A stretch of 50,910 nt of DNA from Bacteroidota bacterium (GTDB lineage: Bacteria; Bacteroidota; Bacteroidia; Palsa-948). Numbering within the stretch: the stretch's first letter is position 1; every line of letters starts with the position of its first letter. Below are positions 1-50,910 of this stretch, piece by piece. Under the pieces are notes generated by a model, which saw nothing but the letters and a program-made list of their open reading frames with translations, had not been told where the DNA came from and made no database searches. The position numbers and the translations under genes are program-made. The stretch is from NCBI GenBank assembly GCA_016213435.1, contig JACRAL010000126.1:1-50910 (forward strand), written 5' to 3'.

Positions 1-125
1 CTATCCTGAGAAGAATCGCTCTCAACCTTATTCGATTAGACAAAACACCAAAAATAAGCCAGCGTAATAAACGAAACAAATCAGCATGGAACGATCAATT
101 CTTAGAAAAAATGCTTAGGATTTAA
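1..125 (+). mobile_element. C-terminal remnant of an ISAs1-family-like transposase (truncated by window edge)
   Basis: Frame 3 (3..125) translates ILRRIALNLIRLDKTPKISQRNKRNKSAWNDQFLEKMLRI*, resembling the LRRIALNLI..D......KRxKxAWxxxxLEK C-terminus of ISAs1-type transposases. Confidence 0.6.
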
Positions 126-318
126 GCCCGATTGCCTTGGGTAGAATAGATTTCCGCTTCTTCATTCTTAAAAAAAAAGATTCCTTTGTCTTTCCTTAAG
201 CAATTCCGAAAGAAAAACAACTTGATTGCTGCTGCATTCTGTTGCAATAGTGTTTGCATTTAGGATTATTTGTTATTTAGATATTCGTAAATTCGTATTC
301 ATTCCTTATTTATACAAT

Positions 319-1188
319 ATGATAAAGTCAATGACCGGTTTTGGAAAAGAAGAAGCTAACGTAAAAAACAAACGTGTATCTGTTGAGATTCGCTCGCTGA
401 ACAGCAAAGGGTTGGATGTGAATACCCGCATGCCGAACCTGTATCGCGAAAAAGAACTTTCGCTTCGTAATCTTCTTTCTGAAAAACTAGAAAGAGGCAA
501 GATAGATTTTTCCATCAATGTTGAATCTTCGGAAGGAATCAGAGGTACTCAAATAAATAAAACGGTTATAAAAAACTATCACACACAGTTAAAGTCAATC
601 ACAAAAGAATTAAAGGAAAAACAAGATGATTTGATTGGAATAATCATGCGCTTGCCAGATGTGATGAAATCAGAAAAGGAAGAATTCAATGAAGCGGAGT
701 GGAAGCAGATTTTAAAACTAACAGATGCGGCAATAAAGAATCTAGATGCATTCCGGGGGAGAGAAGGAAAAGTGCTGGAAAATGATCTTCGTAAGCGAAT
801 AGGTCTAATTCTGACATCACTTATTATTGTTGAGCAAAATGATGGTGCCCGCATCACTGCCATACGCGAAAAGATCAGAAAAGCAATTGAAGAATTGGTG
901 GCAAAAGATAAAGTTGACAATAATCGCTTTGAACAGGAACTTATTTACTACATAGAGAAATTAGATATCACAGAAGAAAAAGTCCGACTAAAAACACATT
1001 GTGACTTTTTTTTGAAAACCATGAATGAAGCAGCCAGCGGGAAAAAACTAGGATTTATTTCGCAGGAGATCGGAAGAGAGATAAATACCATCGGTTCAAA
1101 AGTCAATGATGCAAGCATTCAGAAAATTGTGGTGCAGATGAAAGATGAACTGGAAAAGATAAAGGAACAATTGAATAATGTACTATAG
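319..1188 (+). CDS. yicC: YicC family endoribonuclease/stress protein
   Basis: MIKSMTGFGKEEA...VEIRSLNSKGLDVNTRMP..., C-term QEIGREINTIGSKVND; start moved from 226 to 319 to match the family N-terminus. Confidence 0.93.
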   Translation: MIKSMTGFGKEEANVKNKRVSVEIRSLNSKGLDVNTRMPNLYREKELSLRNLLSEKLERGKIDFSINVESSEGIRGTQINKTVIKNYHTQLKSITKELKEKQDDLIGIIMRLPDVMKSEKEEFNEAEWKQILKLTDAAIKNLDAFRGREGKVLENDLRKRIGLILTSLIIVEQNDGARITAIREKIRKAIEELVAKDKVDNNRFEQELIYYIEKLDITEEKVRLKTHCDFFLKTMNEAASGKKLGFISQEIGREINTIGSKVNDASIQKIVVQMKDELEKIKEQLNNVL

Positions 1189-1285
1189 CGCCTACTAAAT
1201 TACTAATAGGTACTAATATATTAATGAATACAAACCCTTTGGTTGTTATGGTATTGATTCGTAGTTTAGTAGATATTGTTGAAGT

Positions 1286-1858
1286 ATGAACCAGCAAAAA
1301 CTTATAATCTTCTCAGCCCCATCGGGAGCCGGAAAGACAACAATTGTACAACATATCCTGCAGAAGTTTTCAGGACAATTGGAATTTTCCATTTCTGCCT
1401 GCACAAGATCCATGCGCCCCAATGAAGTTGACGGAAAGGATTATCATTTTATTTCCACTGAAGACTTTAAGCATAAGATAAAGAAGAATGAATTTGTGGA
1501 GTGGGAAGAAGTTTACCAGGGACAATTTTACGGAACGCTGAAATCAGAATTGGACAGAATATGGCGTTCGGGCAAACAAGTTATATTCGATTTGGATGTG
1601 CAGGGCGGTTTGAATTTAAAAAGAAAATTTGGCAGGCAATCGTTTGCCATATTCGTGATGCCTCCATCCATTGAAGTGCTTGAACTTCGTCTTCGTCAGC
1701 GCAAAACAGAAACGCCTGAAAGTCTAGCAAAAAGAGTTTCAAAAGCAAGAGAAGAAATCTTGGTTGCCGATCAGTTTGATAGAATTATTGTGAATGAAAA
1801 TTTAGAGCATGCCTGTGCTGAAGCAGAAAAATTAGTTGAATCCTTTTTAAAGAAATGA
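1286..1858 (+). CDS. gmk: Guanylate kinase
   Basis: P-loop FSAPSGAGKTTI, STRxxRPxExDGxDYHF, IFDLDVQGG. Confidence 0.96.
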   Translation: MNQQKLIIFSAPSGAGKTTIVQHILQKFSGQLEFSISACTRSMRPNEVDGKDYHFISTEDFKHKIKKNEFVEWEEVYQGQFYGTLKSELDRIWRSGKQVIFDLDVQGGLNLKRKFGRQSFAIFVMPPSIEVLELRLRQRKTETPESLAKRVSKAREEILVADQFDRIIVNENLEHACAEAEKLVESFLKK

Positions 1859-2397
1859 AAATCGGGCTTTTCTTTGGCTCATTCAACCCTATTCATATAG
1901 GGCACATGGTGATTGCCAACTACATGGCTGAGTTTCTGGATATAGACCAAGTGTGGTTGGTGGTTTCACCTCATAATCCGTTGAAAGAAAAAAAATCTCT
2001 CTCGGATGCTCGACAAAGATTGATGGCTGTAAAAAAAGCAGTTGGCAAGAACCAAAAAATTAACGTCAGCGATATTGAATTTTTCTTGCCTCAACCCTCT
2101 TACACAATAAACACACTTGAAGCACTGAATAAAAAATATCCTCAGCATAAATTTATTCTCATCATCGGATCAGACAATCTTCACACGTTTCACAAGTGGA
2201 AGGAGTATAAAAAAATACTGAGCGATTATAAAATTTATGTCTATCCGCGTCTTTCCTCCTTGAAAAAGGGATCAAGGAGGGTTGTTGAAGATCATTTCAA
2301 TGTAAAATTTATTAGCGCTCCCCGAATTGATATTTCCTCCTCATTTATCCGCAAGCAGATGAAAAAAGGAAAAAACGTAAAATATTTACTGGCTTAA
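1855..2397 (+). CDS. nadD: Nicotinate-nucleotide adenylyltransferase
   Basis: GLFFGSFNPIHIGHM, SxHNPLK, IGSDNLHTFHKWK, ISSSFIR; overlaps gmk stop by 4 nt. Confidence 0.95.
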   Translation: MKIGLFFGSFNPIHIGHMVIANYMAEFLDIDQVWLVVSPHNPLKEKKSLSDARQRLMAVKKAVGKNQKINVSDIEFFLPQPSYTINTLEALNKKYPQHKFILIIGSDNLHTFHKWKEYKKILSDYKIYVYPRLSSLKKGSRRVVEDHFNVKFISAPRIDISSSFIRKQMKKGKNVKYLLA

Positions 2398-2462
2398 CAA
2401 TAGACGTGAGCCTGCCATCCCCCTTGCTGAACGACACAAAACAAACATAAACACAAACCCAC

Positions 2463-4061
2463 ATGAAAAAACTCTTGCTTTGCATACTTACAGTATTATT
2501 GTTTCAGCAGGTAAATGCACAGCCCCTTAATACCAACCTGAGCAACGGGGTCATATTTGATGGCGAACCATACATTGCGCTTAATCCAGCAAACAATAAG
2601 AATCTTGTTGCAGCCTGGATGGGCATGAAATTTTCGAGCGGCATGTTTCGTATTGCCATAAAAACACGTGCAAGTTTTGATGGTGGCAATACATGGAGCA
2701 CCGTTAATCCGCTTCCGCATGTGGTAACGGCTTATACCTCTGCCGATGTATCCATGGCATTTGACAAAACCGGTTTGCTCTATCTCTCTTACATTGATTC
2801 CAGGCAAGCGCCCGACAGCGGAGGAGTGTATGTGGTTCGTTCTTCCGATGGAGGATCAAACTGGGATGCGCCCTCCAAAGCATTCGATGCATATGATGTT
2901 ACCGCCAAACTGCCCATCGACAGTCCCTGGCTGGTGGTTGATAATTCAAACACTGCAAATTCAGGAACACTTTACATTACCACCAAACCTGCACCCTGGA
3001 TCGCTCCACCCAACCGCAACTATTACAAAGTTTCATCCGACAGCGGGCATTCCTGGTCTGCCATTGCAAATGTGGATGGCGGAACTCATCTGGTTGGAAA
3101 TGCCATCGCAGCGCCCATGGCAGCTCCCGCCACTACGATGAACGGAAAATTCTGTGCGGTGTATCCAAGTTATGTTGTTTCGCAAAATATTTTACCCGCT
3201 TATTACCTCGCTGCCTCAAGCGACAAAGGACAAACCTTTTCCTACACTACCGTTTACGCTGCTTCACCTGCGGCTCTTGATACAAATTGCAAAAACGGTT
3301 ATCGCCTTGTTGCAAACCCCAACGACAGCAACCAAATGATCTTCCTTTCACCTACCGGAGCAAATGGCGATGCTGATATCATGGCGTTTCACAGCAACAA
3401 TGGCGGACAAACATGGAGCAGTCCTGTCCGGGTAAACGATGATGCTGTTGGAAATGGAAAAATACAGGACATGGTATGGGCTACATACAACGAACAAGGA
3501 AATGCGGCAGTAACATGGCGCGACAGACGAAATTCCGCTGTCAACGGTTTTTGGAATTCCGACTATGACTTCTATTATGCGATCAGCATAGATAACGGAC
3601 AAACATTTTCCGCAAACCAGAAACTATCCAGCCAGCTTGTTGCTTTCGATTCCATACTCACGCAAAACGGAAATGATTTTATGAGCTGCGTTTACCTGAG
3701 TGATACGCTTTACACCGTTTGGGGAGATACACGAAATGGAAAAATGAACATCTATTTTTCCAAATCCATTGCAAGCAGCAATACAAATATCGGAATCACA
3801 TTACTCGATGGAGAGGAACCCTCTTTCATGATCTTTCCAAATCCGGGCAACGAACAAATGAATGTTGTTGTAAGCGATAAATTTATCGGGAAACAAATTA
3901 CTATATCGGATGAAAGCGGAAAAGAAGTATTGACCTTTTCTGCCATAAAACAAAATGAAATAAATATTTCACAACTAAAAAGTGGTATTTATTTTCTTAA
4001 AGAAAAATCAAACAATAACACATACACTCAGAAATTCGTTAAGCAACAACAAGATAGATGA
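2463..4061 (+). CDS. Secreted sialidase/BNR-like repeat protein with T9SS-type C-terminal sorting domain
   Basis: Signal peptide, SSDGGSNWDAP/NNGGQTWSSPV Asp-box-like motifs, C-terminal FPNPGNEQMNV...ISQLKSGIYFLK. Confidence 0.8.
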   Translation: MKKLLLCILTVLLFQQVNAQPLNTNLSNGVIFDGEPYIALNPANNKNLVAAWMGMKFSSGMFRIAIKTRASFDGGNTWSTVNPLPHVVTAYTSADVSMAFDKTGLLYLSYIDSRQAPDSGGVYVVRSSDGGSNWDAPSKAFDAYDVTAKLPIDSPWLVVDNSNTANSGTLYITTKPAPWIAPPNRNYYKVSSDSGHSWSAIANVDGGTHLVGNAIAAPMAAPATTMNGKFCAVYPSYVVSQNILPAYYLAASSDKGQTFSYTTVYAASPAALDTNCKNGYRLVANPNDSNQMIFLSPTGANGDADIMAFHSNNGGQTWSSPVRVNDDAVGNGKIQDMVWATYNEQGNAAVTWRDRRNSAVNGFWNSDYDFYYAISIDNGQTFSANQKLSSQLVAFDSILTQNGNDFMSCVYLSDTLYTVWGDTRNGKMNIYFSKSIASSNTNIGITLLDGEEPSFMIFPNPGNEQMNVVVSDKFIGKQITISDESGKEVLTFSAIKQNEINISQLKSGIYFLKEKSNNNTYTQKFVKQQQDR

Positions 4062-4663
4062 AACTCCAAGTCCCTATAGTGCTAATGTATTCAAGACTGG
4101 TTATTGGACTGATCGTAATTCTTTTAAGCATACAGCACATTGATTATTACAAATTCATTTCAACCACTCTCTTAACCATTGGTTTATTAACTGATATTTT
4201 TGACGGCATTATTGCAAGACGACTTGCAGTGTCAACACAAAAAATAAGACGATTAGATTCAGCGATTGATCAACTGTTTTTCCTGTCCTTTACCCTTGCA
4301 ACCTACATCCAATGCCCTGACTTCTTTAAATCAAACTTTACAAAACTGGCAATACTTATAGGAATTGAAGGAGCCGCTTACCTTGTCAGTTATGTTAAAT
4401 TCAAGAAAGAAATTGCAACACATTCTATAGGCGCAAAGATCTGGACCCTTTTATTGTTTGCCACACTTATTGAAGTGATAACGCACTGCCAGTCTGTTAC
4501 TTTATTCAACTTCTTCTTTTGGATTGGACTCATAACAAGACTTGAAATAATTGCTATTATTCTTACACTAAAAACATGGACAACCGATGTGCCTACCTTT
4601 TACCATTCCTTAAAACTTAGAAAGGGAATAGAAATTAAACGACACAAGCTTTTTAACGGATGA
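4058..4663 (+). CDS. CDP-alcohol phosphatidyltransferase family membrane protein
   Basis: TDIFDGIIARR...LDSAIDQ motif and multiple TM segments. Confidence 0.75.
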   Translation: MKLQVPIVLMYSRLVIGLIVILLSIQHIDYYKFISTTLLTIGLLTDIFDGIIARRLAVSTQKIRRLDSAIDQLFFLSFTLATYIQCPDFFKSNFTKLAILIGIEGAAYLVSYVKFKKEIATHSIGAKIWTLLLFATLIEVITHCQSVTLFNFFFWIGLITRLEIIAIILTLKTWTTDVPTFYHSLKLRKGIEIKRHKLFNG

Positions 4664-5217
4664 TAAACACTACACATCAATCGATCATGAAAACCATTCC
4701 AATAATTTTATTTACAATGACAATTATGAGCTGTCAATCAAAACAAAATAATTCAAATACTACTATGAGCAGCGAAAAAGATACTCAGCATCATATCAAT
4801 CCTTATTATTCCCGCACCGATACCACAGTATTGAATATCCCCGATTCCGAATGGAAAAAGGTTTTGCCCGACAGCATATACGAAGTAGCGCGAAACAAAG
4901 CCACCGAAAGAGCATTCTCAGGCAAGTACTGGGACTTTGAAGGATTAGGAACTTACTATTGTGCGGCATGCGGCAATGCATTGTTCCGTTCCGATTCAAA
5001 GTTTGCCAGCACCTGCGGATGGCCCAGCTTTTTCCAAACGCTGCGCAAAAGCAGCACAGTTTACAAAACTGATAACACCTATGGCATGAGCCGTACAGAA
5101 GTGTTATGCGGCAGATGCAGCGCACACCTAGGTCACATCTTTGAGGATGGTCCGCCTCCCACAGGAAAAAGATATTGCATGAATTCCATTGTGCTTGATT
5201 TTGTTCCGGATAAATAA
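4660..5217 (+). CDS. msrB: Peptide-methionine (R)-S-oxide reductase, lipoprotein form (start may be 4687)
   Basis: Lipobox MTIMSCQS, YYCAACGNALFRSDSKF, CGWPSF, CGRCSAHLGHIFEDGP, RYCMNS. Confidence 0.93.
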   Translation: MINTTHQSIMKTIPIILFTMTIMSCQSKQNNSNTTMSSEKDTQHHINPYYSRTDTTVLNIPDSEWKKVLPDSIYEVARNKATERAFSGKYWDFEGLGTYYCAACGNALFRSDSKFASTCGWPSFFQTLRKSSTVYKTDNTYGMSRTEVLCGRCSAHLGHIFEDGPPPTGKRYCMNSIVLDFVPDK

Positions 5218-5220
5218 AAA

Positions 5221-5330
5221 TCCACCCCATCCCGATAGTTATCGGGACTCCCAAAGGGAGGGAGTTTGAGCATAAAATCTGAACTGCGTTCGCAACCTTT
5301 GGTTGTCCTTTGGGGAGATAAAAGAGAGGA
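5221..5330. repeat. Dispersed palindromic repeat (CCCGATAGTTATCGGG + GCAACCTTTGGTTGTCC modules)
   Basis: 7-bp arm palindrome at 5231-5246 and CAACC/GGTTG core shared with other copies in the window. Confidence 0.6.
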
Positions 5331-5398
5331 GCTTCTTTTATTTTCATGCCCAATATTCATATTTAATTATCTTAGCACTTTCATAAAACACACTTATA

Positions 5399-5659
5399 AT
5401 GAGAGGAAAAGGAGGAAGACCACCAAGCAAACCAGTCGTTTTTAGAGATGGTTTTTACATTGAGGTACGCAACAGGGCAACAGACCCGGGTTCCGGAATA
5501 AAAATAAGGAAAGAAACATACGAGGAAATGATGGCGGCTGTAGAAGAGTACCGAAAAACAAAGCTTGTCGTTATTCTAGGAAAATACAAAAACGGAGAAC
5601 CTGTTTCATTAAAACCTGAATCAGGAAAACCTGTTACAGTCAAAAAAAAGAAAAAGTAA
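5399..5659 (+). CDS. Small conserved-looking hypothetical protein with Lys-rich tail
   Basis: 86 aa ORF, GGRPPSKPVVFRDGFYIEVRNRATDPGSGIKIRK...KKKKK. Confidence 0.6.
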   Translation: MRGKGGRPPSKPVVFRDGFYIEVRNRATDPGSGIKIRKETYEEMMAAVEEYRKTKLVVILGKYKNGEPVSLKPESGKPVTVKKKKK

Positions 5660-5680
5660 ACTTCGCTCCTTAGAAGTAAT

Positions 5681-6670
5681 TTACTTGCCTGCCACTAATT
5701 CCTTAATAATATCCTCCACAGAAATGTTTTCCGCTTCTGCTTTGTAATTGCGGACGATACGGTGGCGAAGGATAGCGGTTGCAACAGCGCGCACATCTTC
5801 AATATCAGGCGAATATTTTCCGTTCACAACGGCATGCGCTTTTGCTCCAAGTATGAGATATTGCGAAGCACGAGGTCCTGCACCCCATGCCACATATTGA
5901 TTAACAAAAGCTCCTGCTCCCCCTTCAGGAGAGTTGGAGGGGGCTGTCGGCCGCGTACTTGCTGCAAGACGCACAGCATACTGCAAAACATTATCCGTAA
6001 CCGGAACTTTTCGAATCAGATTCTGAAAGAATAATATTTCTTCAGCGCTGAGAATGATTTGCAGATCGGCATTATAATCCGAAGTGGTGTTCTTCACTAC
6101 GGTAATTTCTTCTTCAAACTTTGGATAGGTGAGCCACACGTTGAACATGAAACGGTCTAACTGCGCTTCGGGCAGAGGATAGGTTCCCTCCTGCTCTATC
6201 GGATTTTGCGTGGCAAGCACAAAGAAAGGATTCCCAAGTTCGTAACGCTTACCCGCAGTAGTAACGGCACGCTCCTGCATGGCTTCGAGCAGGGCAGATT
6301 GTGTTTTTGGCGGAGTGCGGTTTATTTCATCGGCAAGAATTATGTTTGCAAAGAGAGGTCCTTTTACAAAATGAAAGTGGCGGTTCTCATCCAGCAGTTC
6401 TGTTCCGATGATATCGGAGGGCATCAGATCGGGAGTAAACTGAATACGGTTGTATTGCAAGCCCAGCACGCGCGAAATGGTGTTTACCAAAAGTGTTTTT
6501 GCCAAGCCCGGTACGCCCACAAGCAGGCAGTGCCCCCTGCTCAGAATGCATATTAACACATCTTGAACAACTTCATGCTGCCCGATAATCACTTTGCCTA
6601 TCTCGGCAGTGAGGAGTTTGTATTTAGCCCTCAGGGCATCAACTGCTTCTACATCATCTTTGTAATTCAT
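5681..6670 (-). CDS. MoxR family AAA+ ATPase
   Basis: GVPGLAKTLL, ADEINRTPPKTQSALLEAMQE, ATQNPIEQEGTYPLPEAQLDRF, WGAGPRASQYLILGAKA. Confidence 0.96.
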   Translation of the reverse strand: MNYKDDVEAVDALRAKYKLLTAEIGKVIIGQHEVVQDVLICILSRGHCLLVGVPGLAKTLLVNTISRVLGLQYNRIQFTPDLMPSDIIGTELLDENRHFHFVKGPLFANIILADEINRTPPKTQSALLEAMQERAVTTAGKRYELGNPFFVLATQNPIEQEGTYPLPEAQLDRFMFNVWLTYPKFEEEITVVKNTTSDYNADLQIILSAEEILFFQNLIRKVPVTDNVLQYAVRLAASTRPTAPSNSPEGGAGAFVNQYVAWGAGPRASQYLILGAKAHAVVNGKYSPDIEDVRAVATAILRHRIVRNYKAEAENISVEDIIKELVAGK

Positions 6671-6691
6671 AGTTTTTGTTTTGCCTACTCA

Positions 6692-6881
6692 CGCACGAAG
6701 TGCTCCGAAGGAGTCCCTTCGGAACAACTTCGCGCGTACGCGGTAATTATTGTCGTCTCAGACGACCTGCCATTTGCATGCGTCATAGACGCGCGCCAGC
6801 TGGGAACTGAACTTTCGGCTACCACAAAACTGTCTGCGGAGCACGAAACCCCACCTATTGTAAATGTGCTGTTATATGCAG
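6692..6881 (-). repeat. Distal (tail) element of cassette-like island 1
   Basis: CGCACGAAGTGC...ACAACTTCGCGCGTACG...GAAACCCCACCT...GCTGTTATATGC, paired by eye with 28701-28870. Confidence 0.6.
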
Positions 6882-7757
6882 ATTGATTTGTCGCCATGGG
6901 TTAATTAGTAAAGTAGTTTTGCTGTGTCCGGTGTCTTTAAACTGAACCAAAAAATATGAACTGGTTCTGTTTTGTCCTGCGTGCCGTTTTTATTTTCGTC
7001 CTGTCTTGCGAAAATATACATTAAGTCATTTTTAGAATCGTATTGTGAACGAACAACAGAATAGTCAATGGGGATAAGAAGTTTTTTTATGTTACTACTT
7101 GCGTCAAAGTGATAAAATCTTCTCAAGTCCTTTTTGTTTATTAGACTGTCTTTATTGGTGTCTTCGTCATAAACAGATACTAAGTAATAATTTCTATTAA
7201 TTGGCTGATTGTCCAAAGAGTCCTGTGTAAATGATGGATAGTAAAGTGTCTTAACCAAAACTGGGTGACTGAAAAGATAGTTTCCCTTTTCTAATTTTAG
7301 GTCGTAGTGTGCTATATTCAAAAGATTGTAACCAAATAAAATGTCTATGCCTGGCATGAAGTGTTCATTTGATTCGTCTCCACTTTCGTCACTGTCATAC
7401 GAACAACTTGAACTACTTGAATTTTCAGTTGAACCTGTTGTCGCTTTTGATTTATAAATACTAACAAGTCTATGGTCGCCAAGTCCAGTTAGAATTACCT
7501 TATTGGGAAATGTTGAAATCTGTTTCATAGTTACGTTGCCCGAAACAGAATTTAATAGACTGTCGTTACTACTTGATTGGTCTGCGGTTGAGCTTATAGC
7601 AATTTGTTCTTCGCTTTGTTTGTCGCCTTTTTTGTTGCAAGACATTAGGCAACTTGTCACGAGTAAAATTGTCGAAATAAATAATTTGTTTGTCATTGGT
7701 GTCTGTTTTATGTGTCGTCCTACAATTTGCATATAACTTATATATACCCGCACCTTT
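6845..7757 (-). mobile_element. Candidate cassette-like island 1 (one lipoprotein gene with matched ends)
   Basis: GTTATATGCAGATTG (6871-6885) is inverted against CAATTTGCATATAAC (7723-7737); outer motif TAACTTATATATACCCGCACCTTTT parallels 31297-31320. Confidence 0.45.
6905..7696 (-). CDS. Hypothetical lipoprotein
   Basis: MTNKLFISTILLVTSCLMSCNKK lipobox; ORF track start 7786 trimmed to the signal-peptide Met. Confidence 0.7.
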   Translation of the reverse strand: MTNKLFISTILLVTSCLMSCNKKGDKQSEEQIAISSTADQSSSNDSLLNSVSGNVTMKQISTFPNKVILTGLGDHRLVSIYKSKATTGSTENSSSSSCSYDSDESGDESNEHFMPGIDILFGYNLLNIAHYDLKLEKGNYLFSHPVLVKTLYYPSFTQDSLDNQPINRNYYLVSVYDEDTNKDSLINKKDLRRFYHFDASSNIKKLLIPIDYSVVRSQYDSKNDLMYIFARQDENKNGTQDKTEPVHIFWFSLKTPDTAKLLY

Positions 7758-7766
7758 TTAAGAGGT

Positions 7767-7808
7767 AGGTTCGGTTGTTCCCCCAATCTTGGACGTACAA
7801 CCGAACCT
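7767..7808 (-). terminator. Stem-loop just downstream of the SurA-like gene
   Basis: AGGTTCGGTTGT / ACAACCGAACCT perfect 12-bp stem; no clear U-tract. Confidence 0.45.
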
Positions 7809-7811
7809 CAG

Positions 7812-9272
7812 TTACTGTATCCACTTGCTCTCAAACTTGCAGTTTTTGTATTCATCCGAAACATGAATGAAATTGGTAGTTATTCTTTTCTTTATCCATT
7901 TAGTAACTGCCTTCTCTTTTTTTTCTGCAAGCGCCTCTTCCTGTATGCGCTGGTAATCGTCTTTCAGGTTTGCACGATGCGGCTCGGTGCGGCTTTTTAC
8001 ATATAAAACATGAAAAGCAGGTTTGCCATCGCGCGTCTGGGTAGTTGATGAGGCCGAAGGTTCGCCTGTTTTTAAACCGGCAATGGTCAAATTAAGAGTG
8101 GGATCTATCTGGCTGAGCTGATCCATTTCAAATTTGGTAGTGCCTGTGGTAGGATTTACTATCAAGCCGCCATTGTGCTTTGTTTCCTCATCGTCCGAAA
8201 AACGCGAAGCTGCTTCAGTAACCGAGATAGAATCCTTACGGATGAGATCAGCAATGCTGTCGAGAAAGGATTTTGCTTTATTCAAATCATCCGGTGATGG
8301 CTGAGGAATGATAAGAATGTGCCGCACATCAAGCTCTTCTCCCCTCTTGGATTCCACCATGAGAAAGTGATAGCCATAATCCGTTTCAAACACTTCCGAT
8401 ATTTCTTTCTCTTTCATTTTAAATGCCACCGCATCAAACTCCGGAACAAAAGTACCGCGCTGAATATTTAAGTATAACCCGCCTTTTGGGGCAGAACCGG
8501 GATCCATCGAATAAAGAATGGCAGCAGTAGCAAAACTTTTTGTTCCTGCAAGAACCTCCTTGCGGATAGATTCTATTTTTTCTTTGGCATACTTTTTCAA
8601 TTCAGGATTTACTTTCGGATTTCTTACAATGTGCCCTACTTCTATCTCCGCGCTGATGAGCGGAATGCTGTCTTTAGGAATGGCATCAAAAAAAGCTTTT
8701 ATTTCGGAAGGGGAAACGGTTACGCCTTCGGTAATTTTTGCCTGCATCTTCTGCACAAGCAATACATCGCGCAACTCTTCCTTAAACTCTTCTCTGAATT
8801 TCTCTACGCTTTTTCCATAGAATGTTTCAAACGCCTGAACAGAACCAAACTGCGAGATGTAATAACGCAAACGCCTTTCAAGTTCGTCCTGCACCTGTTC
8901 GTCCGTTACCTCCACACTGTCCTTGATTGCCTGCGCCAGAAGGAGCTTCTGAAAAAGCAACTCCTCAAGAATAAAACAACGATCAACAACTCGCTTGGAA
9001 GTCGAATCCATTTTTTGCTGAACAACCTTTGCTTCTAATTCGCTCAGAAGAACGGGATTGCCTCCCACCACTGCGATTACCTGGTCAATTACCTGAGCAG
9101 AAGCCCATCCCCCTCCCTTCCAGAAGGGAAGGAGAAAGAGGAATAAGAAGCCCACCCCAATCCTCCCAAAGACAACCGAAGGTTGCCCGCGGAGCGGGAG
9201 ATGTGCGTATAAGTTCCTCCCCTTTGGGGAGGTTAGGAGGGGCTTGGACTTTTTATTATTCATACACTTCAA
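7812..9272 (-). CDS. SurA-like periplasmic peptidyl-prolyl isomerase (parvulin type)
   Basis: VIDQVIAVVGGNPVLLSELEAK, two parvulin domains (YSMDPGSAPKGG..., DVRHILIIPQPS...). Confidence 0.9.
   Translation of the reverse strand: MKCMNNKKSKPLLTSPKGRNLYAHLPLRGQPSVVFGRIGVGFLFLFLLPFWKGGGWASAQVIDQVIAVVGGNPVLLSELEAKVVQQKMDSTSKRVVDRCFILEELLFQKLLLAQAIKDSVEVTDEQVQDELERRLRYYISQFGSVQAFETFYGKSVEKFREEFKEELRDVLLVQKMQAKITEGVTVSPSEIKAFFDAIPKDSIPLISAEIEVGHIVRNPKVNPELKKYAKEKIESIRKEVLAGTKSFATAAILYSMDPGSAPKGGLYLNIQRGTFVPEFDAVAFKMKEKEISEVFETDYGYHFLMVESKRGEELDVRHILIIPQPSPDDLNKAKSFLDSIADLIRKDSISVTEAASRFSDDEETKHNGGLIVNPTTGTTKFEMDQLSQIDPTLNLTIAGLKTGEPSASSTTQTRDGKPAFHVLYVKSRTEPHRANLKDDYQRIQEEALAEKKEKAVTKWIKKRITTNFIHVSDEYKNCKFESKWIQ
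9102..9246. repeat. Palindromic repeat modules inside the 5' end of the SurA-like gene
   Basis: CCCTTCCAGAAGGG hairpin; GACAACCGAAGGTTGCCCGCGG core; CCTCCCCTTTGGGGAGG; GGAGGGGCTT end. Confidence 0.7.
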
Positions 9273-10176
9273 AGGATTTGGTCTTTAGAGCTTCGTTGTA
9301 AATATCTTCTCTCATTTGTTTTATCAACTCAACTTTGCGCTTGTTCAGGAGGATGCTGTGTATGTTTGTTTTCTCGAACGAAAGAGGAGAAATACTATTC
9401 TTGGTCATAAACCCCTTTATATCCACAAAATAATAATGCGCTGAATCCTGAGTTTCAAGGTGGCGGTTGTTTTGAAGAAATGCTTCTTTATCATAAAGCT
9501 TCATAGGTATCTCTTTCAGCACATCTTCAAACAGAAGCCATGTATTATCGTCCAGGAAAAAATTTTCGGCATATTGATAGCAGTAATTTGCAAGTGCATC
9601 CTTATCTTTTTGAACATCTGAACGATACCATTCTTTCACTTTGTCAACCTTTGGGGCATTTTTTCTGACCTTAACGTAAACCACTTTAATGATATTGTCT
9701 TTCAACTCAAAATTACTTTTATTTTCTTCATAGTATTTCTGAATCTCCTCATCGCTTACAAGCGTATCCAACTTTTGCTTTACAAGTTCGCTTTCGTATT
9801 CATACGTGATCAATGACTTGCGGTAATCTTCCACCCTCTTTTCAAAATCCTTCTTTTCATCGGTAAGATTTTTTTCCGCCTGCTGCAGCAAAAGTGTTTC
9901 CCGCACCCAATTATTAATGTATTTGCGAACAACTTCAGCGCTATCCTTTTTATCCATGTCTTTCGAAAAAAGGTCTTTCAGAACAGAAGAATAGAGATAC
10001 GCATCGCCCACCCTTGCTACAGCTTTCTCATTTTGTTTTTGAGAGAACTTGCTTCCGCAGGAAGAACAAACAACAAGTAGGCAGTAGGCAGAAAGCAGTA
10101 GGCAGAAAAACAAATTAGCAATGGAGAATAAATAATTAATGTTTCTCAATCTCCAATTCGTTTTTTGCTGATTCAC
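9256..10176 (-). CDS. Periplasmic PPIase/SurA N-domain-like protein
   Basis: VARVGDAYLYSSVLKDLF...; located between two PPIase genes; overlaps both neighbours. Confidence 0.7.
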   Translation of the reverse strand: MNQQKTNWRLRNINYLFSIANLFFCLLLSAYCLLVVCSSCGSKFSQKQNEKAVARVGDAYLYSSVLKDLFSKDMDKKDSAEVVRKYINNWVRETLLLQQAEKNLTDEKKDFEKRVEDYRKSLITYEYESELVKQKLDTLVSDEEIQKYYEENKSNFELKDNIIKVVYVKVRKNAPKVDKVKEWYRSDVQKDKDALANYCYQYAENFFLDDNTWLLFEDVLKEIPMKLYDKEAFLQNNRHLETQDSAHYYFVDIKGFMTKNSISPLSFEKTNIHSILLNKRKVELIKQMREDIYNEALKTKSFEVYE

Positions 10177-12281
10177 TGAATTGAATCTAATACCTTCTTA
10201 TCTATCGTAACAGGATATTTCTGTTTCAGAGAATCAATCCAGTTTTTTTCAAGCCATGTTTGATATTCGCTTGTAACAAGTCCGCGGGCTTCCATGTATG
10301 TTTTGGGAGTGGGTTTCACTATCTTGCGGATGTTGGCGAATACAACTTTATTTTTCACCGTTTCGTTTACAGTCGTTCCGGGATTCCATCCTGTTTTATC
10401 AAGCATGGCATTATCTCCTTTTAAAAAGGTCTTGCTCTCGATGGATACGTTAATCACAGTATCCTTATTCAGCGCAGACAGGATTTCTTTGTCGCTCTTG
10501 TTTCCTTTAATCATCTTTCTCACCTTATCTGCATTTTTTTCATCCCTGCATGTGTAAACAGACGCATCCAGACGATCTTCCCACATAAAATGATTTTTGT
10601 TTTTTTCATAATACTCTTTTGCGCCTGAAGTATCTTTAATTGCTTTTGACCAAACTTTCTGATCTGTCAGATTAAAAAGAAGAATTCCGTCTCTGTATTC
10701 ATCCATCAGTGTTTTAAACTCCGGAAAATCCTGTTCAAGATGAGTTTCCTTTGTAGCAAGCAATGTCTCTTCTGTAAATTGCTTGTAACTCGAGTTTATG
10801 ATTTTGGAGGCATTTTTCTGCCCGCCTCCACGTTGATTTTTTTCCATGTGTTTTGCAAAACCCTGCTGGGTATAAGGATTTCCAAGAACCCAAAACATCG
10901 GCTTAGTCATGGAAGATGCTTTTTCCGCTTTCCATTTTCCTGTAAACAACGTGGAATCAACCGCTTTATAAAACTCATTGCGCGCTTTTATATCTTCCTT
11001 AAAAGCATATTGTGTTTTCAGTTTTGAAAGAAGCATTTCTTTCGCCACACTGCTTCGTGTATCTTTCTGAACCTTTACCTTCAAGTCCGATTTAAGAGAA
11101 TCAAACGGAGGCAAGCCCCTTTCTCCAAGACGCTTGATGATATGCCAACCGAAACGTGTTTTTACCGGATCTGAGATGAAACCGTTATCCTTCAGCGAAA
11201 ATGCAGCATCTTTGAATTCATTCGGATAGTTGGATGAAAACGCAACCCATCCTATATCTCCGCCTTTCTTGATGGTTTCTTTGTGGTCAGAATATCTTTT
11301 AACGAGATCCTCAAAAGGCTGCCCTTTCTTTAAAGACATTGAAATAGAATCTATTTTCATTTTCATTTTCACTGAATCTTCATGCGACATGTTTTTTCTA
11401 AACAGAAGCATGACATGAGCAAGATGCAATTCCTTGTGCTGGCGTTTGTCGGTAACAACAATAAGATGATAACCCATTGCGGTGCGAACCGGGCCATAGA
11501 CTTCTCCCTGTTTTGCTTTGTATGCTGCGTTTTCATACTCATAAGGATATCCCATTCCGGCTAATCCGGTGAGATAACCCAAATCTCCGCCTGATGATTT
11601 TGAAGCGTGTTCTGAAACTGCTTTTGCAACAGAAACAAAGTCATGTCCTTTCAGTTTAAACATGGCTCTGAGAGGATTCAATTTATTGAACGCAGCAAGT
11701 GTATCGGCAGGAGGTGATAATTTGGAAATTTTCAGATTAGCTTTAACCATTGCCTCGTATTTTTTAAATGCGGCAGGATTTCCTTTTCCGGCAAGAAAAT
11801 CTCTAATGATAGACATTCTGGTGTAAGCATCCATCGTATCCTGATCAGAAGCACCTGCATCAACTTTTACAAGAATGTGGCTGGTGCGGACATCCCACTG
11901 CATGCGGTCGTATGCTTCCTTGACAAGATTATCTATCGCATCTTTTTCCGTAAGATAAGGAGCAGAAAGTGTTTTGCGATATCCTGTCAATTCATCCTTA
12001 AATGCCTTGGTGGTGTCTATTCCCATTTCTCTCGCCTCTTTCACTTTCAGGCGGAACACGGTATATAAATTCAAATATTCTTCGAGCGCCTTTTTGTCGA
12101 GAGTACTTTCTTTGGAGTTATTTTTTTTGTAAACGCTAACAAACTCCCCAACAGTTATTTTATCATTTCCTATGGTCATTAATAAAGCATCGTTGTTGCG
12201 AGTCTGAGCAAGAACAAGTGAGGATACAGTCCCGATAGTTATCGGAATTATGATAAATAAAGAGAAAATTTTGTTTTTCAT
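10173..12281 (-). CDS. Parvulin-type peptidylprolyl isomerase, multi-domain
   Basis: VRTSHILVKVDAGA..., LHLAHVMLLFRKN...SGGDLGYL, KKGGDIGWVAFSSNYPNEFKDAAFSLKDNG. Confidence 0.9.
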   Translation of the reverse strand: MKNKIFSLFIIIPITIGTVSSLVLAQTRNNDALLMTIGNDKITVGEFVSVYKKNNSKESTLDKKALEEYLNLYTVFRLKVKEAREMGIDTTKAFKDELTGYRKTLSAPYLTEKDAIDNLVKEAYDRMQWDVRTSHILVKVDAGASDQDTMDAYTRMSIIRDFLAGKGNPAAFKKYEAMVKANLKISKLSPPADTLAAFNKLNPLRAMFKLKGHDFVSVAKAVSEHASKSSGGDLGYLTGLAGMGYPYEYENAAYKAKQGEVYGPVRTAMGYHLIVVTDKRQHKELHLAHVMLLFRKNMSHEDSVKMKMKIDSISMSLKKGQPFEDLVKRYSDHKETIKKGGDIGWVAFSSNYPNEFKDAAFSLKDNGFISDPVKTRFGWHIIKRLGERGLPPFDSLKSDLKVKVQKDTRSSVAKEMLLSKLKTQYAFKEDIKARNEFYKAVDSTLFTGKWKAEKASSMTKPMFWVLGNPYTQQGFAKHMEKNQRGGGQKNASKIINSSYKQFTEETLLATKETHLEQDFPEFKTLMDEYRDGILLFNLTDQKVWSKAIKDTSGAKEYYEKNKNHFMWEDRLDASVYTCRDEKNADKVRKMIKGNKSDKEILSALNKDTVINVSIESKTFLKGDNAMLDKTGWNPGTTVNETVKNKVVFANIRKIVKPTPKTYMEARGLVTSEYQTWLEKNWIDSLKQKYPVTIDKKVLDSIQ

Positions 12282-12370
12282 GAGAAATATTTTAATAGTT
12301 CATTTACGAGTGGCAAATTTAATATTCTTTTTATAACTTCGTTTGTTAAAAAAACTTAAATGGAAGCCTC

Positions 12371-15300
12371 ATGCGACTCATCTTTTCTATATTTGCTGCC
12401 ATGTTTCCCTCAAGCAATAAACACGCTCGCACTTTAACCCTTTTTATTCTTGCGTTATTTCATTTTTGCAATCCTGCATTCTCCCAATCTGTCAAATCCC
12501 GCGCACGCAGCGATAACCATCCTCAAAAAAAAGGAACTACTGTTTTTACAGGAGAAAAAGGACTTTACCCAATTTATAATTATTCTACAAAAACATACAG
12601 TGCTCTTCCTCAAAACTGGGCAATCGTTCAGGATAAAAGAGGCGTAATGTATTTTGGAAATAACGATGGCGTTCTTGAATACGATGGCGTTTCATGGAGG
12701 ACGATTAAAGTTTCCAACGAAACTAATATCCGATCTCTCGCAATAGATGACAAAGGAAAAATCTATGTTGGAGCAGAAGGAGAATTTGGTTACCTCAAAC
12801 CGGATTCATCCGGCAATATGCGCTACATCTCCATGCTTCCCCTTTTAGAAAAGAAAGATCGGGGGGTTTCACATGTATGGAGCACACAGATAACCAAGCA
12901 AGGAATATTTTTCCAATCAGATAATAAGATCTTCCGGTGGGACGGAAAAAAAATGAAAGTATGGAACGCGGAAAAATCATTTCACCGGATTTTTAAAGTG
13001 TACGATCATCTCTTTGTGAGGCAGCGTGAAATAGGACTCATGGAAATTGTGGGCGATGATATTGTAGCGCTGAAAGGAGGAGAAGAGTTTTCAGAAGAAG
13101 GTATTTATGCCATGATTCCTTTCTTGAAAAATCCGAAAGACCATTCATCGCAAGATGTTTTATTGTGCACAAGAAAGAAAGGTTTATATATCATGAAACA
13201 GGTGCCCAAAGGGAACCTTTTGAAGGGAGAGTCGTCTTTTCTGCTGGAACATTTTCGCACTCAGATTGATTCCTTCCTGCTCAAGAACATCAGCTATCAC
13301 CTGCTGAAAACTGATGCAGGATATTCAATTGCAACGATCACAAAAGGATCTGTCATTGTTGATTCAGAAGGAACTCTTGTAAACTTTTTAAATAAAGATG
13401 TAGGGCTGCAGGATGAAACAATTTATTCACAATATATTGATGCGTCCGGAAACATGTGGCTGGCGCTCAGCAACGGCATTGCCAGAGTGGCTATCAATTC
13501 GCCCATCACCTATTTTTCCGGCAAGAACGGACCAGGCGGAACCGTTCAGTCAATTGTAAGGCATAATAACAAGATCTATGTTTCCACAGAACAGGGAGTT
13601 TGTATGTTGCACACAGGCACTGTAACCAATGAAAGTAATCCTACAACTGCTTCGTTCGAAAAAATACCTTCCATCAACGAACAGTGCTGGGATCTGCTTT
13701 CTTTCAAAAGCGGCAATTACTCCTCGCTTCTTGTTGCCTCCAATGGATATATATATTCTATCAATTCAGAAAATAATGTTTCAGCACTCTTTCCTTACGG
13801 TCCATGGACAATGTACCGATCCAAATTTGATTCCTCTCGAATCTATTTAGGCAACGACAACGGCTTTGCCTCCATCTATTGGGATGGCAAAAAATGGAAT
13901 GACGAAGGAAGCATTCCTGAAATCAAGGAAAGTATTCGCTCTATAAGAGAAGATAAAAGCGGAGTTGTCTGGATGGGTTATAATGGTGTAATCAGGCTCG
14001 TTTTTAATAACAGCTCAAAAGGAATACGTAAAAACAGCGATAGTAAATCCTACTCCTATGCGAAGTACGACACCGCATCGGGATTACCAAGCGGAATTGT
14101 TGGGCTCGAAAATTTTTCCGATAAAATCCTTTTTCTAACAGAAAAGGGATTTTATAAATTCTCAACAAATGATTTTTCTCCGGATACGTCTTTCGGCAAC
14201 CGACTTGCTGACGGCTCCCATAAAATTCACCGCATCTCAAAAGATGATCAATCTGAAAATATTTGGCTCGAAACCTATCTTCCGAAAAAAAATAAATTTG
14301 AATTTGGCTTTCTGGAAAAAGAAAAGAACGAAACTTACTCATGGAACACTACTGATTTCCTTCCTTATTCGAATGAAATCATTAATGCGATTTATAACGA
14401 TGACAATGGCATCACATGGTTTGGCGGAGCTGCGGGGCTGTTCCGTCACGATGCAACTGTGAACGGCAGCCACAATCAAACAAGTTCTATTATCCGCAGA
14501 GTAACAACCGCAAATGACGACACTCTTTTCAACGGAACTTTTTTTGATTCCTCCGAAGTAAGTTCACTGATTCAAAACCCATCGCTCCAATCTGTCATCT
14601 CCTATTCGAATAATTCTGTCCTTTTCGAATTTTCTACCCTCGATTTCATCAATGAAGAAGCCGAACAGTATCAATATTACCTTGAGGGATTTGACAACGG
14701 CAAGAACAGCTGGAAGCACGAAACAAAAGCCGTGTACACAAACCTTCCGGAAGGAACCTACACCTTTCATGTAAAAGGAAAAAATGTTTTCAACGAGGAA
14801 AGCAAAGAAGCAGTTTATACCTTCACGATTCTTCCGCCCTGGTACAGAACGTGGTGGGCCTATGTGCTGTATGTGCTTTTCTCAGCAGGATTTATTTGGG
14901 GTGTGGTTACTTTTTTCACACGCGGATTAAAACGCATCATCCTTGAGCGCACCGCAGAAGTTGTAAAACAAAAAGAAGAGATCGAATACAAAAACCGCGA
15001 TATCACAGACAGCATCAACTACGCGAAACGAATTCAGGAAGCCATCCTGCCTCCAAAAGAACTGATGCGCAGCAGGTTTCCGGAAAGTTTTATCCTTTAC
15101 AGGCCCAAAGATATTGTTGCAGGAGATTTTTACTGGTTTGCAGAAAAAGACGGAAGATTCATTGTAGCTGCCTGCGATTGCACGGGTCACGGTGTACCCG
15201 GGGCGTTTATGTCGCTCATTGGCTATTCTCTTCTTAATGAAGTATTGCTTGAAAAAGCATTCACGCATCCCGGAAACGCGCTCGACTCCATGAGAAAAGG

Positions 15301-15769
15301 AATTATAAAATCGCTGGGGCAAACAGGACAGGAAGGAGAGCAAAAAGACGGCATGGACATGTCGCTGGTAAGTTTGGAAGTAATGCTGGATGGTAAAAAA
15401 ATGAACGTTAAACTTTCTTATGCCGGTGCTAACAATGCCTTATACATTTTACGAAAAGGTGCATTAATTGAGATCAACGCAGATAAAATGCCGATTGGAA
15501 TTTATCTCGGCACCGAAAAGCCATTTACAAACAACGAAATGCTTCTTGAAGCAGGCGATACTATTTATCTGTTCTCGGATGGATATGCCGACCAGTTTGG
15601 CGGGGAGAAAGGAAAAAAATTCACCAAGAAAAGATTTAAAGACCTTTTAATTTCCCTGCAATCTGTGCCGATGAACAAACACAAGGTTATTCTGGAAACC
15701 ACCATGGACGAATGGCTGGGTGATCAGCAGCAGATTGATGATGTGCTGGTGATTGGAATAAGAGTGTAA
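12371..15769 (+). CDS. Two-component-propeller/Y_Y_Y sensor with C-terminal SpoIIE-type PP2C phosphatase
   Basis: Beta-propeller repeats, FHVKGKNVFNEES Y_Y_Y-like region, TM, coiled linker, FILYRPKDIVAGDFYWF...DCTGHGVPGAFMSLIG...LFSDGYADQFGG. Confidence 0.88.
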   Translation: MRLIFSIFAAMFPSSNKHARTLTLFILALFHFCNPAFSQSVKSRARSDNHPQKKGTTVFTGEKGLYPIYNYSTKTYSALPQNWAIVQDKRGVMYFGNNDGVLEYDGVSWRTIKVSNETNIRSLAIDDKGKIYVGAEGEFGYLKPDSSGNMRYISMLPLLEKKDRGVSHVWSTQITKQGIFFQSDNKIFRWDGKKMKVWNAEKSFHRIFKVYDHLFVRQREIGLMEIVGDDIVALKGGEEFSEEGIYAMIPFLKNPKDHSSQDVLLCTRKKGLYIMKQVPKGNLLKGESSFLLEHFRTQIDSFLLKNISYHLLKTDAGYSIATITKGSVIVDSEGTLVNFLNKDVGLQDETIYSQYIDASGNMWLALSNGIARVAINSPITYFSGKNGPGGTVQSIVRHNNKIYVSTEQGVCMLHTGTVTNESNPTTASFEKIPSINEQCWDLLSFKSGNYSSLLVASNGYIYSINSENNVSALFPYGPWTMYRSKFDSSRIYLGNDNGFASIYWDGKKWNDEGSIPEIKESIRSIREDKSGVVWMGYNGVIRLVFNNSSKGIRKNSDSKSYSYAKYDTASGLPSGIVGLENFSDKILFLTEKGFYKFSTNDFSPDTSFGNRLADGSHKIHRISKDDQSENIWLETYLPKKNKFEFGFLEKEKNETYSWNTTDFLPYSNEIINAIYNDDNGITWFGGAAGLFRHDATVNGSHNQTSSIIRRVTTANDDTLFNGTFFDSSEVSSLIQNPSLQSVISYSNNSVLFEFSTLDFINEEAEQYQYYLEGFDNGKNSWKHETKAVYTNLPEGTYTFHVKGKNVFNEESKEAVYTFTILPPWYRTWWAYVLYVLFSAGFIWGVVTFFTRGLKRIILERTAEVVKQKEEIEYKNRDITDSINYAKRIQEAILPPKELMRSRFPESFILYRPKDIVAGDFYWFAEKDGRFIVAACDCTGHGVPGAFMSLIGYSLLNEVLLEKAFTHPGNALDSMRKGIIKSLGQTGQEGEQKDGMDMSLVSLEVMLDGKKMNVKLSYAGANNALYILRKGALIEINADKMPIGIYLGTEKPFTNNEMLLEAGDTIYLFSDGYADQFGGEKGKKFTKKRFKDLLISLQSVPMNKHKVILETTMDEWLGDQQQIDDVLVIGIRV

Positions 15770-15841
15770 TTTACTTTACTTATAGCGTTAATAATTAAAA
15801 AATTAATAGATTTTACTAAATTAATATAGTAATTAACTTGA

Positions 15842-15997
15842 CTATTAAAGCTATTGTGTTATCTATTCAATATGATCTATTATCTATTCAAGTAATTTAA
15901 TTATCTATTAAAGAAAAAATATATTCTATTAAAGTAAATAACTTATCTATTCAAGCAATTATATTATCTATTAAAGTAATTACAATAAACGATAAAG
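15842..15997. repeat. 21-bp-period tandem motif array (CTATTMAAG), 7 clear copies plus 1 degenerate
   Basis: CTATT(A/C)AA at 15842, 15863, 15884, 15905, 15926, 15947, 15968; degenerate copy at 15989. Confidence 0.85.
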
Positions 15998-16075
15998 CTA
16001 TTTTAATGACTAATTTTAAATTTTTCAGTATTAATTCTCTATATTTGCTGCATAATCAAACAAAAACAACACGCC

Positions 16076-16399
16076 ATGGAGGAAATACATTGCGGGCGGA
16101 TGATCCGCTATAAAATGTACGAGCGCGGCATGCGTCCGCCAAAATTTGCTAAAGAACTGGGCAAACACCCTAAATACATCAGCGTGATTTTCAGGCGGAA
16201 GCATTTGCATACTAGCCTTCTTCTCAAGATCTGCAAAATATTGGATTACGATTTTTTTCAGCACTATGCCAAAGTGAATGTTAAGGACTTTGATGCGCTG
16301 AAAAAAAAGCTGGAGGAACTGGAAAAAGAAATGGCAATCATGAAACGCGAAAACGCGCTGCTGGTTCAGGCGAACAACTGGCTGAGCAAGGGGAAGTGA
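16076..16399 (+). CDS. Small HTH (XRE-like) DNA-binding protein with C-terminal coiled coil
   Basis: MIRYKMYERGMRPPKFAKELGKHPKYISVIFRRKHLHTSLLLKICKILDYDFF then KKKLEELEKEMAIMKREN. Confidence 0.65.
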   Translation: MEEIHCGRMIRYKMYERGMRPPKFAKELGKHPKYISVIFRRKHLHTSLLLKICKILDYDFFQHYAKVNVKDFDALKKKLEELEKEMAIMKRENALLVQANNWLSKGK

Positions 16400-16495
16400 A
16401 ATGATTTTGTAAATTTACCTTCATGCAAAAAGTATTTGCAAGCGAATTGCACAAAACTAAAAACCATATAATCTTATTATAAAAAAAACATAAAA

Positions 16496-17227
16496 ATGGA
16501 TTTAAGCAAAAAGATATTATTCCTTGTGATGATAATTTTAATATTTAATTATTCCTGCAAGAAAAAAGATTCTGAACCACAGACACCACAAACGCCAACA
16601 CCAACAAATAATACGATATTAAGTTTGAAATTTAATAATGAGATATCGGACTCAAGTGGAAATAAAAATATAATGACTGGAAACAATATTACTTATACAA
16701 AAGATTCGTTAGGCAACATTAAAGGATCTGCGTATTTTGATGGTGTAACTTCATCTATTACAAGTGCAGACAATGATTTATATGATTTAAAATCTTCCTT
16801 CACATTTAGTATATGGATTAAACCGGAAACAAATAGTGCATATTTAATTCAGAAGCAAATGGATATTAATGGCGGAGGTCCTTATAGTTTTGATTATTGG
16901 GGAGGTAAACCTAGAATTGTATTATACTTTAATTCTTCTGATTATTTTTTACTCGAAGGAAACACACCTATCGTTGCTAATAAATGGCAATATTTAGCAG
17001 CTACTTGGGACGGAAATTCAGTTAAGATATATGTAGATGGAAAATTAGATAAAGATTCTGTGTTAACCGGTAAAACTATATTAAATTCATCAAAACCTAT
17101 CGGAATTGGTCTTTATCAATGGAATCCTACAGGTTGTAGATTTCAAGGAGCTATGGATAATTTAGAAATTTATAAAATTGCTTTATCTAAAGAAGCTATA
17201 GCATCAAAATACAATACATACAAATAA
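16496..17227 (+). CDS. LamG-like (concanavalin A-like) domain lipoprotein
   Basis: Lipobox FNYSCKKK, SSFTFSIWIKPETN, WQYLAATWDGNSVKIYVDGKL, MDNLEIYKIALS. Confidence 0.85.
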   Translation: MDLSKKILFLVMIILIFNYSCKKKDSEPQTPQTPTPTNNTILSLKFNNEISDSSGNKNIMTGNNITYTKDSLGNIKGSAYFDGVTSSITSADNDLYDLKSSFTFSIWIKPETNSAYLIQKQMDINGGGPYSFDYWGGKPRIVLYFNSSDYFLLEGNTPIVANKWQYLAATWDGNSVKIYVDGKLDKDSVLTGKTILNSSKPIGIGLYQWNPTGCRFQGAMDNLEIYKIALSKEAIASKYNTYK

Positions 17228-17349
17228 AAATCATTTAGAAATTCTAATCCAAAGAAGTCGCAGTAGGCAAAGGTCATCCTTCGCGCATCACCTCCCCAAC
17301 AAAAACACAGTAGGCTGTTTATCAATCTTAGGCAACTCTCTCAGTAATC

Positions 17350-17509
17350 GGTAGTGTCTCAGTTTCATTTTAAGATTTCTTCGCGCTCTTTGTGGGCTGA
17401 TTCTTTGAGTCCTTTGTGGTTAATGGCTGTTAGAATTGCAGAAACCACAAAGAACACAGAGGAAATTCACACAAAGGTCACAAAGAAAAATTCAAACTGA
17501 GACACTACC
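17350..17509. mobile_element. MITE-like element, 16-bp perfect terminal inverted repeats
   Basis: GGTAGTGTCTCAGTTT (17350-17365) vs AAACTGAGACACTACC (17494-17509); flanks CAGTAATCG/CAGCAATCG. Confidence 0.75.
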
Positions 17510-18863
17510 CAGCAATCGTTACGTTCGTCTTAGTGCGCAATATCTGCAAGTTGGCAAGTATTTTCTCCGTTGCTCCTTTTCTCTGCCCCACAAAATTTCT
17601 GCAGGTCATGGATGCCATCTTGAGTATTTTTTCATCCGAGAGAAGTAATTCCATCGTTTTTTTAAGATCATTGTCATTAGAAATACAGAATCCCCCACCC
17701 TGCGCTATTATTTCATTTGCTTCCGGAAATTTATGGTGCTTCGGCCCAAAGATCACAGGCACGCCAAAAGCCACTGCTTCCAGAATATTATGAATGCCTG
17801 AGCCAAAACCTCCGCCTATGTAAGCAATGTCGGCATATTGGTAAAGATTTGAAAGCATGCCGATATTATCAATGATAAGCACTTTCGCATCCTCCAATTT
17901 ATCCAGCGCAGTGGAAACAGGTTCTTTACTGACAACTGAGTAACGAAGAGAATCAGGAAACAAGGAAATTATTTTTTGAATATGTTCTTCGTTTATTTCG
18001 TGTGGTGCAATTATCAGTTTCCATTCTCCGGTTTCTTGTTTCCAGTTTGCAATAATTTCTTCATCCTTTGTCCATGTGCTTCCGCAAACAACAACCTTGC
18101 ATTTGGCTGTTTCGCTTCTCTCCCATGGGAGATGGGTCGGGGGTGAGGCGGGAGAAGGGTTGGGGCTGAGGTGGGATGAGGTAAAATGCTCCACCAAAGA
18201 AATCTTCTTTGGATTTAATGAAGCCTGAACAACTTTATCATAGCGCATATCTCCGCTCACCACAACGTTTTTAATCTGCTGCGCATTCAGGATTTTTTCG
18301 GACGATTCATTCTGAACAAAAATACGCGTGAAGAAATTCAAAACTCTTCTCAAATAAGTTCCATACACGCCTTTGAATTGTTCCTCACGAAAATTTGCTG
18401 ACAGCAAATAAGTTGGAATCTTTCTTTCATGCAGTTCACTCAGATAATTGTACCAGAAATCATATTTCACAAAGAACACAAGCGAAGGATTGACGATGTC
18501 AAGAAATTCATTCACATTGCGTTTCGCATCCATCGGCAGATAGAAAACAAAATCCGCCCCGGAAAAGTTTTTACGGATCTCATATCCTGAAGGAGAAAAA
18601 AAAGTAATCAAAACTCTGAACTTTGAACTTTGAACTTTGAACTCTTCAATGAATGGTCGCGCCTGCTCAAACTCACCCAAAGAAGCGCAATGAAACCAGA
18701 TGAGTTGGGAGTTGGGAGTTGGGAGTTGGGAGATTTTCTTCTTTAATTCTTCAAAAATATCTTTTCTTCCTCCAACAAACAACCTTGCTTTCTTATTGAA
18801 CAAAGAAGCAATGCGAATAGAAAAACTAAAAAGATGAATAAATATCTGGTAGAGGAAAGTCAC
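17505..18863 (-). CDS. waaA: 3-deoxy-D-manno-octulosonic acid transferase
   Basis: WFHCASLGEFEQARPFIEEF, DFVFYLPMDAKRNVNEFLDIVNPSLVFFVKYDFWYNYL, GGGFGSGIHNILEAVAFGVPVIFGPKHHKFPEA. Confidence 0.94.
   Translation of the reverse strand: MTFLYQIFIHLFSFSIRIASLFNKKARLFVGGRKDIFEELKKKISQLPTPNSQLIWFHCASLGEFEQARPFIEEFKVQSSKFRVLITFFSPSGYEIRKNFSGADFVFYLPMDAKRNVNEFLDIVNPSLVFFVKYDFWYNYLSELHERKIPTYLLSANFREEQFKGVYGTYLRRVLNFFTRIFVQNESSEKILNAQQIKNVVVSGDMRYDKVVQASLNPKKISLVEHFTSSHLSPNPSPASPPTHLPWERSETAKCKVVVCGSTWTKDEEIIANWKQETGEWKLIIAPHEINEEHIQKIISLFPDSLRYSVVSKEPVSTALDKLEDAKVLIIDNIGMLSNLYQYADIAYIGGGFGSGIHNILEAVAFGVPVIFGPKHHKFPEANEIIAQGGGFCISNDNDLKKTMELLLSDEKILKMASMTCRNFVGQRKGATEKILANLQILRTKTNVTIAG
18119..18132. 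repeat. Perfect palindrome TCTCCCATGGGAGA within a GC-rich repeat (about 18113-18180) inside waaA
   Basis: Direct reading of sequence. Confidence 0.7.
18614..18641. repeat. Heptanucleotide tandem repeat (CTTTGAA)n inside waaA
   Basis: CTCTGAA CTTTGAA CTTTGAA CTTTGAA. Confidence 0.9.
18702..18729. repeat. Heptanucleotide tandem repeat (GAGTTGG)4 inside waaA
   Basis: Four perfect copies. Confidence 0.95.
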
Positions 18864-18866
18864 GCC

Positions 18867-19679
18867 TTAGTAATAATAAAATTGTTGAGGCAGTGCTTTG
18901 TATAGCGGAAGTATCCACCCTACTCTCAGCCCATAAAAAAAATCTTTTCTCGAAGCAGTATCGGGTTGCCTTAGATCGTAATTATATCCCCGCAAACTTT
19001 TTGTAAATCCCTGAATCAATTCTATTCCACCAAAAAAATTTATAATTCGCGAATTCCCTAAATAAAAATATCCAATGAATTCATGCAAGCCAAAGCCAGC
19101 CGACAAACGATCATATCCTTTCAGATAGCCATCTGTTAATTGTGGCGCCTGATGTCCGATATCATTGATCTTTATCTTATGGTACATATAGCTTGTACCT
19201 CCGTAAATAACAATTCCGGAATTAGGATTCGGAGCAAGGACATGAAACATTTTTCCGAAGTAAAGTGAAACAATAAATCCGCGTTCGAACAAGCGCACGG
19301 TGGAAGGAATTCCATTCTGATTGATAATAAAACCGCTTGAATTTTTCAAACTGTCAAGTATTCCGTTTTCGTTGATCTGATTTCCGAATAACAAACTTCC
19401 GTTAGCGCCAAAAATAAAATTACGTTTCGTTTTGATCGAGAAATCCAACCCTGTATTGGAATTATTTCCAAACCGCTTCGCTAAATTCTCCCCGGGCAGT
19501 TGAAATGCATAGGAAAATCGCGCCATGGAAAAGGTCAGTGTGGAATCTTTTACGTTCGTCTGCGCATGAGAAAAACAGGCAATAGACAATAGACAACAGA
19601 CAATAGAGAAAGAGATTTTATAATTTGGTTTCACCTGTAATTCGTACATTCGTGTCTTAAATTTGTAATTAGTAGACAA
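18867..19679 (-). CDS. Hypothetical secreted/outer-membrane beta-barrel-like protein
   Basis: Signal peptide ISFSIVCCLLSIACFSHAQ, alternating aromatic/Gly beta segments, C-term FYYGLRVGWILPLYKALPQQFYYY. Confidence 0.65.
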   Translation of the reverse strand: MSTNYKFKTRMYELQVKPNYKISFSIVCCLLSIACFSHAQTNVKDSTLTFSMARFSYAFQLPGENLAKRFGNNSNTGLDFSIKTKRNFIFGANGSLLFGNQINENGILDSLKNSSGFIINQNGIPSTVRLFERGFIVSLYFGKMFHVLAPNPNSGIVIYGGTSYMYHKIKINDIGHQAPQLTDGYLKGYDRLSAGFGLHEFIGYFYLGNSRIINFFGGIELIQGFTKSLRGYNYDLRQPDTASRKDFFYGLRVGWILPLYKALPQQFYYY

Positions 19680-20821
19680 TGGTAAAAGTACGCAGAAATA
19701 TTCAGATGGTTGACCTTGTCAGCCAGTATGAAAAGATCAAAACAGAAGTAGATTCCGCCATTCAGGAAATAATTCTTTCGGCACGTTTCATTAACGGACC
19801 GACTGTGAAAGAATTTCAATCTGACCTGGAAAAATATCTTGGAGTAAAGCACGTAATTCCCTGTGCCAACGGAACGGATGCTCTTCAGATCGGAATGATG
19901 GCTCTCGGATTGCAGCGAGGAGATGAAGTCATCACTTCCAATTTCACTTTTGCAGCTACGGTTGAAACCATCGCATTCCTCGGACTTGTTCCTGTCATTG
20001 TGGATGTTGATCCGAACACATTCAATATTGATGTAAAAGAAATCGAGAAAGCGATTTCCCAAAAAACAAAAGCCATTGTCCCGGTGCATTTATTCGGACA
20101 ATGCGCTGATATGGAACCGATCCTTGCTCTCGCCAAAAAAAATAATTTATTTGTAATTGAAGATACCGCTCAGGCGATTGGCGCTGATTATATTTTTTCT
20201 GACGGAAGCAAAAAGAAAGCGGGCACCATTGGCAATATCGGCACCACTTCATTCTTCCCATCAAAAAATCTTGGCGCATACGGAGATGCCGGTGCACTTT
20301 ACACCAACGATGACGAACTTGCCAAGAAATGCAGAATGATCGTCAACCACGGACAGAGCACACAATATTTTTATGAAACGCTTGGCGTAAACTCGCGTTT
20401 AGATTCCATTCAGGCAGCAATTCTGAAAATAAAACTCAAATATCTTGACGGATACGCTTCTGCCAGAAACAAAGCAGCAGCATTTTATGATAAAGCGTTT
20501 GCGGAAAATAAAAAGATCACAACTCCTTTCCGCGCAAAAAACTCCACACATGTTTTTCATCAATACACGTTAATTTTAAAGGGATCAGACAGAAACAAGC
20601 TCAAAGAATATCTTGCATCAAAAGAAATTCCGGCAATGATCTATTATCCTGTCCCGCTTCATTCTCAAAAAGCATATAAGCATGAAGTAAATGAAGGAAG
20701 AAGATATCCGGTTACAGATCAGCTTTGCGCTTCGGTTATTTCTTTACCCATGCACACGGAACTGGATGAAGAAACTCTAAAATATATTTCTGATTCTGTT
20801 TTAGAATTTTGCAAATCATAG
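19679..20821 (+). CDS. DegT/DnrJ/EryC1/StrS family PLP-dependent aminotransferase
   Basis: GPTVKEFQSDLEKYLGVKHVIPCANGTDALQIGMMALGLQRGDEVI, EDTAQAIGA, TTSFFPSKNLGAYGDAGA. Confidence 0.95.
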   Translation: MVKVRRNIQMVDLVSQYEKIKTEVDSAIQEIILSARFINGPTVKEFQSDLEKYLGVKHVIPCANGTDALQIGMMALGLQRGDEVITSNFTFAATVETIAFLGLVPVIVDVDPNTFNIDVKEIEKAISQKTKAIVPVHLFGQCADMEPILALAKKNNLFVIEDTAQAIGADYIFSDGSKKKAGTIGNIGTTSFFPSKNLGAYGDAGALYTNDDELAKKCRMIVNHGQSTQYFYETLGVNSRLDSIQAAILKIKLKYLDGYASARNKAAAFYDKAFAENKKITTPFRAKNSTHVFHQYTLILKGSDRNKLKEYLASKEIPAMIYYPVPLHSQKAYKHEVNEGRRYPVTDQLCASVISLPMHTELDEETLKYISDSVLEFCKS

Positions 20822-20840
20822 TTCATAATTCGTAGAAATA

Positions 20841-22139
20841 ATGAATATAGCAGTCGTTGGAACAGGATACGTTGGACTCGTCACCGGCACTTGCCTTGCA
20901 GAAACAGGCAACAGTGTGATCTGCGTTGACATTAACAAAGAAAAAGTAAAAAAGATGCAGGAAGGAATTGTTCCTATATACGAACCGCATCTGGACGTTT
21001 TATTTCATCGCAATATCAAAGCCGGACGTCTTGCTTTCACCACCAACTTAAAAGAGGCAATTGACAAATCCCAAATAATTTTCCTTGCTCTCCCTACTCC
21101 ACCAGGCGAAGATGGCTCTGCCGATCTTTCGCACATCCTCGATGCAGCAAACGAACTGGGACAGATCATCAAAGAATACAAAGTGGTAATAAACAAAAGC
21201 ACGGTTCCTGTAGGCACTGCGGAAAAGGTGCGTAATGCAATTTTAAAACATTGCAAAACAGAATTTGATGTGGTGAGCAACCCTGAATTTTTGCGTGAAG
21301 GTTTTGCGGTAGATGATTTCCTGAAACCCGATCGCGTGGTGATAGGAACTTCTTCAGATAAGGCAAGAAAAATAATGGAAGAATTGTACAAGCCATATGT
21401 TCGCTCAGGCAATCCGATAATTTTCATGGATGAAAAATCTTCCGAGTTAACCAAATATGCAGCCAATGCTTTCCTCGCTACAAAAATTACCTTCATGAAC
21501 GAGATCGCAAATCTGTGCGAGAAGCTCGGAGCAGATGTAGATAAAGTAAGAGCAGGAATCGGCTCCGATGACAGAATAGGAAAACGGTTTTTATTTCCCG
21601 GTATCGGCTATGGCGGAAGCTGCTTCCCGAAAGATGTTCAGGCGCTGGCAAAAAGTTCAGATGATGCAGATTACGATTTCAAAATTCTGGATGCGGTGAT
21701 GAGCGTGAATGAAAAACAAAAAACGGCTCTCCTTCCTAAAATTAAATCTCACTTCAAAAATAATCTCAAAGAAAAAAGGATTGCCGTGTGGGGACTTGCT
21801 TTCAAGCCCGACACCGATGACATTCGCGAAGCTCCTGCGCTTTACAATATCTATGCGCTTTTAAAAGAAGGTGCAATAGTTTCTGCTTTTGACCCTGAAG
21901 CGATGAACAACGTGAAAAATATTCTTGGAGACAAAATAACTTTCGCTGCGGATCATTACGATGCTCTGAAAGATGCCGATGCGCTTCTCATCTGCACCGA
22001 GTGGCCACTCTTCCGCACTCCGGATTTTGAAAAGATGAAAAAGCTGATGAAAGCAAACATTATTTTTGACGGAAGAAATCTGTACGACAAAGAGCAGATG
22101 AAAGAACACGAATTTATTTATTTCAGTATAGGCAGATAA
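20841..22139 (+). CDS. UDP-glucose/GDP-mannose dehydrogenase family protein (UDP-glucose 6-dehydrogenase-like)
   Basis: MNIAVVGTGYVGLVTGTCLAETGNSV, STVPVGTAEKVR, NPEFLREGFAVDDFLKPDRVVIG, GIGYGGSCFPKDVQAL. Confidence 0.96.
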   Translation: MNIAVVGTGYVGLVTGTCLAETGNSVICVDINKEKVKKMQEGIVPIYEPHLDVLFHRNIKAGRLAFTTNLKEAIDKSQIIFLALPTPPGEDGSADLSHILDAANELGQIIKEYKVVINKSTVPVGTAEKVRNAILKHCKTEFDVVSNPEFLREGFAVDDFLKPDRVVIGTSSDKARKIMEELYKPYVRSGNPIIFMDEKSSELTKYAANAFLATKITFMNEIANLCEKLGADVDKVRAGIGSDDRIGKRFLFPGIGYGGSCFPKDVQALAKSSDDADYDFKILDAVMSVNEKQKTALLPKIKSHFKNNLKEKRIAVWGLAFKPDTDDIREAPALYNIYALLKEGAIVSAFDPEAMNNVKNILGDKITFAADHYDALKDADALLICTEWPLFRTPDFEKMKKLMKANIIFDGRNLYDKEQMKEHEFIYFSIGR

Positions 22140-22213
22140 CAGCCGTCCCTTCCCTAAAGGACGTATAAAAACATTTTCTCCCTTTAGGGTTGGAGCAAAT
22201 AATGAAATAATCA

Positions 22214-22999
22214 ATGGCAAAACTAAACCTAACTCGTCCGCTCGCATTCTTCGATGTGGAAACAACCGGACTGAGCATTGCTTCAGACAGAATTGTTGAG
22301 ATCTCTATCCTGAAAGTTTTTCCACCGGATGGCGGAAGAAAAGAAAGTAAAACACTTCTCATCAATCCAACGATCCCGATCCCGAAAGAAGTAACAAAGA
22401 TCCATGGAATCACAGATGAAGATGTAAAAAACGCTCCTACTTTTGCTCAGGCAGCCAATGAACTTGCCGAATTCCTGAACGACTGCGACCTGGCAGGATA
22501 CAATTGCAATTATTTTGACATTCCTATTTTGATGGAAGAATTTTTGCGTGCAGGAATAAACTTTGATACGAAAGACAGAAAATTCGTGGATGTACAGGGA
22601 ATCTTCCACAAGAAAGAAGAGCGTACGCTTTCTGCCGCCTATAAATTCTATTGCAGCAAAGAATTAAATAATGCCCACAGCGCAGAGGCGGACATCAACG
22701 CGACATACGAAATCCTTGAAGCGCAATTAGAAAGATACACAGACCTGAAAAGCGATGTTGACTACTTGCACGGATTTACCTCCCGCACACGCAGAGTGGA
22801 TTTTGCCGGAAGATTTATTTACAACGATAAGAACACTGTTGTCTTCAACTTTGGAAAACACACAGGAAAGTCTGCCGAAGATGTTTTCAGATTAGAACCA
22901 CAGTATTATGACTGGATGATGCGCGGAGATTTTTCATTACATACTAAGAAAGTGATTACGGAGTTATTTCAAAAAGCAAAAACAAAAAGCCCCTCCTAA
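22214..22999 (+). CDS. 3'-5' exonuclease (DnaQ/DEDD type)
   Basis: LAFFDVETTGLSIASDRIVEI, INPTIPIPKEVTKIHGITDEDV, NAHSAEADINATYEIL. Confidence 0.93.
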   Translation: MAKLNLTRPLAFFDVETTGLSIASDRIVEISILKVFPPDGGRKESKTLLINPTIPIPKEVTKIHGITDEDVKNAPTFAQAANELAEFLNDCDLAGYNCNYFDIPILMEEFLRAGINFDTKDRKFVDVQGIFHKKEERTLSAAYKFYCSKELNNAHSAEADINATYEILEAQLERYTDLKSDVDYLHGFTSRTRRVDFAGRFIYNDKNTVVFNFGKHTGKSAEDVFRLEPQYYDWMMRGDFSLHTKKVITELFQKAKTKSPS

Positions 23000-23080
23000 A
23001 TCCTCCCCTTTAGGGAGAACTTGCAGGGAGAAAAAAAACAAATCTAAAAAACTCCTCCTTCGGAGGGGTTGAGGAGGCAA
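22990..23080. repeat. Intergenic copies of the palindromic CCTCC/GGAGG repeat family
   Basis: GCCCCTCCTAAATCCTCCCCTTTAGGGAG and CTCCTCCTTCGGAGGGGTTGAGGAGG. Confidence 0.7.
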
Positions 23081-23081
23081 T

Positions 23082-23780
23082 ATGAAAATAATCTGCATCG
23101 GTCAAAACTATCTTGAACACATCAAAGAATTGAACTCTGCAATTCCTGAAGAACCTGTTTTCTTTTTGAAACCCGACACCGCTTTACTTCTTGACAACAA
23201 ACCCTTTTACCTGCCGGATTTCTCAAACGACATTCACCACGAAGTAGAAATAGTTTTGAAGATCAACCGCGTTGGGAAAAATATTGCGGAACAGTTTGCG
23301 CATAAATACTACGAAGAATTAACTGTTGGAATTGATTTTACTGCCCGCGATATTCAGCAAGTGCAGAAGACCAAAGGATTGCCCTGGGAAAAAGCAAAAG
23401 CATTTGATTTTTCAGCTACTGTTGGAAGATTTGTTACAAAGAAAAGCCTATCCCCCGCCCTTCCCGAAGGGAAGGGAGTCGCACTTAAAAATCCTTCCCT
23501 TCGGACAACCATAGGTTGCGACCGGAGGTCATTTAGGATTGACTCTAACAACCTGAATTTTCATCTCGACATAAACGGCAAAACGGTTCAGAAAGGAAAC
23601 ACCAGCGACCTGCTTTTCTCTTTCGATAAAATAATTGCCTTCATCTCACAATTCATCACGCTAAAAATTGGCGACCTTATTTACACCGGCACACCTGTTG
23701 GTATTGGCGCAGTAAAAATTGGAGATAAGTTGGAAGCTTATATGGAAGGAGAAAAACTGCTGGGGTTTGAGGTGAAATAA
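23082..23780 (+). CDS. Fumarylacetoacetate hydrolase family protein
   Basis: CIGQNYLEHIKELNSAIPEEPVFFLKPDTALL, HHEVEIVLKI, KGLPWEKAKAFDFSATVG, GNTSDLLFSFDKIIAFISQFITLKIGDLIYTGTPVGIG. Confidence 0.94.
   Translation: MKIICIGQNYLEHIKELNSAIPEEPVFFLKPDTALLLDNKPFYLPDFSNDIHHEVEIVLKINRVGKNIAEQFAHKYYEELTVGIDFTARDIQQVQKTKGLPWEKAKAFDFSATVGRFVTKKSLSPALPEGKGVALKNPSLRTTIGCDRRSFRIDSNNLNFHLDINGKTVQKGNTSDLLFSFDKIIAFISQFITLKIGDLIYTGTPVGIGAVKIGDKLEAYMEGEKLLGFEVK
23445..23541. repeat. Palindromic repeat in-frame inside the FAH-family gene
   Basis: CCCTTCCCGAAGGGAAGGG, CCCTTCGGACAACCATAGGTTGCGACCGGAGG core. Confidence 0.8.
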
Positions 23781-23803
23781 TGCTTGCGCTATTTTCCTGA
23801 TGA

Positions 23804-24472
23804 TTATGCTTTCATTCTTTGAATAAGTATTTCCATCCATGCACGAAATCGCGGACACTTTGCTAAAATTGATTGCAATCCATTTTCTAAAGCAATCATA
23901 TTACCATACAATGGTTTTTGATAGTTGGGTATCAATTTGCACAACCTAACAGATGGTGCAGTTTGTGGACTATCATTTATTAATTCTGGATTTTGAAACT
24001 GCTCAATTGTTTCAAAGAGTTCTTTCCTGTTTGAATTAGATAGATCAGGAAAAAGTTGTTCAAATCCTTTTTTATCAGAAAACAACAACCCTTCAAATTC
24101 ATGTAATTGTATATATGGAATAAATCTCTTATCATTTATGTCTTCAAAACATCCTTGTTCAATTAATGAAACTCTTTGTTCTGGAACTGCCAACGAGCGA
24201 CTTTCCTCATATTTCGGGAAGTCATTTCTTAATTTATAATAATCAATTAAAGATGTAACCAATAAATCTTCCTGCCCTCTAAGTAATTTCTGAATATTGG
24301 ATTTATATCTTGCAGTATAACGAACATCTCCACCTTTGAAACCCGGACTGGTTTCAATAGTAATTGTACGAACATTACTTATGTTGTTTTGAAATAGGTA
24401 AGGATAGATAAGATTGGTTACAAACTCTTTTTCAGTTTGCCCTTCCACCAAAATGTTTAATACTCTACTCAT
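23804..24472 (-). CDS. DUF4276 family (TOPRIM-like) protein
   Basis: LNILVEGQTEKEFV, PYIQLHEFEGLLFSDKKGFE, RLCKLIPNYQKPLYGNMIALENGLQSILAKCPRFRAWME. Confidence 0.88.
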   Translation of the reverse strand: MSRVLNILVEGQTEKEFVTNLIYPYLFQNNISNVRTITIETSPGFKGGDVRYTARYKSNIQKLLRGQEDLLVTSLIDYYKLRNDFPKYEESRSLAVPEQRVSLIEQGCFEDINDKRFIPYIQLHEFEGLLFSDKKGFEQLFPDLSNSNRKELFETIEQFQNPELINDSPQTAPSVRLCKLIPNYQKPLYGNMIALENGLQSILAKCPRFRAWMEILIQRMKA

Positions 24473-25572
24473 GGCGTACCACCTAAAACATTTTTACTCC
24501 ACAGTTCCCCCAAAGAGTATTCTTCCCTCCAAGCTGATAAAGCTTCCTCGCTTTGTCTTTTAAATACAGTTTGATTATCTTCTCTTTCCACTACAATTAT
24601 ATCATCTGCACTAAACTGATCAACAAGGTGTATAGATTGAGTGGAAACAATAATTTGCGTTTTAACTGACGCACTCTTAATCATGGAAGATAATTTCTGA
24701 ATAGCAGATGGATGAAGACCCAGTTCAGGTTCATCAATAATTATGGTGCTTGGCGGCTCTGGTTGCAGAAGCAAAGTGGCAAGGCAAATAAATCGCAATG
24801 TTCCATCTGACAAATGATTTGCATCAAAATAACTGTCACTTCCTTTTTCAAGCCATTTAAGGTTGATTGCTGGCGGACTGCCACCATCTGGCTTTAAATC
24901 AAACCGATTAAAAAATGGCGCTACTGATTGTATAACCTTTTCAATAATATTATAATGTTGAGAATGCGTTTGACTAAGTTTATATAGAAATGCTGCAAGA
25001 TTGCTGGCATCTTCACGCAAATATTCACTATCGTGTTCAGAACAAAAATCTTTTACACGTGCCGTTGGGCTTGTATCGTGAAAATGAAAAACACGCAAAC
25101 TCCTGAAAAAAGTTTTTAAATATCGATTTCTATACGAATCACTACCGGGTATACTGCTTTCTTCTGACCCTTTAGGTGTATAAGAATTAATAGTCCAATG
25201 TGGCAGAGCTGTAGTACCTCTGTTAAAATTACTGAATTCTTTTTCAAAAATAAATCCACCTTCTTGGGTAGGAATGAGTTTAAATTGATAACTATTAGAA
25301 AGATTTTTTCCTGGATTAAGAAAACTTATCTCCCCCTCAAGATAGGTAGATTTTTTTGCACCAAAATATAAATAACTATTCGCTCTGCCAGTAGTTTTCA
25401 CATACATCTGCAAGTTCTTATTCATTATATTGTTTAACAGCTTAAAAAAACTAATCAGATTGGTTTTACCAACACCATTAGGTCCAATCAATATATTGAC
25501 AGCTTCAAACCTAATGTCCTTTGCCTCCCTAATTGATTTAAAGTTTGTTAAACTTATTGAATGAATGCTCAT
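24469..25572 (-). CDS. AAA family (AAA_21/AAA15-type) ATPase
   Basis: ISLTNFKSIREAKDIRFEAVNILIGPNGVGKTNLISFFKLL, LSDGTLRFICLATLLLQPEPPSTIIIDEPELGLHPSAIQKLSSMI; 4-nt overlap with the DUF4276 gene. Confidence 0.92.
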   Translation of the reverse strand: MSIHSISLTNFKSIREAKDIRFEAVNILIGPNGVGKTNLISFFKLLNNIMNKNLQMYVKTTGRANSYLYFGAKKSTYLEGEISFLNPGKNLSNSYQFKLIPTQEGGFIFEKEFSNFNRGTTALPHWTINSYTPKGSEESSIPGSDSYRNRYLKTFFRSLRVFHFHDTSPTARVKDFCSEHDSEYLREDASNLAAFLYKLSQTHSQHYNIIEKVIQSVAPFFNRFDLKPDGGSPPAINLKWLEKGSDSYFDANHLSDGTLRFICLATLLLQPEPPSTIIIDEPELGLHPSAIQKLSSMIKSASVKTQIIVSTQSIHLVDQFSADDIIVVEREDNQTVFKRQSEEALSAWREEYSLGELWSKNVLGGTP

Positions 25573-25732
25573 TTCTATCTAATTATTGTTCCCGTAGCAC
25601 GGAAGAAAACTAACTCTTATAAATACTCACTCTTATTAAACAAAAGAATAACCTCTGAGCAAATATACATTTTTCCGCTTTTTACACTAAACACATTTTA
25701 CAAAGTAGAATTCAACAACCTACCACTCTCAA

Positions 25733-26578
25733 TCAATTCTTAAAGTAAGCAAGCAACTGCGCAAGTTTCGCTTTCATTTCCTTGCGGTTCACAATCATAT
25801 CAAGGAAGCCGTGTTCGAGCAGAAATTCGGAAGTTTGAAATCCTTTCGGGAGATCTTTTTTAATGGTTTCTTTTATCACGCGCGGTCCGGCAAAACCAAT
25901 GAGCGCACCGGGCTCGGCAATATGTAAATCTCCAAGCATGGCAAATGAAGCAGTGATGCCGCCTGTGGTAGGATCGGTCATCAAAGAGATGTAAGGAATT
26001 TTTGCATCGGCAAGCAAGGTAAGTTTAGCGGCTGTCTTTGCCAACTGCATCAGCGAAAAAGCCGCCTCCATCATGCGCGCTCCTCCCGACTTTGAAATGA
26101 TCATCAGCGGCACCTTATGTTCTATACAGAAATCTATAGCGAGCGAAATTTTTTCTCCCACCACAGATCCCATCGAACCTCCGATGAAAGCAAAATCCAT
26201 GCAGCAAACCACCAGATCGTTTCCTTCCACTTTTCCCGCTGCTGAAGCAAGAGCATCTTTCAATCCTGTTTTCTTCTGCGAATCTGCCAGACGATCGGTA
26301 TATTTTTTTGTATCAGAAAATTTAAGCGGATCGGCAGATGTTAGCTCCGCATCGAGTTCAAGAAACTCGTTGTTGTCGAAAATAATCTCAAAGTATTCTT
26401 TGGAACCTATGCGCTCGTGATATCCGCAGTCGAGACACACATGACAATTATTAACATGCTCCTCCGCAGGACGAATCTTCTTGCAGGAAGAACACTTATG
26501 CCAAAGCCCTTCTTTGGTTTCCTTCTTTTCTTTTGTGCGGGTGGTTATTCCCTTTGCTATTCTGTTGTACCAACTCAT
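25733..26578 (-). CDS. accD: Acetyl-CoA carboxylase carboxyltransferase beta subunit
   Basis: Zn-finger CSSCKKIRP...[49 protein letters not shown]. Confidence 0.97.
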
Positions 26579-26591
26579 AAAACTAAATTAA

Positions 26592-26695
26592 GTGCCCCAC
26601 CCCGACCCTCCCCTTCAGGGAGGGAGATAATATTAAGTCCTCCCTGAAGGACAACCGCAGGTTGCACCCGCAGGGAATTTAGGAGGGGCTTATTA
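26592..26695. repeat. Intergenic full-length-looking palindromic repeat
   Basis: CCCTCCCCTTCAGGGAGGG, GGACAACCGCAGGTTGCACCCGCAGGG, AATTTAGGAGGGGCTT. Confidence 0.75.
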
Positions 26696-27766
26696 TTAAG
26701 CAATGGTTATTTCTTTACTCAAATACACATCCTGAATTGCGTTCAGCAAATGAATACCGTCTTTCATCGGCTTTTGAAACGCTTTGCGGCCGGAGATCAA
26801 ACCGTGTCCGCCAGCACGCTTGTTGATGACGGCTGTTGTAACTGCTTCCGAAAGATCGGATGCTCCTTTCGATTCTCCTCCTGAATTTATCAATCCGATT
26901 CTTCCCATGTAGCAATTGGCAACCTGATAACGGCACAGATCAATTGGATTATCCGAAGAAAGTTCGCTGTAAACTTTCGCGTGTGTCTTCCCGTAATTAA
27001 GCGCAGTATAACCTCCGTTGTTTGTTGGGAGTTTTTGTTTGATAATATCCGCCTGAATAGTAACGCCCAAATGATTTGCCTGCCCGGTTAAATCCGCAGA
27101 GTTATGATAATCCGTTCCGTCTTTTTTAAACGCAGGATTTCTAAGATAACACCACAGTACTGTTGCCATGCCAAGTTCGTGGGCTTTTTCAAACGCCAAA
27201 GCAATTTCAGTAAGCTGCCTTGCCGATTCCGGTGAACCGAAATATATAGTCGCTCCTACTGCGGCTGCGCCCATGTTGTATGCGCTTTCCACCGTGCCGA
27301 AAAGTATCTGATCGTATTTATTCGGATAAGTAAGAAACTCGTTGTGATTAATTTTTACAATGAATGGAATTTTGCTTGCATATTTTTTTGATACGATGCC
27401 AAGCACTCCAAACGTGGAGGCAACCGCATTGCACCCGCCTTCAACAGCAAGCTTTACAATATTTTCGGGATCAAAATATGCGGGATTGGGAGCAAAGGAT
27501 GCACCTGCAGAATGTTCGATCCCCTGATCAACAGGTAGAATGGAAAGATAGCCCGTGCCTGAAAGCCGTCCGTGCTTATATATCTTATTCAGGTTACTCA
27601 TCACCTTATCGCCCCGGTTGGACATGGAGAATATTCTTTCCACAAAATCTCCTCCCGGAAGATGTATCTGGTCTTTGGGAATTCCTTTACAGGTGTGTTT
27701 AAGCAGTTTTTCGCCATTTGAACCAAGCAATTCTAAAAGCTTTGATTCGGATGTTGCTGTTGCCAT
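26696..27766 (-). CDS. fbaB: Class I fructose-bisphosphate aldolase
   Basis: [75 protein letters not shown]. Confidence 0.95.
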
Positions 27767-27907
27767 GATGAAAAAGTTTAATGTTTTTACGTTTATCCTT
27801 TAACGGGTCGCAAATTTAGAAAATAATCGTTGAGGATATTAACATTCTTTCTTTCAAAATCTATTCCGATTCTAAAATTAACAAGAATTAACAGGAGTAT
27901 TTTCACA

Positions 27908-27995
27908 CGTCCTTGCGAAGGAGGCACGACTGAAGCAATCTCTAAAAAAACGATTCCTTTTTCTGTGAGATTGCTTCGCTCCGCTCGCAATGACG
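27908..27995. repeat. Dispersed repeat family with GAAGCAATCTC/GAGATTGCTTC arms
   Basis: CGTCCTTGCGAAGG...GAAGCAATCTC...GAGATTGCTTCGCTCCGCTCGCAATGACG; second copy at 34736-34798. Confidence 0.8.
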
Positions 27996-28026
27996 TCAAG
28001 AATTAAAATTTATAGAAACTGAAACA

Positions 28027-28539
28027 ATGAAATTATCCCGATTTACTTATATCCTTTTTCTACTTATTGTTTTTGGCTGCGGAACAAAACATCAGGCAAC
28101 AGGCGGTTCTTCTTCCAAAAACAATATTGAAGATAAATATTCTCATCTGCTCGGAGTAAACAAAGAAAATATTTCCGATCGGAAACTTTATGCTTTCATT
28201 GATGATTGGTACGGAACTCCTTACCAATACGGAGGAAAAACAAAAAAAGGAATTGACTGTTCTGGATTCACCATCCTTCTTTATAAAGAAGTTTTCGGGA
28301 AAGAACTCTGCGGCACTTCCTCTTCCTTATATAATCAGTGCAAAAAGATTTCCAAAGAAGAACTGAAGGAAGGCGATTTAGTTTTCTTTAAGATCGAATC
28401 CAAAGACATTTCGCACATCGGAATTTATTTGCAGAACAACAAGTTTGTTCACGCCAGCACCAAAGCAGGAATAATAGTTAACGATTTAAACGAAGTGTAT
28501 TACAAAAAATATTTTGCCGGAGGAGGCAGGATGAAATAG
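28027..28539 (+). CDS. NlpC/P60 family cell-wall hydrolase lipoprotein
   Basis: Lipobox IVFGCG, YGTPYQYGGKTKKGIDCSGFTILLYKEVF, EGDLVFFKIESKDISHIGIYLQNNKFVHAS. Confidence 0.94.
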   Translation: MKLSRFTYILFLLIVFGCGTKHQATGGSSSKNNIEDKYSHLLGVNKENISDRKLYAFIDDWYGTPYQYGGKTKKGIDCSGFTILLYKEVFGKELCGTSSSLYNQCKKISKEELKEGDLVFFKIESKDISHIGIYLQNNKFVHASTKAGIIVNDLNEVYYKKYFAGGGRMK

Positions 28540-28700
28540 TAGCAATAACGTTTTGCATCGGAAGAGACTCTGATGGGAAGAAAGACAATAAGACAATAAG
28601 ACAATGTGGCGTATAGATAGGAGAGGGTTTGGATACAACAGAGTAGCGGGTCGCAAAGCTGAACATTACACGCTACGCTCAACGGGGAATATTTTACTTG

Positions 28701-28870
28701 CGCACGAAGTGCAACTTCGCGCGTACGGGGGCTTGTGGGTAACGTTTTGCCGCTTTGCAGTCGGCTGGGAGATAGGACGAAGTCCTGTCGACCGAGACGA
28801 CTGCCGAAACAAAAGTACAAATTTGTCCACCGATGATGAAACCCAGCTGAGGCAAAGCGGCTGTTAGCGG
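28701..28870 (-). repeat. Distal (tail) element of cassette-like island 2, attC-like hairpin
   Basis: TAACGTTTTGCCGCTTTGC...GCTGGG ... CCCAGC...GCAAAGCGGCTGTTAGCGG; stems GCCGCTTTGC/GCAAAGCGGC and GCTGGG/CCCAGC. Confidence 0.6.
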
Positions 28871-28902
28871 TTCGTGCTTTTTTGTCTGTTTGTCCTGTGA
28901 AG

Positions 28903-29133
28903 TCAAGGTTCTTCAATACCGTCAACTTTTTGAATAATGTCTAAGTCGTCTGCGTCAAAATAAATTTCCTTGTCTGTCCGCGATGAGCTGTCAAAGTATT
29001 CGCAAAGAATTTTGTTCTCATCAATGTCTTTTACAGTCATTGCAAGAGCATTGTAAGTAAGCAACTTTTTATTTCTTACTTTGTCTCCGATTTCAAGTAT
29101 TTCCATTTTTTTATTTTTGAATTTAATAACCAC
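28903..29133 (-). CDS. Small hypothetical protein
   Basis: 76 aa ORF, EILEIGDKVRNKKLLTYNALAMTVKDIDENKILCEYFD (SH3/Tudor-like barrel appearance). Confidence 0.55.
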   Translation of the reverse strand: MVIKFKNKKMEILEIGDKVRNKKLLTYNALAMTVKDIDENKILCEYFDSSSRTDKEIYFDADDLDIIQKVDGIEEP

Positions 29134-29199
29134 TATTTTTTACGAATGCAAAAATATAATACTTATTTTTAGGATGGAAAATTATTAAATAAAAAGATT

Positions 29200-30228
29200 T
29201 TATTTTGGTAGTGAAGATAAGGGGCATATCCAAATTCCTTTATTATTAGTAATTCCGCAAAAAATATTTGTTCCTATTATCGCTAATGAATTAACTGAAA
29301 TACCATCTGGCAAGCCATTATTGACAGCAGTCCAATTAGCTCCGTTGTTTGTTGATTTAAAAATTCCACCGCCATAAGAATATGTGCTCTTGTGTGCAGC
29401 GATTGCGAAAATTTCCGAACCATTTGCTAACATATAAATTATTGGAATTATTGCAGTAGAAGATTTATGAGTCAGCGGAGTAGATTCTTTTGGTAAGCCA
29501 GTATTTACTGCTGTCCATGTGCTTCCATTATCTTTTGATAGAAATACACCGTCTTCAAAAGCCCCTGCAAAAATATTTGACCCGATAATAGCAAGGGATT
29601 GAACCCATGTTTCACTTCCATTTATTTTATTTGGCAAGCCATTATTTACTGCATTCCAGTTACCGCCATTGTTAGTTGATAAATATATACCCTGTTGAGT
29701 TCCTGCAAAGATATTTGCTCCGCTTGCAGCTAAAGAATTTATTGTAATGTTTGAAGGTAATCCTGTATTAGCTGAAATCCAGCTACTACCATTATTGGAT
29801 GATATAAATATGCCCCTTTGAGTTCCAATAAATATATTCTCTCCATTTACTATCATTGAATTTACAATAGTTTTTTCTGGCAAGCCATTATTGACAGCCG
29901 TCCAAGTCTTTCCATTATTTGTAGATAAAAACACACCGTCTTCATAAGTGCCAGCAAAAATATTTTTTGCATTTATTGCTATGGTTTGGACAAACATATG
30001 TGTTGAACCTGAATAAGTGTTAACCTTTGACCATTTATTACCATTATCCGTTGATTTAAACACTCCAGGATAATCACCTTTAACTACAACAAAAATATTT
30101 GAGCCACTCGAAACTATGCAGTCAATTTTTCCATCCTCAGAAAAATTAGTTTTTTGCCATTGAGCTTTGCTCGTTTGCGAAAGACTCAGCACTAAGAGTG
30201 CGGAGAAAATTAAATTTTTTGTTTTCAT
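29200..30228 (-). CDS. Secreted BNR/Asp-box repeat beta-propeller-like protein
   Basis: Signal peptide LIFSALLVLSLSQTSKAQ; repeated STNNGKTWTAVNNGLPxxTxVNSLxxxGxNIFAGTxxGxFLS units. Confidence 0.85.
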   Translation of the reverse strand: MKTKNLIFSALLVLSLSQTSKAQWQKTNFSEDGKIDCIVSSGSNIFVVVKGDYPGVFKSTDNGNKWSKVNTYSGSTHMFVQTIAINAKNIFAGTYEDGVFLSTNNGKTWTAVNNGLPEKTIVNSMIVNGENIFIGTQRGIFISSNNGSSWISANTGLPSNITINSLAASGANIFAGTQQGIYLSTNNGGNWNAVNNGLPNKINGSETWVQSLAIIGSNIFAGAFEDGVFLSKDNGSTWTAVNTGLPKESTPLTHKSSTAIIPIIYMLANGSEIFAIAAHKSTYSYGGGIFKSTNNGANWTAVNNGLPDGISVNSLAIIGTNIFCGITNNKGIWICPLSSLPK

Positions 30229-30236
30229 TGTTATTA

Positions 30237-31217
30237 TTATTTTGTTTGAAGTTGTTTATCTTTAATTGTTACAGATTGAAATTGATAATCGTCTTTGTTA
30301 TCAATGGAACTAAAAAGCACTCTGTATTCATTTGAAGAGTTGCTGTAACACAAATTAAGTTTGTGAGTGAACTGACCTGTTTCATCTGCAAGTTGAAACT
30401 CTTGCATATGCAGTTGGTCGTCATACTTAGCTCCTAAAACAGAATATTTTTCTTCCATACCCGAAGTTTCCATTATAAATTCATTTTGTGTTAATGATAA
30501 TGCCCAATGATGAACATTATCGTAACCTCCTTTTTGATTTCTTTTGCGAAAAACAACAACAGGACTTTCAAAAATAACATACTTTATCAAACTATCTTTA
30601 AGTATTGGCTTTGTGCCTTTGGCCACATATTTTTCAGGGTCTATTGGTATGCAATAGTTTTTCGCCTTGGCAGATTTTAATTTTATTTCTTCCCCTTGCT
30701 TCTTTTTTTCATCAGCCAATTCCTGTGCAGTCATATTTACTTCAATCATTTCAATGCTTTCCAAGCAATTTCCTACAAAAACATTTTCCCCTGCTTTGAA
30801 AATTAATTTCTTTACCCCAACTTCTTCAGGTTTTTTGTTTTGAAAGTCGTAAACAGAAAAAGTTTTGTCAACGAAAGAAATCGGTGTCAATTCATAAGTA
30901 TAGTCATTGGTGTAAGGAACTTTTTCTGGATTTTTTAAAATGATTCCGAAACCTTCATTTTTATAAATGTCGCCACGATTTATACTCGTAATCATTCTAT
31001 GATTGGAAAGAAACATTGCGTTACACATATCACCTGAGGTCAGAACTTCATCGGTGACTTGTACTTTTGTTGTCTTGCCTACTTCTAAAATCCATTTTTT
31101 ACCTGTCGGAACTGTTTTGGAATACTTTGTTACGATGACTGTTTTCGGTGTTGTGGTTGTCTGCCCGAAAATTGTAGCAACTGTCAGGGCGAAAGTAACT
31201 GTAAAAAGTGTTTTCAT
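30237..31217 (-). CDS. Hypothetical secreted protein
   Basis: Signal peptide MKTLFTVTFALTVATIFGQ; long ORF. Confidence 0.7.
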   Translation of the reverse strand: MKTLFTVTFALTVATIFGQTTTTPKTVIVTKYSKTVPTGKKWILEVGKTTKVQVTDEVLTSGDMCNAMFLSNHRMITSINRGDIYKNEGFGIILKNPEKVPYTNDYTYELTPISFVDKTFSVYDFQNKKPEEVGVKKLIFKAGENVFVGNCLESIEMIEVNMTAQELADEKKKQGEEIKLKSAKAKNYCIPIDPEKYVAKGTKPILKDSLIKYVIFESPVVVFRKRNQKGGYDNVHHWALSLTQNEFIMETSGMEEKYSVLGAKYDDQLHMQEFQLADETGQFTHKLNLCYSNSSNEYRVLFSSIDNKDDYQFQSVTIKDKQLQTK

Positions 31218-31328
31218 TTTGAATTTGTTTTTTGTCGCCTACTCTTGTGTCGGTTTTCAGCTTTCCCGTCACGGTCTGTCGTTGCAGCATGACCGCTAAC
31301 TTGTTTATACCCGCTACTTTTCACTCCT

Positions 31329-31371
31329 TTATATCGCTTTACCCTCCCAAAAAGGTGCTAAAGCGATATAA
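31329..31371. repeat. Inverted repeat/hairpin
   Basis: TTATATCGCTTTA / TAAAGCGATATAA 13-bp stem. Confidence 0.7.
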
Positions 31372-31500
31372 GGGTGGGCTTTGAGTTTCGCGTTATTTTT
31401 TTATCACTACAAACCTACCCTTTTTTTTCTTTTCCCGCTATTTTCATCTGCAGCAATTCAGATGCGTTTGCAATCTGAGAAAACTCATATAATTTCATGG

Positions 31501-31836
31501 ATGGTTTCCCACATTCCCCCAATGGTTTTCCATGTTTCCCCAATGGGTTGTCATACTTCCCCAATGGTTTTCCATACTTCCCCAATGGTTTTCCATGTTT
31601 CCCCAATGGTTTTCCGCATTCTCATAATGGTTTTCCATACTTCACGGATGGTTTTCAATACTTCACAGGTGGTTTTCCATACTTCACGGATGAGTTTACA
31701 TACTTCACAGATGGTTTTGCATACTTCACGGGTGGTTTTCCATACTTCACGGATGGTTTTGCATACTTCACTGGTGGTTTTCCATACTTCACAGATGGTT
31801 TCACATACTTTACGGATGGTTTTCCATACTTTACGA
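31501..31836. repeat. 21-nt tandem minisatellite, 16 contiguous units
   Basis: Units of the form ATGGTTTTCCATACTTCACGG, each 21 nt from 31501; 17th unit degenerate. Confidence 0.95.
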
Positions 31837-32026
31837 ATGGTTTCCAAAGCGATAAAGCATTCGGAGAATGAAATAAATCATCTGTTGAACTTGGGAAATG
31901 AGCTGTGGAATGAGATAAGTCAGCTCTTGAGTGAGTGGTTAGTAGTCAGTAATCAGTAAAGGGCTCATAAATAGTGGTCAAACAACAACAATCAGCTGCG
32001 CATTGACCAGCAAGGGCAAGGAGGGC

Positions 32027-33199
32027 TTATTTCTGCCCCCTGAGTTTCTCGGTCATCATAAAAACTTCATTCAGGATATTCTTCTCCGTATCGTCAAACT
32101 TTTTATTTCTTCTTTCATACACCAGTTTGGCAGTGGCAAAAGCATCTTTAGGGTTATAGGTGCTGAACCCGTTTGCGCCTCCCCATGAAAAATCAGGAAT
32201 AAAATTGCGCGGAAATCCGGTGCCGAAAACATTGGCGCTCACGCCAACCACCGTTCCGGTGTTGAACATGGTGTTTATGCCGCATTTGCTGTGATCGCCC
32301 ATGATAAGCCCGCAAAAGGTCAGTCCGGTCATTTCAAATTTTTCCTGATGATAATTCCAAAGCCGCACATGAGCGTAATTATTTTTCAGGTTGGAATTGT
32401 TGCTGTCCGCGCCAATGTTGCACCATTCTCCCACCACAGAATTTCCGAGAAAGCCATCGTGCGCTTTATTAGAAAAACCGAAGATGACGGAGTTATTTAC
32501 TTCGCCTCCCACTTTTGATTCATGCCCAATGGTGGTGGGACCGTAAATCTTTGCACCCATTTTTAATTGAGAATGTTCGCCAAGCGAAAATGGACCGCGC
32601 ACCAGGCAACCTTCCATAATTTCTGCATCTTTCCCTATATAAATGGGTCCAGTGCCGGCATTGAGAATGGAACATTCAACCTTTGCGCCTTGCTCGAGGA
32701 AAATATTCTTCTCATTAATAACCTGATTGGTCTTGCTGATCTTTTGCGATTTTTTTCCGGCTGTGAGCAAATGAAAATCATCTTCTATGGCTTTTCCGTT
32801 CTTCTGAAAAATATCCCAGAGGTTTTTGATGTAAAGAGAGAATGCTTTGGTTTCCCGTCTTACCCTCAGCCCTCTCCAGTCGGCAAGAGGATTTGATGTG
32901 TTTACAGCAATAATTGTTTCTTCGCTCATTAATGCTGTTTCGGGTTTAAGAGCAAGGATTTCTTTTAAGAGATTCTTGTTCGGACAAACAGAGCCATTGA
33001 TGAGAATATTTTTCTTGGCAGATACAAGAGGGTATTTTGCGCTGAGATAAGTTTCGGTGATCGTAGAAGTTTTTGCCTTTAAGTATTTCTCCCACTTTTC
33101 GCGGATGGTGAGAATGCCAACGCGGATATCGCACACAGGGCGCGTGAATGTGAGCGGCAAAAGGTTTTCGCGGGAGTCGTCAAATAAGATATAGTTCAT
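32027..33199 (-). CDS. GlmU-like sugar nucleotidyltransferase family protein
   Basis: MNYILFDDSRENLLPLTFTRPVCDIRVGILTIREKWEKYL, left-handed beta-helix repeats, YGPTTIGHESKVGGEVNNSVIFGFSNKAHDGFLGNSVVGEWCNIGADSNNSNLKNNY. Confidence 0.9.
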   Translation of the reverse strand: MNYILFDDSRENLLPLTFTRPVCDIRVGILTIREKWEKYLKAKTSTITETYLSAKYPLVSAKKNILINGSVCPNKNLLKEILALKPETALMSEETIIAVNTSNPLADWRGLRVRRETKAFSLYIKNLWDIFQKNGKAIEDDFHLLTAGKKSQKISKTNQVINEKNIFLEQGAKVECSILNAGTGPIYIGKDAEIMEGCLVRGPFSLGEHSQLKMGAKIYGPTTIGHESKVGGEVNNSVIFGFSNKAHDGFLGNSVVGEWCNIGADSNNSNLKNNYAHVRLWNYHQEKFEMTGLTFCGLIMGDHSKCGINTMFNTGTVVGVSANVFGTGFPRNFIPDFSWGGANGFSTYNPKDAFATAKLVYERRNKKFDDTEKNILNEVFMMTEKLRGQK

Positions 33200-33261
33200 A
33201 TTAATTTATTTTTCTGTTTGCGCAATTTAATGCTTAGTGTTTTTTTTGGGAATATTGTTTC

Positions 33262-33824
33262 GCCACTAAAACACCAAGACACGAAAGTCCACTAAAGCAA
33301 TACATCATTTTTGCTTTCTTCTTTTGGTGCTATTTTGTGTTTTAGTGTTTTTGTGGCAATGATTTCGCTATTAATGTTCTAAAAAAATCCACTAAAGTTA
33401 AACAACAAACCGTTTTATTCCCTGTCCGATATTTACCACGTTAAAATTAATTAAGTATCCTAAACGCTTATTAGTTAATTTCAAATGGCTCAGCACTTGT
33501 GCATCCCAAATTGGATTTATTAAATCTACTGCTTTAATTTCACAAATTATTTTATCCTCCACTAACACATCTAATCTTAATCCTTCTTCAAAAGCAATTC
33601 CATCATAAACAATAGGAATATCAATTTGACGCAAATATTTTAACCCTCTTTTTGCTAATTCATGGCAAAAACAAATTTCGTATACTTTCTCCAATAATCC
33701 AGGACCCAATGCTTTATGAACAGTATATGCTGCATCAACTATTTTCTTTCCAATTAACTCAAACTCTTCCGGTATTGGATCGAACTTTTTTTCGTGGGCT
33801 TTTGTGTTTTGGTGATTTTGTGGC
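33262..33824. mobile_element. Candidate GxxExxY insertion unit bounded by 36-bp imperfect inverted repeats
   Basis: GCCACTAAAACACCAAGACACGAAAGTCCACTAAAG (33262-33297) vs reverse complement of 33789-33824 GCCACAAAATCACCAAAACACAAAAGCCCACGAAAA, 29/36 matches counted by eye. Confidence 0.45.
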
Positions 33825-33826
33825 AT
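33398..33826 (-). CDS. GxxExxY family protein (PD-(D/E)XK-like)
   Basis: IGKKIVDAAYTVHKALGPGLLEKVYEICFCHEL...IVYDGIAFEEGLRLDVLVEDKIICEIKAVDLINPIWDAQVLSHLKLTNKRLGYLINFNV. Confidence 0.93.
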   Translation of the reverse strand: MPQNHQNTKAHEKKFDPIPEEFELIGKKIVDAAYTVHKALGPGLLEKVYEICFCHELAKRGLKYLRQIDIPIVYDGIAFEEGLRLDVLVEDKIICEIKAVDLINPIWDAQVLSHLKLTNKRLGYLINFNVVNIGQGIKRFVV

Positions 33827-33829
33827 TCT

Positions 33830-34684
33830 TCACTCTTTTTCTTTTAAATGAAATTTTACCAATTCCTCAATAGGCGTTTCAATGATCTTGGTTATTGTAA
33901 CTCCTTTTTCTTTTGCAACTTCTTTCAGAATATTTTTAAAGTAAAAAGCAACGGAGCCTACAAATCCAACCGAAACATATTTATAGTTTTCGTATTTGCA
34001 AATTGTTTTCTCAAAGAACTCCGCAAAACAATTTCGCAAAAGATCGTGCAGAAAAGGTTCCTCAATATGCTCATGAATGAATTTTGCAAAAGAACCCAGA
34101 AAGCGGTTGGGGTATTTTTTGTTGTAAACCGCATCAAATATTTTGTCTTTCGTTAAATGATACTTGTTTTGAAATGTTTTGTGAAGATGTGCAGGAAGTT
34201 CCTCGTTCAGATATGCTTTAATAAATTCTTTGCCGATATGCGCACCGCTTCCTTCATCGCCTAAAATGTAAGTCAATCCGCCTTTAATCTCTATTATCTT
34301 CTTTCCATCGTAATAACAGGAATTGGAACCTGTTCCCAAAATACAGGCAATGCCTTTATAATTTCCGCATAATGCACGGGCGGAAGCGAGGATATCGTGA
34401 TTGATGGTGATTTTTGCTCTCGGGAAAACTTTTTTAAGAGCAATCTCCACTATTGTGTTTCGCTGCTTGCTTGAACATCCGGTTCCGTAGAAGAAAAGAT
34501 GTTGGATGTTAGATGTTAGATGCTTGATGTTTTTGGGAAGATGCTTTGTTATTTCGTCAGTAATTTCTTTGCTGGTCCAGAAAACCGGACTGAATCCTGC
34601 GGATGAAAAAGAAAGAATGTTACCCTCTTTATCAATAAATCTCCAGTCTGTTTTTGTAGCACCGCTGTCAGCAACTAAAATCAT
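33830..34684 (-). CDS. BadF/BadG-type ATPase / N-acetylglucosamine kinase-like protein
   Basis: MILVADSGATKTDWRFID, CILGTGSNSCYYDGK, GGLTYILGDEGSGAHIGKE. Confidence 0.93.
   Translation of the reverse strand: MILVADSGATKTDWRFIDKEGNILSFSSAGFSPVFWTSKEITDEITKHLPKNIKHLTSNIQHLFFYGTGCSSKQRNTIVEIALKKVFPRAKITINHDILASARALCGNYKGIACILGTGSNSCYYDGKKIIEIKGGLTYILGDEGSGAHIGKEFIKAYLNEELPAHLHKTFQNKYHLTKDKIFDAVYNKKYPNRFLGSFAKFIHEHIEEPFLHDLLRNCFAEFFEKTICKYENYKYVSVGFVGSVAFYFKNILKEVAKEKGVTITKIIETPIEELVKFHLKEKE
34498..34546. repeat. Phased heptanucleotide repeat (GATGTTA-like) inside the kinase gene
   Basis: GATGTTG GATGTTA GATGTTA GATGCTT GATGTTT TTGGGAA GATGCTT. Confidence 0.85.
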
Positions 34685-34735
34685 GCGGCAAAAGTAGGGA
34701 AAAAGGTGTAGCGGGAATTCCTAAAATCTAAGAAT

Positions 34736-34798
34736 CGTCATTGCGAGGAATGAACGACCGAAGCAATCCGGTTCTATGAGATTGCTTCGCAATTGACG
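34736..34798. repeat. Second copy of the GAAGCAATC/GATTGCTTC repeat family
   Basis: CGTCATTGCGAGGAATGAACGACCGAAGCAATCC...GAGATTGCTTCGCAATTGACG. Confidence 0.8.
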
Positions 34799-34819
34799 TT
34801 GCGCCTTTAGGAACTCGAA

Positions 34820-35143
34820 TTACTTCTTGCGGGAAAAGGATTTGGTTTCCTTTGCCGTAAAAATGTATTTTGTTATAAGATCAAGCTGCAAAGAATCCAG
34901 CTTTGCTCTTTTTCCCATAATGGGGAGCATCTTATTCCACTTTTCGTCCGGATATTGATCGGGGCGATGCAAGTAATGACAATGTCCGCATTTGTTTATA
35001 TAGAGGGTATATCCTTCATTTAATTGGGAAAGAGAACTATTTTTCCATTGTCTTCTCGCAATGTCCACATCCGTTTCAATGGGCGGCATCAAAGAAGGCG
35101 TGCAGCAGAGAAGAAATAAGGAAATAAGAAATAATGGAAACAT
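34820..35143 (-). CDS. Lipoprotein with single CXXCH heme-binding motif (cytochrome c-like)
   Basis: FLISLFLLCCTPS lipobox and INKCGHCHYLHRPDQYPDEKWNKMLPIMG; start trimmed from 35236. Confidence 0.8.
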   Translation of the reverse strand: MFPLFLISLFLLCCTPSLMPPIETDVDIARRQWKNSSLSQLNEGYTLYINKCGHCHYLHRPDQYPDEKWNKMLPIMGKRAKLDSLQLDLITKYIFTAKETKSFSRKK

Positions 35144-35186
35144 GGACACCCTAATTCCCTTACAACTTATCCCTTTAAATTTTCCC

Positions 35187-35990
35187 TTAGCGGCTAAATC
35201 CAACAAATAATCGTATTTGAATTTTCTCACGGTCATTTAATTCTAATGGTTTATCAACTCCTGCCAGATTAGTTAGCTGAGGAAATATATTAAGCATTAC
35301 ATAATGGTTCCCAGAACTTAAATACAAAGTAGGACCTGCATAAACAACCGCATATTGCAATTTTCCATCAATAAATACATTTTGATTGGATGCTTCAATG
35401 CCGAGCCCGAAAGTGGGTTTAAACAGGTGAATGAATCCCAAATTATTTTCAAAAGTAAATTCTTTCTCAACTTCTGTTTTCCCTTTCCTTACATCCCAAT
35501 TCAATTCATATTCTCCACTTGCATTATAGGCGAAAATATTTTTCTCATTTCTTTTATCCAGAATAAGCTTGCCTTCGAGTTCGCCTCCGCTTGAACCGAT
35601 GGTGTATTCGGCATATAATCCCAAGCCGATCCTGTTTACGTTTGGATTTAATACCTGCCATTTCAATTCATTTGAAAAAGAGAATTCCGATTCCTTCATT
35701 ATTCCGGTGAACGAAGTGTCTTTTGAACCCATTGCCGAATGTGAAGCGTTAAGATAAAACGCGCTTTGAAATTTATCCGTTACTCCGTATTCAAACTCTA
35801 ATCTCTGATCAAGGCGGTTGTAGAAATAATCCCTCCCTGTACGCATTGTGTTCCAGAACTCAATATCAAATCCACCTTTCGCCTGCACTGTGCTTTGATA
35901 GGTGCGCGCAAACTGTCGGTCTTGAGCGATTGATACCCTGACTGACAGAATAATCAGAACTAATAATAGACTTATGTTTAATGATTTCAT
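35187..35990 (-). CDS. Outer membrane beta-barrel-like protein
   Basis: Signal peptide, alternating beta pattern, terminal QIRLFVGFSR. Confidence 0.7.
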   Translation of the reverse strand: MKSLNISLLLVLIILSVRVSIAQDRQFARTYQSTVQAKGGFDIEFWNTMRTGRDYFYNRLDQRLEFEYGVTDKFQSAFYLNASHSAMGSKDTSFTGIMKESEFSFSNELKWQVLNPNVNRIGLGLYAEYTIGSSGGELEGKLILDKRNEKNIFAYNASGEYELNWDVRKGKTEVEKEFTFENNLGFIHLFKPTFGLGIEASNQNVFIDGKLQYAVVYAGPTLYLSSGNHYVMLNIFPQLTNLAGVDKPLELNDREKIQIRLFVGFSR

Positions 35991-36103
35991 ATACTTGAAA
36001 AGCAGTGTGCTTTGTTTTTCAATGGCAAAAGTATTTTCATTGCAAATACCGGCAATACCTCAAAAGAGGTAATTTATCAATACCAAGAAACAGGTAGAGG
36101 TAA

Positions 36104-36901
36104 TTAATTCTGGGAAGCAAGCTGAGTATGTGATCCAAGAGGCATCTGTTCCTTCAGAATAAGATTTTCCCGAATAGCAAACATCAAGAGCCCTGCAGTG
36201 TTATTTACACCCAGTTTATTCATAATATTTTTTCGGTGGGTGGTAATGGTGTGTACGCTGAGAAAAAGTTTGTCTGCAATTTGTTTGTTGCTGAATCCAT
36301 CCGCAACCAATTGAATTATTTCTATTTCGCGCGCAGAAACTTTTATTCCATCGCATGAAACTCTCTGTCCTAAATCCTTGAATGGACTCTGAGATTTGGA
36401 GATGCGCTCGAAACCTTCGGCTGTCTTTAGGGACGGGGCAATGTCTTCTCCCTTTTCCTTGATAATAATATCAATGACCTTCCCGCAGAAGAACTGAAGT
36501 CCTTTTGCCGTATCGCGAATAGCTTCAATAATTTCTTCTCTCCCGCAATCTTTCAATAAGTGGCTCACTACCCCATATTGAATCGCCTTTGAAATAACCG
36601 CTTTGCTGTTCTGATTGGTAATGGCAAGAATGTTCACATCTGGAAATTGTTGTTTGATAACCACAATATCATCAAGGCAAAAATAGGCAGAAGTATAATC
36701 CATAATGAGTACATCTGGCTGGCAGAGAAGAAGTTTTTCAGAAAGCACAAGGGCGGTATCGGCTTCGCCAAGCAAAGAAAAATCTTTTACTTCGTCAACA
36801 ATTGTGCGGATTCCCTGACGGATGAGGTAACTGTTATCAGCTATGAGAATTCTAATCTTTGTCATCTTATTTAGAATAATTCTATGCAAAGATAGAAACA
36901 A
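36104..36901 (-). CDS. LuxR/NarL-type response regulator (probable start 36865)
   Basis: KIRILIADNSYLIRQGIRTIVDE receiver; VSAREIEIIQLVADGFSNKQIADKLFLSVHTITTHRKNIMNKLGVNN HTH. Confidence 0.94.
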   Translation of the reverse strand: MFLSLHRIILNKMTKIRILIADNSYLIRQGIRTIVDEVKDFSLLGEADTALVLSEKLLLCQPDVLIMDYTSAYFCLDDIVVIKQQFPDVNILAITNQNSKAVISKAIQYGVVSHLLKDCGREEIIEAIRDTAKGLQFFCGKVIDIIIKEKGEDIAPSLKTAEGFERISKSQSPFKDLGQRVSCDGIKVSAREIEIIQLVADGFSNKQIADKLFLSVHTITTHRKNIMNKLGVNNTAGLLMFAIRENLILKEQMPLGSHTQLASQN

Positions 36902-36969
36902 AACGATACCTATGCTATGTAATTAAACGCCCGATCAAAGTTTGCGGATTCCTATAGTTGTTCTTTGCA

Positions 36970-38457
36970 TTAATAATACCTCAATCTGATTACTTCAGCA
37001 AGATATTTTGCAAGGCGGAAAACCTGTTTGGTATAGCCGTATTCGTTGTCATACCAAACATAAAGAACCACATGTATTCCATCTTCCGCAACGATAGTTG
37101 CCTGGCTGTCATATACCGATGGACAAGGATTTCCTATCACATCGGTAGAAACCAATTCGTTTGAATAGCTGTATTGTATTTGCTCTACAAGCTCACTATA
37201 AAGAGCCGCCTTGCGTATGAGTTCATTCACTTCTTCCTTGGTAGTTTTCTTATTCACTTCAAGATGCAGTATGGCAAGCGATACGTTTGGAGTGGGAACA
37301 CGAACAGAATTAGCAGTAAGTTTTCCTTTCAGCGAAGGAATAACTTTTCCCACCGCACTGGACGCGCCTGTTTCTGTGATCACCATATTAAGAGGCGCTG
37401 AACGGCCTCTTCGCGATTTTTTATGATAGTTATCCAGCAGGTTCTGATCGTTTGTATAGGAGTGTATCGTTTCAAGATGTCCGTTCTTGATAGTTAATGC
37501 TTCTTCAATTACTTTCAGAACAGGAATGATTCCGTTTGTTGTGCAGGATGCAGCTGAAAATATCTTTTCTTTCTTGATGTCAAACTTTTCATGATTCACA
37601 CCAAAAACAATGTTAGGAATATCTCCTTTTCCTGGTGCGGTCAACAGCACTTTGCTGATCCCTTTTGCCAGAAGATGTTTACCCAATCCTTCTCGATCTC
37701 GTGCAGTTCCGGTATTATCGATCAACAAAGCATCCTGAATTCCGTGAGCCGTATAATCAAGTTCATCAAATTTACTCGCGGCAAGCATCTTCACAGAATG
37801 CCCGTTGATTATCAGCGCTTTGTTTTCAAAATCTTCCACCACAGTTCCGGGAAAAGGTCCGTGAACAGAATCTGTTCTCAAAAGGTCCGCACGTTTAATA
37901 AGGTCAGCATCTGAATAATTGCGCGTAACAATTGCACGCAGACGAAGCTGTTCTCCTTTTCCCGCCTGTGAAATAAGTTCTCTGGCAGCAATACGTCCGA
38001 TGCGTCCGAATCCGTACAGCACCACATCTTTCGGACTCAATACAAGTTTATCCTTCCCGATAAATGTCTTTAATTTGTCTGTAATAAATTTTGCCGCATC
38101 GTTACTGTATTTTTGTTTCTCCAATATCCATTCTGATGCGAGTTTACCGATATCAATGCGCGAAGGCGATAAATCAAGTTTCTGAATTTCCTTTGCAAGC
38201 AAAAGTGTATCGTGAATGGTGATGGGCTGCTTTACAATATTCTGAGCATAGAGATGAAGATTCATCAACTCGCTGCTGCTTCTGTCAGTAAGTTCATTAT
38301 GAAAAATAATAAGTTCAACAGATTTTTCAAACCACTGGTTTCCAATAATTCCGATTAACTCAATTGCCGCTTTTTCTTGTTTGATCCAGTCGTTAAGACC
38401 TGATTCGTAACCATTTTTTGCCGGAACCGGCATCTTAGGAAGAGCTTCGATAGCCAT
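36970..38457 (-). CDS. gap: Glyceraldehyde-3-phosphate dehydrogenase (long N-terminally extended form)
   Basis: LYGFGRIGRIAARELI, SAASCTTNGIIPVLKVIEEA, HSYTNDQNLLDNYHKKSRRGRSAPLNMVITETGAS, WYDNEYGYTKQV. Confidence 0.95.
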   Translation of the reverse strand: MAIEALPKMPVPAKNGYESGLNDWIKQEKAAIELIGIIGNQWFEKSVELIIFHNELTDRSSSELMNLHLYAQNIVKQPITIHDTLLLAKEIQKLDLSPSRIDIGKLASEWILEKQKYSNDAAKFITDKLKTFIGKDKLVLSPKDVVLYGFGRIGRIAARELISQAGKGEQLRLRAIVTRNYSDADLIKRADLLRTDSVHGPFPGTVVEDFENKALIINGHSVKMLAASKFDELDYTAHGIQDALLIDNTGTARDREGLGKHLLAKGISKVLLTAPGKGDIPNIVFGVNHEKFDIKKEKIFSAASCTTNGIIPVLKVIEEALTIKNGHLETIHSYTNDQNLLDNYHKKSRRGRSAPLNMVITETGASSAVGKVIPSLKGKLTANSVRVPTPNVSLAILHLEVNKKTTKEEVNELIRKAALYSELVEQIQYSYSNELVSTDVIGNPCPSVYDSQATIVAEDGIHVVLYVWYDNEYGYTKQVFRLAKYLAEVIRLRYY

Positions 38458-38489
38458 AGTATTTTAGATTTAGGTTATACTAAATAAAG

Positions 38490-38525
38490 ATGCCGCAAAG
38501 ATGTGTGTTTTAATCTTTGCGGCAT
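38490..38525 (-). terminator. Rho-independent terminator downstream of the sigma factor gene
   Basis: ATGCCGCAAAGAT / ATCTTTGCGGCAT 13-bp stem followed on the minus strand by CTTTATTT. Confidence 0.8.
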
Positions 38526-38549
38526 ACAAATATGCTTTCATTTTATTAA

Positions 38550-39416
38550 CTATCCAAGGTATGCTTTCAACAATTTGCTTCTGGAACTATGACGCAATCT
38601 TCTGATTGCTTTTTCCTTAATTTGCCTTACGCGCTCACGCGTAAGATCAAACTTAGCTCCTATTTCTTCCAGCGTCAAACCATGGGGATGTTCTCCCAGT
38701 CCGAAGAACAAGCGCACCACATCACGCTCTCTGTCTGTAAGTGTAGAAAGTGAACGGTCAATTTCTCTTTTTAACGATTCGGAGATCAATGAAAAATCTG
38801 CTTTCGGAGAATCCTGGTTTACAAGCAAATCTGCCAGACTGTTTTCTTCCGCATTAGGAAGTGGCGCATCCATAGAAACGTGTCTGCCTGAAACGCGTTG
38901 TGTGTCAGTCACTTTATCTTCGGGGATATTTAATTCCCTTGCAATCTCTTCTGCCGTTGGTTCTCGCTCATAGGTTTGCTCCAACTTTGAAAAGGTCTTG
39001 TTCATTTTATTTAATGCACCTACCTGATTCAACGGCAAGCGTACAATACGTGATTGTTCTGCCAACGCCTGAAGAATGGATTGACGAATCCACCACACCG
39101 CATAAGAAATAAATTTAAATCCACGAGTTTCATCAAACCGTTTTGCAGCTTTGATGAGACCTAAGTTTCCTTCATTAATAAGATCGGGTAAACTCAAACC
39201 TTGGTTCTGATATTGCTTGGCAACGGACACAACGAAACGAAGGTTTGCACGAACAAGAGCTTCCAGTGCCTGCTGATCATCTTCTCTGATTCTCTTTGCT
39301 AACGCTACTTCATCTTCTGCGGTAATAAGTCCTTCTCTGCCGATTTCCTGTAAGTATTTATCAAGTGATGCACTTTCGCGGTTCGTGATCGACTTTGTAA
39401 TTTTTAGTTGTCTCAT
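38550..39416 (-). CDS. rpoD: RNA polymerase primary-type sigma factor (RpoD/SigA family)
   Basis: [71 protein letters not shown]. Confidence 0.96.
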
Positions 39417-39543
39417 AATTTTGTTTTGTGTCTTCTACTGTAGAAAAAGCCAGCAAAGTTAAACCTTTTTTTCTTTTTGTCAAATATATTTATGCTATCG
39501 ATTTTGATTTCCATTAACTCCTATGATGATTCCTATCTTCTAA

Positions 39544-41001
39544 TCATAATCCCAAAGCATAATACGCTTTCATCCCATTTGTGTAAACCCCTTCGATCAG
39601 CACACCTCCCTCTTTGTTTTCAAGTGCAGATTTTACATCATCCAGCGAATCAACCTTCTTTTTATCAATGCTGGTGATGATAAATCCTTCTTTTATCCCT
39701 GCACTGCGTAATTTTCCCGCTTCGAGAGAAGTGATTTTTACTCCTCCATCTATACCTAGTCGCTTCATATCAGAGGATGAAAGGGATTCAAAATTTGCAC
39801 CAAGAAGCGAAAGAACTTCATTATCATTTACTTTTGAAATCATGGTATCACCGGTCTTACTCCTCAGTGTTACAGGAAAAGTTTTCTCTGCTCCGTTTCT
39901 TTTTACCACTACCGCGAGTTTATCACCCGGACGATAATGCCCGATCTGCTCCTGAAGTTCGGGCACATTATTAACAGCCACTTCTCCAACCTTCATAATA
40001 ATATCCCCCTCCTCTATTCCTGCTTCATTGGCACTTCCGCTTTGAGAGACACCTGTCACATAAACGCCTTTGGTATCTGCCAGTTTTTTCTCTTCGATAA
40101 GTTTCGAATCCAGATCACGAATGCTCACTCCCAGAAATGCTCTTTGTACTTTTCCGAACTCGATCAGATCATTTACTACCTTTTTAGCAAGATTAACAGG
40201 CACTGCAAAAGAATATCCCGTATAAGAACCTGTATTGGAAGCAATGGCAGAATTAATACCTATCAGTTGTCCGCTTGTATTAACCAACGCGCCACCGCTA
40301 TTGCCAGGATTTACGGCAGCATCTGTTTGTATATATGACTCCACAGGATTCATATCGCGGGATTGATCATCTTCAAGAATATTTATGTTGCGCGCTTTTG
40401 CGCTTACAATTCCTGCAGTAACAGTAGAAGTAAGGTTAAATGGATTGCCAACTGCAAGTACCCACTCGCCTACTTTTACATCATCCGAGTTAGCATATAA
40501 TAGGTAAGGAAGATTTTTCTCCTCAATTTTCAAAAGAGCAATATCTGTTGAAGGATCTTTACCGATAACCTTTGCAGTATATGTTCGTTTGTCATATAAA
40601 ATGACCTCTACTTTGTCTGCACCTTTTATAACGTGATTATTGGTTACAATATAACCGTCACCCGAAATTATTACACCTGAACCTGAACCCACCTGAGGCT
40701 GCGTATTGGGCTGCACTTGTCCCCACATATGAAATGGATCATAAAAATATAATTGATTTCGCTGAGGGGCATACTCCGTTTTTACGTGAACTACTGCAGG
40801 CAAAGAAATTTCCGATGCTTTAATGAAATCAGCGGATGATTCTTCCGGAACCATTCCGTTAAATCCGGTAAACTTCACGGGATAATTGTTCGGAACATTT
40901 GCCTGAATTGAACTTTCATTTCTGACCAAATAGTGGTCAACGGTAAGCGCTGTTGCTCCTCCTATCAGCGCAATGAAGAAGATAGTTGCTAAATGTTTCA
41001 T
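39544..41001 (-). CDS. Do/DegP/HtrA-family serine protease with PDZ domains
   Basis: VGSGSGVIISGDGYIVTNNHVI, STDIALLKIE, NPGNSGGALVNTSGQLIGINSAI, two PDZ-like regions. Confidence 0.96.
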   Translation of the reverse strand: MKHLATIFFIALIGGATALTVDHYLVRNESSIQANVPNNYPVKFTGFNGMVPEESSADFIKASEISLPAVVHVKTEYAPQRNQLYFYDPFHMWGQVQPNTQPQVGSGSGVIISGDGYIVTNNHVIKGADKVEVILYDKRTYTAKVIGKDPSTDIALLKIEEKNLPYLLYANSDDVKVGEWVLAVGNPFNLTSTVTAGIVSAKARNINILEDDQSRDMNPVESYIQTDAAVNPGNSGGALVNTSGQLIGINSAIASNTGSYTGYSFAVPVNLAKKVVNDLIEFGKVQRAFLGVSIRDLDSKLIEEKKLADTKGVYVTGVSQSGSANEAGIEEGDIIMKVGEVAVNNVPELQEQIGHYRPGDKLAVVVKRNGAEKTFPVTLRSKTGDTMISKVNDNEVLSLLGANFESLSSSDMKRLGIDGGVKITSLEAGKLRSAGIKEGFIITSIDKKKVDSLDDVKSALENKEGGVLIEGVYTNGMKAYYALGL

Positions 41002-41302
41002 AGATTTTATTTTTTGGAATTATTGTTTTTGTTTTCGCTCTGCTAACGCTCCAACAAAGTACCGAGTCCGCATTCCATCGGACAAATATTCTGCCAATGT
41101 TACCATATTGGGCAGCTTTAACATTTTTTAACACCTAAACCTTTCTTTGTCCGATTCAAATCATCCATTTACATAGTGCAGAATCTTATTCAAAACCAAT
41201 TACTAACAATTGTTTAAAACCTTTGAATTAGGAGTTCTATTAAAATAACTTTGCGACAATTCTGATTTGCTATAAAAATCTCAGGAGAAAAGTGTTGTCA
41301 AA

Positions 41303-42058
41303 ATGTCGGGGTCAAATAAGTCATTATTGTTTTTTCTGGGACTCCTTTTGGGAATACTTGCCGGTGCAAGTTTCTTTATTTTCAAAATGGATGGCATATT
41401 GAAAAAAGCAAGCATACTGAATAAGTCAAAAGATACTGTTTCTATTCAACAGGTAAATAATACAGAAGAAGAAAATAAAACAAACATAAAAAAATACATC
41501 GGACAACAATTAGCCCCTTCACGGAAGGACACACCTCAAAAATCTATGACCTCTGCCGAATTGCTAGCAAAAAAATATTCAAAAGAAGTTTCTGTCAGAA
41601 AAGTGATGGAGGAAGCAGATTCGCTCCTACACGATGATATACTTGCGAACAAAGACACTTCTATAAATCAAAATATCGCTGAGAGTTTTGTTGTAAGAAA
41701 AGATGAACTGCTGAATTTGAAAAACTTTGAAGTAATAAACCTTCAGCAAAATGAAACAGAAAATCCGTCCGATTCACTTTTGGAAAAATTAAGCGGAATA
41801 AAAAACACAAAGAAAAACAGTATTGCTTCGTTCAATGTGGAATTCTGGCAGTCGCCAATAAATTACAAGGGGTACAAGATGACGAAAAATAAAATTGTAT
41901 TATTTGGAATCAATCCCGAAGGAATCATTAAACTCTTTCATCTGGATGACTGCCTTTTCATGAAGAATAATCAGAATTATTACAAATTGTACTTCACAGA
42001 TGATTTTAAGCAATTTGAAAAAGTGAGTGACACATCGGTAATAGCAAAATTAAAATGA
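41303..42058 (+). CDS. Hypothetical single-TM protein
   Basis: N-terminal FFLGLLLGILAGASFFIF anchor; ATGA overlap with dapF. Confidence 0.7.
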   Translation: MSGSNKSLLFFLGLLLGILAGASFFIFKMDGILKKASILNKSKDTVSIQQVNNTEEENKTNIKKYIGQQLAPSRKDTPQKSMTSAELLAKKYSKEVSVRKVMEEADSLLHDDILANKDTSINQNIAESFVVRKDELLNLKNFEVINLQQNETENPSDSLLEKLSGIKNTKKNSIASFNVEFWQSPINYKGYKMTKNKIVLFGINPEGIIKLFHLDDCLFMKNNQNYYKLYFTDDFKQFEKVSDTSVIAKLK

Positions 42059-42837
42059 AGTTTGCGTTTTATAAATACCAAGGCACAGGGAACGATTTTA
42101 TCCTCATTGATAATCGTCATTTGATTGTAAAACTGAACACAAAACAAATTGCAGGTGTATGTCAGAGGCATTTCGGAATTGGCGCGGACGGATTAATGCT
42201 TCTTCAAAACAAAAAAGGATACGACTTCGAGATGGTGTATTATAATTCGGACGGGAATGAAAGCTCCTTCTGCGGGAACGGAAGCAGATGCATTGTTGCC
42301 TTCGCAAAAAAACTGGGTGCAATAAAAAAATCTGAAGCAACTTTTATCGCAACAGATGGCATTCACACCGCAAAGATGAACGAAGATAACATCAGCATGA
42401 AGATGAAAGATGTTAAGAATATTGAAATCGGAAAAAACTTTTACTTACTGAATACAGGATCACCTCATTATGTAAAATTCATCAGCGGAGTAAGAAACGC
42501 AGATCTTGTTTCTGAAGGAAAAAATGTTCGCTACAGCAACCGATTTAAAAAAGAAGGCATTAACGTGAATCTCGCAGAAAAGAATAGCAAAGGAATTTAT
42601 GTCCGAACCTACGAACGCGGTGTAGAAGACGAAACTCTTTCTTGCGGAACAGGAGTTACTGCATCGGCTTTAGCGTCATCCATTCACGGAATTTCAACAT
42701 CCAAAAATCACAGCAAGATATTAACACGTGGCGGTGAATTAACTGTGCGATTCCGTAGAGGAAAAGACAACACGTTTACCGATATTTGGCTGGAAGGTCC
42801 GGCAAAATTTGTATTTAAAGGAGAAATAGAAATATGA
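42055..42837 (+). CDS. dapF: Diaminopimelate epimerase
   Basis: FYKYQGTGNDFILIDNR, YYNSDGNESSFCGNGSRC, ERGVEDETLSCGTGVTASAL. Confidence 0.97.
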   Translation: MKFAFYKYQGTGNDFILIDNRHLIVKLNTKQIAGVCQRHFGIGADGLMLLQNKKGYDFEMVYYNSDGNESSFCGNGSRCIVAFAKKLGAIKKSEATFIATDGIHTAKMNEDNISMKMKDVKNIEIGKNFYLLNTGSPHYVKFISGVRNADLVSEGKNVRYSNRFKKEGINVNLAEKNSKGIYVRTYERGVEDETLSCGTGVTASALASSIHGISTSKNHSKILTRGGELTVRFRRGKDNTFTDIWLEGPAKFVFKGEIEI

Positions 42838-44192
42838 TAAAAAAACTAATGAGTCGGTCAGAGATTTTCGAAAGCATTGCTTTGGATTTCGAGTATCTGG
42901 TTCCGCGCGACATAGAAACAATTCTGCTGCTTCTCACGCTTCATGAGAAAATTGAGAATCAGGAGATTGACGACATCTTTTCTCAAAAAGATTTTGAAGA
43001 TGCTGTGGATGATGTTATTGTGCTTCTCAAGCGCGATCGAGGAATTCAAAAGGAAAGCATTTCGAAAAGATTAAGCCAACACTTTTATACTACTCAAAAA
43101 ATAGGAGAAGAATATCGCTATCAGCTAACCATTTTCGCCAAGGAGTTTTCAAATCTTTTGATGAATGAAGTAACTCCAAACTATGAGAATCTGGAATTGG
43201 TTCACACATTCAAACGCACATTACCTGTCCAAGATGATGATGTAACAGACATAGAAAAATTCAACTATTGGTACAAGCACCACTATGGCGCTTCAAAGAA
43301 ATTTATTCTTTCGCACACCGATAATCTTCAGTTGTTCGTAGATAAAAAAGTAGCCGAGCTCAGAACCCTACTGAAACCAAACACAGAAAATCCGAAAGAA
43401 CTCATTGGGCAGTTCCTTGTCATCTTCGAACAGCTTGGAAAACAAACTGAAGGTGTGACCAAAGCGCTTCATTTCAAGCAAGATATTATTGACAAGATTA
43501 AAAACTCGGAACCTAATTTCATGGAAGTACGCCAAGATTGGGAACTGTACGACAGGATAAACAACGAAGTAATAATCTTCTTTGAAACCATTGACAATCG
43601 CGTGCTGAATATCAACGATAAAATTCAACAGGCGCGCACCAGATTAAAATCTCTCTACGACAATCTTCGCTACAAACAGCAATACAAACTCAAGGTTGAA
43701 AAATTCCTGTTATTGCTTTTGAAACACAGCAAAATTGTTGATGAGAAAATTGCATTGCCACACAACGTGGAGAAAAAAGAAATTCCATATTTCAGAGATA
43801 AATTTGTTTATCCTCCGGTTATTGACTTTGGTGAATATCACAAAATAGAATCTCCATTCTATCAGGAAGATGAAGAGTTCAAGAGATTAAGCGAGTTGGA
43901 AAAAATGAAACAATTAGCCCGAGCAGAAAATACAATCAAGTGGATGGGCGATATACGAAGCGAAATCGAGCTTGGACGCGAAGTGATATTCGAACAGTGG
44001 ATGGATAAAATTGTTGACAAGGAACAAAACCTAGAAGTGCCGATAGATGTTTGTTTCAGCTTGATTGACGAATACAAAAACAGAGACGATGTACAATTGG
44101 ATATCGAGAAGAAACTTATTATGCCTTTGAATTCAAATGTTGCATTATGGAAACTAAAACTCACACCAACACAAACAGAACTTTCTGAATAA
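42834..44192 (+). CDS. MksF/JetA-like kleisin subunit of an alternative condensin (assigned by operon context)
   Basis: 452 aa helical protein preceding a MksE-like gene and a large SMC-like ATPase. Confidence 0.65.
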   Translation: MIKKLMSRSEIFESIALDFEYLVPRDIETILLLLTLHEKIENQEIDDIFSQKDFEDAVDDVIVLLKRDRGIQKESISKRLSQHFYTTQKIGEEYRYQLTIFAKEFSNLLMNEVTPNYENLELVHTFKRTLPVQDDDVTDIEKFNYWYKHHYGASKKFILSHTDNLQLFVDKKVAELRTLLKPNTENPKELIGQFLVIFEQLGKQTEGVTKALHFKQDIIDKIKNSEPNFMEVRQDWELYDRINNEVIIFFETIDNRVLNINDKIQQARTRLKSLYDNLRYKQQYKLKVEKFLLLLLKHSKIVDEKIALPHNVEKKEIPYFRDKFVYPPVIDFGEYHKIESPFYQEDEEFKRLSELEKMKQLARAENTIKWMGDIRSEIELGREVIFEQWMDKIVDKEQNLEVPIDVCFSLIDEYKNRDDVQLDIEKKLIMPLNSNVALWKLKLTPTQTELSE

Positions 44193-44199
44193 ATAGAAT

Positions 44200-44895
44200 A
44201 TGGAGAACACGGACACACAACAAACAATCAATTACGAATACAATTACAGCTACGAATTTCTGAGCAGCGAACGTGCGCGCAAGCATTTTGCCGATACGGA
44301 TTTTGCGCTGAGAAGCGGAAGGCACATTCAGAATTTCGGGAACGATTTCAAGCTGTGGGATTTCGTAAACGATTATTATGAGAAAGGTCTCTCAAAATAT
44401 TACATGGAACTTCTCGGCATGGTTCTAAAAAAAGAATTCAACGAACGCGAATCATATTTCTTTCTTGATTTTCCCGAAGAAGGAAATAAAGGAAAATTTG
44501 GCTATGACAGAACTTATGCGCTGGATGATCGTCTCGTAATATTTGCAATTCTTTTATTAAATCTTTACAAAGAAAAATTCTTTGAGAACAAGGAAGTGAA
44601 ATGGGATGAAATGCTTTACATCACAGAAGAAGGCGAAAACAAAGATCTCTGGCAGAAACTTCTTTTCGGTGAAAACAAACGCAACTTCACTCCTACTGAA
44701 AAAGAAGAAGTGCGTAGAAAAATTGAACGCACCCTGCAAACATGCGAACGCATGGGTTGGATCCGGTGGATCAGCTACGAAGACCTTCACTTTGAGATCA
44801 TGCCAAGCATAGACCGCATTGCAAAACTTTATCAGACAGAAATAAATAACGTAGAATTATTAACTGAATATCTGGAAAACAATTTACCATCTTAA
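44200..44895 (+). CDS. MksE/JetB-like condensin subunit
   Basis: 231 aa, ARKHFADTDFALRSGRHIQNFGNDFKLWDFVNDYYEKGLSKYYMELLGMVLKKEFNERESYFFLDF; context. Confidence 0.65.
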   Translation: MENTDTQQTINYEYNYSYEFLSSERARKHFADTDFALRSGRHIQNFGNDFKLWDFVNDYYEKGLSKYYMELLGMVLKKEFNERESYFFLDFPEEGNKGKFGYDRTYALDDRLVIFAILLLNLYKEKFFENKEVKWDEMLYITEEGENKDLWQKLLFGENKRNFTPTEKEEVRRKIERTLQTCERMGWIRWISYEDLHFEIMPSIDRIAKLYQTEINNVELLTEYLENNLPS

Positions 44896-44898
44896 GAA

Positions 44899-45297
44899 AT
44901 GCCATTAGAATATAGACATATAGTTAGCGGCATCTCCATGGACAAGCAATTTTTTGTTTGTGCTTTGATGATGGGGTTAGCTTTTTTATGTTTCGTAACT
45001 ATTCCAAAAAAAAGAAATGGGGTTTATGGCTATAAAACTGCCTTTGCGTTGCAAAACGATGATACAGCGAAAGAAGCAAACACATACATGGCGAGAACTT
45101 ACTTAATGCTGTCAGCCATCAGTTTCGCTATTGACCTTCTGCTCAACTATGTTATTTTTCAAATCACGAATGAAGTTCTATTTGTAATAATTTTTATTCT
45201 GTCGCCAATTGTAATGAGTATTGTTTTAACTGAAATACATTTAAAGAAAATATTTAATAAAACTGGTGAAAGAAAAATTCTAAATCAAAAATCGTAA
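44899..45297 (+). CDS. SdpI/YfhL-like small integral membrane protein
   Basis: IPKKRNGVYGYKTAFALQNDDTAKEANTYMARTYL, 3-4 TM segments. Confidence 0.65.
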   Translation: MPLEYRHIVSGISMDKQFFVCALMMGLAFLCFVTIPKKRNGVYGYKTAFALQNDDTAKEANTYMARTYLMLSAISFAIDLLLNYVIFQITNEVLFVIIFILSPIVMSIVLTEIHLKKIFNKTGERKILNQKS

Positions 45298-45312
45298 ATC
45301 GTATATATCACT

Positions 45313-48300
45313 ATGTCAACTTATCCTAAAATCTACTCTCTCGACACCGTTGGTGTTAGACAACATTACAATTCAGAATATCTTTTTCACGCGGTGAGAA
45401 CCGACTTTACAGGCGGAAACGGACTTGGAAAATCCATTATTGCCGATTTGATGCAATTGATAATTGTTCCGAGGCGCGACATGTGGAAACCAGGAACAGA
45501 AGGAATCGGAAAGGATGAAAGACGCGTGGAAGGAATTCCATTGAACAAAGATTACATCCAGTATGCGTATGCGTTTTTGAACATTGAAAGAAAACAGGGA
45601 CAGTTCCTGACCATTGGTGTTTACATTTCAAAAACCCCGCGCATTCCGGTTCGACCTTTCATCATACAGGCAAGCAATAATTTTGAAGGAGGCAACCTGG
45701 CACCGTTCAGCCGTCCGCTGCACCCTTCCGATTTCATGAATGAGAACAAGACCATTTATGACCTGCGTGAGCTTTCCAAGCACATGAAGGAAAAGCATTC
45801 CTTATATATGAAGGATTTTTTCCAGACGGAAGGAATCATGCAGTATTACGATTTGATGTATAAAAACAATATTCTTCCTGTAAATCTAACCAAGCCGGAA
45901 AATCTTAAAACATATTCAAAGGTAATTCAGTCGTTTGCCAGAGCAAAATCCCTTGACATCACCAATTCAAAAAGTCTGCAGAACTTCTTATTTGAAGACA
46001 ACGATGAAATAAAAAGAACCTTTGAAGAGCAGAAAGATCAACTGCATAGCTTAGTTAAGCAGTACAGAGAAAATCATTTTCACACACAGGAACTTCAGCA
46101 GAAACAAAGGAAACTGTTATCGCTGCTTGAAACAAACAAAAAAAGTATTGCTGCAAAAGAAGAGTTTCTGAAATCAAGTGCATCATTTTCTTCACAGCAA
46201 TACACCAATGCGCTTGCAAGGCACGAGAACAACACAAAACATATTGAAACTTCCACCAAAAATCTTTTGAGACAGAAGAACGAACTGGAAGAAATTACCG
46301 AGGAGCTTTACATCTGCTACACAAATCTTCAGAAGGTTTGTCTTCTGATGAAAGAGAAATACGAAGTGCTTCTGAAAGATTTCAGCGATGACACCATTCA
46401 GGCACGTAAAGTTTCTGCCGATTTGCTTCGCGATAAAATAAATCTGATTGCTGGACTTTATCCTATCGTTGCGCAATACGAAAGTATTGAAAAGATACAG
46501 CACAAACTTCACGAGCAGCAATCTTTCAGAGGAAAGAAAAGCAGTTTAAATAAAATACTTTCGCTTTATTCTTTAGCAGATTTCGAACAGTCTCTTTGGG
46601 CAAAAGAAGATTTTCTTTCCGCTTCAAGGCATTACAATGAAAAGCTGAGCGAACTTCCACAGCAGATCGAAGAGTTGGAAACGCTGGTAGGACTTTTTGA
46701 AGGAACACGCGATGATTCATTTTTTCACTGGGCGATCCAAAATAATAAACCTCTTACAAAAGAGCAGGAAACTGTCTTGATGTATTTGAAAGAGCTTCCT
46801 GTAACAAAACCGGAAGAAGTTGAAGCTGGAACAAGATACATTGCGAATCCGCTGGCAATGCTGAGTAGTTTTGATGCCCCACCTAAATCCTCCCCTTCAG
46901 GGAGGACTTCTGAGGACGTGGCACTCCCCCTGAAGGGGGGAGATGGAGGGGGGCTTGGAATCTGGCTCACCCTCGGTGAAGTGCGCGAGTTTATTCCACT
47001 CGTCAAAAAGCAGCGATTTACCAATACAAAAAATCTGAAAACGATTTTAGAAAAAGATACAAAAGCGATCAAACTTTCGCTGGAAGAAACACATAGGGAA
47101 CTGAATACTATCCAGAGGCTTTCAGCAGAACTGACTGAAATTGGTTTTAACCAGGAACTTACCGACATCTGGAAAAAAAGAGATGAAATTGAAAATTACA
47201 CCGTAGATAATTCTTTGAACGAGGAAAAGATAGAACTCATCAAAACTAATTGGGAAGATATTCAGAAACTAGAATCACTTCAGCTTGAATTTGCCTCGAT
47301 AGAACATGAGGCAATTGAAATAGCAAAAAAACAAAGCGACATCAAGAATAAAATGAATTCGACCAAGCAAGCATATGGAACTTGCGAATATGAATTCACC
47401 AAACTAAGATTGGAAAGCAATATTGAAATTGAAATTCCGGAGGAAGATTATTCCAACATGGAACTAGATGCGCTGGATGTAATAAAAAATGGTTTTGAAA
47501 CGAAGATAAAATCCTGCAACGAACAGAAAACATGGAGCGAGAAATACATGATAGCTGCAGAAGGAGAATTGCGCGGTTACAGAAGCAGCGAACCTATCCT
47601 GAAACAGCAAATGGAAGCAGCGCTCGTTGTATTTAACGAAAAGAAACAACTGCTGGAATCCGAAACAGGAATTGTGTTTGAGCCAACACTCATTATGGGT
47701 GAGCTTAACGAGAATATCATTTTGAGATTAGAAAAGAAAAGCGAAGAACTGCTGGAAGCATATCACGAAGAGTTCACACGCGTTACAGAAGCATTTGAAG
47801 AAACAAGAGGAGATAAAAACCCTGAGCTCATTATTGACAAATTCAATTTCCGCACACTGGTAAATGTTCTCTGCGGAAAAATGGGACTGGAAGGATTAGG
47901 TCCTGAATTGGAACGGCTCAACGAAGAATTAAAAAAATTCGGAGACCTTCAGCTTACTATTATAATAGATGTTTTCAAAAAAGTGGAAGTGCAGTACAAT
48001 GCCTTCAGAAAACTAATCACCGAGTTAAATTTCTTCTTCAAGGAAAACCGAATCAGCGGAGTGTATAATTTCCAGGTTGACTTTAACGATCGCAGAGACA
48101 TTTCTGTTGACTGGATCCGCAGGATGCGCGAACATGCAAAGCATCAGCGTTTGTCGGCAAAACTTTTCATCACAGCGGAAAATGAAGTTTCTCCCGAACA
48201 TCTCATCCTTAACATTGCTAAAACACTCAGTGATGTTGGCGATTGCGAAATTTCTGATCTGCTCGATCCTAAATTTTATTTTGACTTGCGCGTAGGATTA

Positions 48301-49176
48301 TTTGACGAACAAGGAAACCGTTATCCCGGTTCGGGCGGTGAGGCATACACAGCGCTTGCGCTTCTTTGCATCGGCAGAATGTCTGTAATTCAACGCGATA
48401 AGAACCGCACTGGAGTGCGATTCATCATTATTGAAGAGTTATCAAACATTGACGATACCAACTTCGGTTTATTCCCTGAAATTGCAAAAATGTTCGGCTA
48501 CCAGCTGCTCACGATGACGCCAAAACCTTTTGGTTCGTACAGCGAAAGCGAGTGGTACCTGCACATGCTCATCCGCGGAAAGGACAAGAACATCAATTAC
48601 CAGCCGATGAGTTTCTTCCGTACAAAAACGAGCAAACAGCGACTGGAAGAATACATGGGTGACGGTACTATCGTTTCGAAAGTAATGGAAGAAGAAGTTC
48701 CGATAATCACAGAAACTGCAAGTGAAATTACTGTGATTGAAACAGAAACTATTGCAGAAGTGATCTCCACTACTCCATCTGTAACCATGAGTGAAGCCGA
48801 GGCAATTAAAGAGGTAACTGAAGCAAATGATATCCTGAATGAAATTGCTAGGGATGAAACTGATATCATTTCTGAAACCATAAGCACTGCTCCACCTATT
48901 GATGCACCGGTCATTGCCGATGAGATCATAAACACAGAAGAAGAAGCTCCTACAGTTATTTCTATCAGCGAAACCACGATTGAAACAACGGAGGAACCTT
49001 TTGCAAGCGAAACTCCAACAGAAGAAATTGAAGATATCCCTCAAGCACCTGAAGCAAGTACGGACTTAAGCACAGAAAGAACACAGGAGTTTTTAGGGCT
49101 GAGAGATGAAAAGAAAACAGAAGAACAAAAAGATGAGAATCAGAATAAAGAAGAAGGAAGCGATGAGATAAAATAA
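45313..49176 (+). CDS. MksB/JetC-like SMC-type ATPase
   Basis: Walker A FTGGNGLGKSII, long coiled coil, signature YPGSGGEAYTALALLCIGRMS, FIIIEELSNID Walker B-like, disordered acidic C-tail. Confidence 0.78.
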   Translation: MSTYPKIYSLDTVGVRQHYNSEYLFHAVRTDFTGGNGLGKSIIADLMQLIIVPRRDMWKPGTEGIGKDERRVEGIPLNKDYIQYAYAFLNIERKQGQFLTIGVYISKTPRIPVRPFIIQASNNFEGGNLAPFSRPLHPSDFMNENKTIYDLRELSKHMKEKHSLYMKDFFQTEGIMQYYDLMYKNNILPVNLTKPENLKTYSKVIQSFARAKSLDITNSKSLQNFLFEDNDEIKRTFEEQKDQLHSLVKQYRENHFHTQELQQKQRKLLSLLETNKKSIAAKEEFLKSSASFSSQQYTNALARHENNTKHIETSTKNLLRQKNELEEITEELYICYTNLQKVCLLMKEKYEVLLKDFSDDTIQARKVSADLLRDKINLIAGLYPIVAQYESIEKIQHKLHEQQSFRGKKSSLNKILSLYSLADFEQSLWAKEDFLSASRHYNEKLSELPQQIEELETLVGLFEGTRDDSFFHWAIQNNKPLTKEQETVLMYLKELPVTKPEEVEAGTRYIANPLAMLSSFDAPPKSSPSGRTSEDVALPLKGGDGGGLGIWLTLGEVREFIPLVKKQRFTNTKNLKTILEKDTKAIKLSLEETHRELNTIQRLSAELTEIGFNQELTDIWKKRDEIENYTVDNSLNEEKIELIKTNWEDIQKLESLQLEFASIEHEAIEIAKKQSDIKNKMNSTKQAYGTCEYEFTKLRLESNIEIEIPEEDYSNMELDALDVIKNGFETKIKSCNEQKTWSEKYMIAAEGELRGYRSSEPILKQQMEAALVVFNEKKQLLESETGIVFEPTLIMGELNENIILRLEKKSEELLEAYHEEFTRVTEAFEETRGDKNPELIIDKFNFRTLVNVLCGKMGLEGLGPELERLNEELKKFGDLQLTIIIDVFKKVEVQYNAFRKLITELNFFFKENRISGVYNFQVDFNDRRDISVDWIRRMREHAKHQRLSAKLFITAENEVSPEHLILNIAKTLSDVGDCEISDLLDPKFYFDLRVGLFDEQGNRYPGSGGEAYTALALLCIGRMSVIQRDKNRTGVRFIIIEELSNIDDTNFGLFPEIAKMFGYQLLTMTPKPFGSYSESEWYLHMLIRGKDKNINYQPMSFFRTKTSKQRLEEYMGDGTIVSKVMEEEVPIITETASEITVIETETIAEVISTTPSVTMSEAEAIKEVTEANDILNEIARDETDIISETISTAPPIDAPVIADEIINTEEEAPTVISISETTIETTEEPFASETPTEEIEDIPQAPEASTDLSTERTQEFLGLRDEKKTEEQKDENQNKEEGSDEIK
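46875..46956. repeat. Palindromic repeat in-frame inside the SMC-like ATPase gene
   Basis: CCTCCCCTTCAGGGAGG and CTCCCCCTGAAGGGGGGAG; GGAGGGGGGCTT end. Confidence 0.8.
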
Positions 49177-49190
49177 AAAATGATTTACAA

Positions 49191-49586
49191 ATGAAAACAA
49201 TATTTACCGCTTGTACATTATTGTTTTCCATAGTTGGATTTACACAGACGGATTTATTATCTCAACACAAAGCAGACCCACAAGCAAAAGAAGAAGCGAA
49301 GAAAAAAATTGAATCAATCCGACAAGATATTCTTTCTGGAAAAATAGATTTCGCTACTGCTGCTAAAACTTATTCTATGGATCCTGGCTCAGCATCTCAA
49401 GGAGGATCGTTTACAAATATCCCTCGCGGAACATTTGTTCCCGAGTTTGAGACTGTTGTTTGGTCAGCAAAAGAAAAAATAGTTTCAGATGTATTTGAAA
49501 CAAACTTCGGATATCATATCCTTATGGTGGATGCAAAACGAGGAGATACGATTGATGTCCGGCACATTCTTATTATTCCTAAATAA
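49191..49586 (+). CDS. Stand-alone secreted parvulin domain protein
   Basis: Signal peptide plus EAKKKIESIRQDILSGKIDFATAAKTYSMDPGSASQGGSFTNIPRGTFVPEF...FETNFGYHILMVDAKRGDTIDVRHILIIPK. Confidence 0.9.
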   Translation: MKTIFTACTLLFSIVGFTQTDLLSQHKADPQAKEEAKKKIESIRQDILSGKIDFATAAKTYSMDPGSASQGGSFTNIPRGTFVPEFETVVWSAKEKIVSDVFETNFGYHILMVDAKRGDTIDVRHILIIPK

Positions 49587-49618
49587 GAATTCATGAATAT
49601 TTTCTTTGTTAAATATTC

Positions 49619-50440
49619 ATGAGAAAACTTACTAACCTCCTCGCAATAACAATCCTTATAGGCGGTTGCTCGTCCATGAAACAAACGAGTAATGCTAATG
49701 ATGACGATGTATACTATTCCAGAAAAGACAAATCTGATACAACTTCAATACATGCTAAAAACAATCTTGAATATGCTTTAGCGCATCCCACTACCACCAC
49801 CACGCTCACACTCAGGCGATGCAACTTAAAAACACTGCCACCTGAAATTGGGACTCTTAAAAATCTAAAGACTTTAAAAATTTATAAATGCAAACTCGAA
49901 ACTCTTCCTCCAGAAATAGGAAAACTTGGCAATCTTGAAACGCTCATATTAAACACCAATAAATTAAAAACGCTTCCTCCCGAGATCGGAAGTTTTGAAA
50001 AACTAAAATATCTTTCTCTTTCTTATAATGAATTGGAAAAACTTCCGCCAGAGATCGGCAACCTGATAAGTCTTGAAGTTCTGTCCCTGAATGGTAACCA
50101 ACTTACAGAATTGCCTCAGGAAATCGGCAGACTGAACGGACTCACTTATTTAACCCTTGCAAACAATAAACTAAGTGAGCTTCCTCCTTCCATAGGAAAT
50201 CTAACCATCCTCAAAACTTTTATCATTGGAAGAAACCGCTTTGACAAACTCCCTGCGGAAATCGGGAAACTTTCGAGTTTGTATGAGTTAAATGTTTCGG
50301 GCAGCGGTGCCATGCTCCAGATACCAAACAGCATTTGCGATATTTCCTCTCTTGAAAATCTTTATGTGGACGCTTCCACGCAGATTCCCTACTGCTTACA
50401 ATCACGTAACAGTTTCAGGTTTAAAATAATCGTGCAGTAA
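49619..50440 (+). CDS. Leucine-rich repeat lipoprotein
   Basis: Lipobox LIGGCSS; repeated LPPEIGxLxxLxxLxLxxNxLxx units. Confidence 0.93.
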   Translation: MRKLTNLLAITILIGGCSSMKQTSNANDDDVYYSRKDKSDTTSIHAKNNLEYALAHPTTTTTLTLRRCNLKTLPPEIGTLKNLKTLKIYKCKLETLPPEIGKLGNLETLILNTNKLKTLPPEIGSFEKLKYLSLSYNELEKLPPEIGNLISLEVLSLNGNQLTELPQEIGRLNGLTYLTLANNKLSELPPSIGNLTILKTFIIGRNRFDKLPAEIGKLSSLYELNVSGSGAMLQIPNSICDISSLENLYVDASTQIPYCLQSRNSFRFKIIVQ

Positions 50441-50457
50441 ATTTATTCGCTCACCCG

Positions 50458-50649
50458 TCAACCGATTCTTTTCACGCTGAAGATAGTATGAGATTTTGCT
50501 GAATGCTCCACACGCACAGGATCGCCAGCGCGAAGCAATTCGAAATCGGGAGCATCCAGCAGAATATCTTCTCTTTTGAACTGCTGGTTCCCAATAGTTA
50601 TTTTTTCTCCATCGTGGTTTACAATGCGGGTGTCCACTACTTTTTTCAC
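50458..50649 (-). CDS. Hypothetical protein, start uncertain (frame remains open upstream)
   Basis: 63 aa from a GTG start; same frame continues upstream as FGINIALCGRIYFGVLSEYRQEINSP. Confidence 0.4.
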   Translation of the reverse strand: MKKVVDTRIVNHDGEKITIGNQQFKREDILLDAPDFELLRAGDPVRVEHSAKSHTIFSVKRIG

Positions 50650-50910
50650 AGGTGAATTTATTTCCTGCCGATATTCCGAAAGAACTCCGAAATAAATACG
50701 CCCGCAGAGTGCAATGTTGATTCCAAAAACAAGAGTAAAAATTTCGAGATTTTCAAATCCTTCCGTAAAAAAATGAATGACCCCGCAGCAGAGCTGCGAG
50801 GTATCAATACAAATACATTATACTAAAATAGACGCAATTGATTCTTATGAAAATTTTTGTACGTCCCCTTATCAGTCCCTTGCTCATGAATATATCGTTG
50901 AATCACTTCC

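Follow-up and report, generated by a model that had tools for sequence, protein, structure and literature searches.

The closest described systems to the one reported here are the integrons, which comprise the recombinase IntI and the sites attI and attC and include CALIN elements. The Bacteroidota system that we describe shares with them a tyrosine recombinase, an attI site, an array of cassettes with hairpin attC sites, an exchange point at G|TT, an R'' box complementary to the cassette start, and off-site insertion into genes. In inverted-integrase chromosomal integrons, such as those of Treponema, the integrase gene is likewise oriented with the array, but the integrase used is a canonical IntI. 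To our knowledge, Bacteroidota have generally been regarded as almost devoid of integrons. With IntegronFinder 2.0, a complete integron was reported among Bacteroidetes only in Salinibacter ruber (PMC9024848). Off-site insertion in genes has been reported for attG sites (reference cited in PMC12444791). Delta-attI cassettes involve fragments of attI that lie away from the integrase and move with cassettes, the attI piece replacing the attC 3' of the gene (PMC12901181); our locus resembles them in having a displaced attI with a cassette but differs in that a complete attI-like site lies 5' of the cassette.

Here, we analyze a 50,910-bp stretch of DNA from a Bacteroidota bacterium (contig JACRAL010000126.1; the window), in which an initial annotation had outlined two cassette-like islands. 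We conclude, with a probability of about 0.9, that island 2 represents a single gene cassette, putatively moved by a recombinase at G|TT, and belongs to a Bacteroidota gene-capture system that resembles integrons.

Results

The initial annotation had paired GTTAGCGGT at positions 28863 to 28871 with ACCGCTAAC at 31292 to 31300, and both sequences lie at these positions. On the minus strand, the cassette begins with GTTAGCGGT-CA-TGCT (31286 to 31300; the R' barcode, identified by its match to the cassette's own R'' at 28863 to 28879), and the R'' box contains AGCA-CGA-ACCGCTAAC. Because the start and its own R'' match further along, the pairing exceeds the 9 bp originally claimed. This start/R'' combination is a TCA/TTCG variant that also occurs at loci L101, L111, and L128; it is found in Flavobacterium limicola and in other arrays. 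Along the minus strand, island 2 consists of a hairpin, GCGGGTATAAACAAG|TTAGCGGTCATGCT, three genes, AGCACGAACCGCTAAC, and an imperfect hairpin (AGCCGCTTTGC...GCAAAGCGGCAAAACG|TTACCC), which is the order of an attI-like site, a cassette, and an attC. The core is cassette specific and the same at both ends of each island, as first noticed and as expected of a cassette that can be circularized. The ends are not, however, the two equivalent termini that had been proposed, since they differ in type, one being attI-like and the other an attC. Nor do the genes read toward the conserved tail; those of island 2 run away from the outer motif and toward the attC at 28740 to 28866. The island reaches beyond the extent first assigned to it (28838 to 31320), with its edges at 28740 (attC) on the left and at ~31404 (the hairpin of the attI-like site) on the right.

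The attI-like site (31297 to 31404, minus strand) contains a hairpin, formed by 31329 to 31341 and 31359 to 31371, followed by GCGGGTATAAACAAG|TTA, and its predicted exchange point lies between G31300 and T31299. A covariance model of attI (R2), trained on recombinase-linked sites from other genomes, matches exactly positions 31404 to 31297, with a modest score of 25 bits (E = 0.02 over 164 kb). At the other end, the 127-nt attC (28740 to 28866, minus strand) reads TAAC-L''(AGCCGCTTTGC..)...L'(GCAAAGCGGC)AAAACG|TTA and adjoins the R'' box AAGCACGAACCGCTAAC (28863 to 28879, minus strand), the partner of the cassette start. This is a folded R''-L''..L'-R' site at the cassette end: a covariance model of attC (R1), built from 41 attCs of other genomes with the window outside the training set, scores it at 58.5 bits (E = 4.3e-10), while the next-best match in the window reaches only E = 0.08, and its fold is far better than those of shuffled sequences (z = -4). 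Covariance modeling of both termini was a check that the initial annotation had suggested.

The cassette itself (28743 to 31299, minus strand), delimited by G|TT and the end of the attC, spans 2,557 bp and carries three genes directed from the attI-like site to the attC. The first (30237 to 31217, minus strand) encodes 326 aa with a signal-peptide-like start and no Pfam family, the second (29200 to 30228, minus strand) a 342-aa exported BNR/sortilin-type repeat protein (PF15902, E = 1e-14), and the third (28903 to 29133, minus strand) 67 to 76 aa, again without a Pfam family. Among the fetched loci, we found no homologues of genes 1 and 3 and only distant ones of gene 2. With three genes in 2.6 kb, against a median of ~0.8 kb, island 2 is big for a cassette. 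A clean empty site for it was not found in relatives because the neighborhood is rearranged there. Between an NTP transferase gene and the attI-like site of island 2, positions 31452 to 31868 are filled by 21-bp units (CCAATGGTTTTCCATACTTCC-like) in tandem. In G001, a genome of the same genus, repeats of another kind (L049, ~12400 to 13300) lie ahead of a truncated recombinase.

The same boundary rule was found elsewhere. Among recombinase-linked attI loci, 55 had sufficient sequence downstream; in 39 of these, the nine bases that start at G|TT find a perfect (9/9) complement at a downstream AAC, compared with 1.5% after starts and arrays had been exchanged. Chaining yielded 83 cassettes in 35 arrays, in which pairing between the start and its own R'' spans 15 positions. 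A mismatch is nearly fixed at position 11 (73/83), where the start has A and the R'' has C (A versus G); positions 12 to 15, which played no part in the cassette search, pair at ~82 to 92%, and positions 16 and 17 are random. Whereas an R'' matches its own start over 15 nt, it fits the neighboring cassette only at GTTR, from which we infer that the full stem is possible only in the excised circle. A 7-bp R box consensus common to cassettes (RYYYAAC/GTTRRRY) is not met; the common part is GTTR, and the 15-nt barcode is private. Of 80 cassettes, 72 have a longest open reading frame that points away from attI. On the bottom strand, the top-strand A/C mismatch would be a G/T wobble, which is no more than suggestive of bottom-strand attC recombination.

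Across the 718 kb that surround 80 recombinase loci, the attC model gave 113 matches at E ≤ 0.001, including the 41 of its training set. Strand and side relative to the recombinase served as the control: 112 matches lay downstream and one upstream, and the opposite strand had none. The class, taken as Bacteroidia by inference from named recombinase relatives, was sampled evenly; of the 295 genomes in this sample, 202 had attCs at E ≤ 1e-4, although these E-values are rough (short-calibrated models). Within the genus, there are 56 attCs in G003 and 50 in G004; the window's own genome (G000) has eight, spread over eight contigs and in several cases located at the end of a contig. The contigs of G003 and G004 (L226 to L234), with at least 50 attCs for each genome, have content of superintegron size, and no close recombinase was detected in G003.

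One clade of recombinases sits 5' of attI and attC arrays across Bacteroidota. A search of 84,980 species genomes with a recombinase alignment gave at least 575 relatives, and 79 of the 80 fetched loci are classified as Bacteroidota (Flavobacterium, Chitinophaga, Saprospiraceae, Algoriphagus, Polaribacter, Bacteroidales, and others). The common downstream architecture is a hairpin followed by TATANACNAG|TTR; an attI-like motif comes soon after the stop codon in 67 loci, mostly within 60 to 115 bp, and the first cassette is paired in most. The attI hairpin has compensatory arm changes at 7/7 predicted pairs, and a third copy of the arm is able to pair with the second arm instead. For this clade, attI lies beside the integrase gene and receives the first cassette; this does not hold at the window, where no recombinase adjoins. 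The array recombinases conserve the catalytic motifs R, K, HxxR, H, and Y, and a predicted structure resembles XerA and IntI4 (mean pLDDT, 84; pTM, 0.53, with the relative placement of domains uncertain). They possess an N-terminal domain of ~75 residues that is missing from IntI. The best match of this domain to the HARP family (E = 0.036, in one member) is below the Pfam threshold and is only a hint; the domain is seemingly duplicated in the recombinases of L107, L127, and L157. In a tree of 48 proteins, the array recombinases fall on one side of a branch, apart from IntI and Xer, in 98% of bootstrap trees, with only three IntI and two Xer proteins as references.

These properties bear on whether island 2 could be a cassette of a canonical IntI-type integron, a CALIN remnant of the known class. 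The common logic of attI, attC hairpin, G|TT exchange, and cassettes fits such an origin, but the array recombinases score 185 to 216 bits against the IntI family profile (TIGR02249), below its cut-off of 265, and lack the IntI-specific insertion: 24 residues lie between the catalytic boxes, 43 fewer than the 67 of IntI4 (2a3v), and profile positions ~180 to 240 are unmatched. Likewise, the R boxes are 15 nt long and cassette specific rather than of the 7-bp GTTRRRY type. A canonical integrase above the cut-off is present in 1 of the 295 Bacteroidia genomes, which is not among the attC carriers listed, and none was above the cut-off in the window's genome. We therefore regard a canonical origin as very unlikely.

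The outer motif TAACTTNTNTATACCCGC has exactly two copies in the 3.70-Mb genome, both of them in the window, with no match for the reversed control; at ≤3 mismatches there are three matches in the window, a number reached by 0 of 100 shuffles. The genome-wide search proposed by the initial annotation thus confines the exact motif to the two islands, whose outer ends are parallel as claimed. At ≤1 mismatch, the motif occurs in 5 of 7 genomes of the genus, the G003 copy lying in a context that is not attI-like. In G002 and G001, it is found ~120 bp 3' of the stop codon of a co-oriented tyrosine recombinase gene and is followed by cassettes. The G001 cassette has the start GTTATGCCCA-A-TTAT, the R'' GTTATGCCCAGTTAT, and an attC; in G002, attCs lie further along the array; and a related attI, GC.TATAACNAGTTA, follows the recombinases of three genus members. 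The reading of the ends as a paired recombination site of a cassette was therefore right in substance, a tyrosine recombinase adjoining the same outer motif in relatives. No recombinase of the array clade was found, however, in the window or in its 97%-complete assembly, nor were remnants of one found in the window, and islands 1 and 2 are thus orphan attI-cassette units; the origin of an attI without a recombinase is unexplained. The outcome named in advance as refuting a cassette, that the motif is a promoter of ordinary genes without a distal partner, did not materialize, and a promoter-only reading is ruled out by the paired ends.

Island 1 comprises an attI-like site (7734 to 7811, minus strand) with a hairpin at 7767 to 7808 and GCGGGTATATATAAG|TTA, a cassette (6871 to 7736, minus strand) with one gene (~262 aa), and the 5' half of an attC (6804 to 6881, minus strand; recognized by identity to other attCs), the 3' half being lost. 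Its start, GTTATATGCA-A-ATTG, and its R'', CAAT-C-TGCATATAAC (6871 to 6885, minus strand), obey the boundary rule exactly, with G at position 11 in the partner. When the window was scanned blindly on both strands for the full rule (nine pairs, the A/C mismatch, and four pairs), this was the only pair, and a rough estimate of the number expected by chance is ~0.003. The half-attC is 96% identical over 78 nt to an attC on another contig of the same genome (C92) and 90% identical to attCs of Flavobacterium xanthum and F. luteum. The PPIase and MoxR-type genes that flank island 1 are adjacent (0 to 66 bp) in 6/6 relatives. Comparison of orthologous sites, as had been advised, thus finds an empty junction, with the island, including hairpin and motif, missing from all six, and we conclude that the attI-like site came together with the cassette. 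That this attI is the remnant of a fixed chromosomal site is excluded, since both hairpin and motif are missing from the relatives.

On contig C24 of this genome, a third orphan attI follows a truncated EcoO109I-like endonuclease gene, and further orphan attI sites are present in G005 and G001. The orphan attI units at 31297 to 31404, at 7734 to 7811, and near 10302 on C24 have their left edge at TAAC (GTTA on the opposite strand), as if the attI-cassette unit itself had gone into a G|TTA site. On another contig (C163; L212, 748 to 1702), a 955-bp cassette lies within an acylphosphatase gene, and rejoining the flanks gives a full reading frame, which fixes the cassette boundaries, G|TT and attC-G, without any model and indicates past activity beyond attI. 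The R'' barcode of this cassette is also found on a G002 contig (C285).

The absence of the whole of island 1 from six relatives, attI-like site included, and the left junctions at TAAC in three cases (islands 1 and 2 and the C24 unit in the truncated EcoO109I-like gene) could also be accommodated by a transposon-like unit with matched ends, served by a transposase in trans. Such a unit is hard to reconcile with ends that differ in site type, with cassette-specific cores, and with the same attI following recombinase genes and then leading into multicassette arrays, and we consider it very unlikely. An ordinary operon with a conserved promoter/terminator motif and a chance inverted repeat can for practical purposes be set aside: a gene-end hairpin can resemble a terminator, but the motif is unique to the islands genome-wide, and neither the attC model match (E = 4e-10) nor the paired-end statistics fit.

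Cassettes of the same kind were found with tet(X) genes. On the Empedobacter brevis plasmid pSE1-3-20kb (L246, 1977 to 5081), three consecutive cassettes that follow the start/R'' rule carry catB, tet(X2), and a gene of hypothetical function, respectively. The tet(X2) start, GTTATGTGCC-A-TTTT, and R'', AAAA-C-GGCACATAAC, form a perfect pair with an attC behind; by sequence description alone, without functional data, the tet(X2) unit counts as a perfect cassette within the Bacteroidota system. The xerD-tet(X) context is known on Acinetobacter plasmids (PMC11615727). On Acinetobacter pittii pAB17H194-1 (L244, 1144 to 1999), the xerD gene that neighbors tet(X5) groups with the array recombinases, and the gap between the two genes contains a TATATTTG box together with an attI-like hairpin and a rule-obeying tet(X) cassette start, the same as that of tet(X2). 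This plasmid resembles the Bacteroidota system in its clade recombinase, attI-like site, and cassette start but differs in that the attC end of the tet(X) cassette was not found in it. The linkage looks like a recombinase-attI-first cassette whose attC end has been lost.

Discussion

Island 2 works like an integron cassette but fails two definitions of the family, IntI and the 7-bp R box; since neither is met, it stands outside the integron family so defined, though integron-like in its working. Neither this nor the movement of the cassette is backed by experimental recombination data. Besides its shorter recombinase core and extra N-terminal domain, the Bacteroidota system differs from known integrons in that the recombinase gene lies 5' of attI in the same direction, the attI is a three-box hairpin, each cassette has 15-nt R boxes of its own in which the A/C mismatch is fixed, and the system is present throughout Bacteroidia. 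We found no Bacteroidota integron of this type in the openly accessible literature (subscription papers and preprints were outside our scope), and priority of discovery is not established.

The boundary anatomy, the attC, the attI-like site, their phylum-wide conservation, the linkage of attI and arrays to one recombinase clade, and one precise intragenic insertion are direct observations, and from them we infer the following mechanism. A recombinase of the clade, acting in trans or before its loss, would join a circular cassette to attI at G|TT, with the folded bottom strand of the cassette attC and double-stranded attI as the putative substrates. The 5' barcode of the cassette would turn into R', its 15-nt pairing with its own R'' existing only in the excised circle, such that in the array only GTTR would still pair. 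The cassette genes would then be read from the attI side. Island 1 may have been frozen through the loss of half its attC.

A more far-reaching hypothesis, which we advance tentatively and which falls somewhat short of even odds, is that of a separately evolved integron class of Bacteroidota. Here, a Xer-like recombinase with its own, faintly HARP-like N-terminal domain would recognize attC hairpins, barcode pairing only in the circle would bias the reaction to integration, attI-cassette units would disseminate and act as orphan docking sites served in trans, and the cassette pool would be a source of tet(X)-type mobile resistance genes.

If our interpretation of island 2 is true, about two-thirds of the sampled Bacteroidia genomes, including some with at least 50 attC sites, have a gene-capture system that would be missed by current criteria based on the IntI profile and its extra domain. 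The recombinase would represent a second natural solution for handling a folded attC, without the special insertion of IntI. The private barcode with its A/C mismatch would provide a built-in marker to find cassettes, and the linkage of xerD and tet(X) in tigecycline resistance would have a testable explanation.
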